Assembly (NCBI GenBank): GCA_949282345.1
Contig: CASDOQ010000050.1
Span: 1-63,890 of the forward strand
DNA from: an uncultured bacterium
Lineage (GTDB): Bacteria > Bacillota > Clostridia > Oscillospirales > CAG-272
DNA: 63,890 bases
Direction of reading: 5' to 3'
Position numbers and translations under genes: made by a program. The notes beneath the pieces are model-generated. The model saw only the letters and a program-made list of their open reading frames with translations. It made no database searches and was not told where the DNA came from. Shown here one piece after another: positions 1-63,890 of this stretch. Position 1 is the stretch's first letter; every line of letters begins with the position of its first letter.

Positions 1-900
1 GACTGTATCGCCAGTATCCCCGACGCCCTCGGCGATCATCCCTACCGGGTATATCTCATCGACAATCTCTCCGCCGACGGCTCTTACGAAAAGCTCGCGG
101 ACTTCTGCCGGGACAAGGACTTTGTCCGTCTCTCGCAGGCGCCGGAAAACCGGGGCTTCTCGGCCGGAAACAATATCGGCTTCCGGATGGCGGAGGCCGA
201 CGGGTGCGATTTTATCCTCTGCACAAATCCCGACGTGATCTTTTGGAAAGACAGCATCCGGATCATGCTGGAAACCGCCGCCGAGGACGAATCCTGCGGC
301 GTGGTCGGACCCAAGGTCTACTGTGACGACGGCTCGGTGCAGAACTGCAATAAAAATATTCTGACTCCCGCCACGATGGTTTTGCGCAAACGCGGGTTCC
401 GCCTTTTCGATTGGTTCGGGCTGGAAAAGAAATACACCTGCCACGGGTATGATTATACCGGGCGGCTATATCCGAGCGGCATGGTCTCGGGTTGTTGCTT
501 CCTGATCCGGACCGATCTTTTACGGCAGATCGGCTATCTCGACGAAAAGGTTTTCCTGTATCATGAGGAAGATATCCTGGGGGCCAAGATCCGCGCGACC
601 GGAAAATATTACGTATGCCTTGAACCCCGGGCAGAGATCACGCATCTCGGCGGACGTTCCACCAAAAAATCGAGCGCCTTCGTGCGGTACCAGGAGTTCC
701 GGAGCAGTATATACTATCTCTGGAATTATACGGACGTCTCAAAATTCACCTATCGCTTCATCTGCTTTCTGCTTTCGCTCTTGTGGGGGATAAGCGCCAT
801 CGGGAACAAGACCTACCGGGACTATTACAAAAAACTGAGACAAGATTGTAAGGATATCGCAAAAGATGCAAAATCTTCTGCTGTGGGGGAGACGAAATGA
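1..900 (+). CDS. GT2 glycosyltransferase, rhamnosyltransferase-like (5' truncated)
   Basis: The reading frame is open from base 1 to the TGA at 898-900, so the gene starts upstream of the window. The translated part begins inside the GT-A nucleotide-binding fold. It has DNLSADGS (the DNxSxDGS block of WbbL-type rhamnosyltransferases), then ENRGFSAGNN and the CTNPDV segment that holds the metal-binding acidic residue. The C-terminal part has aromatic and basic patches with a probable membrane-associated helix. Next to four dTDP-rhamnose genes, transfer of rhamnose or a related sugar to a lipid-linked glycan is the natural inference; the acceptor cannot be read. An internal ATG at 187 would cut off the catalytic core and is not the start. 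Confidence 0.85.
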   Translation, partial: DCIASIPDALGDHPYRVYLIDNLSADGSYEKLADFCRDKDFVRLSQAPENRGFSAGNNIGFRMAEADGCDFILCTNPDVIFWKDSIRIMLETAAEDESCGVVGPKVYCDDGSVQNCNKNILTPATMVLRKRGFRLFDWFGLEKKYTCHGYDYTGRLYPSGMVSGCCFLIRTDLLRQIGYLDEKVFLYHEEDILGAKIRATGKYYVCLEPRAEITHLGGRSTKKSSAFVRYQEFRSSIYYLWNYTDVSKFTYRFICFLLSLLWGISAIGNKTYRDYYKKLRQDCKDIAKDAKSSAVGETK

Positions 901-2068
901 AGACACGATCAGCACCGGGCTGATCGCGTTGGCCTATCTCAGTCTTGCCGTCGTTTCCTCTTTTCCCGCTTTCCTCACCTTTGACGTTAGCTTTCCGGCC
1001 GTTCTCTTTTTCGTGCTTTTCCTTTGCGCGGGGGCTCTCGTCGGCCTTGACCGGCGCAACCTACGGGTGCATATCGTTCTTCTTGCACTCTTTTTGCGGC
1101 TCCTTTTATTCTGCCTGAACGCTTGTTTTCTGAAAGTGAAATTTGAAACGGTGTTCGAGGAAATTGCCGTAACCTTTCTGGCGGCGCTGGTCTTCCTCAC
1201 CGCGTACAACAAAGAGATCAAGATCAAAGCCGTGCTGACCCCCTTCATCCTGCTGACCGACCTGCAGGTCTTTTACGCCTTTGCGGCCAGCGGGTTCAGT
1301 CCGGGAAAGACCCTGATCGTGGCGGGCATCGGCAAATCCAATTATATCGCCTCATTTCTTCTGCTTTTTATCTGTATCTTTCTCTTTTCCAAGAAAAATT
1401 TCTTTGATATTCTGCTGATCGGCCTCTCGGTCGTTGCCTTTCTGCTGACGCAGTCATTTGCCGGCTATCTCGCCCTCGGCCTCGTCCTCATCCTCTGGCT
1501 GCTCGTCAGCGTCAAGTGGCGCTCGCGGAGATCCGTGCTGATCTTCCTCGCCGTATTGCTGATCGTATCTCTCCTCGTCGCCTTCTTTCTGACAACGAAA
1601 TTCGGACAACCGACCTTTGAAAAGATCCAGCAGAAGCTCGCCTATCTGGCGGAGGGGAATATTACGGCTTTTTCCTCCTACCGCGACGCCGTCGCCAGGT
1701 TCAGCCTCGGGAATATCCGCCGGAATCCGATTTTGGGTCCTATCCTCAACATTGACCCCTCCCGCCCGGAAAAATACCGCTGGCAAGGCTTCCGCACGCA
1801 TAATTTCGCCTTGGAATCCCTGCTCTTATACGGGATCGTCGGTTCGATTCTCAATCTTTTCATTCTGTATTTCCTGATCCGCTCTTTCCGGTGCAAAAAG
1901 AATCTCCCCTATCTGATGACGTTTCTCGGCGCGCTGGTGCACGGTCTCTTCGAGCCGAACTTCTTCACCCTGCATTTCGAACTCTTTCTCTGGCTGATGA
2001 TCGGCATTTCTCTCCGGAATGCCGACTGCCCGGGCGGATGCCGCCTTTTCGGAAAAAAAACAACGTAA
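866..2068 (+). CDS. O-antigen ligase/polymerase-like membrane protein (Wzy-type)
   Basis: A 400-residue, very hydrophobic protein with about ten membrane segments. A larger extracytoplasmic loop in the second half (roughly residues 245-310) contains RDAVARFSLGNI, then GFRTHNFALESLLLYG, a layout typical of the Wzy/O-antigen ligase superfamily where the long loop carries the active residues. It should polymerise or ligate the undecaprenyl-linked glycan on the outer face of the membrane. The start at 866 overlaps the preceding glycosyltransferase by 35 bases and has AAGG about 14 bases upstream; no better in-frame start was found. Sequence conservation in this family is poor, so the exact reaction (polymerase or ligase) is open. 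Confidence 0.7.
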   Translation: MQNLLLWGRRNEDTISTGLIALAYLSLAVVSSFPAFLTFDVSFPAVLFFVLFLCAGALVGLDRRNLRVHIVLLALFLRLLLFCLNACFLKVKFETVFEEIAVTFLAALVFLTAYNKEIKIKAVLTPFILLTDLQVFYAFAASGFSPGKTLIVAGIGKSNYIASFLLLFICIFLFSKKNFFDILLIGLSVVAFLLTQSFAGYLALGLVLILWLLVSVKWRSRRSVLIFLAVLLIVSLLVAFFLTTKFGQPTFEKIQQKLAYLAEGNITAFSSYRDAVARFSLGNIRRNPILGPILNIDPSRPEKYRWQGFRTHNFALESLLLYGIVGSILNLFILYFLIRSFRCKKNLPYLMTFLGALVHGLFEPNFFTLHFELFLWLMIGISLRNADCPGGCRLFGKKTT

Positions 2069-2080
2069 GGAGTAAAAGAC

Positions 2081-2968
2081 ATGAAAGGCATTATTTTAGC
2101 CGGCGGAGCCGGTACGCGCCTCTATCCGCTCACCATGGTGACGAGCAAGCAACTTTTGCCGGTATACGATAAGCCGATGGTCTACTATCCGCTCTCGACC
2201 CTGATGCTGGCGGGGATCCGCGATATTCTCCTGATCTCCACGCCGAAGGATATCGGGAACTTTGAGCGGCTTCTCGGGGACGGCAGTCAGTACGGCATCC
2301 GCCTTTCCTATAAGATCCAACCTTCTCCCGACGGGCTGGCGCAGGCCTTCCTGCTTGGGGAAGAGTTTATCGGAGACGACGCCTGCGCCATGGTCCTCGG
2401 GGACAATATCTTTTACGGCAACGGCTTCGGCAAAACGCTCCGGGCGGCGAAAGAAAACGCCGAGCAGAACGAACGCGCCACCGTCTTCGGCTATTTTGTC
2501 AACGACCCCGAGCGCTTCGGCGTGGTGGAGTTCGATGAAAACGGCCGTGCCGTGTCGATCGAAGAAAAGCCGAAAGAGCCGAAAAGCCAGTACGCCGTGA
2601 CCGGCCTCTACTTCTACCCCGCCGGAGTAAGCGAACGCGCAAAAGCCGTGAAGCCCTCGGCTCGCGGAGAACTCGAGATCACCACGCTGAACGCCATGTA
2701 CCTTTCCGACGGACTTCTTGATGTACAACTGCTCGGACGCGGATTTGCCTGGCTCGATACCGGAACGATGGACAGCCTTGCGGAGGCGACCGACTTTGTG
2801 CGGATGGTGCAGAACCGCCAGGGCATCCAGATCTCCGCCCTGGAGGAGATCGCCTACAAGAACGGTTGGATCGACAAAGAAAAACTCCTGGTATCGGCCG
2901 AGCGATACGGAAAATCCCCCTACGGAGCGCACCTGCGGCACGTGGCGGAAGGAAAAATACAATACTAA
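2081..2968 (+). CDS. rmlA: Glucose-1-phosphate thymidylyltransferase
   Basis: First step of dTDP-L-rhamnose synthesis: glucose-1-phosphate plus dTTP gives dTDP-glucose. The 295-residue protein has the full family pattern: [13 protein letters not shown] nucleotide loop at the N terminus, [18 protein letters not shown], then VLGDNIFYG with the catalytic metal aspartate, and [19 protein letters not shown]. The length is normal for the short homotetrameric type. The ribosome site GTAAGGAG lies 9 bases before ATG 2081. The gene is in an operon with rmlD, rmlC and rmlB, so the set for dTDP-rhamnose is complete here. Confidence 0.97.
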
Positions 2969-3009
2969 GATCGGGCGAAAGTCCTGATCCCTGTTCATGA
3001 GGGGGAGCT

Positions 3010-3873
3010 ATGCGCATATTGGTAACCGGTGTCCGGGGTCAGCTCGGGCACGACGTGGCGGAAGAACTGAAGACCCGGGGGCATGAGACTATCGGCGTGG
3101 ACATTGAGGAAATGGACATCACGGACGAGGCGGCCGTTTGGCAGACCGTCCGGCAGGTACGGCCCGACGCGGTGATCCACTGCGCCGCCTGGACGGCGGT
3201 CGACGCGGCAGAGGAAGAAGCAAACGCGGAAAAGATCATGCGGATCAACCGGGACGGCACGGCTTATCTCGCCGCCGCCTGCCGGAAGATCGCTTGCCGC
3301 ATGATGTACATATCGACCGATTACGTCTTTGACGGAACCGGAGAGACGCCGTGGGAGCCGGATTGCCGCGCGTACGCCCCGCTGAATCTCTACGGAAAGA
3401 GCAAGCTTGCCGGTGAGGAAGCCGTCTCTTCGCTGTTGGAGAAGTTCTTTATCGTGCGCATCGCGTGGGTATTCGGCAAAAACGGGAACAATTTTATCAA
3501 AACCATGCTCCGTCTTGCCGAAACGCACGACAGCCTCCGGGTGGTCAACGATCAGATCGGCACACCGACCTATACCCGTGACCTTTCGCGTCTTTTGGCC
3601 GATATGATCGAGACCGAAAAATACGGCTATTACCACGCAACGAACGAGGGCGGCTATATCTCGTGGGCGGATTTTGCCGCCGAGATCTTCCGCCAGGCGG
3701 GAAAGGCCACGAAGGTCATCCCGGTCACGACGGCGGAATACGGCCTTTCCAAAGCGGCCCGCCCCTATAACAGCCGGCTCGATAAATCAAAACTCTCTTC
3801 CGCCGGCTTTCGTCTGCTCCCGGATTGGCGTGACGCGCTCCACCGCTACCTACAGGAACTGAAGAATGGGTAA
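3010..3873 (+). CDS. rmlD: dTDP-4-dehydrorhamnose reductase
   Basis: Last step of dTDP-L-rhamnose synthesis, NAD(P)H-dependent reduction of the 4-keto sugar. The 287-residue SDR protein opens with ILVTGVRGQLGHDV (GxxGxxG dinucleotide loop) and has STDYVFDG and the YxxxK active-site pair in YGKSKLAGE. The C-terminal part has the sugar-binding block typical of RmlD (PYNSRLDKSKL). GGGGGAGC just before ATG 3010 is the ribosome site. The 3' end overlaps the flippase gene by 8 bases, indicating translational coupling. Confidence 0.96.
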   Translation: MRILVTGVRGQLGHDVAEELKTRGHETIGVDIEEMDITDEAAVWQTVRQVRPDAVIHCAAWTAVDAAEEEANAEKIMRINRDGTAYLAAACRKIACRMMYISTDYVFDGTGETPWEPDCRAYAPLNLYGKSKLAGEEAVSSLLEKFFIVRIAWVFGKNGNNFIKTMLRLAETHDSLRVVNDQIGTPTYTRDLSRLLADMIETEKYGYYHATNEGGYISWADFAAEIFRQAGKATKVIPVTTAEYGLSKAARPYNSRLDKSKLSSAGFRLLPDWRDALHRYLQELKNG

Positions 3874-5335
3874 TCTGCGTTCCTTCTTCAAAAAAGTCCT
3901 GTACGCAGTAGGGGCGAACCTGCTCAGCCTCCTCGTATCGGTACTGACGACCCTGATCGTTCCGCGCTTTTTGGGGGACGCGGTGGATCAGTACGGATAT
4001 CTGCAGGTCTATCTCTTTTATACCTCGTACATCGGCTTCTTTCACCTCGGCTGGTGTGACGGCATCTTTCTCCGCGACGGGGGAAAACGATACGAAGACC
4101 TTGAAAAGCCGCTGTATGCCGGACAGTTCTGGCTCCTGACGCTCGTCCAGCTGATTCTCTCGTCCCTGATCGCCGTGCTCGGCTATTTTCTCTCGGCCGA
4201 CGCCGATTTCCGCTTCATCTGCTTTGCCATCGGCATCAACGTCCTTGTCTTTCTGCCGAGGACCATGCTTTCCTATTACCTGCAAACGACCAACCGGATC
4301 CGCGAATACTCCTCGATCACAACGGTCGGGCGCACGATCTACGGCCTTTCGATCCTCGTCACGGTCCTCTTTCTCTCGAAGAGCTATCGGCACTTCGTCG
4401 TGGGGGATATCCTCGGGAAGACCGTGGCTCTTCTGGTCTCGGCGTGGTGGTGCCGGGACATTCTGAAAACAAAGCCCTCTCCGATACGCAAGACCCTGGG
4501 TGAGGCAAAGATCAATATCTCGGTCGGAAGCAAACTGCTGGTCGCCAATATCGCCAGTATGCTCGTCACCGGCATCGTACAATGGGGCATCCAGAATGAA
4601 TGGGATATTGTAACATACGGCAAAGTTTCCTTTACACTTAATGTTTCAAATCTGCTTCTTGTGTTTATCAATGCGGTTGCGCTGGTGCTCTATCCCACGC
4701 TCCGCCGGGCAGACCGGGAGAGCCTCGGGGGCGTCTATCAGACCCTGCGGAACTTCCTGATGATCCCCCTGCTCGGCGCGCTTGTCGCTTATTATCCGCT
4801 GGAGCTGATCCTCGCGCAGTGGTTGCCGCAGTATGCCGAGAGTATGCGCTATATGGCCATCCTCTTCCCGATGTGCATTTACGCGGCCAAGAGTTCCCTG
4901 CTCGTCAATACCTATCTGAACGTATACCGCATGGAAAAGACCACGCTCCGGGTCAACCTGACCGGGGTGGCGGTGGCCGCCCTCACGACGGCCGTCTCGG
5001 TCTTCGTCTTTCACGACCTGACGCTGGCGATCGTCAGTATCGTCGTCAATCAGATGTTCCGCTGTATTCTCGGCGAGGCCATCCTCTCGCGGCGGGTGGG
5101 GCTCCCTGTCCTGCGGGAAAATCTGTATGAAGTGGCTCTGACGGCGCTCTTTATCGGCGTCAACTGGTTCGTCGGCGGTTGGACGGGCGTTGCGCTCTAC
5201 GCCGGCGGATACTGCGTATACCTGCTTCTGAAAAACAAAGACCTCAAAAACCTATTTCACTCCTTCTCCGCGCTGAGGGGGAACCGATCGGAGGGATCCC
5301 ATGGGACAGATCAAAGTAACGAAACTCGAGATTGA
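3866..5335 (+). CDS. Polysaccharide flippase, Wzx/MATE-like
   Basis: A 489-residue integral membrane protein with about 12-14 hydrophobic helices, starting FFKKVLYAVGANLLSLLVS followed by TTLIVPRFLG, the typical first helix and PxxLG motif of Wzx-type lipid-linked oligosaccharide exporters. It is expected to move undecaprenyl-PP-linked repeat units across the membrane. It overlaps rmlD by 8 bases at the start and rmlC by 35 bases at the end, so it lies within one transcript. The glycan it exports probably contains rhamnose, judged only from the neighbours. Confidence 0.85.
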   Translation: MGNLRSFFKKVLYAVGANLLSLLVSVLTTLIVPRFLGDAVDQYGYLQVYLFYTSYIGFFHLGWCDGIFLRDGGKRYEDLEKPLYAGQFWLLTLVQLILSSLIAVLGYFLSADADFRFICFAIGINVLVFLPRTMLSYYLQTTNRIREYSSITTVGRTIYGLSILVTVLFLSKSYRHFVVGDILGKTVALLVSAWWCRDILKTKPSPIRKTLGEAKINISVGSKLLVANIASMLVTGIVQWGIQNEWDIVTYGKVSFTLNVSNLLLVFINAVALVLYPTLRRADRESLGGVYQTLRNFLMIPLLGALVAYYPLELILAQWLPQYAESMRYMAILFPMCIYAAKSSLLVNTYLNVYRMEKTTLRVNLTGVAVAALTTAVSVFVFHDLTLAIVSIVVNQMFRCILGEAILSRRVGLPVLRENLYEVALTALFIGVNWFVGGWTGVALYAGGYCVYLLLKNKDLKNLFHSFSALRGNRSEGSHGTDQSNETRD

Positions 5336-5852
5336 AGGGCTTACGATTATCGAGCCGGCCGTCCACGGAGACGAACGCGGCTACTTTATGGAGACCTACA
5401 ATGCCCGCGATATGCACGAAGCGGGGCTTGACATGGTGTTCGTACAGGATAACCAGTCGATGTCCCGCCGAGGGGTATTGCGCGGCCTGCATTTTCAGAA
5501 GCAGCACCCGCAGGGCAAACTTGTGCGCGTCATTTCGGGCGCGGTATTTGACGTGGCGGTCGATCTGCGCAAAAATTCCGCGACCTTCGGAAAATGGTAC
5601 GGAGTGGAACTGACCGCCGAGAACAAGAAGCAATTTTATATTCCCGAGGGATTTGCCCACGGTTTTCTCGTCCGCTCGGAGACGGCAGAATTCTGCTATA
5701 AGGTGACCGATTACTGGCATCCGAACGACGAGGGCGGCATCCTGTGGAACGACCCCGACATTGGCATCGAATGGGGAGACGTTTCCGACGTGATCCTGAG
5801 CGAAAAAGACAAATGTCATCCCCTGCTTCGGGACTGCAAATTCAGATTTTGA
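5301..5852 (+). CDS. rmlC: dTDP-4-dehydrorhamnose 3,5-epimerase
   Basis: Third step of dTDP-rhamnose synthesis. The 183-residue cupin has GDERGYFMETYN, the substrate-binding VQDNQSMSRRGVLRGLHFQ with the catalytic histidine of the RGLH motif, then DLRKNSATFGKW and IPEGFAHGF. Length and motif order match functional epimerases. The start lies inside the end of the flippase gene, preceded by GGAGGGATCCC. The gap to rmlB is 11 bases. Confidence 0.97.
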   Translation: MGQIKVTKLEIEGLTIIEPAVHGDERGYFMETYNARDMHEAGLDMVFVQDNQSMSRRGVLRGLHFQKQHPQGKLVRVISGAVFDVAVDLRKNSATFGKWYGVELTAENKKQFYIPEGFAHGFLVRSETAEFCYKVTDYWHPNDEGGILWNDPDIGIEWGDVSDVILSEKDKCHPLLRDCKFRF

Positions 5853-5863
5853 GGAGAAATACC

Positions 5864-6889
5864 ATGAATAAAACGCTTCTTATCACGGGCGGTGCGGGTT
5901 TCATCGGCTCCAACTTCGTGTATCATATGCTCCGCGAGCATCCCGACTATAAGATCGTCTGCGTGGACTGCCTGACCTACGCCGGCAATATGTCCACGCT
6001 TGCGGGCGCGATGCAGAACGACCATTTCGTTTTTTACAAAACCAATATCTGCGACCGGGCGGGGATCTATCGGATCTTTGAAACCGAAAAGCCCGACACC
6101 GTGGTGAACTTTGCGGCCGAAAGCCACGTCGACCGCTCGATCGAGTCCCCCGAGATCTTTTTGCAGACCAACATCCTCGGGACGCAGGTCATGATGGACG
6201 CCTGCCGGAAATACGGGATCGGACGTTACCATCAGGTCTCGACCGATGAGGTCTACGGCGATCTCCCGCTCGACCGCCCCGACCTGTTCTTCACCGAAGA
6301 AACGCCGATCCATACCTCGTCGCCTTATTCGGCCAGCAAGGCCTCGGCCGATCTTTTGGTACAGGCCTATCACCGCACCTTCGGTCTGCCGGCAACGATC
6401 TCGCGTTGCTCCAACAACTACGGCCCCTACCACTTCCCCGAAAAGCTGATCCCCTTGATGATCGCCAACTGTCTGCAAGACAAGCCGCTCCCGGTATACG
6501 GCGAGGGACTGAACGTCCGCGACTGGCTCTACGTGGAGGACCATTGCCGCGCGATCGACCTGATTATCCATCGCGGCCGCGTCGGTGAGGTCTATAACGT
6601 CGGCGGCCACAACGAGATGAAAAATATCGACATCGTCAAACTGATCTGTGACTATCTCGGCAAGCCTTACAGCCTGATCACCCACGTCGCAGACCGGAAA
6701 GGGCACGATATGCGCTACGCCATTGACCCGACGAAGATCCATCGTGAACTCGGCTGGCTGCCCGAAACGAAATTTGCCGACGGGATCAAAAAGACCATCG
6801 ACTGGTACCTTGAAAACCGCGACTGGTGGCAAACGATCCTCTCGGGCGAATATCGGAATTACTACGAAAGAATGTACGGGAACCGATAA
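5864..6889 (+). CDS. rmlB: dTDP-glucose 4,6-dehydratase
   Basis: Second step of dTDP-rhamnose synthesis, NAD-dependent conversion of dTDP-glucose to the 4-keto-6-deoxy sugar. The 341-residue protein begins KTLLITGGAGFIGSNFVYH, has AAESHVDRSI, the catalytic STDEVYGDL, YSASKASAD (YxxxK) and the family marker RDWLYVEDHCRAID. I chose ATG 5864 because GAGGAGAAATACC directly precedes it; upstream in-frame starts fall inside rmlC. It is the last gene of the surface polysaccharide operon. Confidence 0.97.
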   Translation: MNKTLLITGGAGFIGSNFVYHMLREHPDYKIVCVDCLTYAGNMSTLAGAMQNDHFVFYKTNICDRAGIYRIFETEKPDTVVNFAAESHVDRSIESPEIFLQTNILGTQVMMDACRKYGIGRYHQVSTDEVYGDLPLDRPDLFFTEETPIHTSSPYSASKASADLLVQAYHRTFGLPATISRCSNNYGPYHFPEKLIPLMIANCLQDKPLPVYGEGLNVRDWLYVEDHCRAIDLIIHRGRVGEVYNVGGHNEMKNIDIVKLICDYLGKPYSLITHVADRKGHDMRYAIDPTKIHRELGWLPETKFADGIKKTIDWYLENRDWWQTILSGEYRNYYERMYGNR

Positions 6890-6945
6890 AGCGACTCTGC
6901 CGCACTGATAAGGGAGACTCTGCCGGAACCGATAAAAGCGCAAAG

Positions 6946-6980
6946 CGGCGCGTTCCCCCGCGCCGTCTCCCCCTTTTTCG
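6946..6980 (+). terminator. Terminator-like hairpin after rmlB
   Basis: CGGCGCG (6946-6952) pairs with CGCGCCG (6959-6965) around a six-base loop, followed by TCTCCCCCTTTTT. It would end the polysaccharide transcript. Confidence 0.55.
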
Positions 6981-7138
6981 TTCCCGCCCTTTCGGTCCCG
7001 GCGCCCTCTTCGCTGTCGGTTTTCTCTCTGCGCCGCCCCTGCCCCCGCCGCCCGGCCCTCGCTTTTCTCTCTCCCCCTGTTCCTCCGCGCCGCGCCCGGC
7101 GATCTCTCCCCCGCCAACCGATAAAAGCCGATCCATAA

Positions 7139-7187
7139 AGAAAAAAGACCGTCGCTCCGAAAAGGAACACAGTCTTTTCTTTTTTAT
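7139..7187. terminator. Bidirectional terminator-like hairpin between rmlB and tetR
   Basis: AAAAGAC near 7143 pairs with GTCTTTT near 7172, with partly matched inner bases around a GAAA loop. T runs are present on both strands, so it can serve both the tetR-type gene and rmlB. Confidence 0.5.
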
Positions 7188-7217
7188 TCTTCCCGGCAGG
7201 CTCTTCTCGCCGCCTTT

Positions 7218-7796
7218 TTATCCTTCCCCGTCGGGCTCCTCTCGCAACCCGCGGGAATGGGGCGAAGCCACAGCGCACCCGATACGGCGGCGGGCCAGAG
7301 CGACCAGCCGTTCGGTCTTTTCCCCGTCGGAGGCCAGGAGCAGCGTTCCGTAAACCGTGGAGAGGATCGAAAAACAGAGCGTCTCCCCGTCCTCCTCTCC
7401 GGCGATCTGCCCGCAAAGTTCGCGGATCGGCGCTTCAAAATCAGCATGACGGCACGGAGAGGTACGCGAAAGCAACAGCGAACGGTAGTTCGGATTGGAG
7501 AGCCAGAAGCGCAGATACGCCAGTGATAGTTCGGTCAGACGGCGGGCGGAGTCATCCGCGAAGGCCGCACCGATCTCGCGGCACAAAAGCGCCCATTTTC
7601 CCTGTACGTACGCAAGGATCGCGCCGATGAGATCCTCCCGATCCTTGAAATGCCGGTACGGGGCCGCGCAGGAGACCTGCGCATTCTGAGCGACCCGACG
7701 CAGAGAAAAATCGCCCTCTCCGTGCTCTTCGATCTCACGGAGGCCGGAAAGGATGAGGCGTGTCCGCACGTCGGCTTCCAAATTTGGCTCTTCCAT
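7218..7796 (-). CDS. TetR/AcrR-family transcriptional regulator
   Basis: A 192-residue regulator. Residues about 12-60 form the TetR helix-turn-helix: FSLRRVAQNAQVSCAAPYRH followed by FKDREDLIGAIL, matching the family's VSxxxxYxHFxxKexL pattern. The C-terminal half is an all-helical ligand domain with no recognisable specificity. GGGGGAAAAAG precedes the ATG. It is transcribed away from the aromatic operon and towards rmlB, so its target cannot be told from position alone. A sigma-A-like promoter lies 50 bases upstream. Confidence 0.85.
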   Translation of the reverse strand: MEEPNLEADVRTRLILSGLREIEEHGEGDFSLRRVAQNAQVSCAAPYRHFKDREDLIGAILAYVQGKWALLCREIGAAFADDSARRLTELSLAYLRFWLSNPNYRSLLLSRTSPCRHADFEAPIRELCGQIAGEEDGETLCFSILSTVYGTLLLASDGEKTERLVALARRRIGCAVASPHSRGLREEPDGEG

Positions 7797-7845
7797 CTTT
7801 TTCCCCCTTTTGCGGTATGAGGACTGCTTCTTCTTTCATACTTCC

Positions 7846-7874
7846 ATTGTACCCTATCCGCCGCCGTTTTACAA
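7846..7874 (-). promoter_or_regulatory. Promoter of the tetR-type gene
   Basis: Minus strand -35 TTGTAA (7874-7869), 17-base spacer, -10 TACAAT (7851-7846). Confidence 0.7.
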
Positions 7875-7902
7875 GAGTTCTTTTTTCGTATTTTTCTCTT
7901 GC

Positions 7903-7999
7903 GCGCCATCTCCTCCCGCCTCCTCTTTTTCGTAGTACCGCCTGCTTCCCCTGCCAAAGATTGCGCCGCCGCGCCATCTCCTCCCGCCTCCTCTTTTTC
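7903..7999. repeat. 29-bp perfect direct repeat
   Basis: Bases 7903-7931 and 7971-7999 are identical over 29 bases (GCGCCATCTCC...CTCTTTTTC). On the minus strand each copy ends in GGAGGAGATGGCGC, resembling a ribosome site plus ATG. It lies upstream of the tetR promoter. Its function is unknown; it may reflect a local duplication. Confidence 0.8.
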
Positions 8000-8250
8000 T
8001 CCCCGCGCGCCCACCATTCCCTTTTCCCGCGCCCCTGCGCCCCACCTCGCCGCGTTTTCACTCCCGCCGCCCTCCGCGCGCACTTTTCCACTTCTCTCTC
8101 CTCACCGCTTCCCGCATCTGTTGTTTCCCGCCGCTCTGCTCTGCCCGGCCCCCGTGCCGCCTCCCCTCCGCTTTCTTCGCCGGATTTGCAAAGAAATCCC
8201 GCTGTTCTTCGTTTTTTCCGCAAAAAACTGTTACATTTCTGTAAATCCCC

Positions 8251-8279
8251 TTGACCTGCCCGTCTTTCTTTGCTATAAT
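8251..8279 (+). promoter_or_regulatory. Promoter of the aromatic amino acid operon
   Basis: TTGACC (8251-8256), 17-base spacer, TATAAT (8274-8279). It is the only strong sigma-A match upstream of the nine-gene operon. Confidence 0.85.
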
Positions 8280-8291
8280 AATTATAGTTTC

Positions 8292-8310
8292 ATGTTAACA
8301 GTGTTAACAT
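8292..8310. promoter_or_regulatory. 19-bp perfect palindrome, probable operator
   Basis: ATGTTAACAGTGTTAACAT: two 9-base arms around one G. It begins 13 bases after the -10 box, over the expected first transcribed bases, a standard place for a repressor to act. The cognate regulator is not identified. Confidence 0.7.
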
Positions 8311-8524
8311 TATGCTGTCTCTATCCAAAAACCGTGTTTTGCCAATCGGGAAAAAGCAAGGCCCGCCGGATACGACCGGCAAAAAGCCATCGCCGGGATC
8401 GGTCAGAAGCCAAAACGAAAATCCGAAAAAGTCCGGGAAAAAAATTGAAAAAGTCCGGGCGCGAGTTGCAAAAAGCGAAGCAAGACCGACCGCAAACGAA
8501 AAAATCGAAAAGGGGGAAGCCGTT

Positions 8525-9724
8525 ATGAATGAAACCTCAAAAAAACTGGGGGCGCATCGCTCGATCATCCGGGAGATCTTTGAATACGCCGCCCGGAAGA
8601 AGAAAGAACTCGGCGAGGATGCGGTCTTTGACCTTTCGATCGGGAACCCCTCGGTCCCGCCGCCCCCCGTCGTGCAAGAGACTTTGCAGGCGCTCCTTTG
8701 CAACACCGAGCCGACTTCCCTGCACGGGTATACCACCGCCGCCGGCGACATCGAAGTACGCCGCGCCATCGCCGAATATCTGAACGAAAATGCGGGCATC
8801 CCGGCCGACCCCGCCTTCCTCTATCTGACCGTCGGCGCGGCGGCGGCCCTGACCTCCGCCCTCGGCGCACTGCTCACCCCGGCCGATGAAGCGATCGTCA
8901 TCCCTCCCTATTTCCCCGAATACCGCGTTTTCATTGAGCATACCGGCGCACGGGTAGTGGAGGTTCCGGCCAAGGAACCCGATTTCACGCTCGACCTCCC
9001 CGCCCTGTCTTCTGCCGTCACCGAACGCACGGCGCTCCTCGTTCTGAATACCCCCAACAATCCGACCGGAACCGTCCTCTCGCCGGAAGAACTGACCGCC
9101 CTTTCGGAACTTCTGCGGACAAAAGAAAAGGAATACGGCCATCCGATCTATCTCGTCTCGGACGAACCCTACCGGGAACTGGTCTATGACGGGCTGAAGG
9201 CTCCCTCCCCGGCGGCATATTACGACGATACGCTGGTCTGCTATTCCTTCAGCAAATCGCTCTCCCTGCCCGGGGAACGCATCGGGTACGTGTCGGTCAG
9301 CCCGCGCGCCGCGGGGGCTTCTGATGTATATCTTTCTGTCATGGGCGCTGCGCGGGCAATGGGCTATGTCTGCGCCCCCAGCCTCTTTCAGCGATTGATC
9401 CCCGCCTGCCTCGGAAAGACCGCCGATATCGGCATATACGACAAAAACCGCCGCCGCCTATATGACGCGCTCACATCACTCGGCTTCCGGGTCGTTCGCC
9501 CGGCAGGCGCCTTCTATCTTTTCCTTCGCTCACCGGAGCCCGATGCCAACGCCTTTCTGGAAAAAGCCAAAAAGTATGGTCTTCTCTTCGTGCCAAGCGA
9601 CAGCTTCGGCTATCCCGGCTACGTCCGCATCGCCTATTGCGTCTCTCCCGAGACGGTCGAACGCGCTCTTTTGGCCTTCGCCGCCTTGGCGCAAGAATAC
9701 CGACTCAGGGAAAAAGAATCATAA
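8525..9724 (+). CDS. PLP-dependent class I/II aminotransferase, probably aromatic
   Basis: A 399-residue fold-type I aminotransferase. Visible blocks are DLSIGNPSVPPP, NTPNNPTGT, SDEPYRELVYD and the PLP lysine in YSFSKSLSLPGERIG (K244). A C-terminal arginine block that binds the substrate carboxylate follows (YVRIAYCVS). As first gene of the aromatic operon it most likely interconverts phenylpyruvate or hydroxyphenylpyruvate with Phe or Tyr; aspartate specificity is the alternative. ATG 8525 was chosen for AGGGGGAAG just upstream and for family alignment. The frame stays open back to 8312, but that extension is low-complexity and lysine-rich and is probably leader RNA. Confidence 0.88.
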   Translation: MNETSKKLGAHRSIIREIFEYAARKKKELGEDAVFDLSIGNPSVPPPPVVQETLQALLCNTEPTSLHGYTTAAGDIEVRRAIAEYLNENAGIPADPAFLYLTVGAAAALTSALGALLTPADEAIVIPPYFPEYRVFIEHTGARVVEVPAKEPDFTLDLPALSSAVTERTALLVLNTPNNPTGTVLSPEELTALSELLRTKEKEYGHPIYLVSDEPYRELVYDGLKAPSPAAYYDDTLVCYSFSKSLSLPGERIGYVSVSPRAAGASDVYLSVMGAARAMGYVCAPSLFQRLIPACLGKTADIGIYDKNRRRLYDALTSLGFRVVRPAGAFYLFLRSPEPDANAFLEKAKKYGLLFVPSDSFGYPGYVRIAYCVSPETVERALLAFAALAQEYRLREKES

Positions 9725-9778
9725 ACGTAAACAATACAATACAATTCAAGGAGAAAACGGCAGGGCCGTAACCGAAAA

Positions 9779-10870
9779 ATGGACGAATTACAAAAAGCAA
9801 GACATGAAATAGACGAAATTGACACCGCCATGGCGGAGCTCTTCTGCCGTCGGATGGAAGCGGCCCGAAATGTCGCCGCCTATAAGGGGGCACGCGGTCT
9901 GCCGATCCTCGACGCCGTCCGGGAGGCCGAAGTGGTGGAACGGCGTTCCCTGCTTGTCGGGGATGAGACGCTCCGCTCCTTTTACGTCAGTTTCCTGCGC
10001 GACGTCATGGCCGTCTCGCGCCGCTATCAGCGACATCTGCTTTCCGGCGTGCGGATCGCCTATGCGGGAACCGAGGGCGCATTTGCGCACCTCGCCGTGC
10101 GGAAACTCTATCCGGCCGGCACGGCGGTTGCCTGCGCCGATTTTTCCTCGGCTTACCACGCGACCGAAAGCGGGGACTGTGACCTGACGCTCCTCCCGGT
10201 TGAAAACAGTTTTCAGGGAGAGGTCGGCGCCGTTACGGACTTAATGTTTTCGGGCACGCTCTCGCTCACCGGCATGACCGAAATGCCGATCACGCAGGAT
10301 CTTTTGGTCAAACCCGGCACCCACCTGTCCGAGGTACGGACCGTAATCAGCCATCCGCAGGCACTCGGCCAATGCGCCGAATATATCCGCAAACACGGTC
10401 TTTTGACCGAGGAATATACCAACACGGCGCTGGCCGCCCGGTTTGTGGCCTCCTCTCCCGATAAGAGCCTTGCCGCCATCGCCTCCGGGGAAGCGGCGGA
10501 ACTCTTCGGGCTGGAGGTTCTGGAGAAGAATATCAATACCAAAAACACCAACTCCACCCGTTTTGCGGTCTTCTCGCGCACCGCACACCGGCCGGCCGCC
10601 GACGAACGGGGGATTCACTCGGTCCTCCTCTTCACCGTTCCGAACCACGCCGGGGCGCTGGCCCGCGCCATTGACATCATCGGAGAACACGGTTTCAATA
10701 TGCGCACCCTGCGCAGCCGCCCGATGAAGGAACTTTTCTGGCAATATTATTTCTACGTAGAGGCCGAAGGAAACCTGTACGGCCCCGAAGGGGAGGCACT
10801 GCTTGCAGACCTCGGCACCTGCTGTGACCGGCTCAAGATCGTGGGCTGTTACAAAAAGGAGGACGCATGA
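9779..10870 (+). CDS. pheA: Bifunctional chorismate mutase / prephenate dehydratase
   Basis: A 363-residue P-protein making phenylpyruvate from chorismate. Residues 1-85 are an AroQ-type chorismate mutase (ARHEIDEIDTAMAELFCRRM, then KGARGLPILDAVRE). Residues about 92-265 are prephenate dehydratase with AYAGTEGAFAH, LPVENSFQGEV, SHPQALGQC and the catalytic NTNSTRFAVFSR. Residues about 275-350 are an ACT domain (GALARAIDIIGEHGFNMRTL), the usual site of phenylalanine feedback; its ESRP motif reads RSRP. The last bases overlap aroB (ATGA). No strong ribosome site is right before ATG 9779; AGGG lies about 14 bases off. Confidence 0.95.
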   Translation: MDELQKARHEIDEIDTAMAELFCRRMEAARNVAAYKGARGLPILDAVREAEVVERRSLLVGDETLRSFYVSFLRDVMAVSRRYQRHLLSGVRIAYAGTEGAFAHLAVRKLYPAGTAVACADFSSAYHATESGDCDLTLLPVENSFQGEVGAVTDLMFSGTLSLTGMTEMPITQDLLVKPGTHLSEVRTVISHPQALGQCAEYIRKHGLLTEEYTNTALAARFVASSPDKSLAAIASGEAAELFGLEVLEKNINTKNTNSTRFAVFSRTAHRPAADERGIHSVLLFTVPNHAGALARAIDIIGEHGFNMRTLRSRPMKELFWQYYFYVEAEGNLYGPEGEALLADLGTCCDRLKIVGCYKKEDA

Positions 10871-11898
10871 AAACGCAACATATCGAACTGGGAGAAAAAA
10901 GTTACGACATTCTGGTCGGGCAGGGTCTGCTCGCCGATATCGGCAACCTCCTCCCGCTTGGGCGACGGGTGCTGATCGTCACCGACGACGGCGTCCCGGC
11001 CGAATACGCCGAGGCCGTTGCCAAAGCGGCCGGACAGGCCTGCACGGTGACCCTCCCTGCCGGGGAAGCCTCCAAAAGCCTTGCCTCCTTTGAAAAACTC
11101 CTGCGCACCATGCTGGAAAACGGCTTCGGTCGCGGAGACTGCGCCGTGGCCGTCGGCGGCGGGGTCGTCGGGGATCTTTGCGGTTTTGCCGCCTCGGCCT
11201 ATATGCGCGGCATTGATTTTTACAATATTCCGACGACGGTTCTTTCGATGGTCGACTCCTCAGTGGGAGGAAAGACCGCCGTCAATCTTGACGGCGTCAA
11301 AAATATCGTCGGCGCCTTCTATCAGCCGAAAAAAGTGATTGCGGACTGCGACGTCCTCCGCACCCTGTCGTCCCGCCAGATCGCCTCGGGTCTTGCCGAA
11401 GCCGTCAAAATGGCCCTGACTTCGGACGAAGAGGGCTTCGCACTCTTTGAAAAAGAGCCGCTGCCGCCGTTTGAGGAGATCATCAGCCGGGCGATCGCCG
11501 TAAAGGCCGCCGTAGTGGCAGAGGATGAGAAGGAAAACGGCCTGCGCAGGATCCTCAACTTCGGTCACACCTTCGGCCATGCGCTGGAGGCCTATGAGGG
11601 GCTTGGCGGGCTGACGCACGGGGAATGCGTTGCCATCGGGATGCTGCCGATGTGCTCGCCCGCGGTACGGAAGCGCCTTTTGCCGGTTCTTTGCCGTCTC
11701 GGACTCCCGACCGAGATCCCCGCCCCGGCCGAAAAGATCTTCGGCTATCTTCAATACGACAAAAAGCGGGTCGGCGACGAAGTCTACGCCGTGACGGTTG
11801 ACGACATCGGGGACGGGAAGATCCGCAAGATCCCGCTCACCGAACTTGAAGCGCGCGTGACCGCCTACGAAAAAGAAAGGCAGATGCACCATGAATAA
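10867..11898 (+). CDS. aroB: 3-dehydroquinate synthase
   Basis: Second step of the shikimate pathway, DAHP to 3-dehydroquinate. The 343-residue protein has the NAD-binding GGGVVGDLCGFAAS, TTVLSMVDSSVGGKTAVN, the zinc-ligand glutamate in SGLAEAVKMAL and the histidine of NFGHTFGHALE. Length is normal. Its ATG overlaps the pheA stop and its 3' end overlaps aroC by 8 bases, so translation is coupled on both sides. Confidence 0.97.
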   Translation: MKTQHIELGEKSYDILVGQGLLADIGNLLPLGRRVLIVTDDGVPAEYAEAVAKAAGQACTVTLPAGEASKSLASFEKLLRTMLENGFGRGDCAVAVGGGVVGDLCGFAASAYMRGIDFYNIPTTVLSMVDSSVGGKTAVNLDGVKNIVGAFYQPKKVIADCDVLRTLSSRQIASGLAEAVKMALTSDEEGFALFEKEPLPPFEEIISRAIAVKAAVVAEDEKENGLRRILNFGHTFGHALEAYEGLGGLTHGECVAIGMLPMCSPAVRKRLLPVLCRLGLPTEIPAPAEKIFGYLQYDKKRVGDEVYAVTVDDIGDGKIRKIPLTELEARVTAYEKERQMHHE

Positions 11899-13072
11899 CA
11901 CCTTTGGCGTTGCCTTCACCGTTACCCTGTTCGGAGAAAGCCACGGTGAAGCGATCGGCGCGGTGCTCGACGGACTGGCCCCCGGCATCCCCGTGGACGA
12001 AGCCGGAATCGCCGAGGCACTCGCGCGCCGTCGGCCGAAAGACAACCTGTCGACCGCGCGGCGGGAAAAGGATGAATTCCGCCTGGTCAGCGGCGTGAAG
12101 GACGGGCATACCACCGGTACTCCCCTGACCCTGCTGATCCCGAATGCCGACTGCCGCTCGGGGGATTACCGGCAAGAAGCCTTCCTCCCCCGGCCGGGTC
12201 ATGCCGACTATGCCGCTTATCGAAAATACCACGGTTTTGAGGACCGGCGGGGCGGCGGGCATTTTTCCGGCCGTCTGACCGCCGCGCTGGTGGCCGCCGG
12301 CGCCATCGTGAGGCGCGCCCTTTCTGATGCCGGCATCACGATCGGCACGCGGATCGCCGCTCTCGGCGGCATTGCCGACCCCCTCCCCCTGACCGAAGAG
12401 ACGCTCCCGCTCCTCAGAGGACGGGAGTTCCCGGTCCTCGACCCCGCCGTCGGGGAAGAGATGAAGGAAGCCGTCCGCGCCGCCACGCGGGACGGGGACA
12501 GCGTCGGCGGGATCCTTGAAACGATGGTGATCGGCCTCCCGGCCGGGATCGGAGAGCCGTGGTTTGATACGGCGGAAGGCGAATTGTCCAAGATCCTCTT
12601 TTCGGTTCCCGCCGTCAAAGGCGTGGAATTCGGGGACGGGTTTTCGCTTACCGGAATGCGCGGCAGTATCGCAAACGACCCCTTTGCCGTGCGGGACGGT
12701 CGCATCGTCACCCTGACGAACCACAACGGCGGGATCAACGGCGGGATCACCAACGGGATGCCGCTCGCTTTCCGCGTGGCGGTCAAGCCGACCCCCTCGA
12801 TCTTCAAGGAACAGCGGTCGGCAGACCCCACAACGCTCAAAGAAGCCCCGCTCAGCCTCCGCGGCCGGCACGACCCCGCCATCGTACACCGGGCGGCGCC
12901 GGTCATTGAAGCTGTAACGGCACTGGCCCTTGCCGACCTCATCACCCGCCGCTACGGGACCGATGCGCTGGCAACTGCCTCCTTTGCGGCCGATCGGCCG
13001 GCCTCGCGCCCGGAAAGACCTGCGTGCGAGGGCGCGAAAGACCAAAAGATCCGCACGGAGGGAAGCCTATGA
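11891..13072 (+). CDS. aroC: Chorismate synthase
   Basis: Final common step, EPSP to chorismate, needing reduced FMN. The 393-residue protein has TLFGESHGEAIGAVLDG, RRPKDNLSTARREKDE, RPGHADYAAYRKYHGF and the FMN/EPSP loop GGGHFSGRLTAALVA. It ends with the usual HDPAIVHRAAPVIEA block. The loop normally reads GGGRSSARET, so this belongs to a divergent branch, but the key histidines are kept. A short basic tail follows residue 375. It overlaps the next gene by ATGA. Confidence 0.96.
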   Translation: MNNTFGVAFTVTLFGESHGEAIGAVLDGLAPGIPVDEAGIAEALARRRPKDNLSTARREKDEFRLVSGVKDGHTTGTPLTLLIPNADCRSGDYRQEAFLPRPGHADYAAYRKYHGFEDRRGGGHFSGRLTAALVAAGAIVRRALSDAGITIGTRIAALGGIADPLPLTEETLPLLRGREFPVLDPAVGEEMKEAVRAATRDGDSVGGILETMVIGLPAGIGEPWFDTAEGELSKILFSVPAVKGVEFGDGFSLTGMRGSIANDPFAVRDGRIVTLTNHNGGINGGITNGMPLAFRVAVKPTPSIFKEQRSADPTTLKEAPLSLRGRHDPAIVHRAAPVIEAVTALALADLITRRYGTDALATASFAADRPASRPERPACEGAKDQKIRTEGSL

Positions 13073-14307
13073 AATACGGCTGTATCGGAGAACGGCTCGG
13101 CCACAGTTTTTCCGCAGAGATCCACGCCCTGCTCGGCAATGCCGACTATACCCTGCATCCCCTGCCGCCCGAGGCGCTGGACGGCTTTCTCCGGGAACGC
13201 GATTTCTCGGCCATCAACGTGACGATCCCCTATAAAGAGAAGGTCCTTCCTTATCTTTCCCATGCCGACGAAGCCGTCCGGAAGATCGGCGCGGCCAACA
13301 CGGTCGTGAACCGGGGAGGCGAGCTCTTCGGCTATAATACCGATTTTTACGGACTCACCTCACTCATCCGTCGGATCGGCCTCGATCTTACGGGAGAAAA
13401 GGTCATCATCCTCGGCACAGGCGGCACCTCGCGTACCGCCGCAGCGGTGGCCGAAAGCCTCGGTGCCGCACAAGTCCTGCGGGTCGGCCGGAGCGGAAAG
13501 GACGGGAGCCTCACCTATCCCGAACTCCTCCGCGACCATACCGATGCCGGCATCCTCATCAACACCACCCCGGTCGGAATGTTCCCGAACGCCGGGGAGA
13601 TCCCGGTCGATCTTTCGGCTTTTTCCCGTCTTCACGGCGTTGTCGACGCCGTCTATAACCCCCTGCGCACCCGGCTCGTCTCTCTGGCGCTGGAAAGGGG
13701 GATCCCTGCCGAGGGAGGTCTCTATATGCTCGTCTGTCAGGGCATCCGCGCCTCCGAGATCTTCTTTGACACCGCGTATCCCGTCGAGACGACCGAGCGC
13801 GTCTTTCGCACCGTCCTCTCGCGCCGCGAGAACATCGTCCTGACCGGAATGCCTGCATCCGGGAAAAGCACCGTGGGGAAACGGCTGGCTTTTCGCCTCG
13901 GCCGTCCCTTTTACGATGCCGACGCCTGCATCGAGGCCAAGGGCAGAAAGATCTCCGAAATTTTTGAAGCAGAGGGCGAAGCCGGCTTCCGGGAACTCGA
14001 AAGCCGCGTGATCGCCGAGGAACTTGCCCCGCTGACAGGGGCCGTCATCGCCACCGGGGGCGGGAGCATCCTCCGGGATGAAAACCTGCGCGCCCTGCGC
14101 ATGAACGGCAAGCTCTTTTTCCTTGACCGGCCGCCGGAACTTTTGATACCGACCGCCGACCGCCCCCTCGCCTCCGACTGTGAGGCCATCCGCCGCCGAT
14201 ACCGGGAACGGATCTCCCGATACCGTGCCACCGCCGACCGGCAGATCCCCGCCTCCGGCACCCCGGAGGAGGTTGCCGACGCGATCTTAAAGGAGTGGAA
14301 TGCATGA
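13069..14307 (+). CDS. aroE-aroK: Shikimate dehydrogenase - shikimate kinase fusion
   Basis: One 412-residue polypeptide for two consecutive steps. Residues 1 to about 250 are AroE: ERLGHSFSAEIH, NVTIPYKEKVLPYL with the catalytic lysine, GAANTVVN, ILGTGGTSRTA (NADP loop) and NTTPVGMFP. Residues about 255-412 are AroK: Walker A GMPASGKSTVGKRL near residue 260, FYDADACIEA, FRELESRV, ATGGGSILR and the lid arginines in TADRPLAS. ATG 13069 sits on the aroC stop codon (ATGA) with CGGAGGG upstream. Product dehydroshikimate is thus converted to shikimate-3-phosphate by one protein. No frame break is seen between the halves. Confidence 0.95.
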   Translation: MKYGCIGERLGHSFSAEIHALLGNADYTLHPLPPEALDGFLRERDFSAINVTIPYKEKVLPYLSHADEAVRKIGAANTVVNRGGELFGYNTDFYGLTSLIRRIGLDLTGEKVIILGTGGTSRTAAAVAESLGAAQVLRVGRSGKDGSLTYPELLRDHTDAGILINTTPVGMFPNAGEIPVDLSAFSRLHGVVDAVYNPLRTRLVSLALERGIPAEGGLYMLVCQGIRASEIFFDTAYPVETTERVFRTVLSRRENIVLTGMPASGKSTVGKRLAFRLGRPFYDADACIEAKGRKISEIFEAEGEAGFRELESRVIAEELAPLTGAVIATGGGSILRDENLRALRMNGKLFFLDRPPELLIPTADRPLASDCEAIRRRYRERISRYRATADRQIPASGTPEEVADAILKEWNA

Positions 14308-14738
14308 AAATCTACGTCATCAACGGCCCGAATCTGAATATGCTCGGCATCCGGGAGCCGGACCTGTACGGCCATACCGGCTACCGGGAACTGGCCGAGG
14401 AACTGGCGCGCTACGCCGAGGAAAAGCGGATCGAACTCGTCCTCTATCAGTCCAACCACGAGGGCGATCTCGTCGATAAGATCCAGGAAGCCTATTTCAA
14501 AAAGTGTGACGGCATCGTGATCAATCCCGGTGCCTATACCCACACCAGCATCGCCCTGCTCGATGCCCTGAAAGCCGTCGGCATCCCGACGGTCGAGGTG
14601 CACATCTCGGACGTCTCGCGGCGCGAAGCCTTCCGCCAGACGAGTTACATCCGCCCGGTCTGCGTCGCCTCGATCATCGGGCACGGAACGAAAGGATACT
14701 TTGAAGCGATGGACATCTTGATGAAGGGTAGAGTCTGA
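14304..14738 (+). CDS. aroQ: 3-dehydroquinate dehydratase, type II
   Basis: A 144-residue type II dehydroquinase. MKIYVINGPNLNMLGIREP gives the family start with catalytic tyrosine in the DLYGH block. QSNHEGDLVDKIQ, NPGAYTHTSIALLDA and VEVHISDVSRRE carry the remaining active-site residues. I prefer ATG 14304, which overlaps the aroK stop and has AAAGGAG 8 bases upstream, over an in-frame GTG at 14295 that lies inside that ribosome site. Confidence 0.97.
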   Translation: MKIYVINGPNLNMLGIREPDLYGHTGYRELAEELARYAEEKRIELVLYQSNHEGDLVDKIQEAYFKKCDGIVINPGAYTHTSIALLDALKAVGIPTVEVHISDVSRREAFRQTSYIRPVCVASIIGHGTKGYFEAMDILMKGRV

Positions 14739-14739
14739 T

Positions 14740-15957
14740 ATGCGCGTCATCATTCAAAAGGGCACCGCCTCCGGCGGCATACAGGCTCCCCCCTCCAAAA
14801 GCATGGCGCACCGCCTCCTGCTGGCCGCGGCTCTCTGCGAGGGGGTCAGCACCGTCCACGGCATCTCGGACTGCGAGGACGTCTCCGCCACGATCGACTG
14901 CGTCCGTTCGCTGGGCGTGGAAGTCGATCTTTCGGGGGAAGTCGCCACCGTCCGCGGGCGCGATTTCCGCGAATTTCTCCCGGGCGGCCCTCTCCGCTGC
15001 CGGGAGAGCGGCAGTACGCTCCGCTTTCTGATCCCGACCGCCATGCTCACCGACCGGGAATTCCTTTTCACCGGGGCGGACTCGCTCTTTTCCCGCCCGC
15101 TCTCGGTCTATGAACGGCTGGCGGCCGAACGCGGACTCCGCTTCGAGAAAGACGGGAACCGACTGACGGTTGCCGGGCCGCTGACCCCCGGGGACTACGC
15201 CGTTGTCGGAAACATCAGCAGTCAGTTTATCTCGGGCTTGCTTTTTGCCTTACCGCTCCTGCCGGGGGAGAGCCGCATCCGTATCACAACGGCCGTGGAG
15301 AGCCGGTCTTATATCGATATGACGAATCGGGCGCTGGCGGCTTTCGGCGTGCGGATCACCCGGGCGGACGAGCACACCCTCTGCATTCCCGGCGGGCAGA
15401 AATACTGCCCCGGCGAGGTTTTTGTGGAAGGAGATTATTCCAACGCCGTTTTCCCGGATGCGCTGAATCTTTTCGGCTCTTCGGTCCGCATCCACGGGCT
15501 GTCTGACGATACCGTGCAGGGCGACAGCGCTTACCGCCGCTATTTCCCGATGCTGTCGGCCGGCGTGCCGACCCTCCATATCGGGGACTGCCCCGACCTC
15601 GGCCCCATCCTCTTTGCCATCGCCGCGGCGAAAAACGGCGGCGTATTCAGCGGGACGAAACGCCTGCGCATCAAAGAAAGCGACCGCGCCGCCGCCATGG
15701 CCGAAGAACTGAAAAAATTTGGCACGTCGGTCTCGGTCTATCCCGACACCGTGGTCGTCTATCCCTCCGACTTTCACGCGCCGACCGTCCCGCTCTGCGG
15801 ACATAACGACCACCGTATCGTCATGGCGCTCTCGATCCTCCTGACCCTGACGGGCGGGGAGATCGAAGGAGCCGAAGCGGTTCGGAAAAGTTATCCGAAT
15901 TTCTTTGAAGATCTGAAAAGACTCGGCATAAAACTGGAGAAAGTAAATGAAACTTGA
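14740..15957 (+). CDS. aroA: EPSP synthase (3-phosphoshikimate 1-carboxyvinyltransferase)
   Basis: Adds the enolpyruvyl group to shikimate-3-phosphate. The 405-residue protein has the N-terminal APPSKSMAHRLLLAAALCEG with catalytic lysine, RESGSTLRFLIPTAML, GNISSQFISGLLFALPLLPG and, in the second domain, RIKESDRAAAMAEELKKFG and GHNDHRIVMALSI. Length is short but complete in both domains. It starts one base after the aroQ stop and overlaps tyrA by 11 bases. Confidence 0.97.
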   Translation: MRVIIQKGTASGGIQAPPSKSMAHRLLLAAALCEGVSTVHGISDCEDVSATIDCVRSLGVEVDLSGEVATVRGRDFREFLPGGPLRCRESGSTLRFLIPTAMLTDREFLFTGADSLFSRPLSVYERLAAERGLRFEKDGNRLTVAGPLTPGDYAVVGNISSQFISGLLFALPLLPGESRIRITTAVESRSYIDMTNRALAAFGVRITRADEHTLCIPGGQKYCPGEVFVEGDYSNAVFPDALNLFGSSVRIHGLSDDTVQGDSAYRRYFPMLSAGVPTLHIGDCPDLGPILFAIAAAKNGGVFSGTKRLRIKESDRAAAMAEELKKFGTSVSVYPDTVVVYPSDFHAPTVPLCGHNDHRIVMALSILLTLTGGEIEGAEAVRKSYPNFFEDLKRLGIKLEKVNET

Positions 15958-16921
15958 CAAAAATACCAATATTCTGATTGTCGGCCTCGGCGTGATCGGA
16001 GGCGGCTATGCCCGCGCCCTCACCCGGCAGGGTTACCGGGTCTCTGCCATCACCAAAGAGAAGCACGATGTAGATTACGCGCGCGAGCACGGCATCTTAG
16101 AAAATGCCACGACCGAGACCGATCCCGATCTGATCCGAAAGGCCGATCTTTTGATCTTTGCCCTCTATCCCCACATCTTTATCGAATGGATCCGGGCCTA
16201 CGGCCATCTCATCCGCCCCGGTGCGCTCGTGACCGACGTCACGGGGGTCAAGTCGGTCGTCGTGGAAACGGTCCAGGCACTCCTTCCGCCGGGCGTTGAG
16301 TTCGTCGCCGCCCACCCGATGGCGGGGCGCGAACGCTCGGGGATCGAGTACAGCGACGACGGCGTCTTCCGCGGGGCCAACTATATCGTCACCCCGACCG
16401 AAAAAAATACCCGGGAAGGCATTGATGCCTGCCGCGAACTGGGACGCATCCTGGGATTTTCCCGCATTTCGGAGTTGAGCCCCAGGGAGCATGACAGCAT
16501 GATCGCCTTTCTCTCCCAGCTCACGCATATCATCGCCGTCACGCTGATGGATGCCCGCGATATGACGGGGCTTGAAAAATACACCGGCGACTCCTTCCGT
16601 GACCTGACTCGTATCGCCAAGATCAACGACGCCATGTGGGCAGAGCTGTTTTATGCAAACCGCGATGTCCTTCTTGCCGAAATGGATGCCTTCGGGCTGG
16701 AATTTTCGCGTTTCCGCGAACTGCTCGCGGCCGGCGATATCGACGGTATGCGCGCCAAAATGCGGCTCTCGACCGCGCGCCGCGCCCTTTTTGACCGGCC
16801 GGCCGTCCCATCCGGCTCTGACGCCGCTCCCGAGGCGCCGTCCGCCTCTTCCGTCTCTGCCGCGGCTCCCGCGGCGTCCCCCTCCCCTACCGGCCATTCC
16901 GGCATAACCGAAACAAAGTGA
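15947..16921 (+). CDS. tyrA: Prephenate dehydrogenase
   Basis: Tyrosine branch: prephenate to 4-hydroxyphenylpyruvate. The 324-residue protein has the NAD loop IVGLGVIGGGYARAL, VTGVKSVVVE, the catalytic histidine in AAHPMAGRERSG and FLSQLTHIIAV. No ACT domain follows the helical C-terminal domain, so feedback must come from elsewhere. The last 45 or so residues are a low-complexity Ala/Pro/Ser tail (APEAPSASSVSAAAPAAS) not expected in the family; it may be a disordered linker. Confidence 0.95.
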   Translation: MKLDKNTNILIVGLGVIGGGYARALTRQGYRVSAITKEKHDVDYAREHGILENATTETDPDLIRKADLLIFALYPHIFIEWIRAYGHLIRPGALVTDVTGVKSVVVETVQALLPPGVEFVAAHPMAGRERSGIEYSDDGVFRGANYIVTPTEKNTREGIDACRELGRILGFSRISELSPREHDSMIAFLSQLTHIIAVTLMDARDMTGLEKYTGDSFRDLTRIAKINDAMWAELFYANRDVLLAEMDAFGLEFSRFRELLAAGDIDGMRAKMRLSTARRALFDRPAVPSGSDAAPEAPSASSVSAAAPAASPSPTGHSGITETK

Positions 16922-16931
16922 GGTAAGAACC

Positions 16932-17963
16932 ATGAATATGACCTTTTACAGAAAACTCCCGATCCCGAAAGAGATCAAGGAGCAATATCCCGTCTCGCCC
17001 CGCGCCACCGAGGCGCGGGATGCCTGCATCCGGGAAATGAAGGATATTTTTTCCGGCCGTTCCGACAGATTTCTGCTGATCATCGGCCCCTGCTCCGCCG
17101 ATCACGAGGAGACCGTCCTGGAATATATCCATCGCCTCCGCCGGATACAGGATCGCGTCGCCGACAAGATCATGATCGTACCGCGTATCTATACCAACAA
17201 GCCGCGCACCACCGGGGACGGGTACAAGGGAATGCTCCACCAGCCCGACCCGAACGCCGCCCCCGACCTTCTCAAGGGGATCCTCGCCATCCGCCAGATC
17301 CATATGCGCGCGCTGGAAGAGACGGGTTTCGGCTGTGCCGACGAGATGCTCTATCCCGAAAACCACCGCTACCTCTCCGACATCCTGTCCTACGTGGCCG
17401 TAGGGGCGCGCTCGGTCGAGAATCAGCAGCATCGCCTGACCGCCAGCGGACTGGACGTTCCCGTCGGGATGAAAAATCCGACCAGTGGCGATATCGGCAT
17501 TATGATGAACTCGATCACCGCGGCGCACCACTCCCACGTCTTCTGCTACCGCGGCTGGGAGGTCAAAAGCGAGGGAAATCCGTACGCCCACGCCATCCTG
17601 CGCGGCTACGTGGATGAAAGCGGGAAACCCTATCCCAATTACCATTATGAAGATCTGATCTCTTTAGCCGAACGCTACGCCGCCTCGGGGCTTGAAAACC
17701 CCGCGGCCATCATCGATACCAATCACGCCAATTCGGGGAAGAAATACCTGGAGCAGATCCGCATTTCCCAAGAGATCCTGCACAGCCGCCGGTATTCCGA
17801 CGACGTGCGCCGCCTCGTCAAAGGGCTGATGATCGAAAGTTACCTGCTCGACGGCTCTCAGTCGATCTCCTGCCGGGAAGAACCCGGCCGCTCGATCACC
17901 GACCCCTGCCTCGGATGGGAAAAGACCGAACGGCTTATCCTGGAGTTGGCCGACAAACTCTGA
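16932..17963 (+). CDS. aroF: DAHP synthase, class I AroG/AroF type
   Basis: Entry step of the pathway (PEP plus erythrose-4-phosphate). The 343-residue protein matches the enterobacterial AroF/G/H type rather than the short Bacillus type: LLIIGPCSADHEE, YTNKPRTTGDGYKGM, GARSVENQQHRLTASGL, GMKNPTSGDIGIM and AAIIDTNHANSGKK with metal-binding residues. An N-terminal segment of about 45 residues is present, the region that mediates amino acid inhibition in the enterobacterial enzymes. It is last in the operon though first in the pathway. AGGTAAGAACC precedes ATG 16932. Confidence 0.95.
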   Translation: MNMTFYRKLPIPKEIKEQYPVSPRATEARDACIREMKDIFSGRSDRFLLIIGPCSADHEETVLEYIHRLRRIQDRVADKIMIVPRIYTNKPRTTGDGYKGMLHQPDPNAAPDLLKGILAIRQIHMRALEETGFGCADEMLYPENHRYLSDILSYVAVGARSVENQQHRLTASGLDVPVGMKNPTSGDIGIMMNSITAAHHSHVFCYRGWEVKSEGNPYAHAILRGYVDESGKPYPNYHYEDLISLAERYAASGLENPAAIIDTNHANSGKKYLEQIRISQEILHSRRYSDDVRRLVKGLMIESYLLDGSQSISCREEPGRSITDPCLGWEKTERLILELADKL

Positions 17964-18051
17964 GCCACGGCCCGCTCTTATCGTCCAAAAGGCGCGGGGG
18001 CGCTCGTCCCGCCCCCGGCTGTATAGCCAAATCCGTAAAAAAAACATTACA

Positions 18052-18409
18052 AAAGCCCGCTTGAGGGCACCTACCGTAAAGCAGTTTTATATCAAAGCAG
18101 AAAAGGGACGAGATTTTCTCGCCCCATTTTCACACGATCTTGCTTGCAAGGTATAGTGTGTTATACGATATTTTGTTTTCGGAAGGAATATAAGTGATGT
18201 TTTTGCTTACGCAAAAGTGATGTTACTCACTTTGTTCATAATGATGTTGCTCCCGTTGGTCGCAATGATGTGATGCTTGCCCACTGTGCCGAAGGCGCAA
18301 CATCATTGCCGAGGCTACATCATTAGGCAAAGCCGACATCACTTGCCTGTAAGGGCAAGCATCGTTCGTCAGACCTGCTTTATCCCAGGTCGCCGTGATG
18401 GCGGGCTTT
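18052..18409. repeat. Non-coding element with 35-bp imperfect terminal inverted repeats
   Basis: The left end 18052-18086 (AAAGCCCGC...ACCT...TAAAGCAG) matches the reverse complement of the right end 18375-18409 (CTGCTTTA...AGGT...GCGGGCTTT) at the outer 9 and inner 8 bases with partial matches between. Inside, TGATGT occurs at 18195, 18218, 18242 and 18266 with 23-24 base spacing. ACATCA follows at 18300, 18317 and 18336, so the interior is itself roughly palindromic. No open frame fits a transposase. It resembles a MITE-like or structured-RNA repeat; no clear target duplication was found. Confidence 0.65.
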
Positions 18410-18715
18410 CTTGTTCTCCGACTCCTGCCTCGGCATCAGCCTCATCCATCGCGGCCATCCCTTTTTCGCCTCGGCCCTTTCCGCCGCCCCCGCCGCATCA
18501 GCCGTGGCCGCAAAACGAGCGAAAGAAAAACGAATCCTGCGACAGAAAGGATCAATAGGCAGACCCCCGCTTCTTCCGGCATCTTCCTCCCCCTCTTTCC
18601 GCGCCCGGGCGGCCGTCACTCCCCTGCGGCGCTCAGGCCTTTCCGCCGGGTCTTTCTTTCAATATATGCCGGGATCGCCCCCGGCGAAACAGGAGCCTTT
18701 CCGCCGTCAGAACCG

Positions 18716-18748
18716 AAAAGGCGGCCAGAAAATGCTGACCGCCTTTTT
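18716..18748. terminator. Bidirectional terminator downstream of the DUF4097 gene
   Basis: AAGGCGG (18718-18724) pairs with CCGCCTT (18739-18745); T runs flank the stem on both strands. Confidence 0.7.
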
Positions 18749-18844
18749 GCGCGTTTTCGTCCGATCGGTCTTTCCCGGTCGGAAAACTTTCGGTTTCTGC
18801 GCGAACGCGCAGTTTTCGGGGGCGTCCCCCTCTTTATTCCCTCT

Positions 18845-19744
18845 TTATTGCAGGGTCAGGTCTCCGCTGACGCTCTCTGCCCATACGGTGCAGACCCGCT
18901 CGCCAGCTTCCTCCTCCACGGGAATATCAAAGAGATATTTCCCGCCGAACCGGCGATAGGGGAGCCCGGTGCGGAAACTGCCGCTGGTCGTGCGGTACGA
19001 AAGGCTCATGCCGTTCTCCCCGGGCAAAGAAAGCGTCAACGAACCGCTGACCGTAACGGCGCGTACCTCCGCACCGGCCTTCAACGGCGCGGAAAGCGTG
19101 ATATCGCCGCTCGTACTTTTCATTTCCGCCTCAGACAGCGAGGAACGCATCGTTGCCGAGATCTTTCCTGAAACCGTATCCAGCAACAGCTTTTCGGCCT
19201 CGCAGTCCTGCAAGGTCAATTTCCCGCTGGTCGACGAGGCCTCGGCCCGCCTGGCTCGCACGCGCGTCAGGGTCGTATTTCCCGAAACGGTACGGACCGA
19301 AAACTCATCGCACCGGATCTCCTGAGCTGTCAGCGGGGCGCTGATGCTTTCGGCCCGCACGTCGATCCCTTCGGGGATCCGCACCGTCAGAGCCTTTTGC
19401 GCAGAATCGATCGCGCCGGTATAGCCCGAGCCGGCATATCGGATAGAGAGCGTTCCGCTCTCCTCCTCCAATCGCCAGTGGAGTTTTTGCGCTTCAGAAA
19501 GATTTTTTGAGGTCTCCTCTGCCGAAAGCAGATTCCCCTCGGTCTTTTCCAGCAAAACAGAACCGTTCAGCCAATCGATCTCCACCCGCCGGACTGCCGT
19601 TGCCGCGCAGGTAAAGTTGCCCGCGGTATAGGAGGCGGCCTCGGGATACTCTCCGTAATTCACAACCCCCGCACAGCCAAAAAGCAGAAAAAGAAACGGA
19701 AGAAGCAGAAGAAGAGAGAGAAAAAGCGGCAGGATCTTTTTCAT
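18845..19744 (-). CDS. DUF4097-family beta-helix lipoprotein
   Basis: A 299-residue exported protein. Residues 1-25 are a lipoprotein signal with the lipobox LLFGC, so it is probably anchored outside the membrane. The rest is a repetitive beta structure with recurring (T/S)VSGxxxL units: SVRTVSGNTTL, ASSTSGKLTL, LDTVSGKIS, MKSTSGDITL, AVTVSGSLTL, YRTTSGSF, AESVSGDLTL. This is the pattern of the DUF4097 adhesin-like fold; its role is not established. It lies 11 bases after ppa and is probably co-transcribed with it. Confidence 0.8.
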   Translation of the reverse strand: MKKILPLFLSLLLLLPFLFLLFGCAGVVNYGEYPEAASYTAGNFTCAATAVRRVEIDWLNGSVLLEKTEGNLLSAEETSKNLSEAQKLHWRLEEESGTLSIRYAGSGYTGAIDSAQKALTVRIPEGIDVRAESISAPLTAQEIRCDEFSVRTVSGNTTLTRVRARRAEASSTSGKLTLQDCEAEKLLLDTVSGKISATMRSSLSEAEMKSTSGDITLSAPLKAGAEVRAVTVSGSLTLSLPGENGMSLSYRTTSGSFRTGLPYRRFGGKYLFDIPVEEEAGERVCTVWAESVSGDLTLQ

Positions 19745-19755
19745 ACGGTGACTCC

Positions 19756-20289
19756 TTATTTGCAGAAGTTCTGAATATAGTTGTCGATGGCGGCGTCGAT
19801 CGTGCGCACGGCGTCGGCGCGGGCGCTGACCTCCCTGACCGCCGTTTCCTTGTTCTCCAGTGATTTGTAGACCGAGAAGAAATGGCGCATCTCCTCAAAA
19901 ATATGCGGAGGGAGCTGGTCGATATCGGTATACTGGTTATAATTCGGGTCACGGAAGGGGATGGCAATGATCTTTTCGTCGTTGCGGCCGTTGTCGATCA
20001 TCGAGATCATCCCGATGGGATAGGCGCGCACCAGCGTCAGCGGCTCGATCGGCTCCGCACACAGGAGAAGAACGTCCAAAGGGTCGCCGTCATCGCCGTA
20101 GGTACGCGGGATAAAACCGTAGTTGGCCGGGTAATGCGTAGAGGTGTACAGGATCCGATCAAGAATAATAAATCCCGTCTCCTTATCCAGTTCATACTTC
20201 TTTTTGCTGCCTTTGGAAATTTCGATCACGCAGACGAAGTCCTCGGGCGTGATCCGCTTCGGAGAGATATCGTGCCAGATATTGCTCAT
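19756..20289 (-). CDS. ppa: Inorganic pyrophosphatase, family I
   Basis: A 177-residue soluble pyrophosphatase that hydrolyses PPi. It has the family I substrate and metal residues: KGSKKKYELDKETG, YPANYGFIPRTYGDDGDPLD followed by VLLL, and DNGRNDEKIIAIPF with the last aspartate-lysine pair. Helical C terminus is slightly extended. Family I is less usual in Clostridia than the CBS/DHH type but well represented. A promoter lies at 20327-20355. Confidence 0.93.
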   Translation of the reverse strand: MSNIWHDISPKRITPEDFVCVIEISKGSKKKYELDKETGFIILDRILYTSTHYPANYGFIPRTYGDDGDPLDVLLLCAEPIEPLTLVRAYPIGMISMIDNGRNDEKIIAIPFRDPNYNQYTDIDQLPPHIFEEMRHFFSVYKSLENKETAVREVSARADAVRTIDAAIDNYIQNFCK

Positions 20290-20326
20290 GCCGTCCTCGC
20301 TTTCTCTTTTTGTTTTATTTCAATTT

Positions 20327-20355
20327 ATTGTACCATACCCGAAGCAAAAATGCAA
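20327..20355 (-). promoter_or_regulatory. Promoter of ppa and the DUF4097 gene
   Basis: Minus strand -35 TTGCAT (20355-20350), 17-base spacer, -10 TACAAT (20332-20327). Confidence 0.7.
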
Positions 20356-20605
20356 GAACGCAAACGTATAAGCCGCGCCGATCCCGCCATACTTCTTTAC
20401 GAGGTGATCAAAATCGAAAAGAAACGAAAAAGCGGCGTGTTGCCCGGGATCCCGGTAGAAGATCCGGCGGTACCGAACCGCGCGCACACCGAAATGCGCC
20501 TGCCCGACCGGGGGGAAGAAGAGACCCCGTCCCGGGAGCGGGAGGAAAAGATCGCGTCCGCCGGGGAAGAACGGGGCTGAACCGTCGCCTCGGCGGGAAA
20601 AAAGC

Positions 20606-20646
20606 CGAAACGGGGCTATAAGACAAAGGTCTTCAGCCCCGTTTTC
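20606..20646. terminator. Terminator downstream of hprK
   Basis: ACGGGGCT (20610-20617) pairs with AGCCCCGT (20635-20642), extended by an inner AAGAC/GTCTT stem; T runs occur on both sides. Confidence 0.85.
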
Positions 20647-20664
20647 TTTCCCGGGGCTTTCGGG

Positions 20665-21615
20665 TCACCGTTCCCCGCCGAGCCCCATCGACTCCATGAT
20701 GCGTTTATTGAATTCCTCGGCCGTATTGTAGCCCATCTTTTTCTGGCGGTTGTTCATGGCCGCGATCTCGATGATAATGGCCAGGTTCCGCCCGGGACGC
20801 ACCGGGATGATGATCGATGGGAGACGAATGCCGAGGATCTCGGTCGTCTGCTCGTCGATCCCCAGCCGGTCGTACATTTTTCCCTGTACCCAGGGTTCCA
20901 GATTGATCACCAGGTCGATCTTTTCGGAGTTTTTGACCGCCCCCATGCCGAAAAGACGGCGCACGTCCACGATCCCGATACCGCGCAGTTCCACGTAATG
21001 CCGGATGATCTCGGGGGCCTGACCGACCAGCGATTTGGCGGAAACCCGCTTGATCTCCACCGCGTCGTCGGCGATCAGCCGGTGGCCGCGCTTGACCAGT
21101 TCAATGGCGGTTTCGCTTTTTCCAACGCCGCTGTCCCCGAGAAGCAGGATTCCCTCGCCGTATACCTCCACCAGAACGCCGTGTCGGGTCAGCCGCGGGG
21201 CCAGTTGCACGTTGAGGTAGGCGATGAGGGCCGCCATGAATTCACTCGTGCGCTCGCGGGAGCGGAGCAAGGGGACCTCGTACCGCCGGGAGAGTTCCAT
21301 CTGCGCCTCATCCACTTCCATCGAAGAAGAAATGACGACCGCGTTGGGATGGGTGGAATAAAAATTTTCCAGCCGGGCGTAGCGCTCCTCCGGCGGAAGT
21401 TTGGAAAGATACTGCGTCTCCGCCTTGCCGATGATCTGTATCCGCGCCGCCTCGTAATAATCGTAAAAGCCCGAAAGCTGAAGCCCCGGCCGGTTGACAC
21501 GCGGTACCGTGACGAGGATCGAACCCGGCTCCCGCGGGATGCTCAGCGGCTCCAGCGCAAACTCCTTGATGATCTCGGAAAGCGCAACCGAATAAACTTC
21601 TCCGTCCTCTTCCAT
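20665..21615 (-). CDS. hprK: HPr kinase/phosphorylase
   Basis: A 316-residue bifunctional kinase/phosphorylase acting on Ser46 of HPr, the sensor enzyme of Firmicute carbon catabolite control. The N-terminal domain is followed by the P-loop LLGDSGVGKSETAIELVKRG (about residue 150), the HPrK signature VELRGIGIVDVRRLFGMGAV and the C-terminal IIEIAAMNNRQKKMGYN helix. ATG 21615 gives the standard length; the frame continues upstream but without family similarity. No PTS gene is in the window. It faces the carbohydrate genes functionally but is not linked to them here. Confidence 0.95.
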   Translation of the reverse strand: MEEDGEVYSVALSEIIKEFALEPLSIPREPGSILVTVPRVNRPGLQLSGFYDYYEAARIQIIGKAETQYLSKLPPEERYARLENFYSTHPNAVVISSSMEVDEAQMELSRRYEVPLLRSRERTSEFMAALIAYLNVQLAPRLTRHGVLVEVYGEGILLLGDSGVGKSETAIELVKRGHRLIADDAVEIKRVSAKSLVGQAPEIIRHYVELRGIGIVDVRRLFGMGAVKNSEKIDLVINLEPWVQGKMYDRLGIDEQTTEILGIRLPSIIIPVRPGRNLAIIIEIAAMNNRQKKMGYNTAEEFNKRIMESMGLGGER

Positions 21616-21750
21616 GTTTCTACCGCCTTTTTTCGTTTTTTTTATTTTACCATATCCGCAGGGTTTTTGCAAGCGGAGTTTTTCGCGCGCCGGCGTCTTT
21701 CCCGTCGCGCGGCAGCGTCTTTCCCCGATAGCAGGCGCGAAAAAAAAGAC

Positions 21751-21779
21751 TTGCAAGCCGTCGTTTTTTCTTATATAAT
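21751..21779 (+). promoter_or_regulatory. Promoter of the PPIase-like lipoprotein operon
   Basis: TTGCAA (21751-21756), 17-base spacer, TATAAT (21774-21779). Confidence 0.8.
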
Positions 21780-21832
21780 ATAAGTAAAAGGAAATTCCGC
21801 CTCCTGCGGGATTCAGGATAATGAGGATGCTT

Positions 21833-22912
21833 ATGAAAAAACAACGGCTCTGCCGGGCGGCGGCACTCTGCCTTTCGGTTCTGCTTCTGCTCCCTGCGCT
21901 TTCCGGATGCAAAAAAGAAAAATATCCGATGCGCTCCTCCACGGTGAAAGAGAGCACGACGGTCTTTACCCTCGGCACGGTCGAGGTGCCTTTTGAAGTC
22001 CTGCACACCTTCTTCACCGCGGCGGCGCTCGCCTCACCGGGGTATGGAGAGGGCTATTTTGACGGCGACGGCGGAGAAGAACGCTTCACCGCCTGTCTCG
22101 GCACGGCTCTTTCCCGGATCGCCGACGTCTACGCCCTGTTTGCCTTAGCCGGAGAAGCCGGCATCGACCCCTACGGGGAGGAGATCACGAAAGCGGTGCA
22201 AGACATGGTCACGCTCTCGGTCGACGGCGGAACCGACGAGGAAGGGAACGTTTATCAGGGCTTCGGCGGAGATTATAACGCCTACCTTGACCATCAGCGC
22301 AAAGTTCTGCATATGAACGACTCGGTCAGCCGCCTGATCTTCCGCTATGCCGAGACAGAAAAAAGACTGATTGCCCATCACCGGGAAAACGCCGGGGTGA
22401 CCGATGCCGAAGTCGCCGCCTTCTTTAACGGAGAGGACTGCCTGCATATCGAATGGCTGCATCAGACGGTGCGAGAAGGCGTCGACGCCCGCCGTCTTTT
22501 GGTGACCGCGCGTGAAAAACTCCTGGAGAAGGGCGTGAACGGCGGCGAACTGCCGGCCGATGTGATGGCGCAATACTCGGATCTTTCCGGGACCTCCGCC
22601 ATCGATCCCACCGGCTTCTATATCAGCCCCCGGTCTTTGGAGAGCAAATACGCTTCCGTGGCCGAGGCGGCCTTTTCGCTCCCGGTCGGCGGGCTTTCCG
22701 AGGTGATCGAGGCCAACGGCGGTTACTTCCTCGTCTACCGGATGGAGAAAAAACCGGAGGATCTTACCGGGCGTGCCCAGGAGATCAAAGCCCTCTGCCT
22801 GACCGACAGATTTTACGGCGAGGTCTCGGCCCGGTCGGCAGAGCTTCTTTCGGGTGCCACCTATACGGAGGCCTTTCACACGCTCACCGCGGCCGAACTT
22901 CTGGAGGACTGA
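21833..22912 (+). CDS. Lipoprotein with parvulin-like peptidyl-prolyl isomerase features
   Basis: A 359-residue exported protein. Residues 1-26 form a lipoprotein signal (LLLPALSGCKK). The long helical N-terminal domain resembles the SurA/PrsA chaperone region. Near residues 245-310 a weak parvulin domain is visible: HIEWLHQTVREG, an insert, then VAEAAFSLPVGGLSEVIEAN and GGYFLVYRMEKK, the usual end of PpiC domains. It would help folding of secreted proteins on the outer face. ATG 21833 was chosen over 21821 for GAGG six bases upstream and because the signal starts there. Confidence 0.7.
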   Translation: MKKQRLCRAAALCLSVLLLLPALSGCKKEKYPMRSSTVKESTTVFTLGTVEVPFEVLHTFFTAAALASPGYGEGYFDGDGGEERFTACLGTALSRIADVYALFALAGEAGIDPYGEEITKAVQDMVTLSVDGGTDEEGNVYQGFGGDYNAYLDHQRKVLHMNDSVSRLIFRYAETEKRLIAHHRENAGVTDAEVAAFFNGEDCLHIEWLHQTVREGVDARRLLVTAREKLLEKGVNGGELPADVMAQYSDLSGTSAIDPTGFYISPRSLESKYASVAEAAFSLPVGGLSEVIEANGGYFLVYRMEKKPEDLTGRAQEIKALCLTDRFYGEVSARSAELLSGATYTEAFHTLTAAELLED

Positions 22913-22916
22913 TCGT

Positions 22917-23591
22917 ATGCCGAATCCCCCTGACCCCAAAGGAAAAGAGGAGCGCCACGATCCCTACGCCCTGAAACCGCCGAAAAAAGTCGGGGCGTCG
23001 CCTTCCTTTTCTTCTCCCGCCTTGTCGCTCTGCTATCCTTCCGAAGCAGAACTCCCGCACGCAGAGACCGCCGCGGAAGCCGAGCGAATTCTTTCGGCGC
23101 TTCTCCTCCCCTACGGAAAGACCGTCACCGAGGGAAAGGTCTATCCCTTCCGCTTTCTGTACCGCCTGCTCTACGAATTGAACCGCGACGTCTATCCCCT
23201 GCGGCGACCGCGCCCGCAGGACCCGGACAATCTGCTTCTCCCCGTGCGCGTTTCGGCTCACGGTTTCCTTTTCACGGCGGCGCTGGTATTGCGCCTGCTG
23301 ACGCGCGGCGGCAGAGACATAGACCTGGACGTTGAATTCGGGGAGAAAGAGATCCGCCTTTTCTTCACCTCGGGTCTTCTTTCCTACGACCTGCTTCCCG
23401 GGCGCGATCTCTGGAAATTCCTGAAAAACACAGCTGCGCGTTTTTCCTTTGATCTTGCGCCCGTCGCCGGAAAAACCTGCCACGGCATCTGCTTCATCCT
23501 CACCCGTGCCCATACCGAGGCCGTTCGTCTGCTCTCGCCGAACGACTCGCTGTACGAATATTTCTTCCGCCTGGCGGAAAACTTTTTCTGA
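22917..23591 (+). CDS. Hypothetical protein co-transcribed with the lipoprotein
   Basis: A 224-residue soluble protein with GGAGG before ATG 22917, five bases after the lipoprotein gene. The first 45 residues are proline-rich and charged, suggesting disorder. The rest alternates helices and strands: RFLYRLLYELNRDVY, LDVEFGEKEIRLFFTS, WKFLKNTAARFSFDLAP and a final GICFILTRA strand. The order helix-strand-helix with a late glycine turn is faintly reminiscent of a GHKL ATPase domain, but the N, G1 and G2 boxes are missing. I do not recognise the family. Confidence 0.7.
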   Translation: MPNPPDPKGKEERHDPYALKPPKKVGASPSFSSPALSLCYPSEAELPHAETAAEAERILSALLLPYGKTVTEGKVYPFRFLYRLLYELNRDVYPLRRPRPQDPDNLLLPVRVSAHGFLFTAALVLRLLTRGGRDIDLDVEFGEKEIRLFFTSGLLSYDLLPGRDLWKFLKNTAARFSFDLAPVAGKTCHGICFILTRAHTEAVRLLSPNDSLYEYFFRLAENFF

Positions 23592-23892
23592 CGCGCGCCG
23601 CCGGGAAAGAGCCGGATGCCGAAGACAGGCCCGCCGGGAAAGAGCCCTCCGCCATTTTCCTGATGAAAAAGCAAAAAAAGCCGGTCTTTTTCCCCTGATT
23701 TTTTCGGGTATTCCGGCTTTTTTTCGTTGAAATTTCGCTTTCTTTTTCCTTTTTCTCGGCTTTTTCCGAGTAAGCCGCCTCTTTTCTTTTTTCATGGAAA
23801 CGCTACCACTTTATTTTCCCCCGAAGCACACATAAAGCCCCGCCGCCGCGTACAAATTATAAAGGAAAGTATGAAAGGCGGCGTTGGCAAGC
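23592..23892. other. Intergenic region upstream of spoIVB
   Basis: It contains the terminator at 23673-23725 and about 165 bases of spoIVB upstream sequence. I could not find a convincing sigma-A or sigma-G promoter by eye. Confidence 0.6.
23673..23725 (+). terminator. Terminator after the hypothetical gene
   Basis: AAAAAAAGCCGG (23673-23684) pairs with CCGGCTTTTTTT (23713-23724); an inner CCC/GGG pair extends the stem. Confidence 0.75.
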
Positions 23893-25110
23893 ATGAAAAA
23901 ATACAGAAAAATTTTATCGCTCGTCTGTCCCGTACTGCTCTTTGCGCTGATCCTTGCGTCCGGAGCCGTCGGGCTGACGGACTTTTTATTCCCGGATTCT
24001 CTCTCTCTTCTCCGGGGGGAGAGCCTGCCGGGCGGGGGTCTTTGGCAGATCCGGGAGGAGGAAACCCTGGCGGTCGGTCAGTATGCCACAGCGAGCCGGG
24101 CAAGCGTCTCGCTCCTCGGGATCCTCCCGGTCAAAGAGATCCGCATCAACAGGTTTGAAGATCTCCGGCTGATCCCCGGCGGGGATGTTTTCGGCATCCG
24201 GATATCGCTCGGCGGCGCGCTGATCACCGGCATCTCGGAGATCGGCACGGAGGATGGGGGCAGTGTCTGTCCGGCGCGTTCGGCCGGACTTCGCCGGGGC
24301 GATCTGATCCTCTCGGTAGACGGGGAAGCCGTCGGGAACGCGCTGGATTTTTCCACCCGTGTTTCAGACTCTAGAGGGAAAACGCTTACCCTGCGCGTCC
24401 GCCGCGGGAAGGAAGAACTGACGGTCCTGCTTACCCCCCGTCCCATCGGAGAGGGCGGGCAGTACCGCGCCGGGCTCTGGGTACGTGATACGGCCGCCGG
24501 CATCGGCACCGTCACCTTCACGGACGGGCAGACCGGCGCTTTCGGGGGGCTCGGGCACGGGATCTACGACCCGGACAGCGGCGCGCTTCTCCCGCTTGTA
24601 CGCGGGACGGTCATGAACGTCGGACTTTCGGGCGTTCTCCCCGGAACTGCGGGAGACCCCGGGGAATTGCAGGGGCATCTTCTGAATGAAAAGACCGGCT
24701 CTCTCCTCTCCAATACCGATTGCGGCGTTTTCGGGGTTTTCTCTTCTCTGCCCGAAAAACTGAAAAAGACCGAGGCCGTCCCGATCGCGCTCTCCTCCGC
24801 CGTCAAGATCGGCCCGGCCGAGATCCTCTGTACGCTGGAGGACGGCGTGCAGGGACGCTACGCCATTGAGATCACCGAGATCCGGCAGGGGAAAGAACCG
24901 CTGACCAAAAACTTCTCGATCCGCATCACCGATTCGGAACTTCTTTCGACCACGGGGGGGATCGTACAGGGCATGAGCGGCAGTCCGATCCTGCAGGACG
25001 GGCATCTCATCGGGGCCGTCACCCACGTCCTCATCAACGACCCGACGGCCGGCTACGGCATCTTCATTGAAAATATGCTCTCCGCCATGCCCGATTCGAT
25101 CCGCCCGTAA
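23893..25110 (+). CDS. spoIVB: SpoIVB-type serine peptidase (sporulation)
   Basis: A 405-residue forespore-secreted S55 peptidase that in Bacillus starts pro-sigma-K activation. Residues 6-32 are a membrane anchor or signal. A PDZ domain lies at about 115-180 (SAGLRRGDLILSVDGEAVGN). The SA-clan protease follows: FGGLGHGIYD carries the histidine, DCGVFGVFS is central, and GIVQGMSGSPILQDG carries the serine, followed by VTHVLINDPTAGYGI. All catalytic segments are kept. ATG 23893 is used; an in-frame TTG at 23884 is possible. Its presence argues for an endospore former. Confidence 0.94.
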   Translation: MKKYRKILSLVCPVLLFALILASGAVGLTDFLFPDSLSLLRGESLPGGGLWQIREEETLAVGQYATASRASVSLLGILPVKEIRINRFEDLRLIPGGDVFGIRISLGGALITGISEIGTEDGGSVCPARSAGLRRGDLILSVDGEAVGNALDFSTRVSDSRGKTLTLRVRRGKEELTVLLTPRPIGEGGQYRAGLWVRDTAAGIGTVTFTDGQTGAFGGLGHGIYDPDSGALLPLVRGTVMNVGLSGVLPGTAGDPGELQGHLLNEKTGSLLSNTDCGVFGVFSSLPEKLKKTEAVPIALSSAVKIGPAEILCTLEDGVQGRYAIEITEIRQGKEPLTKNFSIRITDSELLSTTGGIVQGMSGSPILQDGHLIGAVTHVLINDPTAGYGIFIENMLSAMPDSIRP

Positions 25111-25163
25111 CCGCGGCAGATCCAAGAAACCCCGCGCAAAAAAAGAAAAAACCGCGCAAAAAG

Positions 25164-25197
25164 AAAAGCCGACACCCGGGCGGGTGTCGGCCTTTTT
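25164..25197. terminator. Bidirectional terminator between spoIVB and gap
   Basis: GCCGACACCCG (25168-25178) pairs with CGGGTGTCGGC (25181-25191); A4 before and T5 after. Confidence 0.93.
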
Positions 25198-25203
25198 ATG
25201 GAA

Positions 25204-26238
25204 TCAAAGTTCCGCGAAGTACTTGATGGTGCGGACCATCTGGCTGGTGTAGGAGTTCTCGTTGTCGTACCAGGAAACGACCTGCACCTGATAGGTGTCG
25301 TCGTCGATCTTGGAGACCATGGTCTGCGTGGCATCGAAGAGCGAGCCGAAGCGCATCCCGATCACGTCGGAAGAAACGATCGCATCCTCGTTGTAGCCGA
25401 AGGAAGCCGAAGCCTGAGCCTTCATGGCGGCGTTGATGCCTTCCTTGGTCACGTCCTTGCCCTTGACGACAGCGGTGAGGATGGTGGTGGAACCGGTCGG
25501 AACCGGAACGCGCTGTGCGGAACCGATCAGCTTGCCGTTCAGCTCGGGGATGACCAGACCGATGGCCTTGGCGGCACCCGTGGAGTTCGGAACGATGTTG
25601 GCGGCGCCGGCGCGGGCACGGCGGAGGTCACCCTTTCTGTGCGGGCCGTCGAGGATCATCTGGTCGCCGGTGTAGGCGTGGATGGTGCTCATGATACCCG
25701 ACTGGATCGGGGCGTAGTCATTCAGAGCCTTGGCCATGGGGGCGAGGCAGTTGGTGGTGCAGGAAGCCGCAGAAATGATCTGGTCATCGGGGGTCAGGGT
25801 CTTTTCGTTGACCGAGAACACGATGGTCTTGAGGTCATTGCCGGCAGGAGCCGAGATCACGACCTTCTTCGCGCCGGCATTGATGTGCGCCATCGACTTT
25901 TCCTTGGAGCAGTAGAAGCCGGTGCACTCGAGCACGACGTCAACGTTCAGCTGACCCCACGGGCAGTTGGCGGCATCCTTCTCGGCATAGATCTTCAGGA
26001 CCTTTCCGTCCACGGTGATGGTGTTGGCTTCATCATCGGCGGAGACGGTATGGGCCGCCTCACCGATCTTGCCGCAGTAACCGCCCTGCGCGGTATCGTA
26101 CTTCAGAAGGTGAGCCAGCATAGACGGCTTGGTCAGGTCGTTGATGGCAACGATCTCATACCCTTCTGCGCCGAACATCTGACGGAAGGCCAAACGGCCG
26201 ATCCGTCCGAAACCATTGATAGCAACTTTTACGGACAT
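25204..26238 (-). CDS. gap: Glyceraldehyde-3-phosphate dehydrogenase, type I
   Basis: Glycolytic enzyme, 344 residues. It has [18 protein letters not shown], the catalytic cysteine block [32 protein letters not shown] and the C-terminal [19 protein letters not shown]. The catalytic histidine sits in the [10 protein letters not shown] segment. I used ATG 26238 because GGAGG lies 9 bases before it; the slightly longer frame starts inside that ribosome site. It is a single-gene transcript with its own promoter and terminator. Confidence 0.97.
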
Positions 26239-26278
26239 TTTGTTTTCCTCCAAAAAGAATTTTAGATTTCATCGTCTT

Positions 26279-26307
26279 ATTGTAGCACAATCGGCACGAC
26301 TTTACAA
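26279..26307 (-). promoter_or_regulatory. Promoter of gap
   Basis: Minus strand -35 TTGTAA (26307-26302), 17-base spacer, -10 TACAAT (26284-26279). Confidence 0.75.
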
Positions 26308-26354
26308 GAAGATTTTTCTCTTTTTTCAAGAATTTTTGAAACTTATCAGATTCT

Positions 26355-27248
26355 TCACCCGTTTTGCCTGCCGAACCGGCGCTCACGCCGGCGGCCGATG
26401 CGGGAAGTCGGGCGGCCGGATCCTTCTTCCTGCCCCGTGCGGCACGCGGCCTTCTCGTGCAGGACCAACCGAAGGAAGGCAAACGGATGCAGGCGGAGAA
26501 AGCGGCGCGGCTCCGAAAAACAGCGAAAGAGCCCCTCCAGCCCCGCCCGCCGGAGAGCTTTCGGGGCGCGCCTGACCCTTTGGGCGTAAACGTCCAGGCT
26601 CCCCCCGAGGCCGAGCATCACCGTCCCGGGCAAGAGCCGGGAAAGCCGCCTCATCTCTTTCTCCTGCCGCGGGGATCCGAGGCAGACGAAAAGAATGGGC
26701 GGTGCGGCCGCAAAAAGCGACGGCGGCGTTGCCGGGTCGAACCCGTGCCGCAGGAAGGAAAAGATCAGATCGGGATATTTCTCCTTCATGGCTTCGGCCG
26801 CCTGCACGGCGACCCCGGGCGCGCCGCCGTAAAACCCTACGGGGATCGCTTCGTCCGCCGCCCGCGCCAGCACCGCCTCCCCCAGTTCGACCCCGGGGCA
26901 GTACAAGCGGCCGGGATGACCGCAAAAGGCAAGCGCCCGCCATACCCACAAGCCGTCCACCGTATTGAAGAGCGCGCCCAAGAGCGCCTCCCGCAGACCT
27001 TTATCCCGCTGTGCCGCCGTCAGCATCGTGGCGTTCACCGTACACACATATCCGCCGCGCCGTTCTCTGGCCGCCGACAGCACGCGTTCCGCAGCCGCCA
27101 TGACTCCGCCGGGACGGAGCGGCACCCCGCCGAACAAAACCTGTCCCGCGCCTCTTTTTTCTTCCATCGATCTCTCGTCCCCCCGCAGATCTTTCAATTT
27201 TCTCTGTCTGCTTCCTCTGTTGGCGATCTTTTCATTTTCAAGGTTCAT
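26355..27248 (-). CDS. WecG/TagA/CpsF-family glycosyltransferase (GT26)
   Basis: A 297-residue GT26 protein, the family that adds N-acetylmannosamine or a uronic acid derivative to an undecaprenyl-PP-linked sugar. Markers are VNATMLTAAQ near residue 72, TVDGLWVWRAL (family aspartate), FYGGAPGVAVQAAEAM, CLGSPRQEKEM and GLGGSLDVYAQRVRRAPKAL with a glutamate-rich EPRRFLR end. An Arg/Gly-rich tail of about 25 residues is unusual. GGGGGAGC precedes ATG 27248. It ends 117 bases from gap with no clear terminator between them, and may add to envelope glycan synthesis with the first operon of the window. Confidence 0.85.
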   Translation of the reverse strand: MNLENEKIANRGSRQRKLKDLRGDERSMEEKRGAGQVLFGGVPLRPGGVMAAAERVLSAARERRGGYVCTVNATMLTAAQRDKGLREALLGALFNTVDGLWVWRALAFCGHPGRLYCPGVELGEAVLARAADEAIPVGFYGGAPGVAVQAAEAMKEKYPDLIFSFLRHGFDPATPPSLFAAAPPILFVCLGSPRQEKEMRRLSRLLPGTVMLGLGGSLDVYAQRVRRAPKALRRAGLEGLFRCFSEPRRFLRLHPFAFLRLVLHEKAACRTGQEEGSGRPTSRIGRRRERRFGRQNG

Positions 27249-27321
27249 GCTCCCCCGTTTGCGGTCTTTTTATACCTTTCGTGCCTTTTTCAAAAAATAA
27301 TTTCTTTTTTCGGAAAAATAC

Positions 27322-27350
27322 TTGCATTTACCGAAAGGATATGCTATAAT
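27322..27350 (+). promoter_or_regulatory. Promoter of tRNA-Glu
   Basis: TTGCAT (27322-27327), 17-base spacer, TATAAT (27345-27350), 19 bases before the tRNA. Confidence 0.88.
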
Positions 27351-27368
27351 ACTGCCGTTGTACCAGTC

Positions 27369-27443
27369 GGCCCGTTGGTCAAGCGGCTAAGACATCGCCC
27401 TCTCACGGCGAAAACATGGGTTCGATTCCCGTACGGGTCACCA
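27369..27443 (+). tRNA. tRNA-Glu (CTC)
   Basis: A 75-base cloverleaf with encoded CCA. Acceptor GGCCCGT pairs with ACGGGTC, the anticodon stem TCGCC/GGCGA closes loop CTCTCAC with anticodon CTC at 27402-27404, and the T loop is TTCGATT. Confidence 0.95.
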
Positions 27444-27447
27444 AAAC

Positions 27448-27474
27448 AAAAAGCCCTCATTTTGAGGGCTTTTT
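27448..27474 (+). terminator. Terminator of tRNA-Glu
   Basis: AAAAAGCCCTCA (27448-27459) pairs with TGAGGGCTTTTT (27463-27474). Its right arm is the left copy of the 14-bp repeat flanking the copper island. Confidence 0.93.
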
Positions 27475-27544
27475 GTTTTGACATCCTGTGCCGAGGCGGC
27501 CCGGCGTGTGCCCCGCCCATGGGAACTCCTCTGCCGGCGGGAAT

Positions 27545-27658
27545 CGAAAAATTGAGACTTCTGTGGATAAGATATATGAATCATCTGAAGTAAATGGGGC
27601 ACTTGCAAAGGTTGCAGGCGGAGGCTCTAAGGGTAAGACGATCCTTAAAATTAGTTAG
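27545..27658 (+). pseudogene. C-terminal remnant of a zinc/quinone-type dehydrogenase
   Basis: The frame encodes RKIETSVDKIYESSEVNGAL, then AKVAGGGSKGKTILKIS and the stop TAG at 27656-27658. The layout, an aromatic after an isoleucine, an acidic helix, then GxxKGKxxLKI, is that of the end of MDR-superfamily oxidoreductases. No upstream part exists. Codons are AT-rich (ATA, AAA, GAA, ATT), unlike the host genes, so the fragment probably came with the copper island. Confidence 0.5.
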
Positions 27659-27669
27659 CTTATATAATA

Positions 27670-27719
27670 AAGCAGGCACCGACCGGCTGTTCATTCAGCG
27701 CATCGATGCCTGTTTTTTA
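27670..27719. terminator. Terminator between the remnant and copA
   Basis: GCAGGCA (27672-27678) pairs with TGCCTGT (27707-27713); followed by T6 on the + strand and TTTATTAT on the minus strand. Confidence 0.7.
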
Positions 27720-27734
27720 TGCGGTATGGGTTGA

Positions 27735-27944
27735 TTATTGAATATCCGTTACCTGATAGCCCTGTTCGGCAACTGCCTGCTTCAGAACATCATCGGAAAC
27801 CTCTTTTTCCAGCGTTACAACAGCCGTTCCGGTCTTGTGGCTGACTTCGGCCTTTTTCACGCCGTCCAGTGCTTCAAGCACCTTCTTTACGTGCATCTCG
27901 CAATGCCCGCACATCATACCTTCAATTTTTAATGTCTTTTCCAT
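27735..27944 (-). CDS. copZ: Possible stand-alone CopZ chaperone from an internal start within copA
   Basis: Within the copA frame, ATG 27944 is preceded by AAGGAG (27959-27954) at a 9-base distance, an ideal ribosome site. Translation from it gives a 69-residue protein MEKTLKIEGMMCGHCEMHVK... with the metal motif MxCxxC and the full beta-alpha-beta-beta-alpha-beta length of CopZ. The protein is therefore probably made twice: as the tail of the ATPase and as a free chaperone. Alternatively it is a recent fusion in which the old ribosome site has not yet decayed. Confidence 0.55.
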   Translation of the reverse strand: MEKTLKIEGMMCGHCEMHVKKVLEALDGVKKAEVSHKTGTAVVTLEKEVSDDVLKQAVAEQGYQVTDIQ

Positions 27945-30263
27945 TGTTTTTGTCTCCTTTTCGGTTGTGGTTTTTAATTTATTCTTGATTTTGTGATCCC
28001 GTCCCGAATCATGCATCCGAAAGAAATTCAAGCGCAGTGCGTTGGTGACTACGCTGAAGCTGGACAAGCTCATGGCCGCCGCAGCAAACATGGGATTTAA
28101 CTGCCAGCCGAGCACACTGATCCATACGCCGGCCGCCAAAGGAATACCGATAATATTATAGATAAACGCCCAGAACAGATTTTCGTGAATGTTTCGCAGC
28201 GTCGCACGGCCAAGACGAATCGCCGCCGGAACATCCGACAGACGGCTTTTCATCAGTACCACATCCGCTGCATCGATCGCAACATCTGCACCTGCACCAA
28301 TGGCGATGCCGATATCGGCACTTGTAAGCGCCGGAGCGTCATTGACGCCGTCACCGACCATGATGACATTGCCTTTTTTCTTAAGCTCACGGATTACACT
28401 TTCCTTGCCGTCGGGGAGCACACCGGCAATCACTTCATCGACACCGGCCTTCGCTCCAATCGCTTTAGCCGTGCGCTCGTTATCACCTGTCAGCATCACC
28501 ACATGGATGCCCATATTTTGCATTTCTTTTATCGCCTGCGGACTGTCGTCTTTGATAATATCCGCAACGGCAATAATACCGCAAAGCTCACCGTCACAGG
28601 CAAAGAACAACGGCGTTTTTCCTTCTTCCGAGAGCCTCTCGGATTTTTTCTTTATTTCATCAGGCACAGGGATTTGTTCGCTGATAAATTTATAACTGCC
28701 GCCAAGCAGGACAGCACCGTCAAGGAATGCGGTAAGTCCGTTGCCCGGTAAGGCTTTGAACTGCTCTACCTCACCGGCTGCCAAACCTTCCTGCTCCGCC
28801 CTTTGCGTGATTGCCCGTGCCAGCGGATGCTCACTTCTCTTCTCCAACGCATAAGCGATAGACAAAAGCTCCTTTTCGCTTCTGCCGCTTGTCGGAAGCA
28901 TATCCGTAACCCTTGGTTCTCCCTGCGTGATCGTCCCTGTCTTATCAAGCGCCACGATCTGCGTTTTCCCGGTTTTTTCCAAAGATACAGCCGTCTTGAA
29001 GAGAATGCCGTTCTTTGCCCCCATTCCGTTTCCGACCATGATGGCTACAGGTGTGGCAAGACCGAGCGCACAGGGGCAGCTGATCACCAATACGGATATA
29101 CCCCTCGCTAAAGCGAATCCCACTGACTGACCGGCGATCAGCCATGCTATCATGGTTATTATTGCGATGACAATAACCGTAGGGACAAACACTCCCGACA
29201 CCTTGTCCGCAACCTTTGCAATCGGCGCTTTTGTTGCGGCCGCATCGCTGACCATCTGAATAATTTGCGAAAGCGTGGTGTCCTCACCGACTCTTGTCGC
29301 TTCACAACGGATAAACCCCGACCGGTTCATCGTTCCGGCGGAGACGGTGCTTCCAACCGTTTTGTCAACAGGGATACTCTCCCCTGTCAGGGTGGATTCA
29401 TCTACTGCGCTGTCCCCCTCTAAAACGGTTCCGTCCACGGGGATATTTTCACCGGGACGCACGACAAAAATATCGCCCTTTGCCACCTGTTCGATCGGCA
29501 CGGTGATTTCTTTACCGTCCCGGACAAGCGTGGCAGTCCTGGGAGCCAGCTTCATCAGCCCCTTCAGGGCGTCTGTGGTTTTTCCCTTTGAGCGCGCCTC
29601 CAGCATTTTTCCAAGGGTTATCAGCGCAAGGATCATAGCGGCGGATTCAAAGTAAAACTCATGCATATAGGACATTACGGCATCCGCGTTGCCCTTTACC
29701 TGCGCATCCGTCATGGCAAACAAAGCAAAGGTGCTGTATCCGAAAGCAGCCGTAGCGCCTAATGCAACCAAAGCGTCCATGTTTGGCGCACGATGCCACA
29801 AGCTCTTAAACCCGCTGATAAAGAACTTCTGATTGATAACCATGATTACAACCGTTAACAATAGTTGCAAAAGCCCCATGGCCACATGGTTATTATGGAA
29901 GAAAGATGGCAGAGGCCAGCCCCACATCATGTGCCCCATAGAAACATACATCAGAACGATCAAAAAGCCGAGAGAGGCAATCAGTCGCTTTTTTAGCACA
30001 GGAGTCTCTCTGTCCTTCAGTGCGTCTGTGTCGGAAGATGACCGTGTGTTTCGCTCCGTGTTTCTTTTTTTAATTGCTGCGTCGTATCCTGCGTTACGAA
30101 CCGCCGCTATGATCTCCTCGGCGTCGGCAGTTCCCTCCACGCCCATGGAATTGGTAAGCAGGCTGACCGAGCAGGAGGTTACACCTTTCACGCCTGATAC
30201 CGCTTTTTCCACCCGGGCGGTGCAAGCGGCACAGCTCATGCCGGTTACTGTGTATTGCTCCAT
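27735..30263 (-). CDS. copA: Copper-translocating P1B ATPase with C-terminal CopZ-like domain
   Basis: An 842-residue copper exporter. Residues 1-70 are a heavy-metal-associated domain (GMSCAAC). Eight membrane helices follow, with LTGESIPVDK (actuator), the transmembrane metal site ISCPCALG (Cys396, Cys398), the phosphorylated Asp440 in DKTGTITQGEP and GDGVNDAPAL. Residues 774-842 are a second complete metal-binding domain (GMMCGHC) joined by a short Lys/Thr-rich linker. This domain has the size of a free CopZ chaperone and its own internal start (see that entry). The gene follows csoR and is very probably under CsoR control. Confidence 0.95.
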   Translation of the reverse strand: MEQYTVTGMSCAACTARVEKAVSGVKGVTSCSVSLLTNSMGVEGTADAEEIIAAVRNAGYDAAIKKRNTERNTRSSSDTDALKDRETPVLKKRLIASLGFLIVLMYVSMGHMMWGWPLPSFFHNNHVAMGLLQLLLTVVIMVINQKFFISGFKSLWHRAPNMDALVALGATAAFGYSTFALFAMTDAQVKGNADAVMSYMHEFYFESAAMILALITLGKMLEARSKGKTTDALKGLMKLAPRTATLVRDGKEITVPIEQVAKGDIFVVRPGENIPVDGTVLEGDSAVDESTLTGESIPVDKTVGSTVSAGTMNRSGFIRCEATRVGEDTTLSQIIQMVSDAAATKAPIAKVADKVSGVFVPTVIVIAIITMIAWLIAGQSVGFALARGISVLVISCPCALGLATPVAIMVGNGMGAKNGILFKTAVSLEKTGKTQIVALDKTGTITQGEPRVTDMLPTSGRSEKELLSIAYALEKRSEHPLARAITQRAEQEGLAAGEVEQFKALPGNGLTAFLDGAVLLGGSYKFISEQIPVPDEIKKKSERLSEEGKTPLFFACDGELCGIIAVADIIKDDSPQAIKEMQNMGIHVVMLTGDNERTAKAIGAKAGVDEVIAGVLPDGKESVIRELKKKGNVIMVGDGVNDAPALTSADIGIAIGAGADVAIDAADVVLMKSRLSDVPAAIRLGRATLRNIHENLFWAFIYNIIGIPLAAGVWISVLGWQLNPMFAAAAMSLSSFSVVTNALRLNFFRMHDSGRDHKIKNKLKTTTEKETKTMEKTLKIEGMMCGHCEMHVKKVLEALDGVKKAEVSHKTGTAVVTLEKEVSDDVLKQAVAEQGYQVTDIQ
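27945..27959 (-). promoter_or_regulatory. Internal ribosome site for CopZ
   Basis: AAGGAG read on the minus strand at 27959-27954, nine bases from ATG 27944, inside the copA coding frame. Confidence 0.6.
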
Positions 30264-30285
30264 GATTTATTTGCAACGCTTCCTT

Positions 30286-30594
30286 TTATTTCATCAGTTT
30301 TTGCAGAGTTGCCACTAACTCGTCGATTACTTCATCCTTGCCGTCACGGATATCTTTAGAAACACATCCTCGAATATGACTCGCCAGCAGTTCCTTATTA
30401 AAAGCATTGACTGCAGCGTTCACAGCGGCAGACTGAATCAAAATATCCGCACAGTAAGCATCTTTTTCTACCATTCCGCGAATCCCGCGAATCTGCCCTT
30501 CCATTCGGTTTAGGCGGTGAATCAGCTTTTTGCGTTCTTCATCTGAGCGAGCGGTTGTTTTTCCGCAGCATCCGCATACTTCTTTATCAGACAT
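30286..30594 (-). CDS. csoR: Copper-sensing repressor CsoR
   Basis: A 102-residue all-helical DUF156 regulator that leaves DNA when Cu(I) binds. The ligands Cys48 (DAYCADIL), His73 and Cys77 (SHIRGCV) are all present, as is the RLNRMEGQIRGI helix typical of the family. The N terminus adds CGCC. ATG 30594 is preferred to GTG 30600 because AAGGAGG lies 8 bases upstream of it. The gene is first in the csoR-copA operon and its promoter overlaps operator-like palindromes. Confidence 0.95.
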   Translation of the reverse strand: MSDKEVCGCCGKTTARSDEERKKLIHRLNRMEGQIRGIRGMVEKDAYCADILIQSAAVNAAVNAFNKELLASHIRGCVSKDIRDGKDEVIDELVATLQKLMK

Positions 30595-30610
30595 CGTCAC
30601 ACCCTCCTTA

Positions 30611-30661
30611 TATACCCCGGATGGGTATATATATTATATGCCTCCACGGGGTATATGTCAA
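30611..30661 (-). promoter_or_regulatory. csoR-copA promoter with CsoR operator
   Basis: Minus strand -35 TTGACA (30661-30656), 17-base spacer, -10 TATAAT (30638-30633). The inverted repeat TATACCCCGGATGGGTATA at 30611-30629 fits the GC-centred, AT-flanked CsoR operator type and covers the transcription start. A half-like copy (GGGGTATA) lies in the spacer. Confidence 0.85.
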
Positions 30662-30837
30662 GTATAAAAGCAACAGATTTACAATTTGTTCAACACTGTC
30701 GTTCCATTCCTTCTTTGCAGCACAGTTCTGCAATGTGTCGTTCTGCAATGCCTGTGTATTCAAGCGCCACAAGAATGCCCATCTCGTTGTCTTTTTGCAG
30801 TTCAAATCTTGATTCGTAACCACTGCTCACCAAAAAG

Positions 30838-30868
30838 CAAAACGCCACGGATTTTCCGTGGTGTTTTG
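30838..30868. terminator. Strong hairpin near the island's right end
   Basis: Fourteen bases 30838-30851 pair with 30855-30868 with one G-T wobble; A- and T-rich arms make it terminator-like on both strands. Confidence 0.6.
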
Positions 30869-30983
30869 AAGTAAGAGCTGCTTATTCGGTTGCCGCTATT
30901 TTACCGCTAATTTTGCACGCCGTTTGAGGGCTTTTTATCCGGGGAAAAGCAGAAAAACCAAACCCGCCGTTTTTCCCGGCGCG

Positions 30984-31775
30984 TTAAAGGCCGAGGAGGC
31001 GTTTGGCGTTGCCGGCAAGGATCAGACGGCGTTCGTCGTCGGTCAGAAGAGAATCGAGCAAGACCCCGCCGACATACATAGAGGGATTGCAGGTCGGATA
31101 ATCACTGCCGAACAGGAAACGTTCCGCCCCGAAAAGATCGATCCCGTGGCGAAGCATCCCGTACCGGAAAAGACCCGTGCCGGAAAGATCCAGATAATAG
31201 TTCTTGGACATTTTCATCCGCTCCATATGCCGAAGGAAGGTGGGAAGTTCGCCGGGATGTGCCGCCACCATGACAAGATCGGGGTGCGCCTCTACCATGC
31301 GATCCATTTCATCCTCGCCGCTGGAGTGGAAGGAGAAGACCATCCGATGCTCCTCCGCGCAATCGAGGATCTCCGAGAGTGCCGCGGAGTCATACATCGT
31401 GCCATGTCCTGCCTCCGCCCAACCGTCAATATAGGGTACGACCTCGCCGATGAGACGAACGCCGCGGGCGGCCATGCGCTCGATCTCGGCGCAGGATTCT
31501 TTCGGGAAGCGGGGATGCACATGAAAACCGGGAATATACGCCCCGCCGTAATACTCGGCAAGCCGCAGAGCCTCGTCGTTACAGGCCTGCACCTCCGCCC
31601 AGGCGGTCTTTGTCCCCAGGGCAATCACCGAACCGCAGAAACGGCTGATGCCGAGCTCCGTCATCACACGGAGCGTTTCATCGGGCGACATATGACAATA
31701 GTCGATGTGCGCGCAGATGTTTTGCTCGGGCTTGGCAAAAGGATGGGTATGAAAATCGATGATTTCAAAGGACAT
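30984..31775 (-). CDS. Amidohydrolase-2 family metal-dependent hydrolase
   Basis: A 263-residue TIM-barrel hydrolase. Metal ligands are visible as IIDFHTHPF (His9, His11), the HPRFP segment after strand 3, MVAAHPGEL and the final aspartate in LFGSDYP. The family covers decarboxylases, lactonases and deacylases; the gene gives no more detail. GGAGGAAGTTTT precedes the ATG. It follows an AraC pseudogene and shares the promoter at 32085-32113. A lactonase or sugar-acid role would fit the pectin-related neighbours, but this is inference. Confidence 0.8.
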   Translation of the reverse strand: MSFEIIDFHTHPFAKPEQNICAHIDYCHMSPDETLRVMTELGISRFCGSVIALGTKTAWAEVQACNDEALRLAEYYGGAYIPGFHVHPRFPKESCAEIERMAARGVRLIGEVVPYIDGWAEAGHGTMYDSAALSEILDCAEEHRMVFSFHSSGEDEMDRMVEAHPDLVMVAAHPGELPTFLRHMERMKMSKNYYLDLSGTGLFRYGMLRHGIDLFGAERFLFGSDYPTCNPSMYVGGVLLDSLLTDDERRLILAGNAKRLLGL

Positions 31776-31805
31776 AAAACTTCCTCCTGTTATGATTTTT
31801 TCTCA

Positions 31806-32030
31806 TCGGGACAAGGCCCCGGCTGTCAATATAACGGCGGTATTGTGCCGGTGTCATCCCGGCAAACCGTCGAAAAACCCGACAAAAAAATAAATCTCCG
31901 AACGGACGTGAGGTCGCACGGGCACCGTGTCATGTAGCGGGGGAACGATCGTATCCCGGTGGACGTTGCAGAAGATCAGACCGAATCCGTCACAGAGCAT
32001 CCGCTCCCCTGCCCTTCCTCAGAAATCCGT
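31806..32030 (-). pseudogene. Decayed AraC-family regulator
   Basis: Two fragments in different frames are recognisable. The downstream one encodes FGDLFFCRVFRRFAGMTPAQ then YRRYIDSRG, the unmistakable last helix of the AraC DNA-binding domain. The upstream one encodes CDGFGLIFCNVHRDTIVPP, resembling part of an N-terminal cupin domain. The roughly 200 residues between them are missing and the frames do not match, so a large internal deletion is the simplest reading. It probably once controlled the neighbouring hydrolase or glycosidase genes. Confidence 0.7.
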
Positions 32031-32084
32031 GCAAAACCGCCTGCACATTCCGAAGTAGATTCATGGCAGGCCGCCTCGGTTTTC

Positions 32085-32113
32085 ATTATACCGAAAGCGA
32101 CCGCACCTGTCAA
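32085..32113 (-). promoter_or_regulatory. Promoter for the AraC remnant and amidohydrolase
   Basis: Minus strand -35 TTGACA (32113-32108), 17-base spacer, -10 TATAAT (32090-32085); a full consensus match. Confidence 0.85.
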
Positions 32114-32247
32114 GTCGTGCGGCGAAATCATGATACGGAAAGAGAGTCAAATGACGAAGGAACCTGTTCGCGTCGGAATCGTCTGTCCCGGCCGGGCGGG
32201 ATCCGGCATCCGGCCCGGCGATGCGGGGCAAAAGTTTTCCCGGAGGA

Positions 32248-32276
32248 TTGACAAGCGCGCGGATTGATCGTATAAT
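32248..32276 (+). promoter_or_regulatory. Promoter of the GH127 gene
   Basis: TTGACA (32248-32253), 17-base spacer, TATAAT (32271-32276). Confidence 0.87.
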
Positions 32277-32421
32277 CATCAATAGACACGAACATTCCCG
32301 TTTCAACAGACAAGAAGATTCCCGTTCCAGCCGCCTGCCAAGTCCGAAACCGCCTGGCCCTTCGGCCGGTCTTCCTCCGTCCCCCGGTTTCCTTCTTAAT
32401 AAAACAAGGGAGGTTCTTTCC

Positions 32422-34209
32422 GTGCAATACTACGATTACAACCAGAAACTGCGTATACCCGATAAACTTTTCACGCCGCTGTACGGCGTCCGGCTGAACG
32501 GCGGACTCCTCGGCTCGGTCTTTGAGAACGGCATCTCCTTTGTAAAAAAGAATTTCGACGTGGATCGGATGTGCTACTGGTACGATGAAAAGGCCGGCAA
32601 GCACCCCACCGCCGAACCCTATCAGTACAACACGCTCTGGGAAGGAAGACTCCGGGGGCAGACCGCCTCGCTCTTCCTGATGGAAGCGGGGAACGCCCTT
32701 CGGTGGCGCGAGGATCCCGAACTCCGCGCCACCATGGACGCGATCGTCAACTCGATCGAGGACGCGGCGGAAGCCGACGGATTCATCCTGCCGATCGACA
32801 AATCCCAGTTCGGCCGTATCGAGTACCCGCATTACACCCGCATCTGGCTGACCTACGGGCTTCTGGCCGCTCACCGCGCCGGAAACCGCCGCGCCCTGCC
32901 GCTCTTGCGCCGTTTTCAGGACTGGTTCAACCGCTGTCCCGACTTGCCGGTCATCAAATATACCAGCCTCGCCTTTCAGGGCGTGGTGGCGTCCCCGCAG
33001 ATCTACTTCACCGAGGCCGGGCGCGAGGAGGATATGGAGATCGGGCGGGAGGCCTACGAGGAGACCTGGCGTCTTTCGCAGTTCATCGAACGCGGCGCGG
33101 AGGAAGCCGTCGCGGTACGCCGTCAGCCCGGCGTGGAACCCCACGCCCACGGCTCGGAGATCGAGGCCTACGAGGGGTATCTGGATCTCTACCGCTATTT
33201 CGGCGCGCCTTATCTCTTGAACGCCGTCCTCGGCTTCCGGGACGCTTATCAGCGGTCGTGGCAACACGTGGGCGGCGGCATCGTAATGATCGAAACCTTC
33301 CATGAAAAGAACCCCCTTACCCCCGGCTCGCGCTACTTCCGCAAGACCCACGAAGGAAAGCCCAGCACCTACAACGAGCTTTGTGCCTCGGCATTCTGGC
33401 TCCAGCTTCATCAACGTCTGCACCGCCTCTTCCCGGAAAACGAATCCTATGTTTTCGAGATTGAGCAAAGCCTCTTCAACGTGGTCGTTGCCAATCAGAA
33501 CGGCGACCGGGAAATCCGATATCATGCCTATCTCGACCAAGAAAAATCGCATTTGCCCTTTACATATCACTGCTGTGCCGGGATCGGAAGCCGCATTTTC
33601 GGTTCGCTCCCCGAATATCTCTTTACCATGAAGGACTCGACCCTCAGCGTGGATATTTTTGCCCCCAGCACCCTGACGTGGGAAACCCCGTACGGGACCG
33701 TCACCGTCCGGGAGGAGACGTGTTTTCCGTATGACGGCAAGGTGACGCTCAGACTCGAGAGCGACGCCCCGCACGAGCTGACTCTCCGCATCCGTATTCC
33801 CTGCTACGCCACGGAGGAATTGCCCGTCCTGCTGAACGGGCAGACCGTGGCGATCGGCAAGCCGGGCAGCTACGTGGAGATCCCCCGCATCTGGCAGAGC
33901 GGCGATACTCTCGCCTTCACCGTCCCCATGACGCTCACCGCCCACCCCTACGAAGGCTATGACTGCGTGGCGGGCTACCGCGCCTTCTCCTATACCTACG
34001 GGCCGCTTCTCATGGCCGTCGCGGGAGCCGCGAACGACGCCGAGGTCGGCATTGCCCTGCCGGGGGACGGGAGTTCTCTCGCCGCCGCTCTCCGCCCGAC
34101 CGACCGTCCTCTGCATTTTTCTATCGGAGACACAGGCACCACCCTCCTGCCGTATCTCGAAGTGCAGGATGAGCCTTTCACCTGCTTCCCCTTCTTCAAA
34201 AATTCCTGA
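32422..34209 (+). CDS. GH127 glycoside hydrolase (DUF1680), beta-L-arabinofuranosidase-like
   Basis: A 595-residue (alpha/alpha)6-barrel protein followed by beta domains. The zinc and nucleophile residues known for Bifidobacterium HypBA1 have counterparts: Glu319 and Cys321 in NELCASAFW, and the adjacent Cys384-Cys385 in TYHCCAGIGSR, where the second motif carries the nucleophile. No signal peptide, so it acts on imported oligosaccharides. The start is GTG 32422, with AAGGGAGG 8 bases before it; the longer frame from 32221 crosses the promoter. It should release beta-L-arabinofuranose or a similar sugar. It has its own promoter and terminator. Confidence 0.9.
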   Translation: MQYYDYNQKLRIPDKLFTPLYGVRLNGGLLGSVFENGISFVKKNFDVDRMCYWYDEKAGKHPTAEPYQYNTLWEGRLRGQTASLFLMEAGNALRWREDPELRATMDAIVNSIEDAAEADGFILPIDKSQFGRIEYPHYTRIWLTYGLLAAHRAGNRRALPLLRRFQDWFNRCPDLPVIKYTSLAFQGVVASPQIYFTEAGREEDMEIGREAYEETWRLSQFIERGAEEAVAVRRQPGVEPHAHGSEIEAYEGYLDLYRYFGAPYLLNAVLGFRDAYQRSWQHVGGGIVMIETFHEKNPLTPGSRYFRKTHEGKPSTYNELCASAFWLQLHQRLHRLFPENESYVFEIEQSLFNVVVANQNGDREIRYHAYLDQEKSHLPFTYHCCAGIGSRIFGSLPEYLFTMKDSTLSVDIFAPSTLTWETPYGTVTVREETCFPYDGKVTLRLESDAPHELTLRIRIPCYATEELPVLLNGQTVAIGKPGSYVEIPRIWQSGDTLAFTVPMTLTAHPYEGYDCVAGYRAFSYTYGPLLMAVAGAANDAEVGIALPGDGSSLAAALRPTDRPLHFSIGDTGTTLLPYLEVQDEPFTCFPFFKNS

Positions 34210-34212
34210 CCG

Positions 34213-34242
34213 AAGAGGAGCCGTCCCGGCGGCTCCTCTTTT
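34213..34242 (+). terminator. Terminator of the GH127 gene
   Basis: AAGAGGAGCCG (34213-34223) pairs with CGGCTCCTCTT (34230-34240). Confidence 0.88.
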
Positions 34243-34317
34243 GCAAAGCGCTCCCGGCTCTGGCAGAACTTTTGCCGCGTCCTGCCGGGCGCTTTTTCGG
34301 CTTTTTCGGACTCTCTG

Positions 34318-34346
34318 TTGATTTTCCGGCCGCGATATAGTAAAAT
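34318..34346 (+). promoter_or_regulatory. Promoter of the beta-propeller gene
   Basis: TTGATT (34318-34323), 17-base spacer, TAAAAT (34341-34346). Confidence 0.6.
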
Positions 34347-34412
34347 AAAGGCGGAATCCGATCGCTCTCAATACCTATTGTAAAGAAAACTTTTCATAAC
34401 AGGAGTGTATCT

Positions 34413-35660
34413 ATGGAATTTACCAAAAAACTGGAGGGCGTGCGCCGCGCGCTGGCTCCCATGCGCTACATCACCCCGGAAGAAGGGGAATATTTCTTCG
34501 GATATTACGACCTCCCCGCCTACAATGCCGACGGCACCCGCCATCTGGCGTCGCGTCTTCCCTTTTCGGATCATGACCGCGGGCCGGAGGATGAGGTCGA
34601 GATCGGAGAGGTCGACGTCGAGACCCGCCGCTTTTATCCGATCGCGCGGACAAGTGCGTGGTGCTTCCAGCAGAACTGTATGCTCCAGTACGGCTGGGAG
34701 GATCCCGACCTTATTTTCTATAACACCTTTGAGAAGCAAGACGGCACCTATCACACCGTCCGCCGCAATCTGAAGACCGGGGAAGAGGCCAAGTCGAGCC
34801 GCGCGCTGGCCACCGTCTCGCGCAACGGGCAGTACGGTCTTTCGATCAACTTCCCGCGGGTCTGGGATTTCCGTGCCGGGTACGGCTACTGTAACACGAA
34901 GGATCGCTATTTCGACGACCATACGCCGAAGGAAGACGGCGTCTTCCTCTGCGACTTTGCAGGGAACGAAAAAATGCTTTTCAACTACGAAGAGCTAGAC
35001 CGCCGCTTTGCCACGCCCGACAAGAAGGGGGCCAAGATCGTGGTCAACCATATCACGCTCAACCCCTCCGGCAACCGCTTCCTGATGCTCCTGCGTAATT
35101 TCCGCGATGAAGAACATCCGCACTGGTCGACCTCGCTCCTGACCGGGGATCTGCAGGGAAATCTGCGCCCCGTCTCGCTGGATACGATGGTCTCGCACTA
35201 TTGGTGGCTGGATGACAAATATATCCTCGCCTACGCCAGCCCCGAGGACCATACCCCCGCTTCTTGGAAGGGACATCTCTTCCTGATCGAAGACTGCGAC
35301 AGTCACCGTTACTGGAAGGTCGGCTCTCCTCTGCTTTCCGATGCGTGGGACATCCATTGCTCGGTCTCGCCTGACGGGCGGTATCTGATTGGCGACAGTT
35401 ATCCGCCGGCCAAAGATGCGCGCTACGACGGAGACAGTGAGATCACGCCCGCCGGCTACCGTCATATCCGCATCCAGGATATGCACACCGGGAAGTCGGG
35501 CGTGCTTTGCGAGATCTATTCCCCCCTGCCGGAAAACGAGGATATCCGATGCGACCTGCATGCCCGCTTCAGCCGGGACGGTAAGCGTCTCTCTTTTGAC
35601 TCGATCGCGCGCGGCAAGCGCGAGATCCTGGAAATCGATCTTACGAAGCTGGATTTGTAA
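34413..35660 (+). CDS. Beta-propeller protein related to oligogalacturonate lyase (PL22-like)
   Basis: A 415-residue cytoplasmic protein with repeated propeller blades (LNPSGNRFLML, SVSPDGRYLIGD, RFSRDGKRLSFDS). Four histidines sit at blade starts: His213 in VVNHITLNP, His262 in VSHYWWLDD, His315 in DIHCSVSPDG and His383 in DLHARFSRDG. In family PL22 the base and manganese ligands occur in matching contexts (HPxYRP, THEFW, HPHPSF), and the distance of the last one to the C terminus is alike. I infer a divergent lyase or a sugar-binding propeller of that superfamily. Position between GH127 and GH28 genes supports a pectin-related role. AGGAGTGTATCT precedes ATG. Confidence 0.6.
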   Translation: MEFTKKLEGVRRALAPMRYITPEEGEYFFGYYDLPAYNADGTRHLASRLPFSDHDRGPEDEVEIGEVDVETRRFYPIARTSAWCFQQNCMLQYGWEDPDLIFYNTFEKQDGTYHTVRRNLKTGEEAKSSRALATVSRNGQYGLSINFPRVWDFRAGYGYCNTKDRYFDDHTPKEDGVFLCDFAGNEKMLFNYEELDRRFATPDKKGAKIVVNHITLNPSGNRFLMLLRNFRDEEHPHWSTSLLTGDLQGNLRPVSLDTMVSHYWWLDDKYILAYASPEDHTPASWKGHLFLIEDCDSHRYWKVGSPLLSDAWDIHCSVSPDGRYLIGDSYPPAKDARYDGDSEITPAGYRHIRIQDMHTGKSGVLCEIYSPLPENEDIRCDLHARFSRDGKRLSFDSIARGKREILEIDLTKLDL

Positions 35661-35984
35661 ACATTTCTTTATACATCCCTTTTCGTGACGAGGGCTCCGC
35701 GCAAGGGGTGTGCGGACGGGTGCTTGAATCGGAAGAGCCACGGAGCGTTGCCGTCGTTCTCTTCTCGGATTTCACGGCGGGCCGTCCGATCCCTTCCCCA
35801 AAAAAGCGAAGCGATCTCACCCGGTCGCTCCCTCCCGATAAACTTCCAAAAAAACGATGCAAAAGACCCGGATTTCAAAACCTGGGGAATTGCTTCTGGC
35901 GGCACGATATGGTAGAATAACGATCGTGAAAAAAACTGAAATTCTTTCAACGCGACGTCTTTTTCGGCGTCGCCCGGAGGCCGT
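35661..35984. other. Intergenic region upstream of the GH28 gene
   Basis: No gene is supported. It carries the GH28 promoter (35890-35918) and a leader hairpin GCGACG/CGTCGC around 35953-35972 directly before the ribosome site. Confidence 0.6.
35890..35918 (+). promoter_or_regulatory. Promoter of the GH28 gene
   Basis: TTGCTT (35890-35895), 17-base spacer, TAGAAT (35913-35918). Confidence 0.55.
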
Positions 35985-37298
35985 ATGAAATTTTTCAAAC
36001 CCTTTCCGCATCCGCTCCCGCCCGTGATCCCCGATTATACTGTCCGCATCACCGATTTCGGTGCGGTCGCCGACGGCAAAACGCCGGCCACCGAAGCCAT
36101 CCGGCGCGCGATTGAAGACGCGTCCGCGCACGGCGGCGGACACGTGGTGGTTCCGGCCGGCGTGTATCTGACCGGCGCCGTCCATCTGAAGAGCCGGATC
36201 GACCTGCATCTTGAGCGCGGGGCGGAACTTCTCTTCTCGGCCGATCCCGACGATTATCTGCCGCTCGTCTTTACCCGGATTGAAGGGATCCGCTGTTACA
36301 ACTATTCTCCTCTGCTCTACGCCTATGAATGCGAGGATCTCTCGGTGACCGGGGAAGGAAAGCTGAACGGCCAGGGAGAGAAATGGTGGCCGACCGCCCT
36401 GGAAAACCGCACGGGGATCGAAGACCTCCTCCGCCAGGGAGCCGAAGGAACACCGGTCGAAGAACGCCGGTACGGTGACTTTCAGAAGTGGGGTCTGCGC
36501 CCTTACTTCCTGCAATTCGTCTACTGCAAAAACATCCTCATCGAGGGCGTCCGCTTTATCCATTCGCCCTTCTGGTGCGTGGCGCCGCTCTTCTCCGAGA
36601 ACATCCTCATCCGCGGGGTGAGCTGGTTCTCTTCGCGGAAAGGAATCAACACCGACAGCGTGGACTTCGATTCCTGCCGCAACTGCCTGATGGAAAACTG
36701 CCATGTCGACTCCTCAAGCGATGACGGCGTCTGCGCCAAGTCGGGCAAGGACCGCGACGGCCGCGAGGCCGGCGTGCCGACCGTGAACGTGGAAGTCCGC
36801 AACTGCCGTTTTGACTGCGGAGGATGCGGCGTCGTCGTCGGGAGCGAGACCTCCGGCGGCATCGACAACGTCTGGTTTCACGACTGCGAGATCAACGAGA
36901 GCCGGCAAGCCATCCACGTCAAGAGCGCGGCGGGGCGCGGCAGTTACGTCCGCAACGTCGATTTTGACAACATCCGCGCCGGCCGCGCGACGGGCGGCAT
37001 CGTCCTCTCCACGCATTATTTCATGAAAGAGGGCGACGCGCTGACCGAAATGCCCGAGGTCTATAACATCTCGCTGGAAAACTGCTCGGTAGAAAAGTCC
37101 TATCACGGCCTGAATGTCACCGGCTTCCAGTATCATCCCCTGCGTGAGATCTATCTGAAAAATATCGATATCGGTGCATGGGAACGCCCGATGACCGTGG
37201 AATGGGTGGAGGGCATCCATATGGAAAACGTCCATGCCACGCATCACGAGCGCTACGAATGGCGCGAACTCATCGAGCCGATCCCCTATCATGACTGA
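35985..37298 (+). CDS. GH28-family pectin hydrolase (polygalacturonase-like), atypical active site
   Basis: A 437-residue right-handed parallel beta-helix protein. The N terminus has ITDFGAVADGKTPATEAIRR, the usual first turn. The catalytic signatures are NTDSVDFDSCRN (Asn222, Asp224) and SDDGVCAKSG (Asp246, Asp247), so the acid and base aspartates are kept. The next signature, normally GHGxxxGSE, reads GGCGVVVGSE (279-288), so the conserved histidine is glycine. The RxK motif appears as HVKS. No signal peptide, indicating action on imported oligosaccharides. CGGAGGCCGT precedes ATG. A galacturonidase or rhamnogalacturonan-type specificity is possible. Confidence 0.85.
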   Translation: MKFFKPFPHPLPPVIPDYTVRITDFGAVADGKTPATEAIRRAIEDASAHGGGHVVVPAGVYLTGAVHLKSRIDLHLERGAELLFSADPDDYLPLVFTRIEGIRCYNYSPLLYAYECEDLSVTGEGKLNGQGEKWWPTALENRTGIEDLLRQGAEGTPVEERRYGDFQKWGLRPYFLQFVYCKNILIEGVRFIHSPFWCVAPLFSENILIRGVSWFSSRKGINTDSVDFDSCRNCLMENCHVDSSSDDGVCAKSGKDRDGREAGVPTVNVEVRNCRFDCGGCGVVVGSETSGGIDNVWFHDCEINESRQAIHVKSAAGRGSYVRNVDFDNIRAGRATGGIVLSTHYFMKEGDALTEMPEVYNISLENCSVEKSYHGLNVTGFQYHPLREIYLKNIDIGAWERPMTVEWVEGIHMENVHATHHERYEWRELIEPIPYHD

Positions 37299-37423
37299 AA
37301 AAAGAAAAGACCATCTCCCCTGCGGGACGCTCTTTTCCTTTGGCGGCGGGTGACTGTTCGCTCAAAAAAATCTCATTTTCCGATCATGTTTATAATCGTT
37401 TTGATCATTATGATCGCGCATAA

Positions 37424-37452
37424 TTGACAAAATTGATCAAACAAGCTATATT
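37424..37452 (+). promoter_or_regulatory. Promoter of the Ldh-family gene with GATC palindromes
   Basis: TTGACA (37424-37429), 17-base spacer, TATATT (37447-37452). TTGATCAA (37434-37441) lies in the spacer, and TTGATCATTATGATC lies just upstream (37401-37415), suggesting a paired operator. Confidence 0.65.
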
Positions 37453-37503
37453 GAAAACGTAGAAGCCGTCAAAACGGTCAAAAAGTAAAACGAGGTATAC
37501 GCC

Positions 37504-38610
37504 ATGAAAATGAATCTTGACTGGGCGACCGCCGCCGCCTTTATTGAAGATGCCTTTGTCGGGGTCGGGGTTCCCCGGGAGGATGCAAAGATCTGCACGG
37601 ACGTCCTTCTGGAGAGCGACCGAAGAGGCATTGAGTCCCACGGGTGCAACCGTTTCAAGCCGATCTACATCGACCGCATCCGCGCCGGGATCCAGAACCC
37701 CGTGACGAATTTTGAAGTGGTGAAAGAAACGCCGACCACCGCCGTGGTAGACGGGCACGACGGCATGGGGCAGGTCATCGGTACCCGCGCTATGCAGATG
37801 GCGATCGACAAGGCCTCCGCCCTCGGCATGGGCATGGTAGCCGTCCGCAATTCCTGCCATTACGGCATTGCGGGCTATTACAGTTCGATGGCCGCCAAGG
37901 CCGGGATGATCGGCATTACGGGAACCAATGCCCGCCCCTCGATCGCGCCGACCTTCGGGGTGGAGAATATGCTCGGCACCAACCCGCTGACCATCGGCTT
38001 CCCGACCGATGAAGAATTTATCTTTAATCTCGACTGCGCCACCTCGATCACCCAGCGCGGCAAGATCGAGTATTACGACCGCATCGGCAAGGATACGCCG
38101 GCCGGCATGGTCGTCGGGCGGGACGGGAAACCCAAGACCGACAGCCACGCCATCCTGCGCGAACTGAACACCGGGGAGGCCGCACTGGCTCCGCTCGGCG
38201 GGATCGGGGAGGAACTGGCCGGATACAAGGGGTACGGCTACGCCACCGTCGTGGAGGTGCTTTCCTCCGCGCTGGCCTGCGGCAATTACCTCAAAATGCT
38301 CACGGGCATCGGCGAACACGGCGAAAAAGTCCCCTACCACCTCGGTCACTTCTTCATCGCCATTGACATCCGCGCCTTCTCGGGTCTGGAAGAATTCAAA
38401 AAGACCGCCGGAAACATTATGCGCGCCCTCCGCGCCTCCCGAAAAGCGCCGGGGCAGGATCGCATCTACACCGCAGGCGAGAAGGAATGGCTGGTCTTCC
38501 AGGAACGCAAGGAAACCGGCGTGCCGATCAACGACGCCGTACAGGCCGAAATGATCGAAGTGCGGAACGAACTGGGACTGACGCAATACACCTTCCCGTG
38601 GGAGAAATAA
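37504..38610 (+). CDS. Malate/L-lactate dehydrogenase-like (Ldh family) oxidoreductase
   Basis: A 368-residue NAD(P)-dependent oxidoreductase of the type-2 malate/L-lactate dehydrogenase family, which has its own fold and acts on 2-hydroxy acids such as malate, ureidoglycolate, 2,3-diketo-gulonate or sulfolactate. Markers are SDRRGIESHGCNRF with the catalytic histidine, VRNSCHYGIAGYY, GITGTNARPSIAPTFG and GYKGYGYATVVEVLSSAL. In this setting a sugar-acid or keto-sugar substrate is likelier than lactate. It has a separate promoter and terminator, with CGAGGTATACGCC before ATG. Confidence 0.88.
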   Translation: MKMNLDWATAAAFIEDAFVGVGVPREDAKICTDVLLESDRRGIESHGCNRFKPIYIDRIRAGIQNPVTNFEVVKETPTTAVVDGHDGMGQVIGTRAMQMAIDKASALGMGMVAVRNSCHYGIAGYYSSMAAKAGMIGITGTNARPSIAPTFGVENMLGTNPLTIGFPTDEEFIFNLDCATSITQRGKIEYYDRIGKDTPAGMVVGRDGKPKTDSHAILRELNTGEAALAPLGGIGEELAGYKGYGYATVVEVLSSALACGNYLKMLTGIGEHGEKVPYHLGHFFIAIDIRAFSGLEEFKKTAGNIMRALRASRKAPGQDRIYTAGEKEWLVFQERKETGVPINDAVQAEMIEVRNELGLTQYTFPWEK

Positions 38611-38636
38611 ACGGCGAAGGATATACCCGTTGCCAA

Positions 38637-38661
38637 AAAGGGGACAGAGGATGTCCCCTTT
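38637..38661 (+). terminator. Terminator of the Ldh-family gene
   Basis: AAAGGGGACA (38637-38646) pairs with TGTCCCCTTT (38652-38661) around GAGGA. Confidence 0.8.
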
Positions 38662-38665
38662 CCTC

Positions 38666-38693
38666 TTGACCGCGGAAGAAAAAAGGCTATACT
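38666..38693 (+). promoter_or_regulatory. Promoter of the truncated DeoR gene
   Basis: TTGACC (38666-38671), 16-base spacer, TATACT (38688-38693). Confidence 0.65.
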
Positions 38694-38757
38694 GATAAAG
38701 GAAGCAAAAACCGACGGCGCCGGGCAGCGCCGCGCCGGGAGCCAAAGGAGGAGAGCC

Positions 38758-39000
38758 GTGGGCATCGGAGAAAGAGAAGAAAAGATTCTCGCCCTCTTGG
38801 AAAAAGAGGAAGAGGCGTCGGTCAGACGCCTGAGCTCGCTCCTGTTTATCAGTGAGCCGACCGTCCGGCGCGACCTCTGCCTGCTGGAAAAGCAGGGAAA
38901 ACTCATCCGCACGCACGGCGGGGCCGTCCTGCGGCAGGAACCGCTCGGGCGCAACCTTCCGCTTTTCCGGAGGGAAAAGGAGGACGGGGAGGCGTCTTTG
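38758..39000 (+). pseudogene. DeoR-family regulator, truncated after the DNA-binding domain
   Basis: Translation from GTG 38758, preceded by AAAGGAGGAGAGCC, gives the complete DeoR helix-turn-helix: REEKILALLEKEEEASVRRL, then SSLLFISEPTVRRDLCLLEK and the wing RTHGGAV. Similarity stops at about residue 80 (LFRREKEDGEA), just before the sugar-phosphate sensor domain of some 170 residues should begin. From 39001 on the frame runs antisense through the esterase gene up to a stop at 39234. The promoter and ribosome site look intact, so a short DNA-binding fragment with an antisense-coded tail of 78 residues may still be made. Confidence 0.75.
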
Positions 39001-39783
39001 TCAGGCTCCTGCCTGATTGTTCTTCTTTTTTCCCTCGGTTGCGTGGATGAATTCCGCCACCTTGAGCCCGAAAAGATTTTCTCCCTTTTCGTTTTCCATG
39101 ACGTCGATCTGGCAATGCGTCCCCTCGTATTGATAGAACGTATACAACGAGGGATCGATCCCGAAATGCCGGAGCGTGGAGACCAGCAGTTCCAGCTGTT
39201 CAGGCCGGTTTTCCATATCCTTGTCGCTTGTTAAGATCATCATGGGCGGATAGGTCTCTTCGGTCCCGACGTAGTATAACGGCGCGGCCTCATCGACGAT
39301 CACGCGGCGGGGATCGACCCCGCGTTCCTTAAGAACGTTGAAGTGCACGGTCGGCTGTCCGGCATCATGGAAATATCCCGAGATCTCCCCGGGTTCGATC
39401 CCCCGTGCGCGGAAAAACTGCGTGGCAAAGCAGAGCATCATCGAAAGATACGCCCCGGCCGAAGCACCGCCGATATAGATCGCGGTAGGCCGGATCACAT
39501 CCCCCATGCGGTGCATCAGCGCGTCGACCGCATCGGCCGCGTCATTCACAAAATCGGGATAAGACGCATGCGGATAAAGCCGGTAGGCTGCGCTTGCGCA
39601 GGCAATGCCGCGGGCGGTCAGCTCCGGCGCCCCCGGGATGCCTTTTCCGCCCCCCTTAAGTCCGCCCCCATGAAAAAACAGAAAGACGGGATACTCCTGC
39701 CCCTCTCCGTCCGGCAGATACACATCCAGTAAATGTTCTTTCAAACCATCTGCAAGATACGGAAGATCTGCGTATTTTCTCAT
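39001..39783 (-). CDS. Alpha/beta hydrolase, HSL-type carboxylesterase
   Basis: A 260-residue cytoplasmic esterase of the hormone-sensitive-lipase type. The oxyanion motif HGGG is at residues 38-41, the nucleophile Ser108 lies in GGASAGAY, the acid is the aspartate in MMILTSDKD and the histidine is in YEGTHCQID. Such enzymes in glycan loci often remove acetyl or feruloyl groups; the substrate here is not known. ATG 39783 has GAGGTG seven bases upstream and is preferred to a longer start at 39828. Its 3' end abuts the broken DeoR gene, the likely deletion boundary. Confidence 0.88.
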   Translation of the reverse strand: MRKYADLPYLADGLKEHLLDVYLPDGEGQEYPVFLFFHGGGLKGGGKGIPGAPELTARGIACASAAYRLYPHASYPDFVNDAADAVDALMHRMGDVIRPTAIYIGGASAGAYLSMMLCFATQFFRARGIEPGEISGYFHDAGQPTVHFNVLKERGVDPRRVIVDEAAPLYYVGTEETYPPMMILTSDKDMENRPEQLELLVSTLRHFGIDPSLYTFYQYEGTHCQIDVMENEKGENLFGLKVAEFIHATEGKKKNNQAGA

Positions 39784-39800
39784 TTCTTTCACCTCAAGCT

Positions 39801-39841
39801 TTTCAAGTAGCCAAAACCGCGCTTTCAAGCGGCCAAAACCG
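39801..39841. repeat. Two 19-bp direct repeats upstream of the esterase
   Basis: TTTCAAGTAGCCAAAACCG (39801-39819) and TTTCAAGCGGCCAAAACCG (39823-39841) differ at two bases and are spaced 22 bases start to start, about two helical turns. They lie between the promoter and start codon of the esterase gene and may be an operator. Confidence 0.65.
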
Positions 39842-39876
39842 GGCGGAATGCCGCCGTCCGGCGATGATTTGCTTTT

Positions 39877-39904
39877 ATTATACCTCTTCTCTCCGCCGTG
39901 TCAA
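39877..39904 (-). promoter_or_regulatory. Promoter of the esterase gene
   Basis: Minus strand -35 TTGACA (39904-39899), 16-base spacer, -10 TATAAT (39882-39877). Confidence 0.8.
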
Positions 39905-39907
39905 GTG

Positions 39908-39927
39908 GCCGGGGAAAAATCCCCGGC
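39908..39927. other. Perfect hairpin between divergent promoters
   Basis: GCCGGGGA-AAAA-TCCCCGGC, eight-base stem with four-base loop. It lies between the esterase promoter and the presumed sigma-E promoter and could insulate them. Confidence 0.55.
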
Positions 39928-39943
39928 GGCATTTGCCCGGATG

Positions 39944-39972
39944 TCATATTCCCGATGCCCGGCGCATAGAGT
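39944..39972 (+). promoter_or_regulatory. Sigma-E-like promoter of the DUF3794 gene
   Basis: TCATATT (39944-39950), 14-base spacer, CATAGAGT (39965-39972), against the Bacillus/Clostridium sigma-E pattern mATATT-N14-CATACAnT. No sigma-A match was seen nearby. Confidence 0.5.
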
Positions 39973-40009
39973 GGTAGCGATACGAAAAATACCAAAAGGA
40001 GAAAAGAGG

Positions 40010-41572
40010 ATGGAAAATACGGAAAAAGAATACGCACGCGCCGTTCAGCTCGATACGGTGCGCGATGCGGTCGGGGCGGAGTGTACGGCGGACTACGTTC
40101 TGCCGGACTATATGCCCGAGGCGCGCCGGATCCTGCGGGTCGAAGCGCGGGCGATCCCCGGCGGAAAATACGTGGATGCGGGGCGGGCGGAATTTGCCGG
40201 CACGGTGGCCCATACCGTCCTGTATACCGATGGCGACGGCAAGCTTTCGGCCGTCACCGTGAACGGGGATTACACCTTCTCCTGCCCGACCGACGCGGGC
40301 GACGGAGATGTGATCGCCTTGGCAGATACGCAGGTCGAAAGCACGGCCTGCCGTCTCGGCGGCCCGCGGAAAATGAGCCTCCGCTCGACCCTGCGGAGCC
40401 GGGTGCATCTGCTCAGCGACCGCCCCCTGCCGGAGCCCGAATGCAAAGAGGGAGCCGAGGTCCTCCGCACCCCTGCCGTCTGCCGTCGGCTCTTATACCG
40501 GGAATGCGACGGCTTTCCGCTTTCCGACAGTATCCCCGTGGAGGGGGTCGCGGCGGAGGAGATCCATCCGCTCTTATGCGACGGGGTACTTTCCTTCCGG
40601 GAGGTACGCGCCGCAGAGGAAAGCGTCCTTCTGCGCGGAGAGGCGCTTTTGCGCGTGCTGGCCGTGACCGAATCGGGCAGGCCGCTCTCCTATCAACGCA
40701 AGATCCCCTTTGAAGAAGAGATAGAGATGCCGGGAGCCTGCCCGCACGATACCGCGATGGCCTTCGGCTGTATTCCCTCTTTCTCACTGAATCTCAGCGA
40801 TACGGGAGAAGGGAACGCCGCCATCGATATAGACGCGACGGCCAACGCCGAGATCCTTCTCTTCCGCGAGGAGGAGATCTGCCCCGTGACCGACGTATAC
40901 GGTACCGCTGCCCCCCTGCATACGACCGCCCTCTCCCTGCCGCTTCTGCATCACGTCGGCGCATCGAGCGGCTTTTACACGGTCAGCGGGAGCGACCGCG
41001 CCGGCCGCGACGAGATCGGAGAGAGCGTGCTGGATGCCTGCGGCAGCGCAAAACTCCGAAAACCCGAATGCGAAAACGGAAAGCTCGTCATCCCGGGAGA
41101 ACTGCGCGCCCGGCTCCTGCTCACCGCCAGGCCGGAAGAGGGACGCGAATATCCTTCGGTCTTCCCGCATGAATTCACCTATTCCTTCCGTATCGTCACC
41201 GATATCCCCTGCCGCGGGGAGGAAGAAGCCCTGCGCACCGACTGCCGCGCCGAGGTGCTCTACCTGCGCCCGCATATCGAGCCGGACGGCTACAGCGTGG
41301 ACGCCGAACTGGCCCTGCGCGTCTCGGCCTGCACCGGGGAGGAGATGCGGCTCATCGAAACGGCAGAAGCCGACCCGACCCCCTATCCCGAGAGGAGCGG
41401 GGACATCCGCGTGCTTTATCCCGAGGACGGTGAAAGCCTCTTCTCGGTGGGGAAGCGCACCCATGCCGCGCTCGATACGCTCTGCCGCGCCAACCGTCTT
41501 CCTCCGCTCGGTGCGGCGGAAGCGGCCGACCCGCATTCGCTCGACGGGGTCGGCTATCTGCTGATCTTCTGA
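40010..41572 (+). CDS. DUF3794 and LysM domain sporulation protein, SipL-like
   Basis: A 520-residue protein without signal peptide. It is built from DUF3794 units rich in beta strands (about residues 30-140, 180-300 and 330-470) and ends in a LysM domain at about 465-510 (IRVLYPEDGESLFSVGKRTH). This layout is that of SipL, which in Clostridioides binds SpoIVA and ties the coat to the forespore membrane in the mother cell. AAAGAGGATGG includes the ribosome site, with ATG at 40010. It sits alone between sugar genes, with a sigma-E-like promoter in front. Confidence 0.85.
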   Translation: MENTEKEYARAVQLDTVRDAVGAECTADYVLPDYMPEARRILRVEARAIPGGKYVDAGRAEFAGTVAHTVLYTDGDGKLSAVTVNGDYTFSCPTDAGDGDVIALADTQVESTACRLGGPRKMSLRSTLRSRVHLLSDRPLPEPECKEGAEVLRTPAVCRRLLYRECDGFPLSDSIPVEGVAAEEIHPLLCDGVLSFREVRAAEESVLLRGEALLRVLAVTESGRPLSYQRKIPFEEEIEMPGACPHDTAMAFGCIPSFSLNLSDTGEGNAAIDIDATANAEILLFREEEICPVTDVYGTAAPLHTTALSLPLLHHVGASSGFYTVSGSDRAGRDEIGESVLDACGSAKLRKPECENGKLVIPGELRARLLLTARPEEGREYPSVFPHEFTYSFRIVTDIPCRGEEEALRTDCRAEVLYLRPHIEPDGYSVDAELALRVSACTGEEMRLIETAEADPTPYPERSGDIRVLYPEDGESLFSVGKRTHAALDTLCRANRLPPLGAAEAADPHSLDGVGYLLIF

Positions 41573-41666
41573 TCCCTCGTGCAGAGAAAGTAACTTGCCA
41601 ACAGAAGTGCAACACCTTTCCGAAAGATTTTTTCATTCCAAGTTTCGGGAATCCCCCGAGAAACCA

Positions 41667-41694
41667 AAAACGCCCGGCTTTTGCCGGGCGTTTT
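41667..41694. terminator. Bidirectional terminator after the DUF3794 gene
   Basis: AAAACGCCCGGC (41667-41678), loop TTTT, GCCGGGCGTTTT (41683-41694); perfect 12-base stem. Confidence 0.93.
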
Positions 41695-41735
41695 GCATCG
41701 TATTGTTTACATTTAATTCTTTCTTTTGTTTCGGC

Positions 41736-42593
41736 TCATTCCGTGGGTCGGATGAGCCAGGCACGCACCCGGTCAAAGGCCAGCCGGATGTCGGCGACAG
41801 GATCTTCGCCGGTCTCGCGCTCCACCGTCAGGAATCCGTCGTACCCCACTTCCCGGAGGGCCTCGAGATAGGCCGGAAAATCCACGTTCCCCTCTCCGAC
41901 CGGCGTCTCACGGAAATAATCGGCGACGTTCAGGGCCTCGATCCCCCCACGGGCAAAGCTGTCGTATACGATCAACGGGTCGGTCTGCTTCAGCATCACG
42001 CCGTCCTTCACGTGCGTATGGACGATATACGCCCCGAGGAGCCGCACCGCTGCGACAGGATCCTCCCCCGTGACCATCACAAGGTTCGCGGGGTCAAGGT
42101 TCACGCCCACGCCGCCCTCGGTCTCCTCGAGGAACTCCCGCAGAACGCAGGCAGGCTCGGGGCCGGTCTCGATGGCCAGCGTAACGCCCTTGGTTACGGC
42201 ATGGCGGCCGCATTCGGTGATCGCCTCCAGCATCGCACGCCGGATGGGGTCGTTCCGATCTTTCCGAATGACTCCGACGTGCGTGGTGACGACGTGGGTG
42301 CCGAGTTCGGCGGCCAGATCGATGATCGCCTTGGTCTTTTCGATCCGCGCGGGATTCTCTTTTGCGATCTCAAATCCGTGCCCGCCGAGGTCGCCGCAGA
42401 GCGCGCTGAGGGTCAGCCGGTTTTCCCGGAGGCGTTCGCGCAGAGCCGCGACCGACACAGGCGTCATATTCTCGGGGCAGATCTCCCCCGAGACGGCATA
42501 GATCTGCACGCCCTCCGCCCCGAGAGAGGCGGCCAGCGCAAGGCTCTCGTCCAGCCCCCGGCGGAAGCAATCGGGAATCACGCCGAGTTTCAT
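41736..42593 (-). CDS. Sugar phosphate isomerase/epimerase (AP endonuclease 2 superfamily)
   Basis: A 285-residue TIM-barrel protein. Family features are MKLGVIPDCF at the first strand, GAEGVQIYAV, the histidine-bearing VVTTHVGVI, LAIETGPEPA with the metal glutamate, VNLDPANLVM, IVHTHVKDG and LTVERETGED. It probably isomerises or epimerises a keto sugar produced by the two adjacent Gfo/Idh enzymes. The start ATG 42593 is two bases after the upstream gene's stop and uses GGAGGTGT within that gene's end. Confidence 0.88.
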   Translation of the reverse strand: MKLGVIPDCFRRGLDESLALAASLGAEGVQIYAVSGEICPENMTPVSVAALRERLRENRLTLSALCGDLGGHGFEIAKENPARIEKTKAIIDLAAELGTHVVTTHVGVIRKDRNDPIRRAMLEAITECGRHAVTKGVTLAIETGPEPACVLREFLEETEGGVGVNLDPANLVMVTGEDPVAAVRLLGAYIVHTHVKDGVMLKQTDPLIVYDSFARGGIEALNVADYFRETPVGEGNVDFPAYLEALREVGYDGFLTVERETGEDPVADIRLAFDRVRAWLIRPTE

Positions 42594-42595
42594 CT

Positions 42596-43459
42596 TCACA
42601 CCTCCGCCGGGAGCGAGACCCACTCTCCGCGGCTCTTCAGCGCGGCCTCGCGTACCGCCGCCACTTCGAGCGTTTCGGCCGGGTCGAAGGAGAGCTGCCC
42701 GTCCCCGTAAAACCGGCAGATGTCGGCAAGCAGCGCATAGAAATATTCCGACGTGACGGCGGTCTGCTTTTTCCTGCCGTCCGCCATGACCGCCTCAACG
42801 CCGTACGGGTACTCGGGCGAGAAGAGGACGGTGGCCGTCCGGCTTTCGCCGTAATCGATCCCGATCCGATACTCTTCCCCCCTGCTCTCCGTGCGCACGC
42901 GCAGGGCGCCCGTCCCCATGATGCTGACCGCCATTTCGATCGGGTGGATGATATACTCCGCCATGTCCCTTCCCCGGCCGGTCACCGTCAGGCTCTGCGC
43001 TCCCCGGAAGTCGCGTAGTTCCCCGGCATACCGAAGCGCCGAGGTCGAAAAGAAGGGGGTCTTGTATTTCGTCGCCAGCGCAAAGATCGCTTTCGCCGTG
43101 GCCGTATCGGGGGCAAAGGTCTTGTCGATATAGGTCGGCTTCCCGTAAGGCAGGGCGATCCCGGCGTACGGGAGATGCTTGTCGGGATCCGAAGGAGCGA
43201 GGATCATCAAGACGTCGCTCTTCTCGCAGACCTCTTCGGCGGTCGCACAGGCTTCCACCCCCTGCTCGCGGCACCAGTCATCGGTCGTTTTCCCCGTGAC
43301 GGGCGAGACCTCGCTTTCCGCCCAGGCATAGGCGACCCTGTACTGCTTGCCGTTTTCGCGGTTATACCGCTCGATCCATGCCGGATAATGGTCGGCATGC
43401 CAGTTGGAGAGATAATAGTCCAGAATGCCGATCTTCACGGCCGGTGCTTTCGCGTCCAT
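42596..43459 (-). CDS. Gfo/Idh/MocA-family oxidoreductase, short and divergent
   Basis: A 287-residue relative of the Gfo/Idh/MocA dehydrogenases. The N terminus (VKIGILDYYLSNWHADHYPA) lacks the normal GxGxxA dinucleotide loop, while the conserved EKP motif appears as YIDKTFAPD with its lysine kept. The C-terminal part has the EYIIHPIEMAVSIMG helix with a histidine typical of the substrate side. It may therefore use NAD differently or act on a tightly bound substrate. ATG 43459 overlaps the previous stop (ATGA). Confidence 0.75.
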   Translation of the reverse strand: MDAKAPAVKIGILDYYLSNWHADHYPAWIERYNRENGKQYRVAYAWAESEVSPVTGKTTDDWCREQGVEACATAEEVCEKSDVLMILAPSDPDKHLPYAGIALPYGKPTYIDKTFAPDTATAKAIFALATKYKTPFFSTSALRYAGELRDFRGAQSLTVTGRGRDMAEYIIHPIEMAVSIMGTGALRVRTESRGEEYRIGIDYGESRTATVLFSPEYPYGVEAVMADGRKKQTAVTSEYFYALLADICRFYGDGQLSFDPAETLEVAAVREAALKSRGEWVSLPAEV

Positions 43460-44520
43460 CAGAGCGTGACCTCTCTTCCTTCGGCGGCCGAAAGATAGAT
43501 CGCATCCAGCAGTCTGGCGGTCTCCAGCACGCCCTCGATATTGCCCTTGTTCTTCACCCCGGTGCGGACCGAAGCGATGAATTCCCTGTCCTCGCACAGG
43601 TACATATTTTCACTCTGTATCTCGGGCGTTTCGCTTTGCAGGGTCGAGCCGTCGGTGAAGGTAAAGCCCTTGCAGTAGTTGTAGCGCACGCCGCCCTTGT
43701 CTCCCAGCAGATCGACGAACATTTCATCCTTCTCGATATTCTGCGCCCACGCGCCGTTGAAGGAGATGTTCGCCTTGTCGGTCCGCACGAAGCCCGAAAT
43801 AAAGTCCTCCACGTCATTCGTGCCGTTTTCGGTATCGGCGGTATCCTCGGCCCACATATTCCGGTAGCGGTAGGCCTTCATATCCTTCGCCATCTCCGAA
43901 TACGCCGCACCCGAGACCGAGCGGACATTCGCCCCGCCGAGGATATAGAGGATCAGATCAAAGAAATGCACGCCCCAGTCGATCAGCACGCCGCCGCCCG
44001 ACTCACTCTTGGTGGTAAACGCGCCGCCCAGCCCGGGGATCGAGCGGAAGCTGCGGAACGAGCAGTATACGTGATAGATCTTCCCGAATTTCCCCTCCGC
44101 GACCATGCGGGCCAGTTCCTCCACCGGGCGGAAGAAACGGTTGCAGACACCGATCTGCAGGATCTTTCCGCAGGCGTCGGCCTCTTTCGCCATTTCAAGC
44201 GAGCGCGGATAACTGACGGTGATCGGCTTTTCGCAAAGCACGTGCTTGCCGGCCCGCAGAGCCTCCAGCGTAATGGCGTGGTGAGAGAAGTTCGGGGTCA
44301 GCACGAAGACCGCCTCGACCTCGGGATCGGCCAGAACCTCCCGGTAATCGGTCACCACCTTCTCCGCAAACCGAAATTCCTTTTGCAGGGCCTCGGCCTT
44401 TTCCTTGATACTATCGCACAGGTATTTGACCCGCACGCCTTCGATCTTTCCGAGGGCGGGAAGATGCGCGTTGTGGGCGATCCTTCCGCATCCGATAACG
44501 GCAACGACAGTCTCTTTCAT
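43459..44520 (-). CDS. Gfo/Idh/MocA-family oxidoreductase
   Basis: A 353-residue NAD(P)-dependent sugar dehydrogenase. It has AVIGCGRIAHNAHLPALGKI (dinucleotide loop), VLTPNFSHHAI, the catalytic LCEKPITVS (EKP) and a C-terminal GGVLIDWGVHFFDLILYI, where the aspartate-histidine pair completes the active site. It is the first gene of a three-gene operon with the short oxidoreductase and the isomerase, transcribed divergently from an AraC regulator. The likely substrate is a pyranose, inositol or uronic acid; the sequence does not settle this. Confidence 0.9.
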   Translation of the reverse strand: MKETVVAVIGCGRIAHNAHLPALGKIEGVRVKYLCDSIKEKAEALQKEFRFAEKVVTDYREVLADPEVEAVFVLTPNFSHHAITLEALRAGKHVLCEKPITVSYPRSLEMAKEADACGKILQIGVCNRFFRPVEELARMVAEGKFGKIYHVYCSFRSFRSIPGLGGAFTTKSESGGGVLIDWGVHFFDLILYILGGANVRSVSGAAYSEMAKDMKAYRYRNMWAEDTADTENGTNDVEDFISGFVRTDKANISFNGAWAQNIEKDEMFVDLLGDKGGVRYNYCKGFTFTDGSTLQSETPEIQSENMYLCEDREFIASVRTGVKNKGNIEGVLETARLLDAIYLSAAEGREVTL

Positions 44521-44673
44521 GGTTTTTCCTCCTTGCATGGAGCGGTGCAGGGCCGCACCGGCCCGCCCGCTTTGACTCCATCCTATCACACCGTATCGTG
44601 CGGCACAATAGACGAGGATGGCAGATTTTTTAACTTTTTTTGTCTTTTCCTCTCAGAAGATCCGACATTCCCC

Positions 44674-44702
44674 TTGAAACGCCCGGCGGGAAAGGCTATA
44701 AT
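44674..44702 (+). promoter_or_regulatory. Promoter of the araC-type gene
   Basis: TTGAAA (44674-44679), 17-base spacer, TATAAT (44697-44702). Confidence 0.8.
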
Positions 44703-44744
44703 CAGGGTAGCCCGCCATCCCGGAAAGGAGCCACGGAAAACGAA

Positions 44745-45617
44745 ATGCGAAAATTTCACATCAACCATTTTTTTGCCGAAGAACCGCAAAAATGCGGGGA
44801 TCTGCTGATCTATCAGATCGGTACGCTCTATTGTGACGAAAAAACCGGCTACGATACCCATATGCACAAGAATTTTTTTGAACTGACTGCCGTGACGGGC
44901 GGGCAGGGCGAGGTCAGCGCCAACGGCAATCCGATTGCGGTCCGAAGCGGGGATATTTTTCTTTCCTACCCCTTCGATACCCATAAGATCGTCTCGGATC
45001 CCGCCGATCCGCTTCGTTATCATTTTTTGGCTTTTGACACCGTGAACGAGCCCTTCCGCTATCAGCTTGAGCGCGTGACGAAGGAGTTTACCGCCCCCGC
45101 GGAACGGCTCTTCTGTGACGGGGAGATCCTTTCGTCGCTCGGACGCGCGGTCTATGAACTCGACGGCGGCGAGGCCTTCCACACCGAATACTGCTCGCGC
45201 CTGCTCGACTGCGTCCTCATCCGCCTGCTCCGGCATTATTTCCCGAGCGGTAAGGACTTTCATAAGCCCGGACGCGAAGAAATGCTGGTCTTTTCGGTGA
45301 TGAATTACATCAACACGCATCTCTATTCGCTGACCTCGCTGACCGAACTCTGCCGGGAATTCAATTACGAATATTCCTATCTCTCCAAACTCTTTTCTGC
45401 CACGGCATCGCGCACATTGGAGGACTACTACCGCCATCAGCGCATGGAGACCGCCCGGGCGCTCCTGCATGACGGATACCGGGTGAGCGAGACGGCGGAG
45501 GCCCTGCATTACGCGTCGGTCTACTCGTTCTCCGCCGCCTTCCGGCGGCAGTACGGCATCTCTCCGATGCAATATAAAAAGGGGCTTGCTTCTCCTCTGA
45601 ACCCCCCCGCCCCCTGA
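44745..45617 (+). CDS. AraC-family transcriptional regulator with cupin sensor
   Basis: A 290-residue AraC protein. Residues about 20-140 are a cupin ligand domain (THMHKNFFELTAVTGGQGEV, SGDIFLSYPFDTHKI). Residues about 180-285 hold two helix-turn-helix motifs: SLTELCREFNYEYSYLSKLF and VSETAEALHYASVYSFSAAF ending in RRQYGISPMQY. It faces the isomerase/oxidoreductase operon across about 225 bases and is its natural candidate regulator, sensing a sugar. The distance from AGGAG to ATG 44745 is long (about 15 bases), which could mean weak translation. Confidence 0.92.
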   Translation: MRKFHINHFFAEEPQKCGDLLIYQIGTLYCDEKTGYDTHMHKNFFELTAVTGGQGEVSANGNPIAVRSGDIFLSYPFDTHKIVSDPADPLRYHFLAFDTVNEPFRYQLERVTKEFTAPAERLFCDGEILSSLGRAVYELDGGEAFHTEYCSRLLDCVLIRLLRHYFPSGKDFHKPGREEMLVFSVMNYINTHLYSLTSLTELCREFNYEYSYLSKLFSATASRTLEDYYRHQRMETARALLHDGYRVSETAEALHYASVYSFSAAFRRQYGISPMQYKKGLASPLNPPAP

Positions 45618-45770
45618 CCGGCCGGACATCCCGCTTCCCCCTCGGGCGGCAGCCCCCGCCTTTTTGCCGCTTTTGCCGCGCCTCTTTTCCGTTCTCTTTT
45701 CCGCTTTCTTTGCCGTCCCCTCGCCGCACGCACGCCTTTTGGCCGCGCGCCCGCCTTTTCCGAAAAAAGA

Positions 45771-45804
45771 AAAATCCCCGGAGTTCTCTTTCTCCGGGGG
45801 TTTT
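45771..45804. terminator. Bidirectional terminator between araC and the M23 gene
   Basis: AAAATCCCCGGAG (45771-45783) pairs with CTCCGGGGG followed by TTTT (45792-45804). Confidence 0.88.
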
Positions 45805-45839
45805 CCTCTCTTCCGGCCTGCCGGAAGTTGTTTTTTTCT

Positions 45840-46523
45840 TTAGGTCTCGTAGCTGTCGTCGATCTTCAACGAAGCCTCACGGCTTTCCTCCGAGATATAC
45901 TCCAAGGGATCGACCGACGCGCCCTTGACCTTCAGCTCAAAGTGCAGGTGCGGCTCATCCGCCCCTTCGATCATCGCGGTATCTCCCACCGTGCCGATGA
46001 CCTGCCCGGCCTTCACGCGGGTGCCGACCTTCACGTTGTCGGGAAGCGTGACCGAAAGGTTCTTATAAATGCTCTCGCCTTCCCCCGTATGAGAAATTGT
46101 CACCGTAGTCCCCATCATCGGGTCGCTGACAACGCCGGTAATCTCACCGTCCGCCGCCGCAAGCACCTCGTCCCCGATCGAGCAGGCGATATCGATCCCG
46201 GTATGCACGCGCCAGTCGTTCATGGTCATGGAGTAGACCGGCATGCTGTCATCGTGCCCCTTGGCCACTGCGCCGACAACGGGAGAAGAAAACTCGGGCA
46301 GTACGTTGGCGGGCGGGGTGACGGGGGTCGGATCCTTTTCGGTCACAGGCGGAGCCTGCGTGATGGGCGGCAGGGTCGCCGGCGGGGTCGTTTGGGGGAG
46401 AGGCGTTACGTTCCCCCTGTTGGCGGCGGCCGTGATGCCGATGACAATGGCCGTCACGCACAAAACAGCCACGATCACGATATACAGAAGTTTGTTGAGA
46501 TTCTTGGTGTTTTTGGTTTCCAT
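45840..46523 (-). CDS. spoIIQ: M23 peptidase-domain membrane protein, SpoIIQ-like
   Basis: A 227-residue protein with a single membrane helix at about residues 9-32 (LLYIVIVAVLCVTAIVIGIT), a Pro/Thr-rich linker and a LytM/M23 domain at about 105-210. The zinc residues are intact: His and Asp in VHTGIDIACS, and the HxH of PHLHFELKV. Size and layout match clostridial SpoIIQ, the forespore half of the channel that joins the two cells during engulfment, which unlike Bacillus SpoIIQ keeps the zinc site. AAAGGAAG precedes ATG 46523. A general cell wall endopeptidase is the alternative. Confidence 0.65.
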   Translation of the reverse strand: METKNTKNLNKLLYIVIVAVLCVTAIVIGITAAANRGNVTPLPQTTPPATLPPITQAPPVTEKDPTPVTPPANVLPEFSSPVVGAVAKGHDDSMPVYSMTMNDWRVHTGIDIACSIGDEVLAAADGEITGVVSDPMMGTTVTISHTGEGESIYKNLSVTLPDNVKVGTRVKAGQVIGTVGDTAMIEGADEPHLHFELKVKGASVDPLEYISEESREASLKIDDSYET

Positions 46524-46553
46524 TCGTTTGCTTCCTTTCGCAATTTCTATCCC

Positions 46554-46582
46554 TATTCTTTCCATCCTGTACAGCTTTATGC
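46554..46582 (-). promoter_or_regulatory. Possible sigma-F/sigma-G promoter of the M23 gene
   Basis: Minus strand GGAAAGAATA (46563-46554) fits the forespore -10 pattern GGnnAnAnTR; GCATA (46582-46578) lies 14 bases further up, a slightly short spacing. Confidence 0.4.
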
Positions 46583-46679
46583 AACCGGCAAAAAAAATTT
46601 TTCCGAAGCGAAAGAAAAAACCGAGCTAAGAAAGCGAAAAAAGGCGCACCGGGGAAACAAAAAGGCGCAGGGGGTCTTC

Positions 46680-46708
46680 TTGACAAAGCGGCCGCCCGGC
46701 GATATACT
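46680..46708 (+). promoter_or_regulatory. Promoter of the AlkD-like gene
   Basis: TTGACA (46680-46685), 17-base spacer, TATACT (46703-46708). Confidence 0.8.
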
Positions 46709-46765
46709 GAAAGCGATCCCGCCCGCCGCGCCGAGGTGCGGCCCGGCGGAAAGAGGAGAAAAACA

Positions 46766-47491
46766 ATGCCAAAAACAGCCGAAACGCTTAAAAAGATCCG
46801 TGCCGACCTTTTCGGGATGGCCGATCCCGCCTACCGCGATTTTCACGCAGCGCTCATCCCCATGGTCGACAAAGCCCGGGTCATCGGCGTGCGCACGCCG
46901 GCCTTGCGCCGATACGCCCGCTCCCTGCCGAAAGAGGAGAGCGCCGTTTTTCTCGCCTCCCTACCGCATGAATATTATGAAGAGAAGAATCTTCACGCCT
47001 TCCTCTTGGAATCGATCCGCGAACCGGCTTTGCTCGTTCCGGCGCTTGAAGACTTTTTCCCCTGCATCGATAACTGGGCGACCTGCGACATGATGAACCC
47101 GCGCGCCCTTGCCGGGATCGAGCCTCCCGCTCTCTTTCAACTGGCCGCCGGATGGATCTCTTCTCCCCCGGTCTATGCGGTGCGTTTCGGGATCCTGACG
47201 CTCCAGCGGTATTTCCTCTCGGAGCAGGGCGCCGACCCGCAGGCGCTGTCGCTGGTGGCGGGGATCCGCCGCGAGGAATATTATATCCGCATGATGGCCG
47301 CATGGTTCTTTGCCACGGCGCTCACCCTGCAATACGACGCCACGCTCCCCTACTTTACTTCGGGAGAGCTTCCGCTTTTTATTCATAATAAGGCAATCTC
47401 CAAAGCGCGGGACAGTCATCGCATTCCGAAAGAGCGTAAAGCCGCCCTCGCCGCCCTGCGCCGCCCCGCCCCCACAGAGGGCGTGCGCTGA
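46766..47491 (+). CDS. DNA alkylation repair (AlkD-like HEAT) protein
   Basis: A 241-residue all-helical protein of the AlkD-like HEAT-repeat family. It has GVRTPALRRYARSL at the start of the fold, KNLHAFLLESI, the conserved DNWATCDMMNPRALAG and RFGILTLQRYFL, ending in VHNKAISKARDSHRIPKE-like sequence. AlkD removes cationic alkylated bases such as 7-methylguanine; the group found in many Clostridia may have lost or changed that activity. AAGAGGAG lies just before ATG 46766. Confidence 0.9.
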   Translation: MPKTAETLKKIRADLFGMADPAYRDFHAALIPMVDKARVIGVRTPALRRYARSLPKEESAVFLASLPHEYYEEKNLHAFLLESIREPALLVPALEDFFPCIDNWATCDMMNPRALAGIEPPALFQLAAGWISSPPVYAVRFGILTLQRYFLSEQGADPQALSLVAGIRREEYYIRMMAAWFFATALTLQYDATLPYFTSGELPLFIHNKAISKARDSHRIPKERKAALAALRRPAPTEGVR

Positions 47492-47503
47492 ATCCTCCCC
47501 ATG

Positions 47504-47545
47504 AAAAAAGCATCCTCGCGAAATGGCGACGGATGCTTTCTGTTT
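47504..47545. terminator. Bidirectional terminator between the AlkD-like and Nif3-like genes
   Basis: AAAGCATCC (47508-47516) pairs with GGATGCTTT (47531-47539), with an inner TCGC/GCGA stem. Confidence 0.85.
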
Positions 47546-47559
47546 AGCCAACCAAAAAA

Positions 47560-48372
47560 TTATGCTTTTTTCCCTCTCCCGATACGGGAAAGATCGGCAT
47601 AGGAATAGACGCTCCCGGATTCGAGGTAAAAAATCTCGATGTCGGAATGCCTGTCTTTCAAAAGATCGGCCAGATAGCGCATTCCGGCGCGCTCGGATTC
47701 GATATGTCCGAGCACCAAAAGGGCTTTGGGATACCCCATCTGTGCGTAATCTCTTGCAATTTCCGAAAGAGACCACTCGTGCACTTCCCCGGTCAGAATA
47801 AAATCATATTCCTCAAATTTTTTAGAAATCTCCCCGCGCGCGCCGAAGCAACAAACGACCCGCCGAGTGGCCTTATCCATACTTCCCGCAATCCTGACGT
47901 GCTCGATATGGAGCTTTTCTTCTAACAGGGCGGCCAGTTCCGGGGCGGTCATGGGCTGATCCAGAAGAATGGCATCCTCGCCGCCGTGCTGCCCGTCTAA
48001 GATCTGCTCGCCGGGCAGCCCCATATAGCGGAACATTCCCTGGGAGATGAGGTCGGGGTCGGCCGCATGGGCATAGTCATGAAACCGCAAAACCGCCACG
48101 CCGGACTCCTCGATCAGCTTCTTTTTCTCGCGCCCGATCGCGGTCACTTCCTCCCCATTCGCAAGCCCGTAATAGACCGGCTCATGCACGATGAGAAGAT
48201 CCACGCCCCTCTCGCGGCACTCTCTGATCAAGGCAGGAGTGGCAAACATCGTTACCGCCGCCCGTTTCACTTCGCGCTCCCCGTCCCCGGCAATCAGACG
48301 ATCTCCCGTGTTTTGCGGGGAAAAACCGGGTGCCATCGCTTTCAATTCATCAAACAATTCCGATACCTTCAT
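47560..48372 (-). CDS. Nif3-like dinuclear metal protein
   Basis: A 270-residue member of the NIF3/GTP cyclohydrolase I type 2 group. Metal-site segments are LLIVHEPVYYG (the usual HHP is altered to HEP), LRFHDYAHAADPD, and near the C terminus ILTGEVHEWSL and LLVLGHIESER, where histidine and glutamate bind the second metal. The biochemical role of the family is not settled. ATG 48372 follows GGAGAGAAT. It is a single gene with promoter at 48465-48493. Confidence 0.85.
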   Translation of the reverse strand: MKVSELFDELKAMAPGFSPQNTGDRLIAGDGEREVKRAAVTMFATPALIRECRERGVDLLIVHEPVYYGLANGEEVTAIGREKKKLIEESGVAVLRFHDYAHAADPDLISQGMFRYMGLPGEQILDGQHGGEDAILLDQPMTAPELAALLEEKLHIEHVRIAGSMDKATRRVVCCFGARGEISKKFEEYDFILTGEVHEWSLSEIARDYAQMGYPKALLVLGHIESERAGMRYLADLLKDRHSDIEIFYLESGSVYSYADLSRIGRGKKA

Positions 48373-48464
48373 ATTCTCTCCGATCTCTCGCGCAGGCCTG
48401 AATTCCGAAATCGCAGAAGAGACTTCCTCTGCCACGGGCTCCCGCACGAAAAAGATTTGCCCAT

Positions 48465-48493
48465 ATTATAAACGTTTTTTCGGCTTTTTTCAA
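48465..48493 (-). promoter_or_regulatory. Promoter of the Nif3-like gene
   Basis: Minus strand -35 TTGAAA (48493-48488), 17-base spacer, -10 TATAAT (48470-48465). Confidence 0.75.
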
Positions 48494-48513
48494 GACTCTA
48501 TTGAAAAAAGCCG
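48481..48513. other. 13-bp perfect hairpin between divergent promoters
   Basis: CGGCTTTTTTCAA (48481-48493) pairs with TTGAAAAAAGCCG (48501-48513). Its left arm includes the -35 box of the Nif3-like gene. It may be a terminator remnant or a protein site. Confidence 0.6.
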
Positions 48514-48518
48514 AATGC

Positions 48519-48546
48519 TTGACTTTTTTCTCTGCTATGTTATACT
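48519..48546 (+). promoter_or_regulatory. Promoter of the broken gene at 48673
   Basis: TTGACT (48519-48524), 16-base spacer, TATACT (48541-48546). Confidence 0.6.
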
Positions 48547-48672
48547 AAGGTAGAACTGTTTTACGTCAGGCAAACAACTGCGATATCCCCTCTTTCCGGG
48601 CTTCGGTTTTCTGCATTCTGTCTCCCCGGCAGGAATCAAAATCAAAAGATCTACGATAAAAAGGAGCCCTCC

Positions 48673-49259
48673 ATGCTTCCCCATATTTTTCCCACCCCGC
48701 GCAACCTGACTTACACCGGTTTTCCCCTGCGGGATCGCCTGCCGCAGTGCCGGTCGGGCGGTGCTGTGATACCGTCACATTGCTCCAGGCGGCTGATTTC
48801 GGTACCGAAAAAGGACTACCGCGTGTCTACACATGGTTCTTTCGCGATCCTGCTCCGCGCATACTCGGTTTCTGCTCACTCATCTGGGAAGACGGGATCG
48901 CACAAGCCTATCCCATCGAATACGGCGTGGAGACCGGCAATCTGTACGGCGGTTTCAAGACCGATCTCCCTGCCGGGACGGTGAAGCGCGTGGATGACGA
49001 AGCGGGAAACAACGACCCGGACGGTTCCTCCGAATTCCAGCCGACCGCCGTAGTTCCACGTAACGAATGGATCGGAGCGATGGCCTATTTTTCCGACGTT
49101 TTCGTTCTTCCGGACTCCGGCAACGGCGAGCGGACGGTATACGGATGGTCGATCAAAAATCCCCGGCCGGAGGTCGCCATTCGCGAGATACGGATCCTCC
49201 CGGGACGGAATGCAAAGGAGGGGAAAACCCCGGTTTGCCTCTTCGGCGTACTGGTCTGA
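48673..49259 (+). pseudogene. Broken glycoside-hydrolase-like gene (frameshift and internal deletion)
   Basis: ATG 48673 follows AAAAGGAGCCCTCC and starts MLPHIFPTPRNLTYTGFPL, resembling the N terminus of GH20-type proteins. About 20 codons later this frame loses sense. A second frame from about 48747 continues with YTWFFRDPAPRILGFCSLIW, GLYGGFK-like turns and the ending EVAIREIRILPGR...TPVCLFGVLV, like a beta-sandwich found at the end of large gut glycosidases. The piece is much shorter than any such enzyme, so the middle is gone. The family assignment is tentative; that it is broken is more certain. Confidence 0.55.
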
Positions 49260-49383
49260 TGCCGGCTTCATAGATGTACCGCTACGAACAATCTGTTTGG
49301 AAATAATTGTTTCTTTCTTCAAAGCAGAACATTTTTCAATATAAATAAAAAACGCTTTTCGACCAACGGAAGAAAAGCTAATT

Positions 49384-49487
49384 TAATTATTAATTATTCA
49401 TCAGCGAAGCGACTTCATTCTTCATTATTCATTCAAAATCCGCTTGAGATAAATGAATAATGAATGATGAATAATGAATAGTGAATA
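49384..49487. repeat. AT-rich inverted and tandem repeat near tRNA-Lys
   Basis: The left arm has ATTAATTATTCAT and TTCATTATTCATT; the right arm (49451-49487) has several GAATAATGAAT-type units. The arms are reverse complements over much of their length, giving a long AT-rich hairpin. It contrasts strongly with the GC-rich surroundings and resembles small dispersed repeats. Confidence 0.7.
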
Positions 49488-49492
49488 ATACA

Positions 49493-49529
49493 AACAAAAA
49501 TCCGCCTTCTTTCGAAAGCGGATTTTGTT
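49493..49529. terminator. Terminator of tRNA-Lys
   Basis: AAAAATCCGC pairs with GCGGATTTT around the CTTCTTTCGAAA loop; on the minus strand it directly follows the CCA end. Confidence 0.8.
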
Positions 49530-49605
49530 TGGTGCACCCTCAGGGACTCGAACCCTGGACCCACTGATTAAGAGTCAGTTGCTCTACCAACTGAGCTAAG
49601 GGTGC
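49530..49605 (-). tRNA. tRNA-Lys (CTT)
   Basis: A 76-base cloverleaf with encoded CCA. Acceptor GCACCCT pairs with AGGGTGC, the D arm has AGCTCAGTTGGTAGAGC, the anticodon loop CTCTTAA carries CTT (49572-49570) and the T arm is GGGTTCGAGTCCC. Confidence 0.97.
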
Positions 49606-49622
49606 ATCGCTCAACGGGTAAT

Positions 49623-49651
49623 ATTATACCCGGGAATCTGTACTTTGTCAA
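49623..49651 (-). promoter_or_regulatory. Promoter of tRNA-Lys
   Basis: Minus strand -35 TTGACA (49651-49646), 17-base spacer, -10 TATAAT (49628-49623). Confidence 0.9.
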
Positions 49652-49911
49652 GGGGTTTTTGAAAAAACTTCTCTTTTGCTTGTACCAACGGCTCCCGCGC
49701 GCCCTTCTGCGCCGGATCTTTTCTGCCGCTGCCGCCGCCCTCGGCCGCCCGGCCTTTTTCACCCTCTCCCGCCGGATTTTGCCCGCCGTTCGCCCGACCG
49801 CTTTCTCCGCCTTTTTCTTGCCCCGCTCCTCGCCCCTGCCGCTCTTTTCGGCTTTTCCCGCACCGGCAGAAAGAGCCCGGGATTCTCTTTTTTGAAAAAG
49901 CGCGAAAAATC

Positions 49912-49940
49912 TTGCTTTTTCTTCCTGTTTCTGCTAAGAT
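49912..49940 (+). promoter_or_regulatory. Promoter of mscS
   Basis: TTGCTT (49912-49917), 17-base spacer, TAAGAT (49935-49940). Confidence 0.6.
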
Positions 49941-50017
49941 AAGAAAGACGCCGTGTCAGGAGGCGTCCGCATAAAAAGCCCGCCCCGGTCAATCCTATGA
50001 AAAAAAGGAGTTTTCTT

Positions 50018-50818
50018 ATGGATTGGCAGGCTCTTCTTACCGGCGTGACCGATTTTCTGCGTACTACGGGTGTCCGCATCCTCTTCTCCCTGATCCTTCT
50101 TTTCGTCTCCTTCCGCGTGATCAATCTTCTTGCGCGGCGGATCGAAAAAAAGAAAAAACTCAAGCGCTATGACAAAACACTGACCAAGTCATTCCTCTAC
50201 CTCGGAAAAATTCTGGCAAAAACCCTCGTCACCCTGGCGCTCATCGGATACCTCGGCATCGACACCAGCGGATTTGCGGCGCTCCTCACCTCGCTCGGCG
50301 TGGGAGTCGGGCTGGCCGTCAACGGCGCGCTCTCCAATATGGCGGGCGGCGCTCTGATCCTTTTTTCCCGTCCCTTCCGGATCGACGATTATATTGAAGT
50401 CAGCGGGTATGAGGGAACCGTGGAAGACATCCGCCTCGTCGCGACCCGTCTGCGCACGATCGACAATAAGGTCGTCTATCTGCCAAATGCCTCCGTCTCC
50501 TCGGGGACGATCATCAACTATTCCGAGGAGCCCTTCCGCCGTCTTGATCTGCCGCTCACCATCGGATACGAAACCGATACCGCCGCCGTGCGCAAGATCG
50601 TCCTCTCGCTCCTCTCGCGGGATCCGCGCGTCCTGCACGACCCGGAGCCGATCATCACCCTCGGGGATTATTCTCCCTCGGGAGCCGAACTGACCTGCAA
50701 GGCGTGGGTGAAGAACGAGGATTACTGGGACGCACGCTTTGACCTGCTGGAAGCCATCAAGGAATCTCTCCGGGCGGCCGATATCCGATTCCCCGGTACC
50801 CGGATAGACCTCGTATAG
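50018..50818 (+). CDS. mscS: Small-conductance mechanosensitive channel, MscS family
   Basis: A 266-residue channel that releases solutes under membrane tension. Three membrane helices are seen at about residues 15-35, 60-85 and 85-115; the pore helix is AALLTSLGVGVGLAVNGALS followed by NMAGGALIL. The beta domain follows with FSRPFRIDDYIEVSGYEGTV and LPNASVSSGTIINYS. Length is close to E. coli MscS. AAGGAG lies 7 bases before ATG 50018; an in-frame ATG at 49997 has no such site. The next gene follows after 35 bases. Confidence 0.95.
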   Translation: MDWQALLTGVTDFLRTTGVRILFSLILLFVSFRVINLLARRIEKKKKLKRYDKTLTKSFLYLGKILAKTLVTLALIGYLGIDTSGFAALLTSLGVGVGLAVNGALSNMAGGALILFSRPFRIDDYIEVSGYEGTVEDIRLVATRLRTIDNKVVYLPNASVSSGTIINYSEEPFRRLDLPLTIGYETDTAAVRKIVLSLLSRDPRVLHDPEPIITLGDYSPSGAELTCKAWVKNEDYWDARFDLLEAIKESLRAADIRFPGTRIDLV

Positions 50819-50853
50819 TTTGCAATTCATCATCATGGAAAGGAAACAGTATT

Positions 50854-52185
50854 ATGCAAAGAGAAAAACTCAGCTCACGGCTCGGGTTCATCCTGCTGAG
50901 TGCCGGATGCGCCATCGGATGCGGGAACGTATGGAAGTTCCCCTGGATGACGGGACAGAACGGCGGGGGCGGCTTCGTCCTCCTCTACATACTCTGCCTG
51001 ATCCTGCTCGGCCTCCCGGTCATGACCATGGAATTCGCCCTCGGACGCGCCTCCCAGGCCAGCCCCGTGCGGATGTACCAAAAACTTGAAAAGCCGGGGC
51101 AAAAGTGGCACCTCCACGGCTATCTTGCCCTCTTCGGCAACATCTGCCTCATGGCCTTTTACACGGTCGTTACCGGCTGGATGTTCTATTACTTCTATCA
51201 GTTTTCCGTCGGGCAGTCGGCGTCGCTCTCCTTCGGCGCCATGATCTCCGACCCGCTTGTGAACCTGGTCGGGCTGGCGATCACCGTCATCATCGGATTC
51301 GGCGTCCTCTGCTTCAACCTGCAAGGCGGGCTGGAACGGGTGACCAAGTACCTGATGGGCGCGCTCTTTCTCCTGCTGATCGGGCTGGCGGTGCGGAGTT
51401 TCACCCTGTCGGGGGCCGCCGAGGGGCTTTCCTTCTATCTGGTGCCCGACTTTACGAAGATCAACGGCAGCGTGATCGTGGCGGCCATGAACCAGGCCTT
51501 CTTCACGCTTTCGCTCGGGATCGGCGCCATGGCCATCTTCGGCAGTTATATCGGCAAGGAACGTTCCCTGCTCGGGGAATCGGTCAATATCATCATGCTC
51601 GACACCTTTGTGGCTCTTTTTGCCGGGCTGATCATCTTTCCCGCCTGCTTCACCTATGGGGAGGAGGTCGGGGGCGGCCCCGGGCTTCTCTTCAACACGA
51701 TGGCCTCGGTCTTCAACCACATGGAGGGCGGGCGCGTCTTCGGTTCGCTCTTTTTCCTCTTCATGGTCTTTGCCGCACTCTCCACGGTCCTCGCGGTTTT
51801 TGAAAATATTCTCGCCTGCGTGCGCGAACTGACCGGATGGAGCCGCCCGAAGGGATGCCTCGTCTGCGGCATCGGGATGTTTCTTATCTCGCTGACCACG
51901 GCGCTCGGGTACAGCGTCTTCCGCTTTCAGCCCTTTGCGGAAGGCTCCGCATGGTTGGATTTCTGGGATTTCATCGTCTCGACCAACCTTTTGCCGATCG
52001 GCGCGTTCTGCTTCTCTCTCTTCTGCTGTCACAAGATCGGCTGGGGATGGGAGGCTTTCGTGGCCGAAGCCAATACCGGCCGCGGTCTGAAGATCCGGCC
52101 GTGGATGAAGCCGCTCTTCCAATGGGTCGTCCCGGCGATCATTCTCTTCCTCTATATCTTCGGGCTTGTCACCTTCCCGTGGTGA
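50854..52185 (+). CDS. Sodium-dependent transporter, SNF (NSS) family
   Basis: A 443-residue LeuT-fold symporter with 11 to 12 membrane helices. The first helix shows SSRLGFILLSAGCAIGCGNV followed by WKFPW, the sodium and substrate site of the family; helix 6 has MNQAFFTLSLGIGAMAIFGSY. Substrates are usually amino acids or amines; the type cannot be read here. Bacterial NSS with 11 helices, like this one, include the tryptophan/tyrosine transporters. It probably shares a transcript with mscS and ends at a clear terminator. Confidence 0.93.
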   Translation: MQREKLSSRLGFILLSAGCAIGCGNVWKFPWMTGQNGGGGFVLLYILCLILLGLPVMTMEFALGRASQASPVRMYQKLEKPGQKWHLHGYLALFGNICLMAFYTVVTGWMFYYFYQFSVGQSASLSFGAMISDPLVNLVGLAITVIIGFGVLCFNLQGGLERVTKYLMGALFLLLIGLAVRSFTLSGAAEGLSFYLVPDFTKINGSVIVAAMNQAFFTLSLGIGAMAIFGSYIGKERSLLGESVNIIMLDTFVALFAGLIIFPACFTYGEEVGGGPGLLFNTMASVFNHMEGGRVFGSLFFLFMVFAALSTVLAVFENILACVRELTGWSRPKGCLVCGIGMFLISLTTALGYSVFRFQPFAEGSAWLDFWDFIVSTNLLPIGAFCFSLFCCHKIGWGWEAFVAEANTGRGLKIRPWMKPLFQWVVPAIILFLYIFGLVTFPW

Positions 52186-52228
52186 CGCCAAACCAAAAGC
52201 CCTGATTTCAGAATTTCCCGCGAAAATA

Positions 52229-52253
52229 CAAAAGCCCCGGAAGGGGCTTTTTT
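52229..52253 (+). terminator. Terminator after the SNF transporter
   Basis: AAAGCCCC (52231-52238), loop GGAA, GGGGCTTT (52243-52250), then TTT. Confidence 0.9.
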
Positions 52254-52366
52254 GATGCGCGATATACAATCGCTCGGCACATCCGTGTATATCATGGCAG
52301 AGACGCGGAAGCGTTCTGCCCCGCAAAAAAGAAAGAGGCAACGGCGGGGAAAGGGAGGCAGAAACT

Positions 52367-52870
52367 TCAGAGCGAAAGAGGCTCCGCAAGCAAAGCGCGC
52401 CAGCGCTCGGTCAGAGCAGGGAGCGACAGGGCCGCGTTGGCGGGGCTGGTCGAAGGCAGGCAGACCGCCTCCCGGCCGCAGACCGGGAAGAGATAGCGGC
52501 GATAGACCTTTTCCGCCGTTCGCCCATTGACGAAAATGCCGCGGATCGGCGCGGCAGAAAGGATCCTGCCGATATCGTTCGGTACGACGTCGGTGATGCT
52601 GGCGTCGGCGCTCCCGGCGATCCGGCAGGAGGCGATGACGTCCCACACCGCCACCCCGTGCGCAAGAAGGAAGGAGCGTCTTTCGGGAATACCCGACGGC
52701 AGATCCTCGGAAAAGAGCGCCGCCATCACCCGCCAGAAGCGGTTGGCCGGATGCCCGTAAAAGAATCCGACTTCCCGGGAGGCGACAGACGGGAAACTGC
52801 CAAGGATCAGCACGCGCGAGCGGCTGTCATAGACCGGAGGGATCGGATGTCTCTGTTCTTCTTTCTCCAT
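52367..52870 (-). CDS. Hypoxanthine-DNA glycosylase, UDG superfamily family 6
   Basis: A 167-residue uracil-DNA-glycosylase-fold protein. LILGSFPSVASREVGFFYGH then PANRFWRVM is the family 6 (DNA-deoxyinosine glycosylase) signature, with the serine after GSFP and the HPxNxFW block. Near the end, LPSTSPANA gives the second active-site motif. It removes deaminated adenine (hypoxanthine) from DNA. ATG 52870 is used; the frame allows ATG 52888 as well. Confidence 0.87.
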   Translation of the reverse strand: MEKEEQRHPIPPVYDSRSRVLILGSFPSVASREVGFFYGHPANRFWRVMAALFSEDLPSGIPERRSFLLAHGVAVWDVIASCRIAGSADASITDVVPNDIGRILSAAPIRGIFVNGRTAEKVYRRYLFPVCGREAVCLPSTSPANAALSLPALTERWRALLAEPLSL

Positions 52871-52894
52871 GTAAACAAAACCTTTCATATCCCT

Positions 52895-52930
52895 GAAAAA
52901 GCGACCGCCCGGTTCCCCCGGGCGGTCTTG
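52895..52930 (-). terminator. Terminator of the rimP-infB operon
   Basis: GACCGCCCGG (52903-52912) pairs with CCGGGCGGTC (52918-52927); on the minus strand GCTTTTTC follows. Confidence 0.92.
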
Positions 52931-52948
52931 GTTTTGTCCCGCGTTTTA

Positions 52949-55525
52949 TCAGCGCGGGATCTCTTCCATCACGAAGGCTTCCAGAATATCGCCCTCTTTG
53001 ATATCGTTGAAACGTTCGAGGCTGATGCCGCATTCGTATCCGGCGGCGACCTCCTTCGCATCGTCCTTGAAGCGGCGCAGAGAGGCGATCTTATCCTCGG
53101 CGATCACCGTGCCGTCACGCACGATACGGATCTGCGAGGCGCGCATCACCTTGCCGTCCAGCACGTAGGAACCGGCGACCGTACCGACGCTCGAAACGTG
53201 GATCGTCTGACGGACCTCGGCGTGGCCGAGCAGGTTCTCGCGGAACTTCGGCGCGAGCATCCCCTTCATAGCCGCCTCGACCTCTTCGATGCACTCGTAG
53301 ATGATACGGTAGGTGCGGATCTCCACACCGTCCCGCTTGGCGGAGTCAAGCGCCCCGCGGTCGGGTCGGACCGAGAAGCCGATGATGATGGCGTTGGACG
53401 CCTTGGCCAGCATCACGTCGCCTTCGGTGATCCCGCCGACGGCCGCATGAATGATATTGACCTTGACTTCCTCGTTGGAGAGTTTCAGGAGCGAGGCCCG
53501 CACCGCCTCGGCGGAGCCGGCCACGTCGGCCTTCACGATGATATTCAGGGTTTTGACCCCCTCGCTGATCCGCGAGAACAAGTCGTCAAGGCTGGCGCGG
53601 GAATTCGCCTTGAAGGCCTCCTGCTTTGCCTTTTCGAGGCGCTGTTCTGCCAGAGAACGCGCCATCTTTTCATCTTCCACGGCGTTGAACTCATCGCCGG
53701 CTTCGGGGATCTTGGCAAGACCGATGATCTCGACAGGAACGCCGGGGCCGGCTTCCTTCACCTGCTGCCCCTTATCGTTCACCATCGCGCGGACGCGGCC
53801 GACAGCCGTTCCGGCGATCACGATATCCCCGGCAAAGAGCGTACCGTTCTGCACAAGGACGGTGGCGACCGGGCCGCGGCCATGGTCAAGCCGCGATTCG
53901 ATGACGATCCCCTTGGCACGGCGGCCGGGATTGGCTTTCAGTTCCTTGACCTCCGCGACAAGCAAAACGTCCTCCAGAAGCGTCTCGATCCCCTGTCCCG
54001 TCAGCGCGGAGACCGGCACGCACATCACGTCGCCTCCCCACTCCTCGGGTACCAGATCGTACTTCGTCAGCTCCTGCATGACGGCATCGGGGTTGGCGTG
54101 CGGCTTATCCATCTTGTTGATGGCCACGATAATGTCGATGCCGGCGGCCTTGGCATGGTTGATCGCCTCGACGGTCTGCGGCATGATCCCGTCATCGGCC
54201 GCCACGACCAGAATGGCAATATCGGTCGCCTGTGCGCCGCGGGCGCGCATAGCGGTAAAGGCCTCGTGCCCCGGGGTATCCAAGAAGGTGATCGTCTCGC
54301 CGTTGACGCTGACCTGATAGGCGCCGATGGCCTGCGTGATCCCGCCCGCCTCGCCGCGCGTCACGTTGGTATGGCGGATCGCGTCCAGCAGTGAGGTCTT
54401 TCCGTGGTCAACGTGCCCCATGACACAGACGACCGGGGTGCGTTTGATCAGCGTTTCGGGCGCGTCTTCCGCCTCGTTGAAGAGGCGATCCTCGATCGTG
54501 ACCACGACCTCACGGGTAGCGATGGCCCCGACCTCGTCGGCGATCAGATAGGCCGTATCGAAGTCGATCGTCTGGTTCACGGTAGCCATCACGCCGTTCA
54601 TCATAAGTTTTTTGATGATCTCGGCGCTCGTCTTTTTCAGGCGGGAGGCCAGTTCCGCGACCGTGATCTCGTCGGGAATCGTGATCTCGAGAGGCTTTTT
54701 CTTGGCGCGCTCGAGCTGGGCGCGACGGAGTTTTTCCTGGGCAAGCCGCTCCTTTTCCTTGAAATTCTTATTGTTCTGATTGCGATTATCCTGCTTTTTC
54801 AGCTTCTGCCGCTCCTGATGCATATCCGAAACGCCCGAGGAGTACTTTTCCAGTGAATCGTCGTACTTGGAGAGATCAACGTGGCTCATGCGGGTGTCGA
54901 CCACGCGGGTCTTGGGGGTCTGCGCGGAATAATCCTCCATCACGCGGAAACCGCCTTTGTTCTCCCCGGCGGCGGGAGCCGGAGCAGGACGGACCGGCGC
55001 CTGATTTCTCGGCTCGGGACGGCGGAGCACTTTTTCCTTCTTCTGCGGCTCGGCCATCGGCTTGTTCTCAAAGCGGCTGAAGCGGTCCGCCGCTGTGCGC
55101 TGACGGCTCTCGGTATGAAAGACCTGTTTCTTTTCGGGAGCGGGCGCGGCCGGCTTTGCTTCCGCGGCGGGCGCAGCCGGTTTTTCCGGCGCAACAGGCG
55201 CGGCCGGCTTTGCTTCCGCGGCGGGCGCGGCAGGCTTTTCTTCCGCGGCGGGCGCGGCAGGCTTTTCTTCCGCAGCGGGCGCGGCCGCTTTATTCTCCTC
55301 CTCCGGAAGCGGGCAAAGGATGCGTGCCTTGCCGGAAAGATAATCGTCCAGGTTTTCGATCTGGTTCTCTCTAGTCAGTGCGTCAAGAAAGACCGAAAAC
55401 TCCCCTGCCGAGAGAGTCGCGCCGCTTTTCTTTTCGATCTTCTGTGCGCGCAATAGATCCAGCACGTCCTTGGATTTTCGGTTGAAGTCCTTTGTGATCT
55501 GCGCGATCTTGAAAGCTGTTGCCAT
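52949..55525 (-). CDS. infB: Translation initiation factor IF-2
   Basis: An 858-residue GTPase that places initiator tRNA on the ribosome. The N-terminal IF2 subdomain (about 1-55) is followed by an Ala/Pro/Lys/Glu repeat (units like PAAPAAEEK, about 80-135). The IF2_N domain comes at about 280-330 ([20 protein letters not shown]), then the G domain with [12 protein letters not shown] (G1), DTPGHEAF (G3) and NKMDKP (G4), and domains II-IV at the C terminus. It is the last gene of the operon, closed by a terminator. Confidence 0.98.
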
Positions 55526-55528
55526 TCT

Positions 55529-56047
55529 TCATCTCCCCGTTCCCGCCAATACGGAAACTTCCTTTCCTGACGATTTGATGAGTTCCTCCGCGAACCGGGC
55601 GTCGCGTATCCCAACGGCCGCAATCGCCGAATCTTTTCCGACGGCCGCGGCAAGCGCTTCCCCGGTATAGGGCGACACGAGCAAAGGAACCTGATAATAT
55701 GCACACATGGTGCGGATCTTTTTGGCCGAAGCCGGAGAAGCCGTCCCCGCCGCGATCACCAGGAGCGGCGGCTCCTTCCTCATCGAGGCAAAGACCTGCG
55801 CGGAGCCGATGATACAGCGGCCGGCGCGGCGGCAGAGCCCCAGCATCCGCAGAAAGCGGTCGGGCCTCGGCGGCCGGGTCTTTCCGGGCGGGTCTGCCTC
55901 CCGGACGGCCTCTGCGCCCCGGGTGCTTCCCGAATCGGTCTTTCCGAGCCTTTGTCCGTCTCTCCGAGCCTTTTCGGCCGCATCGGATCGCTCGGGGAAA
56001 CGGGGCGTTTCCTCACGCCCGGGAGTTTCGCCGCCGGTCACGCTCAT
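55529..56047 (-). CDS. L7Ae-family ribosomal protein YlxQ with N-terminal extension
   Basis: A 172-residue protein. The L7Ae/L30e RNA-binding domain covers about residues 65-165: FLRMLGLCRRAGRCIIGSAQ, LVIAAGTASPASAKKI and YQVPLLVSPYTGEALAAAVG. YlxQ homologues are about 100 residues, so the first 60 residues, highly charged and low in complexity (RFPERSDAAEKARRDGQRLG), are an addition. ATG 56047 overlaps the ylxR stop (ATGA), which supports that long start. The family binds kink-turn RNA; its cellular role is not fixed. Confidence 0.85.
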   Translation of the reverse strand: MSVTGGETPGREETPRFPERSDAAEKARRDGQRLGKTDSGSTRGAEAVREADPPGKTRPPRPDRFLRMLGLCRRAGRCIIGSAQVFASMRKEPPLLVIAAGTASPASAKKIRTMCAYYQVPLLVSPYTGEALAAAVGKDSAIAAVGIRDARFAEELIKSSGKEVSVLAGTGR

Positions 56048-56307
56048 GAAAGCTCCGCCTCCAGTGCGGCGTATACCTCGGCGGGGATGGCACACGCAAG
56101 AGAGGCCTCCGCACGCCGGGATTTCCGCGCCGCCCGCAAACAGGCGGCCTTTTTACAGAGATAGGCGCCGCGCCCCGGCCGTTTCCCGGTAAAGTCCAGC
56201 GAGATCTCGCCCTCCGGCGAACGAACGAGGCGGACAAGCTCGGACTTTGCAAAATGCTCCCCGCATCCGATACAACGGCGAAGCGGGATCTTCTTCTGCT
56301 GTGCCAT
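56044..56307 (-). CDS. ylxR: YlxR family RNA-binding protein
   Basis: An 87-residue YlxR (DUF448) protein. It has the family core RRCIGCGEHFAKSELVRLVR, an aspartate turn and GKRPGRGAYLCKKAACLRAA, so the nucleic-acid patch is intact. The gene lies between nusA and ylxQ as in most Firmicutes, and its stop overlaps ylxQ by four bases. Some homologues act as regulators or RNase P partners; this is not visible from sequence. Confidence 0.95.
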   Translation of the reverse strand: MAQQKKIPLRRCIGCGEHFAKSELVRLVRSPEGEISLDFTGKRPGRGAYLCKKAACLRAARKSRRAEASLACAIPAEVYAALEAELS

Positions 56308-56362
56308 GGCGCGCTCCTTTCTGTTTGTCTCTTTTTCTATGTTTTCTCTTCCCGCGGGGACT

Positions 56363-57409
56363 TTATGCCTTGATATCGATCTTGCATCCGGTCAGCCGGG
56401 CGGCCAGCTTAGCGTTCTGCCCCTCTTTGCCGATGGCAAGAGAGAGTTGCTCTGGCGCCACGCGGACGCGGCAGGTCCGCTCGTTTTCCATCTCTACGGA
56501 AAGGACCTTGGCGGGAGAAAGCGCTTCCCCGACGTAAACGGCAGGGTCGTCGCTGTAGCGGACGACGTCGATCTTCTCGCCCGAAAGCTCGGCAAGCACG
56601 GGGGCGATCCGCGTGCCGCGCGGACCGATACAGGCGCCGACGGGATCGACGTTGGCATCCTCGCTGTAGACCGAGACTTTGGCGCGAGAACCGGGCTCGC
56701 GGGAGACGTTCTTCACCTTGACCGTCCCGTCCGCGACCTCGGGGATCTCAAGTTCAAAGAGCCGGCGGACGAAGTTCGGATGGGTGCGGGAAAGCGTGAC
56801 GACCGGCCCGCGGCTCTCGCCTACGTGGATCTCGGTGACGATCACCTTCACGCGGTCGCCGACCGCAAATTCCTCGCCCGGGATCTGCTCGTCGTGCAGA
56901 AGCGTCGCGTATCCGCTCCCGGTATTGAGGATCACGTTGCCGTTCTCGGGGTCGATCTTATCGACGGTCGCCGTGATGACCGATTCCTTCTTGCTTTCGT
57001 ATTCCTCCACCATGTGCGTGCGCTCGGCCTCGCGGATCCCCTGAATGATGACCTGCTTGGCGGCCTGGGCGGAAAGACGACGGAAGTTCTTCGGGTTCAG
57101 TTCGATCTCCATGACCGAGCCGACGCGGGTGGAACGCCCCTTGGCCTTCTTTTCGGCCTTGGCGGCAAGGGCCTGCTCCTGCGTCATCTCGGACGTGGGA
57201 TCCGTGACCTCCTCCACGACCGTCATCAGACGGATGACCTTGATGTCGCGCTTGACAGGATCCAGCACGATGCGGACGTTTTCCGCGCCGCCGACCTCCC
57301 GGCGGAAGGCACTCGTCAGGGCGGCCTCGACCTTCTCCATCATATATTCCTTGGAGATCCCCTTTTCCTTTTCCAATGCCTCAAGGGCGTTGTAGAATTC
57401 AGCGTTCAT
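56363..57409 (-). CDS. nusA: Transcription termination/antitermination factor NusA
   Basis: A 348-residue NusA. The N-terminal RNA-polymerase-binding domain starts MNAEFYNALEALEKEKGISK. The S1 domain is at about 135-200 (SVITATVDKIDPENGNVILN), followed by two KH domains with VDPVGACIGPRGTRIAPVLA and LSLAIGKEGQNAKLAARLTG. There are no acidic C-terminal repeats, as usual in Gram-positives. AAGGAGAAAAAG precedes ATG 57409. Confidence 0.97.
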   Translation of the reverse strand: MNAEFYNALEALEKEKGISKEYMMEKVEAALTSAFRREVGGAENVRIVLDPVKRDIKVIRLMTVVEEVTDPTSEMTQEQALAAKAEKKAKGRSTRVGSVMEIELNPKNFRRLSAQAAKQVIIQGIREAERTHMVEEYESKKESVITATVDKIDPENGNVILNTGSGYATLLHDEQIPGEEFAVGDRVKVIVTEIHVGESRGPVVTLSRTHPNFVRRLFELEIPEVADGTVKVKNVSREPGSRAKVSVYSEDANVDPVGACIGPRGTRIAPVLAELSGEKIDVVRYSDDPAVYVGEALSPAKVLSVEMENERTCRVRVAPEQLSLAIGKEGQNAKLAARLTGCKIDIKA

Positions 57410-57439
57410 CTTTTTCTCCTTCGCTTGATAGCTTCCTTT

Positions 57440-57901
57440 TCAATCAAAATACACGGTGGTAAGCCGCGAGATCGCGTCGCGGTCATAGTTTGCCTCCTGC
57501 TCTCCCGCGGCAATCGTCACGGTCTTATCGGTATACGCGCGCAGGATGCCCGTCACGCTCTTCTGCCCGGCGACCGCCGAAAAAAAGCGTGCCGCCACTT
57601 TCATGCCGAGAGCGTAGTCCAGATGCTCGTCGGTCCGCAGGACGCGTTCCACACCGGGGGACGAGACATTCAGAATATAGGGGTCGGCGATCGGGTCGGC
57701 CTCGTCCAGCACCGGGTCAATGGCGCGATGTACTCGCTCGCAGTCGTCGATCGTGATCCCCTCCTCCCGGTCGATCGTTACGGTGAGATTGTAGTCGGCT
57801 CCCTCTTTGGCGTATTCCACGTCCCAGAGAATATAGCCAAGCCCCGTCACCGTATCGGCAAGGAGCGCGCGGACCGTCTCGGCTATCGTCTGCTTTTTCA
57901 T
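57440..57901 (-). CDS. rimP: Ribosome maturation factor RimP
   Basis: A 153-residue RimP needed for 30S subunit assembly. It has the N-terminal AETVRALLADTVTGLGYILW with VEYAKEGADYNLTVTID, the DDCERVHRAIDPVLDE helix and YILNVSSPGVERVLRT. ATG 57901 gives the standard length and starts the family similarity; the frame extends upstream through the leader hairpin without similarity. It is the first gene of the rimP-nusA-ylxR-ylxQ-infB operon. Confidence 0.95.
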   Translation of the reverse strand: MKKQTIAETVRALLADTVTGLGYILWDVEYAKEGADYNLTVTIDREEGITIDDCERVHRAIDPVLDEADPIADPYILNVSSPGVERVLRTDEHLDYALGMKVAARFFSAVAGQKSVTGILRAYTDKTVTIAAGEQEANYDRDAISRLTTVYFD

Positions 57902-57943
57902 GCTTTTTCCCCACGCACTTTCGTGCTTTTTCTTTTCAAAAAG

Positions 57944-57966
57944 GAAGAGTGGGCGTCGCCCACTCT
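57944..57966 (-). promoter_or_regulatory. Hairpin in the rimP leader
   Basis: AGAGTGGGC pairs with GCCCACTCT around GTC. On the minus strand it is followed by TCCTTTTTG, so it looks like an attenuator between promoter and rimP. This would allow NusA-dependent or growth-dependent control. Confidence 0.6.
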
Positions 57967-57990
57967 CCACATCCTATTCTACCGTACACT

Positions 57991-58019
57991 ATTATAACAG
58001 CCTCCCGCAGAAATTACAA
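57991..58019 (-). promoter_or_regulatory. Promoter of the rimP-nusA-infB operon
   Basis: Minus strand -35 TTGTAA (58019-58014), 17-base spacer, -10 TATAAT (57996-57991). Confidence 0.8.
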
Positions 58020-58132
58020 TACTTTTTTGAAAAAAATATCTTTTTTTCCGCACACAGGGAAAGCGAACGCGTTTCCGCTTCCCGCTTGCCGATGATCGGT
58101 CGTTTTTTCCGTACACAGGCAAAGAGCCTCCC

Positions 58133-58963
58133 TCAGCCGCAGAGAGCCGTCCCGATCGCCGTGGCAAACCGCGCCATTTCCGGGATAATGAAATTCACCT
58201 GAAAGAGAGAGGACAGCCGGGGAAAGAACTCGCGCGCATAGGAAGTCTCGGCGAGATTCCCGGTCAGCACGATATCCTTCACCGCGCGCGACCGGGCGGC
58301 AAAGATCGACACCATCCCTACCGTCTCGTAGACCATGTTGAGCAGTCCGGCTGCCACGTCCTCACGCGAGGCCATATCGCTCATCTTGCCGAAGTTGGAA
58401 GCCGTCAGATCCATCGGGACCGAAGAAGCGATCCCTTCCCGGCTCATATCGGAGATGCGCAGGTCGATATTCCGCAGATCGCCCCCCTCCGCCAGGGTCA
58501 GAAGATGGTCGAGGCTCTCGATATGCAGCATTTTTTTGGCAAGACCGAGCAGGGTGCCGCCGCCGACGCCGGTACCGCCGAGATATTCCATTTCCTTCCC
58601 CTCCTCGGCGTATACCATCGCCGTCCCGGTACCGAGCGAGACGGTGATCGCCCGCGAAAGACCCGAAAGGTAAAGACCGCCGAGCCCCGTCCCCCGGAAC
58701 TCCTGCACCCGTCCGCAGGGAAGATCGTAGATCGGTTTTTCAAAATAGGAAGCCCCCACGCCGGTGGTCATCACCCGCTTGATCATCGGGAGCGAAAGAT
58801 CGTTTTCCGAAAGGAATTTTCCGAAAGCACCGTACATCGACGTCATGGGATCGGCGGCGCTGACGAAAAGCGGAGACAGCAAACGCCGCTCCCCTGCCTC
58901 TTCCGCAAAGCCCACGATCTTCGTGGTGCTGCCCCCGATATCTATGCCCAAAACAACCGACAT
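58133..58963 (-). CDS. coaW: Type II pantothenate kinase
   Basis: A 276-residue ASKHA-fold kinase for the first step of coenzyme A synthesis. It has LGIDIGGSTTKIVGF (phosphate loop), MTTGVGASYFEKP, VSLGTGTAMVYAEEG and GGTGVGGGTLLGLAKKM, ending with DIVLTGNLAET. This pattern is that of the staphylococcal CoaW type, which usually resists feedback by CoA. GGAGCG precedes ATG 58963. It is a single-gene transcript. Confidence 0.9.
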   Translation of the reverse strand: MSVVLGIDIGGSTTKIVGFAEEAGERRLLSPLFVSAADPMTSMYGAFGKFLSENDLSLPMIKRVMTTGVGASYFEKPIYDLPCGRVQEFRGTGLGGLYLSGLSRAITVSLGTGTAMVYAEEGKEMEYLGGTGVGGGTLLGLAKKMLHIESLDHLLTLAEGGDLRNIDLRISDMSREGIASSVPMDLTASNFGKMSDMASREDVAAGLLNMVYETVGMVSIFAARSRAVKDIVLTGNLAETSYAREFFPRLSSLFQVNFIIPEMARFATAIGTALCG

Positions 58964-59008
58964 GAAACGCTCCGTTCTTCCGCATTCCGATGCGGAGTCT
59001 TTTTTCGT

Positions 59009-59037
59009 ATTGTAGCACAACGCGGCAGAAAAAGCAA
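59009..59037 (-). promoter_or_regulatory. Promoter of coaW
   Basis: Minus strand -35 TTGCTT (59037-59032), 17-base spacer, -10 TACAAT (59014-59009). Confidence 0.7.
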
Positions 59038-59119
59038 GAAGTCCGCATAAAATCCGCATAAAAAAGGAGAAAGCCGACCATACTTCCGTCAGGCTTGAAA
59101 TGCCGGAAAGGGTATTGTT

Positions 59120-59248
59120 ATGGAAAACAAGAATCAGAACAAAAATCAGAATCAGAACAAAAACCAGAACCAGAATCAGAAGAACGAAAACCGCAAAGAA
59201 AATAACGCTCCCGAAGACCGCGAGGAGAGCGACCGCTCCGAAAACTGA
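59120..59248 (+). CDS. Small Asn/Gln/Lys-rich protein (42 residues)
   Basis: ATG 59120 follows GGAAAGGGTATTGTT. The 42 residues start MENKNQNKNQNQNKNQNQ and turn acidic at the end (NNAPEDREESDRSEN). No membrane segment, cysteine or known domain is present. It is bounded by the divergent coaW gene and by a strong terminator 43 bases downstream, which makes a real transcript plausible. Short Asn/Gln-rich proteins are common among small spore proteins, so a role in spores is a reasonable guess and nothing more. Confidence 0.6.
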   Translation: MENKNQNKNQNQNKNQNQNQKNENRKENNAPEDREESDRSEN

Positions 59249-59290
59249 GCCGGATCTCCGCCGTTCTCACGCCGGCCGGACGGCCGGAAA

Positions 59291-59326
59291 ACGGCCGGTG
59301 AGCATTCCGCTTACCGGCCGTTTTTT
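59291..59326 (+). terminator. Terminator of the small Asn/Gln-rich gene
   Basis: ACGGCCGGTGAGC (59291-59303) pairs with GCTTACCGGCCGT (59309-59321) and T6 follows. Confidence 0.92.
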
Positions 59327-59330
59327 CTTT

Positions 59331-59362
59331 CGGAAACGCCGACGCTTCGCCGGCGTTTCTAT
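59331..59362 (-). terminator. Terminator-like hairpin after the malic enzyme gene
   Basis: AAACGCCG pairs with CGGCGTTT around ACGCTTCGC; on the minus strand it lies about 30 bases past the stop codon. Confidence 0.6.
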
Positions 59363-59389
59363 TCTGTAAAGTTTTCTTTGCGTTTTTAC

Positions 59390-60541
59390 TTACTTCTTCG
59401 GCGCGGCGTTTTTGACGGCTTCGGCCACGGCCCTGTGGGCGCGCCGGTCAACCGCCTTCGGCAGAATATAGGTTGCCGAGAGTTCCTCGGGGGAGACAGT
59501 GGCGGCAATGCCCATCGAGGCGGCCATCATCATCTCGTCGGTGATCGTTGCGGCGTGCGCGTCGAAGGTTCCGCGGAAGATCCCCGGGAAGACCAGCACG
59601 TTGTTGATCTGGTTGGGGTACTTACTGCTTCCGGTTCCGACGACTGCGGCGCCGGCGGCCAGCGCGCGCTCGGGCGTGATCTCGGGGATCGGATTGGCGC
59701 AGGCAAAAACGATCGGGCGATCGGCCATCGATCTCACCATCTCTTCATTGACGAGGTTGCCGACCGATACGCCGATAAACACGTCGGCCCCCTTCATCGC
59801 ATCGGCCAGTTTTCCGTGGCGGTCGGTCTTGTTGGTGATCCTGGCGATCTCTTCGTGCGCCCGGTTTTCATAGGTTTCATCGCGTACAAGGATCCCGCAC
59901 TTATCGACCATGATCACGTCAGAAACGCCGAGTTTCAGGAGGAACTTTCCGATCGTGATGCCCGCGGCGCCGGCGCCGTTGATGACCACCCGCATATCGG
60001 AGAGCTGCTTTCCGACGACCTTGGCGGCATTGAGGAGGGCGGCCCCCATGACGATGGCCGTACCGTGCTGGTCATCATGAAAGACCGGGATCTCGAGCTC
60101 TTTTTTCAGCCGAGTCTCGATCTCGAAGCAACGGGGGGCCGAGATATCTTCCAGGTTGATCCCGCCGAAGTTGCCCTGCAGACATTTGACGATGCGGATG
60201 ATCTCCTCGGTATCGGTCGTGCGCAGGCAGAGCGGAACGGCATCAATGCCGCCAAAGGCCTTGAAAAGCGCGCATTTGCCCTCCATGACCGGCATACCGG
60301 CCTCCGGGCCGATATTCCCGAGCCCGAGGATCGCCGTCCCGTCGGTAATGACCGCCACGGCGTTGGCTCTCCCGGTCAGCGTGAAACTGAGCGAGGGGTC
60401 GCGCTGGATCTCGAGGCATACGTCGGCCACGCCGGGGGTATAGGCAATGGCCAGTTCCTCGGAAGTCTCCACGGGGCATTTCACCCGCGTTTCCACCTTT
60501 CCGTGCCATTCTCTGTGCTTATCGATCGCCAACTGATTCAT
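59390..60541 (-). CDS. NAD(P)-dependent malic enzyme
   Basis: A 383-residue short-type malic enzyme: malate to pyruvate and CO2. It has IAYTPGVADVCLEI with the catalytic tyrosine, TDGTAILGLGNIGPEAGMPV, the lysine in MEGKCALFKAFGG, FHDDQHGTAIV with the metal aspartates and INGAGAAGITIGKFLL (cofactor loop). The length matches the single-domain bacterial form without a phosphotransacetylase extension. It has its own promoter at 60646-60674. Confidence 0.96.
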   Translation of the reverse strand: MNQLAIDKHREWHGKVETRVKCPVETSEELAIAYTPGVADVCLEIQRDPSLSFTLTGRANAVAVITDGTAILGLGNIGPEAGMPVMEGKCALFKAFGGIDAVPLCLRTTDTEEIIRIVKCLQGNFGGINLEDISAPRCFEIETRLKKELEIPVFHDDQHGTAIVMGAALLNAAKVVGKQLSDMRVVINGAGAAGITIGKFLLKLGVSDVIMVDKCGILVRDETYENRAHEEIARITNKTDRHGKLADAMKGADVFIGVSVGNLVNEEMVRSMADRPIVFACANPIPEITPERALAAGAAVVGTGSSKYPNQINNVLVFPGIFRGTFDAHAATITDEMMMAASMGIAATVSPEELSATYILPKAVDRRAHRAVAEAVKNAAPKK

Positions 60542-60645
60542 GGTCTTTTCCTCCAGATATCATAAGATTTCGCCTCCTGCCGGGGCAAAGCCCCGCTTGG
60601 CGCGGATCGTCCCGGAAAACGGCGGAGGGCGCTTTTTACCCTCTC

Positions 60646-60674
60646 AGTATACCTCCGGCCGGGAGAAAAGTCAA
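60646..60674 (-). promoter_or_regulatory. Promoter of the malic enzyme gene
   Basis: Minus strand -35 TTGACT (60674-60669), 17-base spacer, -10 TATACT (60651-60646). Confidence 0.75.
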
Positions 60675-60803
60675 GCCTTTCCGCCCTGCCGGTTCCGGCG
60701 CTTTTCAAACGTGAAGCCCCGGCAACAGACCGCATGACGACAGAAGAGCCGCCGAGCGGATCTTTCGTGCTTTCCGCTCGACTATCGCGCGGTTTTTGGT
60801 ACT

Positions 60804-60841
60804 AAAAAGGCATACAACCCGCATGCAGGTTGTATGCCTTG
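60804..60841 (-). terminator. Terminator of the right-hand polysaccharide operon
   Basis: AAGGCATACAACC (60808-60820) pairs with GGTTGTATGCCTT (60828-60840); on the minus strand TTTTTAG follows. Confidence 0.9.
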
Positions 60842-60929
60842 ATCAAATAGTTTGTGATGCCACTTTCCCGTGAAAAAGAGACGATCTTCCGATTGAAAAG
60901 CAAAATCCCCCATGAACGCGGCTTTTCTA

Positions 60930-62255
60930 TTACAATCTCCAATAGGTAAATCCGCTGTTTTCAAGATCGGCGACCGAATAAAGTCCCTTTACATCAATCA
61001 GCACCTTTTCATTTTGAGGAATATCCTTAAACATTCCGCTCAGTTTATCGAGGCCAAGTTGCTTGAATTCATTGTGTGCGACCGCCAGAATGATGCAATC
61101 TGCGTCTGTGGCTGCATTCATCGGGCTGAGTTCAATGTGATACTCATGCTTCGCATCGCGTTCGCTCGCCCAGGGATCGATCACGACGGGCTTTATTCCG
61201 TATTCCGTCAACCTGTTATACACATCGGCAACTTTGGAGTTTCTGGTATCGGGGCAATTTTCCTTGAACGTCAATCCGAGAATGACAACTTTCGACTTTG
61301 CGGGAGCCTTGCCTACCTTTATCATCTGTTTGATTGCCGCATCCGCAACAAAATTCCCCATACTGTCATTCACGATACGACCGTTGAGGATAATCTGACT
61401 ATGATAGCCGAGCTTTTCGGCTTCATAAGTGAAATAATAAGGATCCACGCCGATACAATGTCCGCCGACAAGCCCGGGACGGAAACCAAGTGCATTCCAC
61501 TTCGTATTCATTCCCTCTACTACTTCATTGGTATCAATGCCCATCCGGTCAAAGACCATGGCAAGCTCGTTCATAAAGGCAATATTGATATCGCGCTGGC
61601 TGTTCTCCACGACCTTGACTGCTTCCGCAGTCTTGATGTTGGAAACAGGATAGGTGCCGACCTGAATCACAAGATCATATACCGCCTTGATTTCTTCCAG
61701 CGCTTCCGCATCACAGCCCGAGACGATCTTCCTGATATTTTCAAGTCTGTGCACCTTGTCACCGGGATTGATCCTTTCCGGTGAATAACCGATTTTAAAA
61801 TCAACGCCGCACTTAAGGCCCGACTCGCGTTCAATGATAGGTAAGCAAACATCTTCGGTAACGCCGGGATAAACCGTAGATTCAAATACAACAATAGAGC
61901 CTTTGGTAAGATTTCTTCCGACAATCTCACTGGCACCGATGACAGGGGTAAGGTCCGGGGTATGGTCCTGGTTTACCGGCGTCGGAACGGCAACAATATG
62001 GAACTTGGCTTCACGCAGTTTGGTTTCATCACTGGTGAAATGCACCGTCGTGTTTTTGATTACCTCATCGCCAACCTCTTTGGTCGGATCAACACCTGAT
62101 CGGTATAACTCGATCTTCTCTCTGTTAAGGTCAAAGCCTACGACTTTTACCCCTGCATTCGCAAAAGCGACCGCGATGGGCATCCCGACGTAGCCAAGAC
62201 CGATGAGGGAAAGCGCTTCTTCTCCGGATTTGATCTTATGAAATAAAGTCTTCAT
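60930..62255 (-). CDS. UDP-N-acetylhexosamine 6-dehydrogenase (WbpO/TviB-like)
   Basis: A 441-residue nucleotide-sugar dehydrogenase oxidising a UDP-sugar to its uronic acid. It has LIGLGYVGMPIAVAFANAG (NAD loop), FESTVYPGVTED, YSPERINPGDKVHRLENIRK, the catalytic Cys267 in VGGHCIGVDPYY and GLTFKENCPDTRNSKV. The SPERINPGD segment is characteristic of the TviB/WbpO group acting on UDP-GlcNAc or UDP-GalNAc rather than UDP-glucose. The product would be a capsule or exopolysaccharide building block. Codon use is clearly more AT-rich than in the central window. Confidence 0.9.
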   Translation of the reverse strand: MKTLFHKIKSGEEALSLIGLGYVGMPIAVAFANAGVKVVGFDLNREKIELYRSGVDPTKEVGDEVIKNTTVHFTSDETKLREAKFHIVAVPTPVNQDHTPDLTPVIGASEIVGRNLTKGSIVVFESTVYPGVTEDVCLPIIERESGLKCGVDFKIGYSPERINPGDKVHRLENIRKIVSGCDAEALEEIKAVYDLVIQVGTYPVSNIKTAEAVKVVENSQRDINIAFMNELAMVFDRMGIDTNEVVEGMNTKWNALGFRPGLVGGHCIGVDPYYFTYEAEKLGYHSQIILNGRIVNDSMGNFVADAAIKQMIKVGKAPAKSKVVILGLTFKENCPDTRNSKVADVYNRLTEYGIKPVVIDPWASERDAKHEYHIELSPMNAATDADCIILAVAHNEFKQLGLDKLSGMFKDIPQNEKVLIDVKGLYSVADLENSGFTYWRL

Positions 62256-62291
62256 TTTTCTTTTTCCTGTCTTATAATTTTATTGCGTGCA

Positions 62292-63302
62292 TTATATCTT
62301 TGGGGCGCTGTATTTGGTTTTATATTTCTTTGAAAACAAACTGGAAAGGCCGCATAGAGAACCGATCCCGTAAGATATATGGAACAAGGGGAACAAATAC
62401 ATCAAACGGAAAAACTCTATGCTCCTTTTGGCTTTCTTTAATGAAAATACCGTATCAAGCGACAGATACAGCAGCAATTCAAGCGCTAACAACCATCGTG
62501 CCGGCGCAAAGAAAACGCTTCCTATCCCCAGCACCAACAGCGAAAGGACTAAAGCCAACGGGACAAAATGCCTGATCCCCATCGAACCGGGGCACAACTT
62601 CATGGTGATGACATTCCATCGCCCGTTCAGTCTTGCCATGTTCGCAATCCCTTTTACTGTATCCCGGCAGTAATAAGATAAGTGAATATCCTTGGACATA
62701 TAGATTTTCCCGCCGTTTTTACGGATACGGAAATTCATTTCATTATCCTGGTTTCTTGTCAGACGCTCGTCATATCCGCCGTATTTTGAAAAAACTTCAC
62801 GACGGAAAGCGCCGAACGGAACCGTGTCCACATATCCGCTTGCGCCATTCGTTCTGAATTGGGAATTGCCAACCCCGAATTTCGATGATAGCATCAAAGC
62901 GATTGCCTGACCCATTTCTCCTCTGGCTTTTGTTTCGGCTACCCCGCCGACATTGTCAGCGTCGGTCGTGTCGAGGAAATATACACACTTGCTTATATAA
63001 TCAGCCGCATATTCCGCATGGGCGTCTAACCGAACAATATACTTCCCCCGTGACGCGGCGATTCCGATATTCATCGCATAAGGCACGGTCTTATGAATAT
63101 TCTCTGAAACCCTGATCAGATCGGGAAATTTTTGTTGATATGCAAGGAGAATTTCTTTTGTTTTATCGGCAGAGCCTCCGTCAACAAAAATCCATTCCAT
63201 TTTTTCCTGAGGATAGTCCTGCGTAAGCAACGATTCAATACAAGAACCGATATATTTTTCTTCATTGAACACCGGCATCACAACCGATACTGTGATTTCC
63301 AT
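62292..63302 (-). CDS. GT2 glycosyltransferase with C-terminal membrane segments (ExoA-like)
   Basis: A 336-residue GT-A enzyme. VSVVMPVFNEEKYIGSCIES opens the fold; FVDGGSADKTKEIL and YIVRLDAHAEY (DxD-like metal motif) follow, then PFGAFRREVFSKYGGYDERL and the acceptor-side RNQDNEMNFRIRKNGG. From about residue 240, three to four hydrophobic helices anchor it in the membrane. The pattern resembles ExoA of succinoglycan synthesis. GGAGA lies directly before ATG 63302. It is the first gene of a two-gene operon with the dehydrogenase. Confidence 0.9.
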   Translation of the reverse strand: MEITVSVVMPVFNEEKYIGSCIESLLTQDYPQEKMEWIFVDGGSADKTKEILLAYQQKFPDLIRVSENIHKTVPYAMNIGIAASRGKYIVRLDAHAEYAADYISKCVYFLDTTDADNVGGVAETKARGEMGQAIALMLSSKFGVGNSQFRTNGASGYVDTVPFGAFRREVFSKYGGYDERLTRNQDNEMNFRIRKNGGKIYMSKDIHLSYYCRDTVKGIANMARLNGRWNVITMKLCPGSMGIRHFVPLALVLSLLVLGIGSVFFAPARWLLALELLLYLSLDTVFSLKKAKRSIEFFRLMYLFPLFHISYGIGSLCGLSSLFSKKYKTKYSAPKI

Positions 63303-63890
63303 TCTCCATCAACCTCTTCTTCTACGGTCAGATCGCAACAGAATCCCCCGGTATTCTTTCCCCGACACCGCAGATCGTCATAAACAACCTGCGGATATCG
63401 CCCCGGAAGCGGAACTTTCCCGGTATGATATTGATCAAGCGTATTTATATAATAGTATGAAACCGTCATTTTGTCAAGTAGAAAAGGCCGGGAAAATCGG
63501 TTCGCTTTGCAGAATCTTCGATGAGGGGGGACAGATTTTCACAAAGACTTGTCAAGGCGGAGAGCATAAATCTTTCACCGGGTAAAGGTTAAAAAGCGTT
63601 CCCGCTCTTTTGATATGCACGCCTTTTTCCGACACCCCAAAATGCGGCATTTGATATAGAGTAACCCGCCGATAGAAACCGATAGAAAGATACATTTCGG
63701 TTGCGACACAATTTTATGGACACTCATTAAATAATGGTATTAGCAGCAGAAAATAAGGGGCTGAGTCAAATTGATTTTTTGGCTCAGCCTTATGTTATGG
63801 ATTAACAAAAACACTCGCCGTTCTTTTGGAATAACGAGTGTTTCTTTATGCAAGGTGCCAGTTATTTGGAATTAATTCCCAAATTTGACT
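63303..63890. other. AT-rich right edge without a supported gene
   Basis: Holds the glycosyltransferase promoter (63449-63477) and its 145-base leader. Further right are two hairpins: GGCTGAG...CTCAGCC (about 63760-63790) and ACACTCG...CGAGTGT followed by TTTCTTT (about 63817-63846). The sequence is markedly AT-rich; a gene may begin beyond the window. Confidence 0.55.
63449..63477 (-). promoter_or_regulatory. Promoter of the right-hand polysaccharide operon
   Basis: Minus strand -35 TTGACA (63477-63472), 17-base spacer, -10 TATTAT (63454-63449). Confidence 0.75.

Follow-up and report, generated by a model that had tools for sequence, protein, structure and literature searches.

A PL22-related beta-propeller protein encoded between GH127 and GH28 genes belongs to a two-branched sister family of the oligogalacturonate lyases

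In oligogalacturonate lyases (OGLs) of family PL22, the uronate is bound through its carboxylate by a metal and loses its C5 proton to a histidine, after which elimination takes place. A C5-epimerase makes the same first step, which is followed by reprotonation from the opposite face. A 2010 paper on the Yersinia lyase reportedly proposes His242 as the base and is said to assign Mn binding to His287, His353 and His355 together with Gln350. The propeller fold also serves uronic-acid chemistry in families PL24, PL25, PL40 and PL42.

A second described system is the O-antigen gene wbgV of Shigella sonnei, which carries the RefSeq name UDP-GalNAcA C5 epimerase. L-AltNAcA is the C5 epimer of D-GalNAcA. 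The S. sonnei O-antigen includes L-AltNAcA (PMC4368438). The other steps of the S. sonnei locus are accounted for (dehydrogenase, NAD-dependent epimerase, aminotransferase, dehydratase, sugar transferase and GT2), which leaves wbgV for the C5 step by elimination. The role of WbgV as UDP-GalNAcA C5-epimerase is thus proposed, as a prediction from annotation; our literature search found no experimental paper on WbgV, two papers link L-AltNAcA to WbgZ, and one of these names WbgZ as the C5-epimerase.

The gene studied here lies at 34413–35660 on the plus strand of the window, namely the whole 63,890-nt stretch of DNA, from a gut-type Clostridia genome, that was analysed. It is a real gene, with an ATG start and an AGGAG ribosome-binding site just upstream, and encodes a protein of 415 residues. 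Pfam and NCBIfam searches with this protein recognised no family. Specifically, a Pfam scan with E up to 1 gave only a sub-threshold, unrelated match, and the cut-off of PF14583, the PL22 entry, was not reached. Searching the PDB with the single sequence found no useful match, and a profile search of the PDB gave only a weak match to TolB. Homologues are common; GTDB contigs yield 80 loci, and the same genus has a few. The columns invariant across 84 aligned sequences include D33, W83, Q86, N104, R149, G156–Y159, N212–H213, R228, S261–H262, D313, H315, D328, Y330, R379, D381–L382–H383 and D396.

The structure was predicted with AlphaFold2 from the homologue alignment, with pLDDT of 92.1 and pTM of 0.92; a single-sequence run (pLDDT 40) was discarded. 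The first three Foldseek matches of the model in the PDB are PL22 oligogalacturonate lyases, with E values of 2.5e-12 to 8.8e-12. In VIA-align the model superimposes on 334 residues of the Vibrio and Yersinia lyases with Z of 29.5 (3c5m) and 29.2 (3pe7) and RMSD of 3.2–3.3, and the next entry has Z of 23.3. Among the 50 structural matches listed and looked at there is no entry of PL24, PL25, PL40 or PL42, which excludes nothing for these families. Consistent with the structural matches, profile-profile alignment pairs the family with the PL22 proteins of the same genus (probability 95%, E 3.9e-8) and, over 345 columns and nearly full length, with an enlarged PL22 set (probability 96%, E 4.6e-9). 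The modelled fold is an OGL-type beta-propeller, and its nearest solved structures are those of PL22. Identity to 3pe7 and 3c5m is only 13–14%, so an earlier note on this DNA was right to call the protein a divergent beta-propeller far from known lyases. The protein is PL22-related and lies outside PL22, in a little-described family that the Pfam and NCBIfam libraries used do not cover. When profiles were compared with those of further, marginal groups of PL22-like propellers, probabilities ranged from 8% to 97%, indicating a superfamily that extends beyond PL22 proper. Five divergent PL22-like propellers of the same class (L096, L107, L092, L104 and L105) have profile matches both to PL22 and to the family described here.

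The earlier note had also ascribed to the protein the histidine pattern of oligogalacturonate lyases, with histidines at 213, 262, 315 and 383. All four are present at these positions and invariant in 84 of 84 homologues. Specifically, His213 (codon 35049–35051), His262 (35196–35198), His315 (35355–35357) and His383 (35559–35561) pair in the profile-profile alignment with H188, H238, H281 and H332 of the PL22 protein of locus L088, which are invariant in the PL22 set and correspond to positions 192, 242, 287 and 355 of 3pe7. This sets His262 against PL22 His242, the proposed base, and His315 and His383 against the Mn ligands 287 and 355. The PL22-like sequence contexts that the note gave for these histidines hold by position, but the motifs themselves, HPxYRP, THEFW and HPHPSF, are absent from the protein and belong to the Yersinia and Vibrio lyases (3pe7 has GHPIYRP, THEFW and THPHPSF). 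The protein's own contexts are NHITLNPSG (213), SHYWW (262), IHCSVSPDG (315) and LHARFSRDG (383).

The resemblance exceeds what chance would give and extends beyond the histidines. Eleven of the 26 family-invariant columns coincide with PL22-invariant columns (hypergeometric P 2e-4), and D328 aligns with the invariant Asp of the PL22 GDG motif. Thus, the protein shares with the Yersinia and Vibrio enzymes a propeller aligned end to end, the base histidine, two Mn-ligand histidines and a fourth common histidine, and homology predicts that the four side chains would meet at one site. However, the three-His/one-Gln Mn site of PL22 is incomplete. Ligands 287 and 355 are kept, ligand His353 is replaced by the invariant Asp381 (codon 35553–35555), and the counterpart of Gln350 is either unaligned or hydrophobic. 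The equivalent of PL22 Arg217 is also apparently missing: Arg241 of the sister branch described below falls near Arg217 in one profile comparison and not in another, so that the pairing is tentative. In addition, the family has a conserved segment of its own, R149...GYGY.

The family is large, is sister to PL22 and has two branches, of which the larger, associated with glycosyltransferases (GTs), is biosynthetic. Position 34 divides the first 84 sequences into 10 with Leu, including the 415-residue protein (FGYYDL; codons of the invariant Asp33 and of Leu34, 34509–34514), and a remainder that is almost all Lys (72 of 74; FGYYDK). The same split is seen at position 229 (Asn/Asp in the Leu branch, Trp in the Lys branch), position 241 (Ser/Ala/Val/Thr against Arg in 74/74; here Ser, codon 35133–35135), position 263 (Tyr against Cys/Ser) and position 314 (varied against Gly). 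In a maximum-likelihood tree sampled with extra family members from the class, the protein falls in a clade of 19 members (SH-aLRT 97), and PL22 stands outside on a long branch.

In the Lys branch, a C-terminal extra domain is fused in 28 of 74 loci (L018, L021, L022, L025, L027, L034 and 22 others), and most of the fused domains inspected, by inspection rather than by Pfam scan, resemble GT2 or GT4-type glycosyltransferases. Consistent with this, 71 of the 130 immediate neighbours match GT2 and 18 match GT1/GT4-type families. A UDP-sugar dehydrogenase gene is present in only 13 of 51 long loci of this branch, so a uronate substrate gains no general support from gene context. In contrast, members of the Leu branch have no GT fusion and often adjoin glycoside hydrolase genes. 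The 25 commonest families in their 72 neighbours include GH20, AraC regulators, single GH29 and GH78 and others, but no glycosyltransferase; found singly are GH29, GH43, GH35, GH116, GH20C, GH2 and GH78. Our literature search found no reported activity for any Leu-branch member.

WbgV, of S. sonnei and Plesiomonas shigelloides O17, was matched by a Lys-branch query and is counted with the biosynthetic branch. It is homologous to the 415-residue protein over the full length (24% identity, E 3e-19), with shared motifs FGYYD, QQ, NH, SH, DxH and RCDLH, and retains the four histidines and the Asp. Its residue at position 34 is His rather than Lys, and the placement of its long branch in the tree is unsure.

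The propeller gene sits between two genes of plant-polysaccharide hydrolase types, namely a GH127 beta-L-arabinofuranosidase-type gene at 32422–34209 (+; PF07944, PF20736) and a GH28 polygalacturonase-type gene at 35985–37298 (+; Pfam). A candidate terminator, read from the sequence as a 10-bp GC-rich hairpin and a short T run, lies directly 3' of the GH127 gene at 34214–34239 (+), although it is not among the elements listed by the terminator scan. A candidate promoter of the propeller gene's own, TTGATT-17-TAAAAT, is a consensus match at 34318–34346 (+). These two elements suggest that the propeller gene may be transcribed alone, in which case the GH127 and GH28 neighbours may not share an operon with it. 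No signal peptide is evident in the propeller or in the GH28 protein. Thus, the site of action is probably cytoplasmic, as it apparently is for PL22, and the substrates are probably imported oligosaccharides.

We consider that the protein has about an even chance of being a cytoplasmic, divalent-metal enzyme of the PL22 superfamily that acts on a uronosyl oligosaccharide handled together with GH28 and GH127. Within this explanation, epimerase activity is possible and lyase activity more doubtful. In the proposed mechanism, a metal would be held by His315, His383 and Asp381, would engage the uronate carboxylate and would acidify C5, and His262, as the counterpart of the PL22 base, would take the C5 proton. 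The resulting carbanion could be reprotonated from the other face, giving C5-epimerisation as proposed for WbgV, or could undergo beta-elimination, giving a lyase. The conserved base and a two-His/one-Asp metal site are compatible with either outcome. The analysis establishes the homology, the fold and the matching of residues; metal binding, substrate and reaction are inferred.

Loss of Lys34 and Arg241 in the Leu branch warns of a reaction or substrate that may be unlike those of both relatives, and together with the lost Gln ligand it could mean that the reaction has changed or that there is none. One alternative, which we regard as rather unlikely, is a sugar-binding propeller that has inherited the fold and residues but uses them for other catalysis, such as hydrolysis or isomerisation of non-uronic sugars, or for no catalysis, as in ligand sensing. 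The branch changes Lys34 to Leu, Arg241 to Ser/Ala/Val, Trp229 to Asn and Gly314 to varied residues agree with it, as do mixed neighbourhoods (GH20, GH29, GH35, GH78 and NagA/NagB-like genes) with no constant uronate signature. However, neither branch varies at the putative metal and base positions although divergence is large, which argues for kept catalysis.

The earlier note had suggested a new lyase subfamily acting on modified galacturonides. The PL22 fold, the base-type histidine and two of the three metal histidines support this suggestion, and with the GH28 gene adjoining and no PF14583 match anywhere in the host genome, substitution for PL22 by a true Mn-dependent, beta-eliminating oligogalacturonate lyase would be possible. 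What stands against it is membership of a separate family, of which the larger branch is biosynthetic and supplies the protein's nearest relatives; one metal histidine has also become Asp, the Gln ligand is lost, and the host has no known route for the product. DHU, a pectin breakdown product, is metabolised stepwise, the first step being catalysed by the isomerase KduI or an alternative, according to one paper (PMC12838403). The host genome is 95% complete and contains UxaC, indicating some uronate metabolism, and a single RpiB-family gene, but no KduI, UxaA, UxuA or KDPG aldolase was recognised in it. The unsaturated product of a classical lyase would thus have no recognised outlet in this host, which also weakens the idea that the protein replaces PL22 within a complete oligogalacturonate route. 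KduI is present in 8 of 13 other genomes carrying the Leu branch, which favours a lyase there, so the missing-outlet argument covers this host and not the whole branch. With the host included, 8 of 14 Leu-branch carriers have KduI against 4/4 PL22 carriers, a difference that points the same way as the missing route in numbers too small to matter. On balance we find a lyase of this kind unlikely, and the earlier reading was right at the level of fold and active site and too narrow on function. That the PL22 match reflects generic beta-propeller similarity is very improbable, because, although hundreds of propellers match at E < 0.001 in Foldseek, PL22 is 6 Z units ahead of the nearest non-PL22 entry and all four invariant histidines coincide with PL22 histidines.

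Returning to a uronosyl enzyme of the PL22 superfamily, the comparison with WbgV and the missing downstream route lead us to favour epimerisation slightly over elimination in this host, with the lyase outcome kept open. The Leu branch might then act in catabolism as a uronosyl C5-epimerase, or as a lyase with a new specificity, on a PL22 scaffold. Together with WbgV it would show one metal-propeller active site used both to build and to degrade unusual uronic-acid glycans, with lyase and epimerase as alternative ends of a shared C5-carbanion chemistry; we put this forward tentatively. The family links the oligogalacturonate lyases, a carbohydrate-catabolic branch and a widespread GT-associated propeller family. 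If the proposal is true, it predicts the metal-site residues of WbgV-type enzymes and offers C5 proton exchange as a single mechanism for many genes of capsule, O-antigen and CAZyme clusters that lack annotation.

Several Leu-branch loci have features of their own. One member (L151:2596–4678) adjoins genes with NagB- and NagA-like starts, and members at L008, L010, L149 and L150 adjoin GH20-type genes, hinting at amino-sugar-containing substrates. The copy at L101:8861–10017 (G070) adjoins a gene for a GH78 rhamnosidase and is broken into two ORFs that overlap in different frames, which may reflect a frameshift or an assembly error.

The ORF of the GH127 gene is open from 32221, and its first 67 codons look non-coding; GTG at 32422, preceded by GGGAGG, is more probably the start. 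Two perfect TTGACA-17-TATAAT promoters lie 5' of this gene on opposite strands, at 32248–32276 (+) and 32113–32085 (−), and for the latter no RNA family or tRNA was found to account for it. A gene of the UDP-glucose/GDP-mannose dehydrogenase type, without a link to the propeller gene, is located in the same window at 60930–62255 (−).
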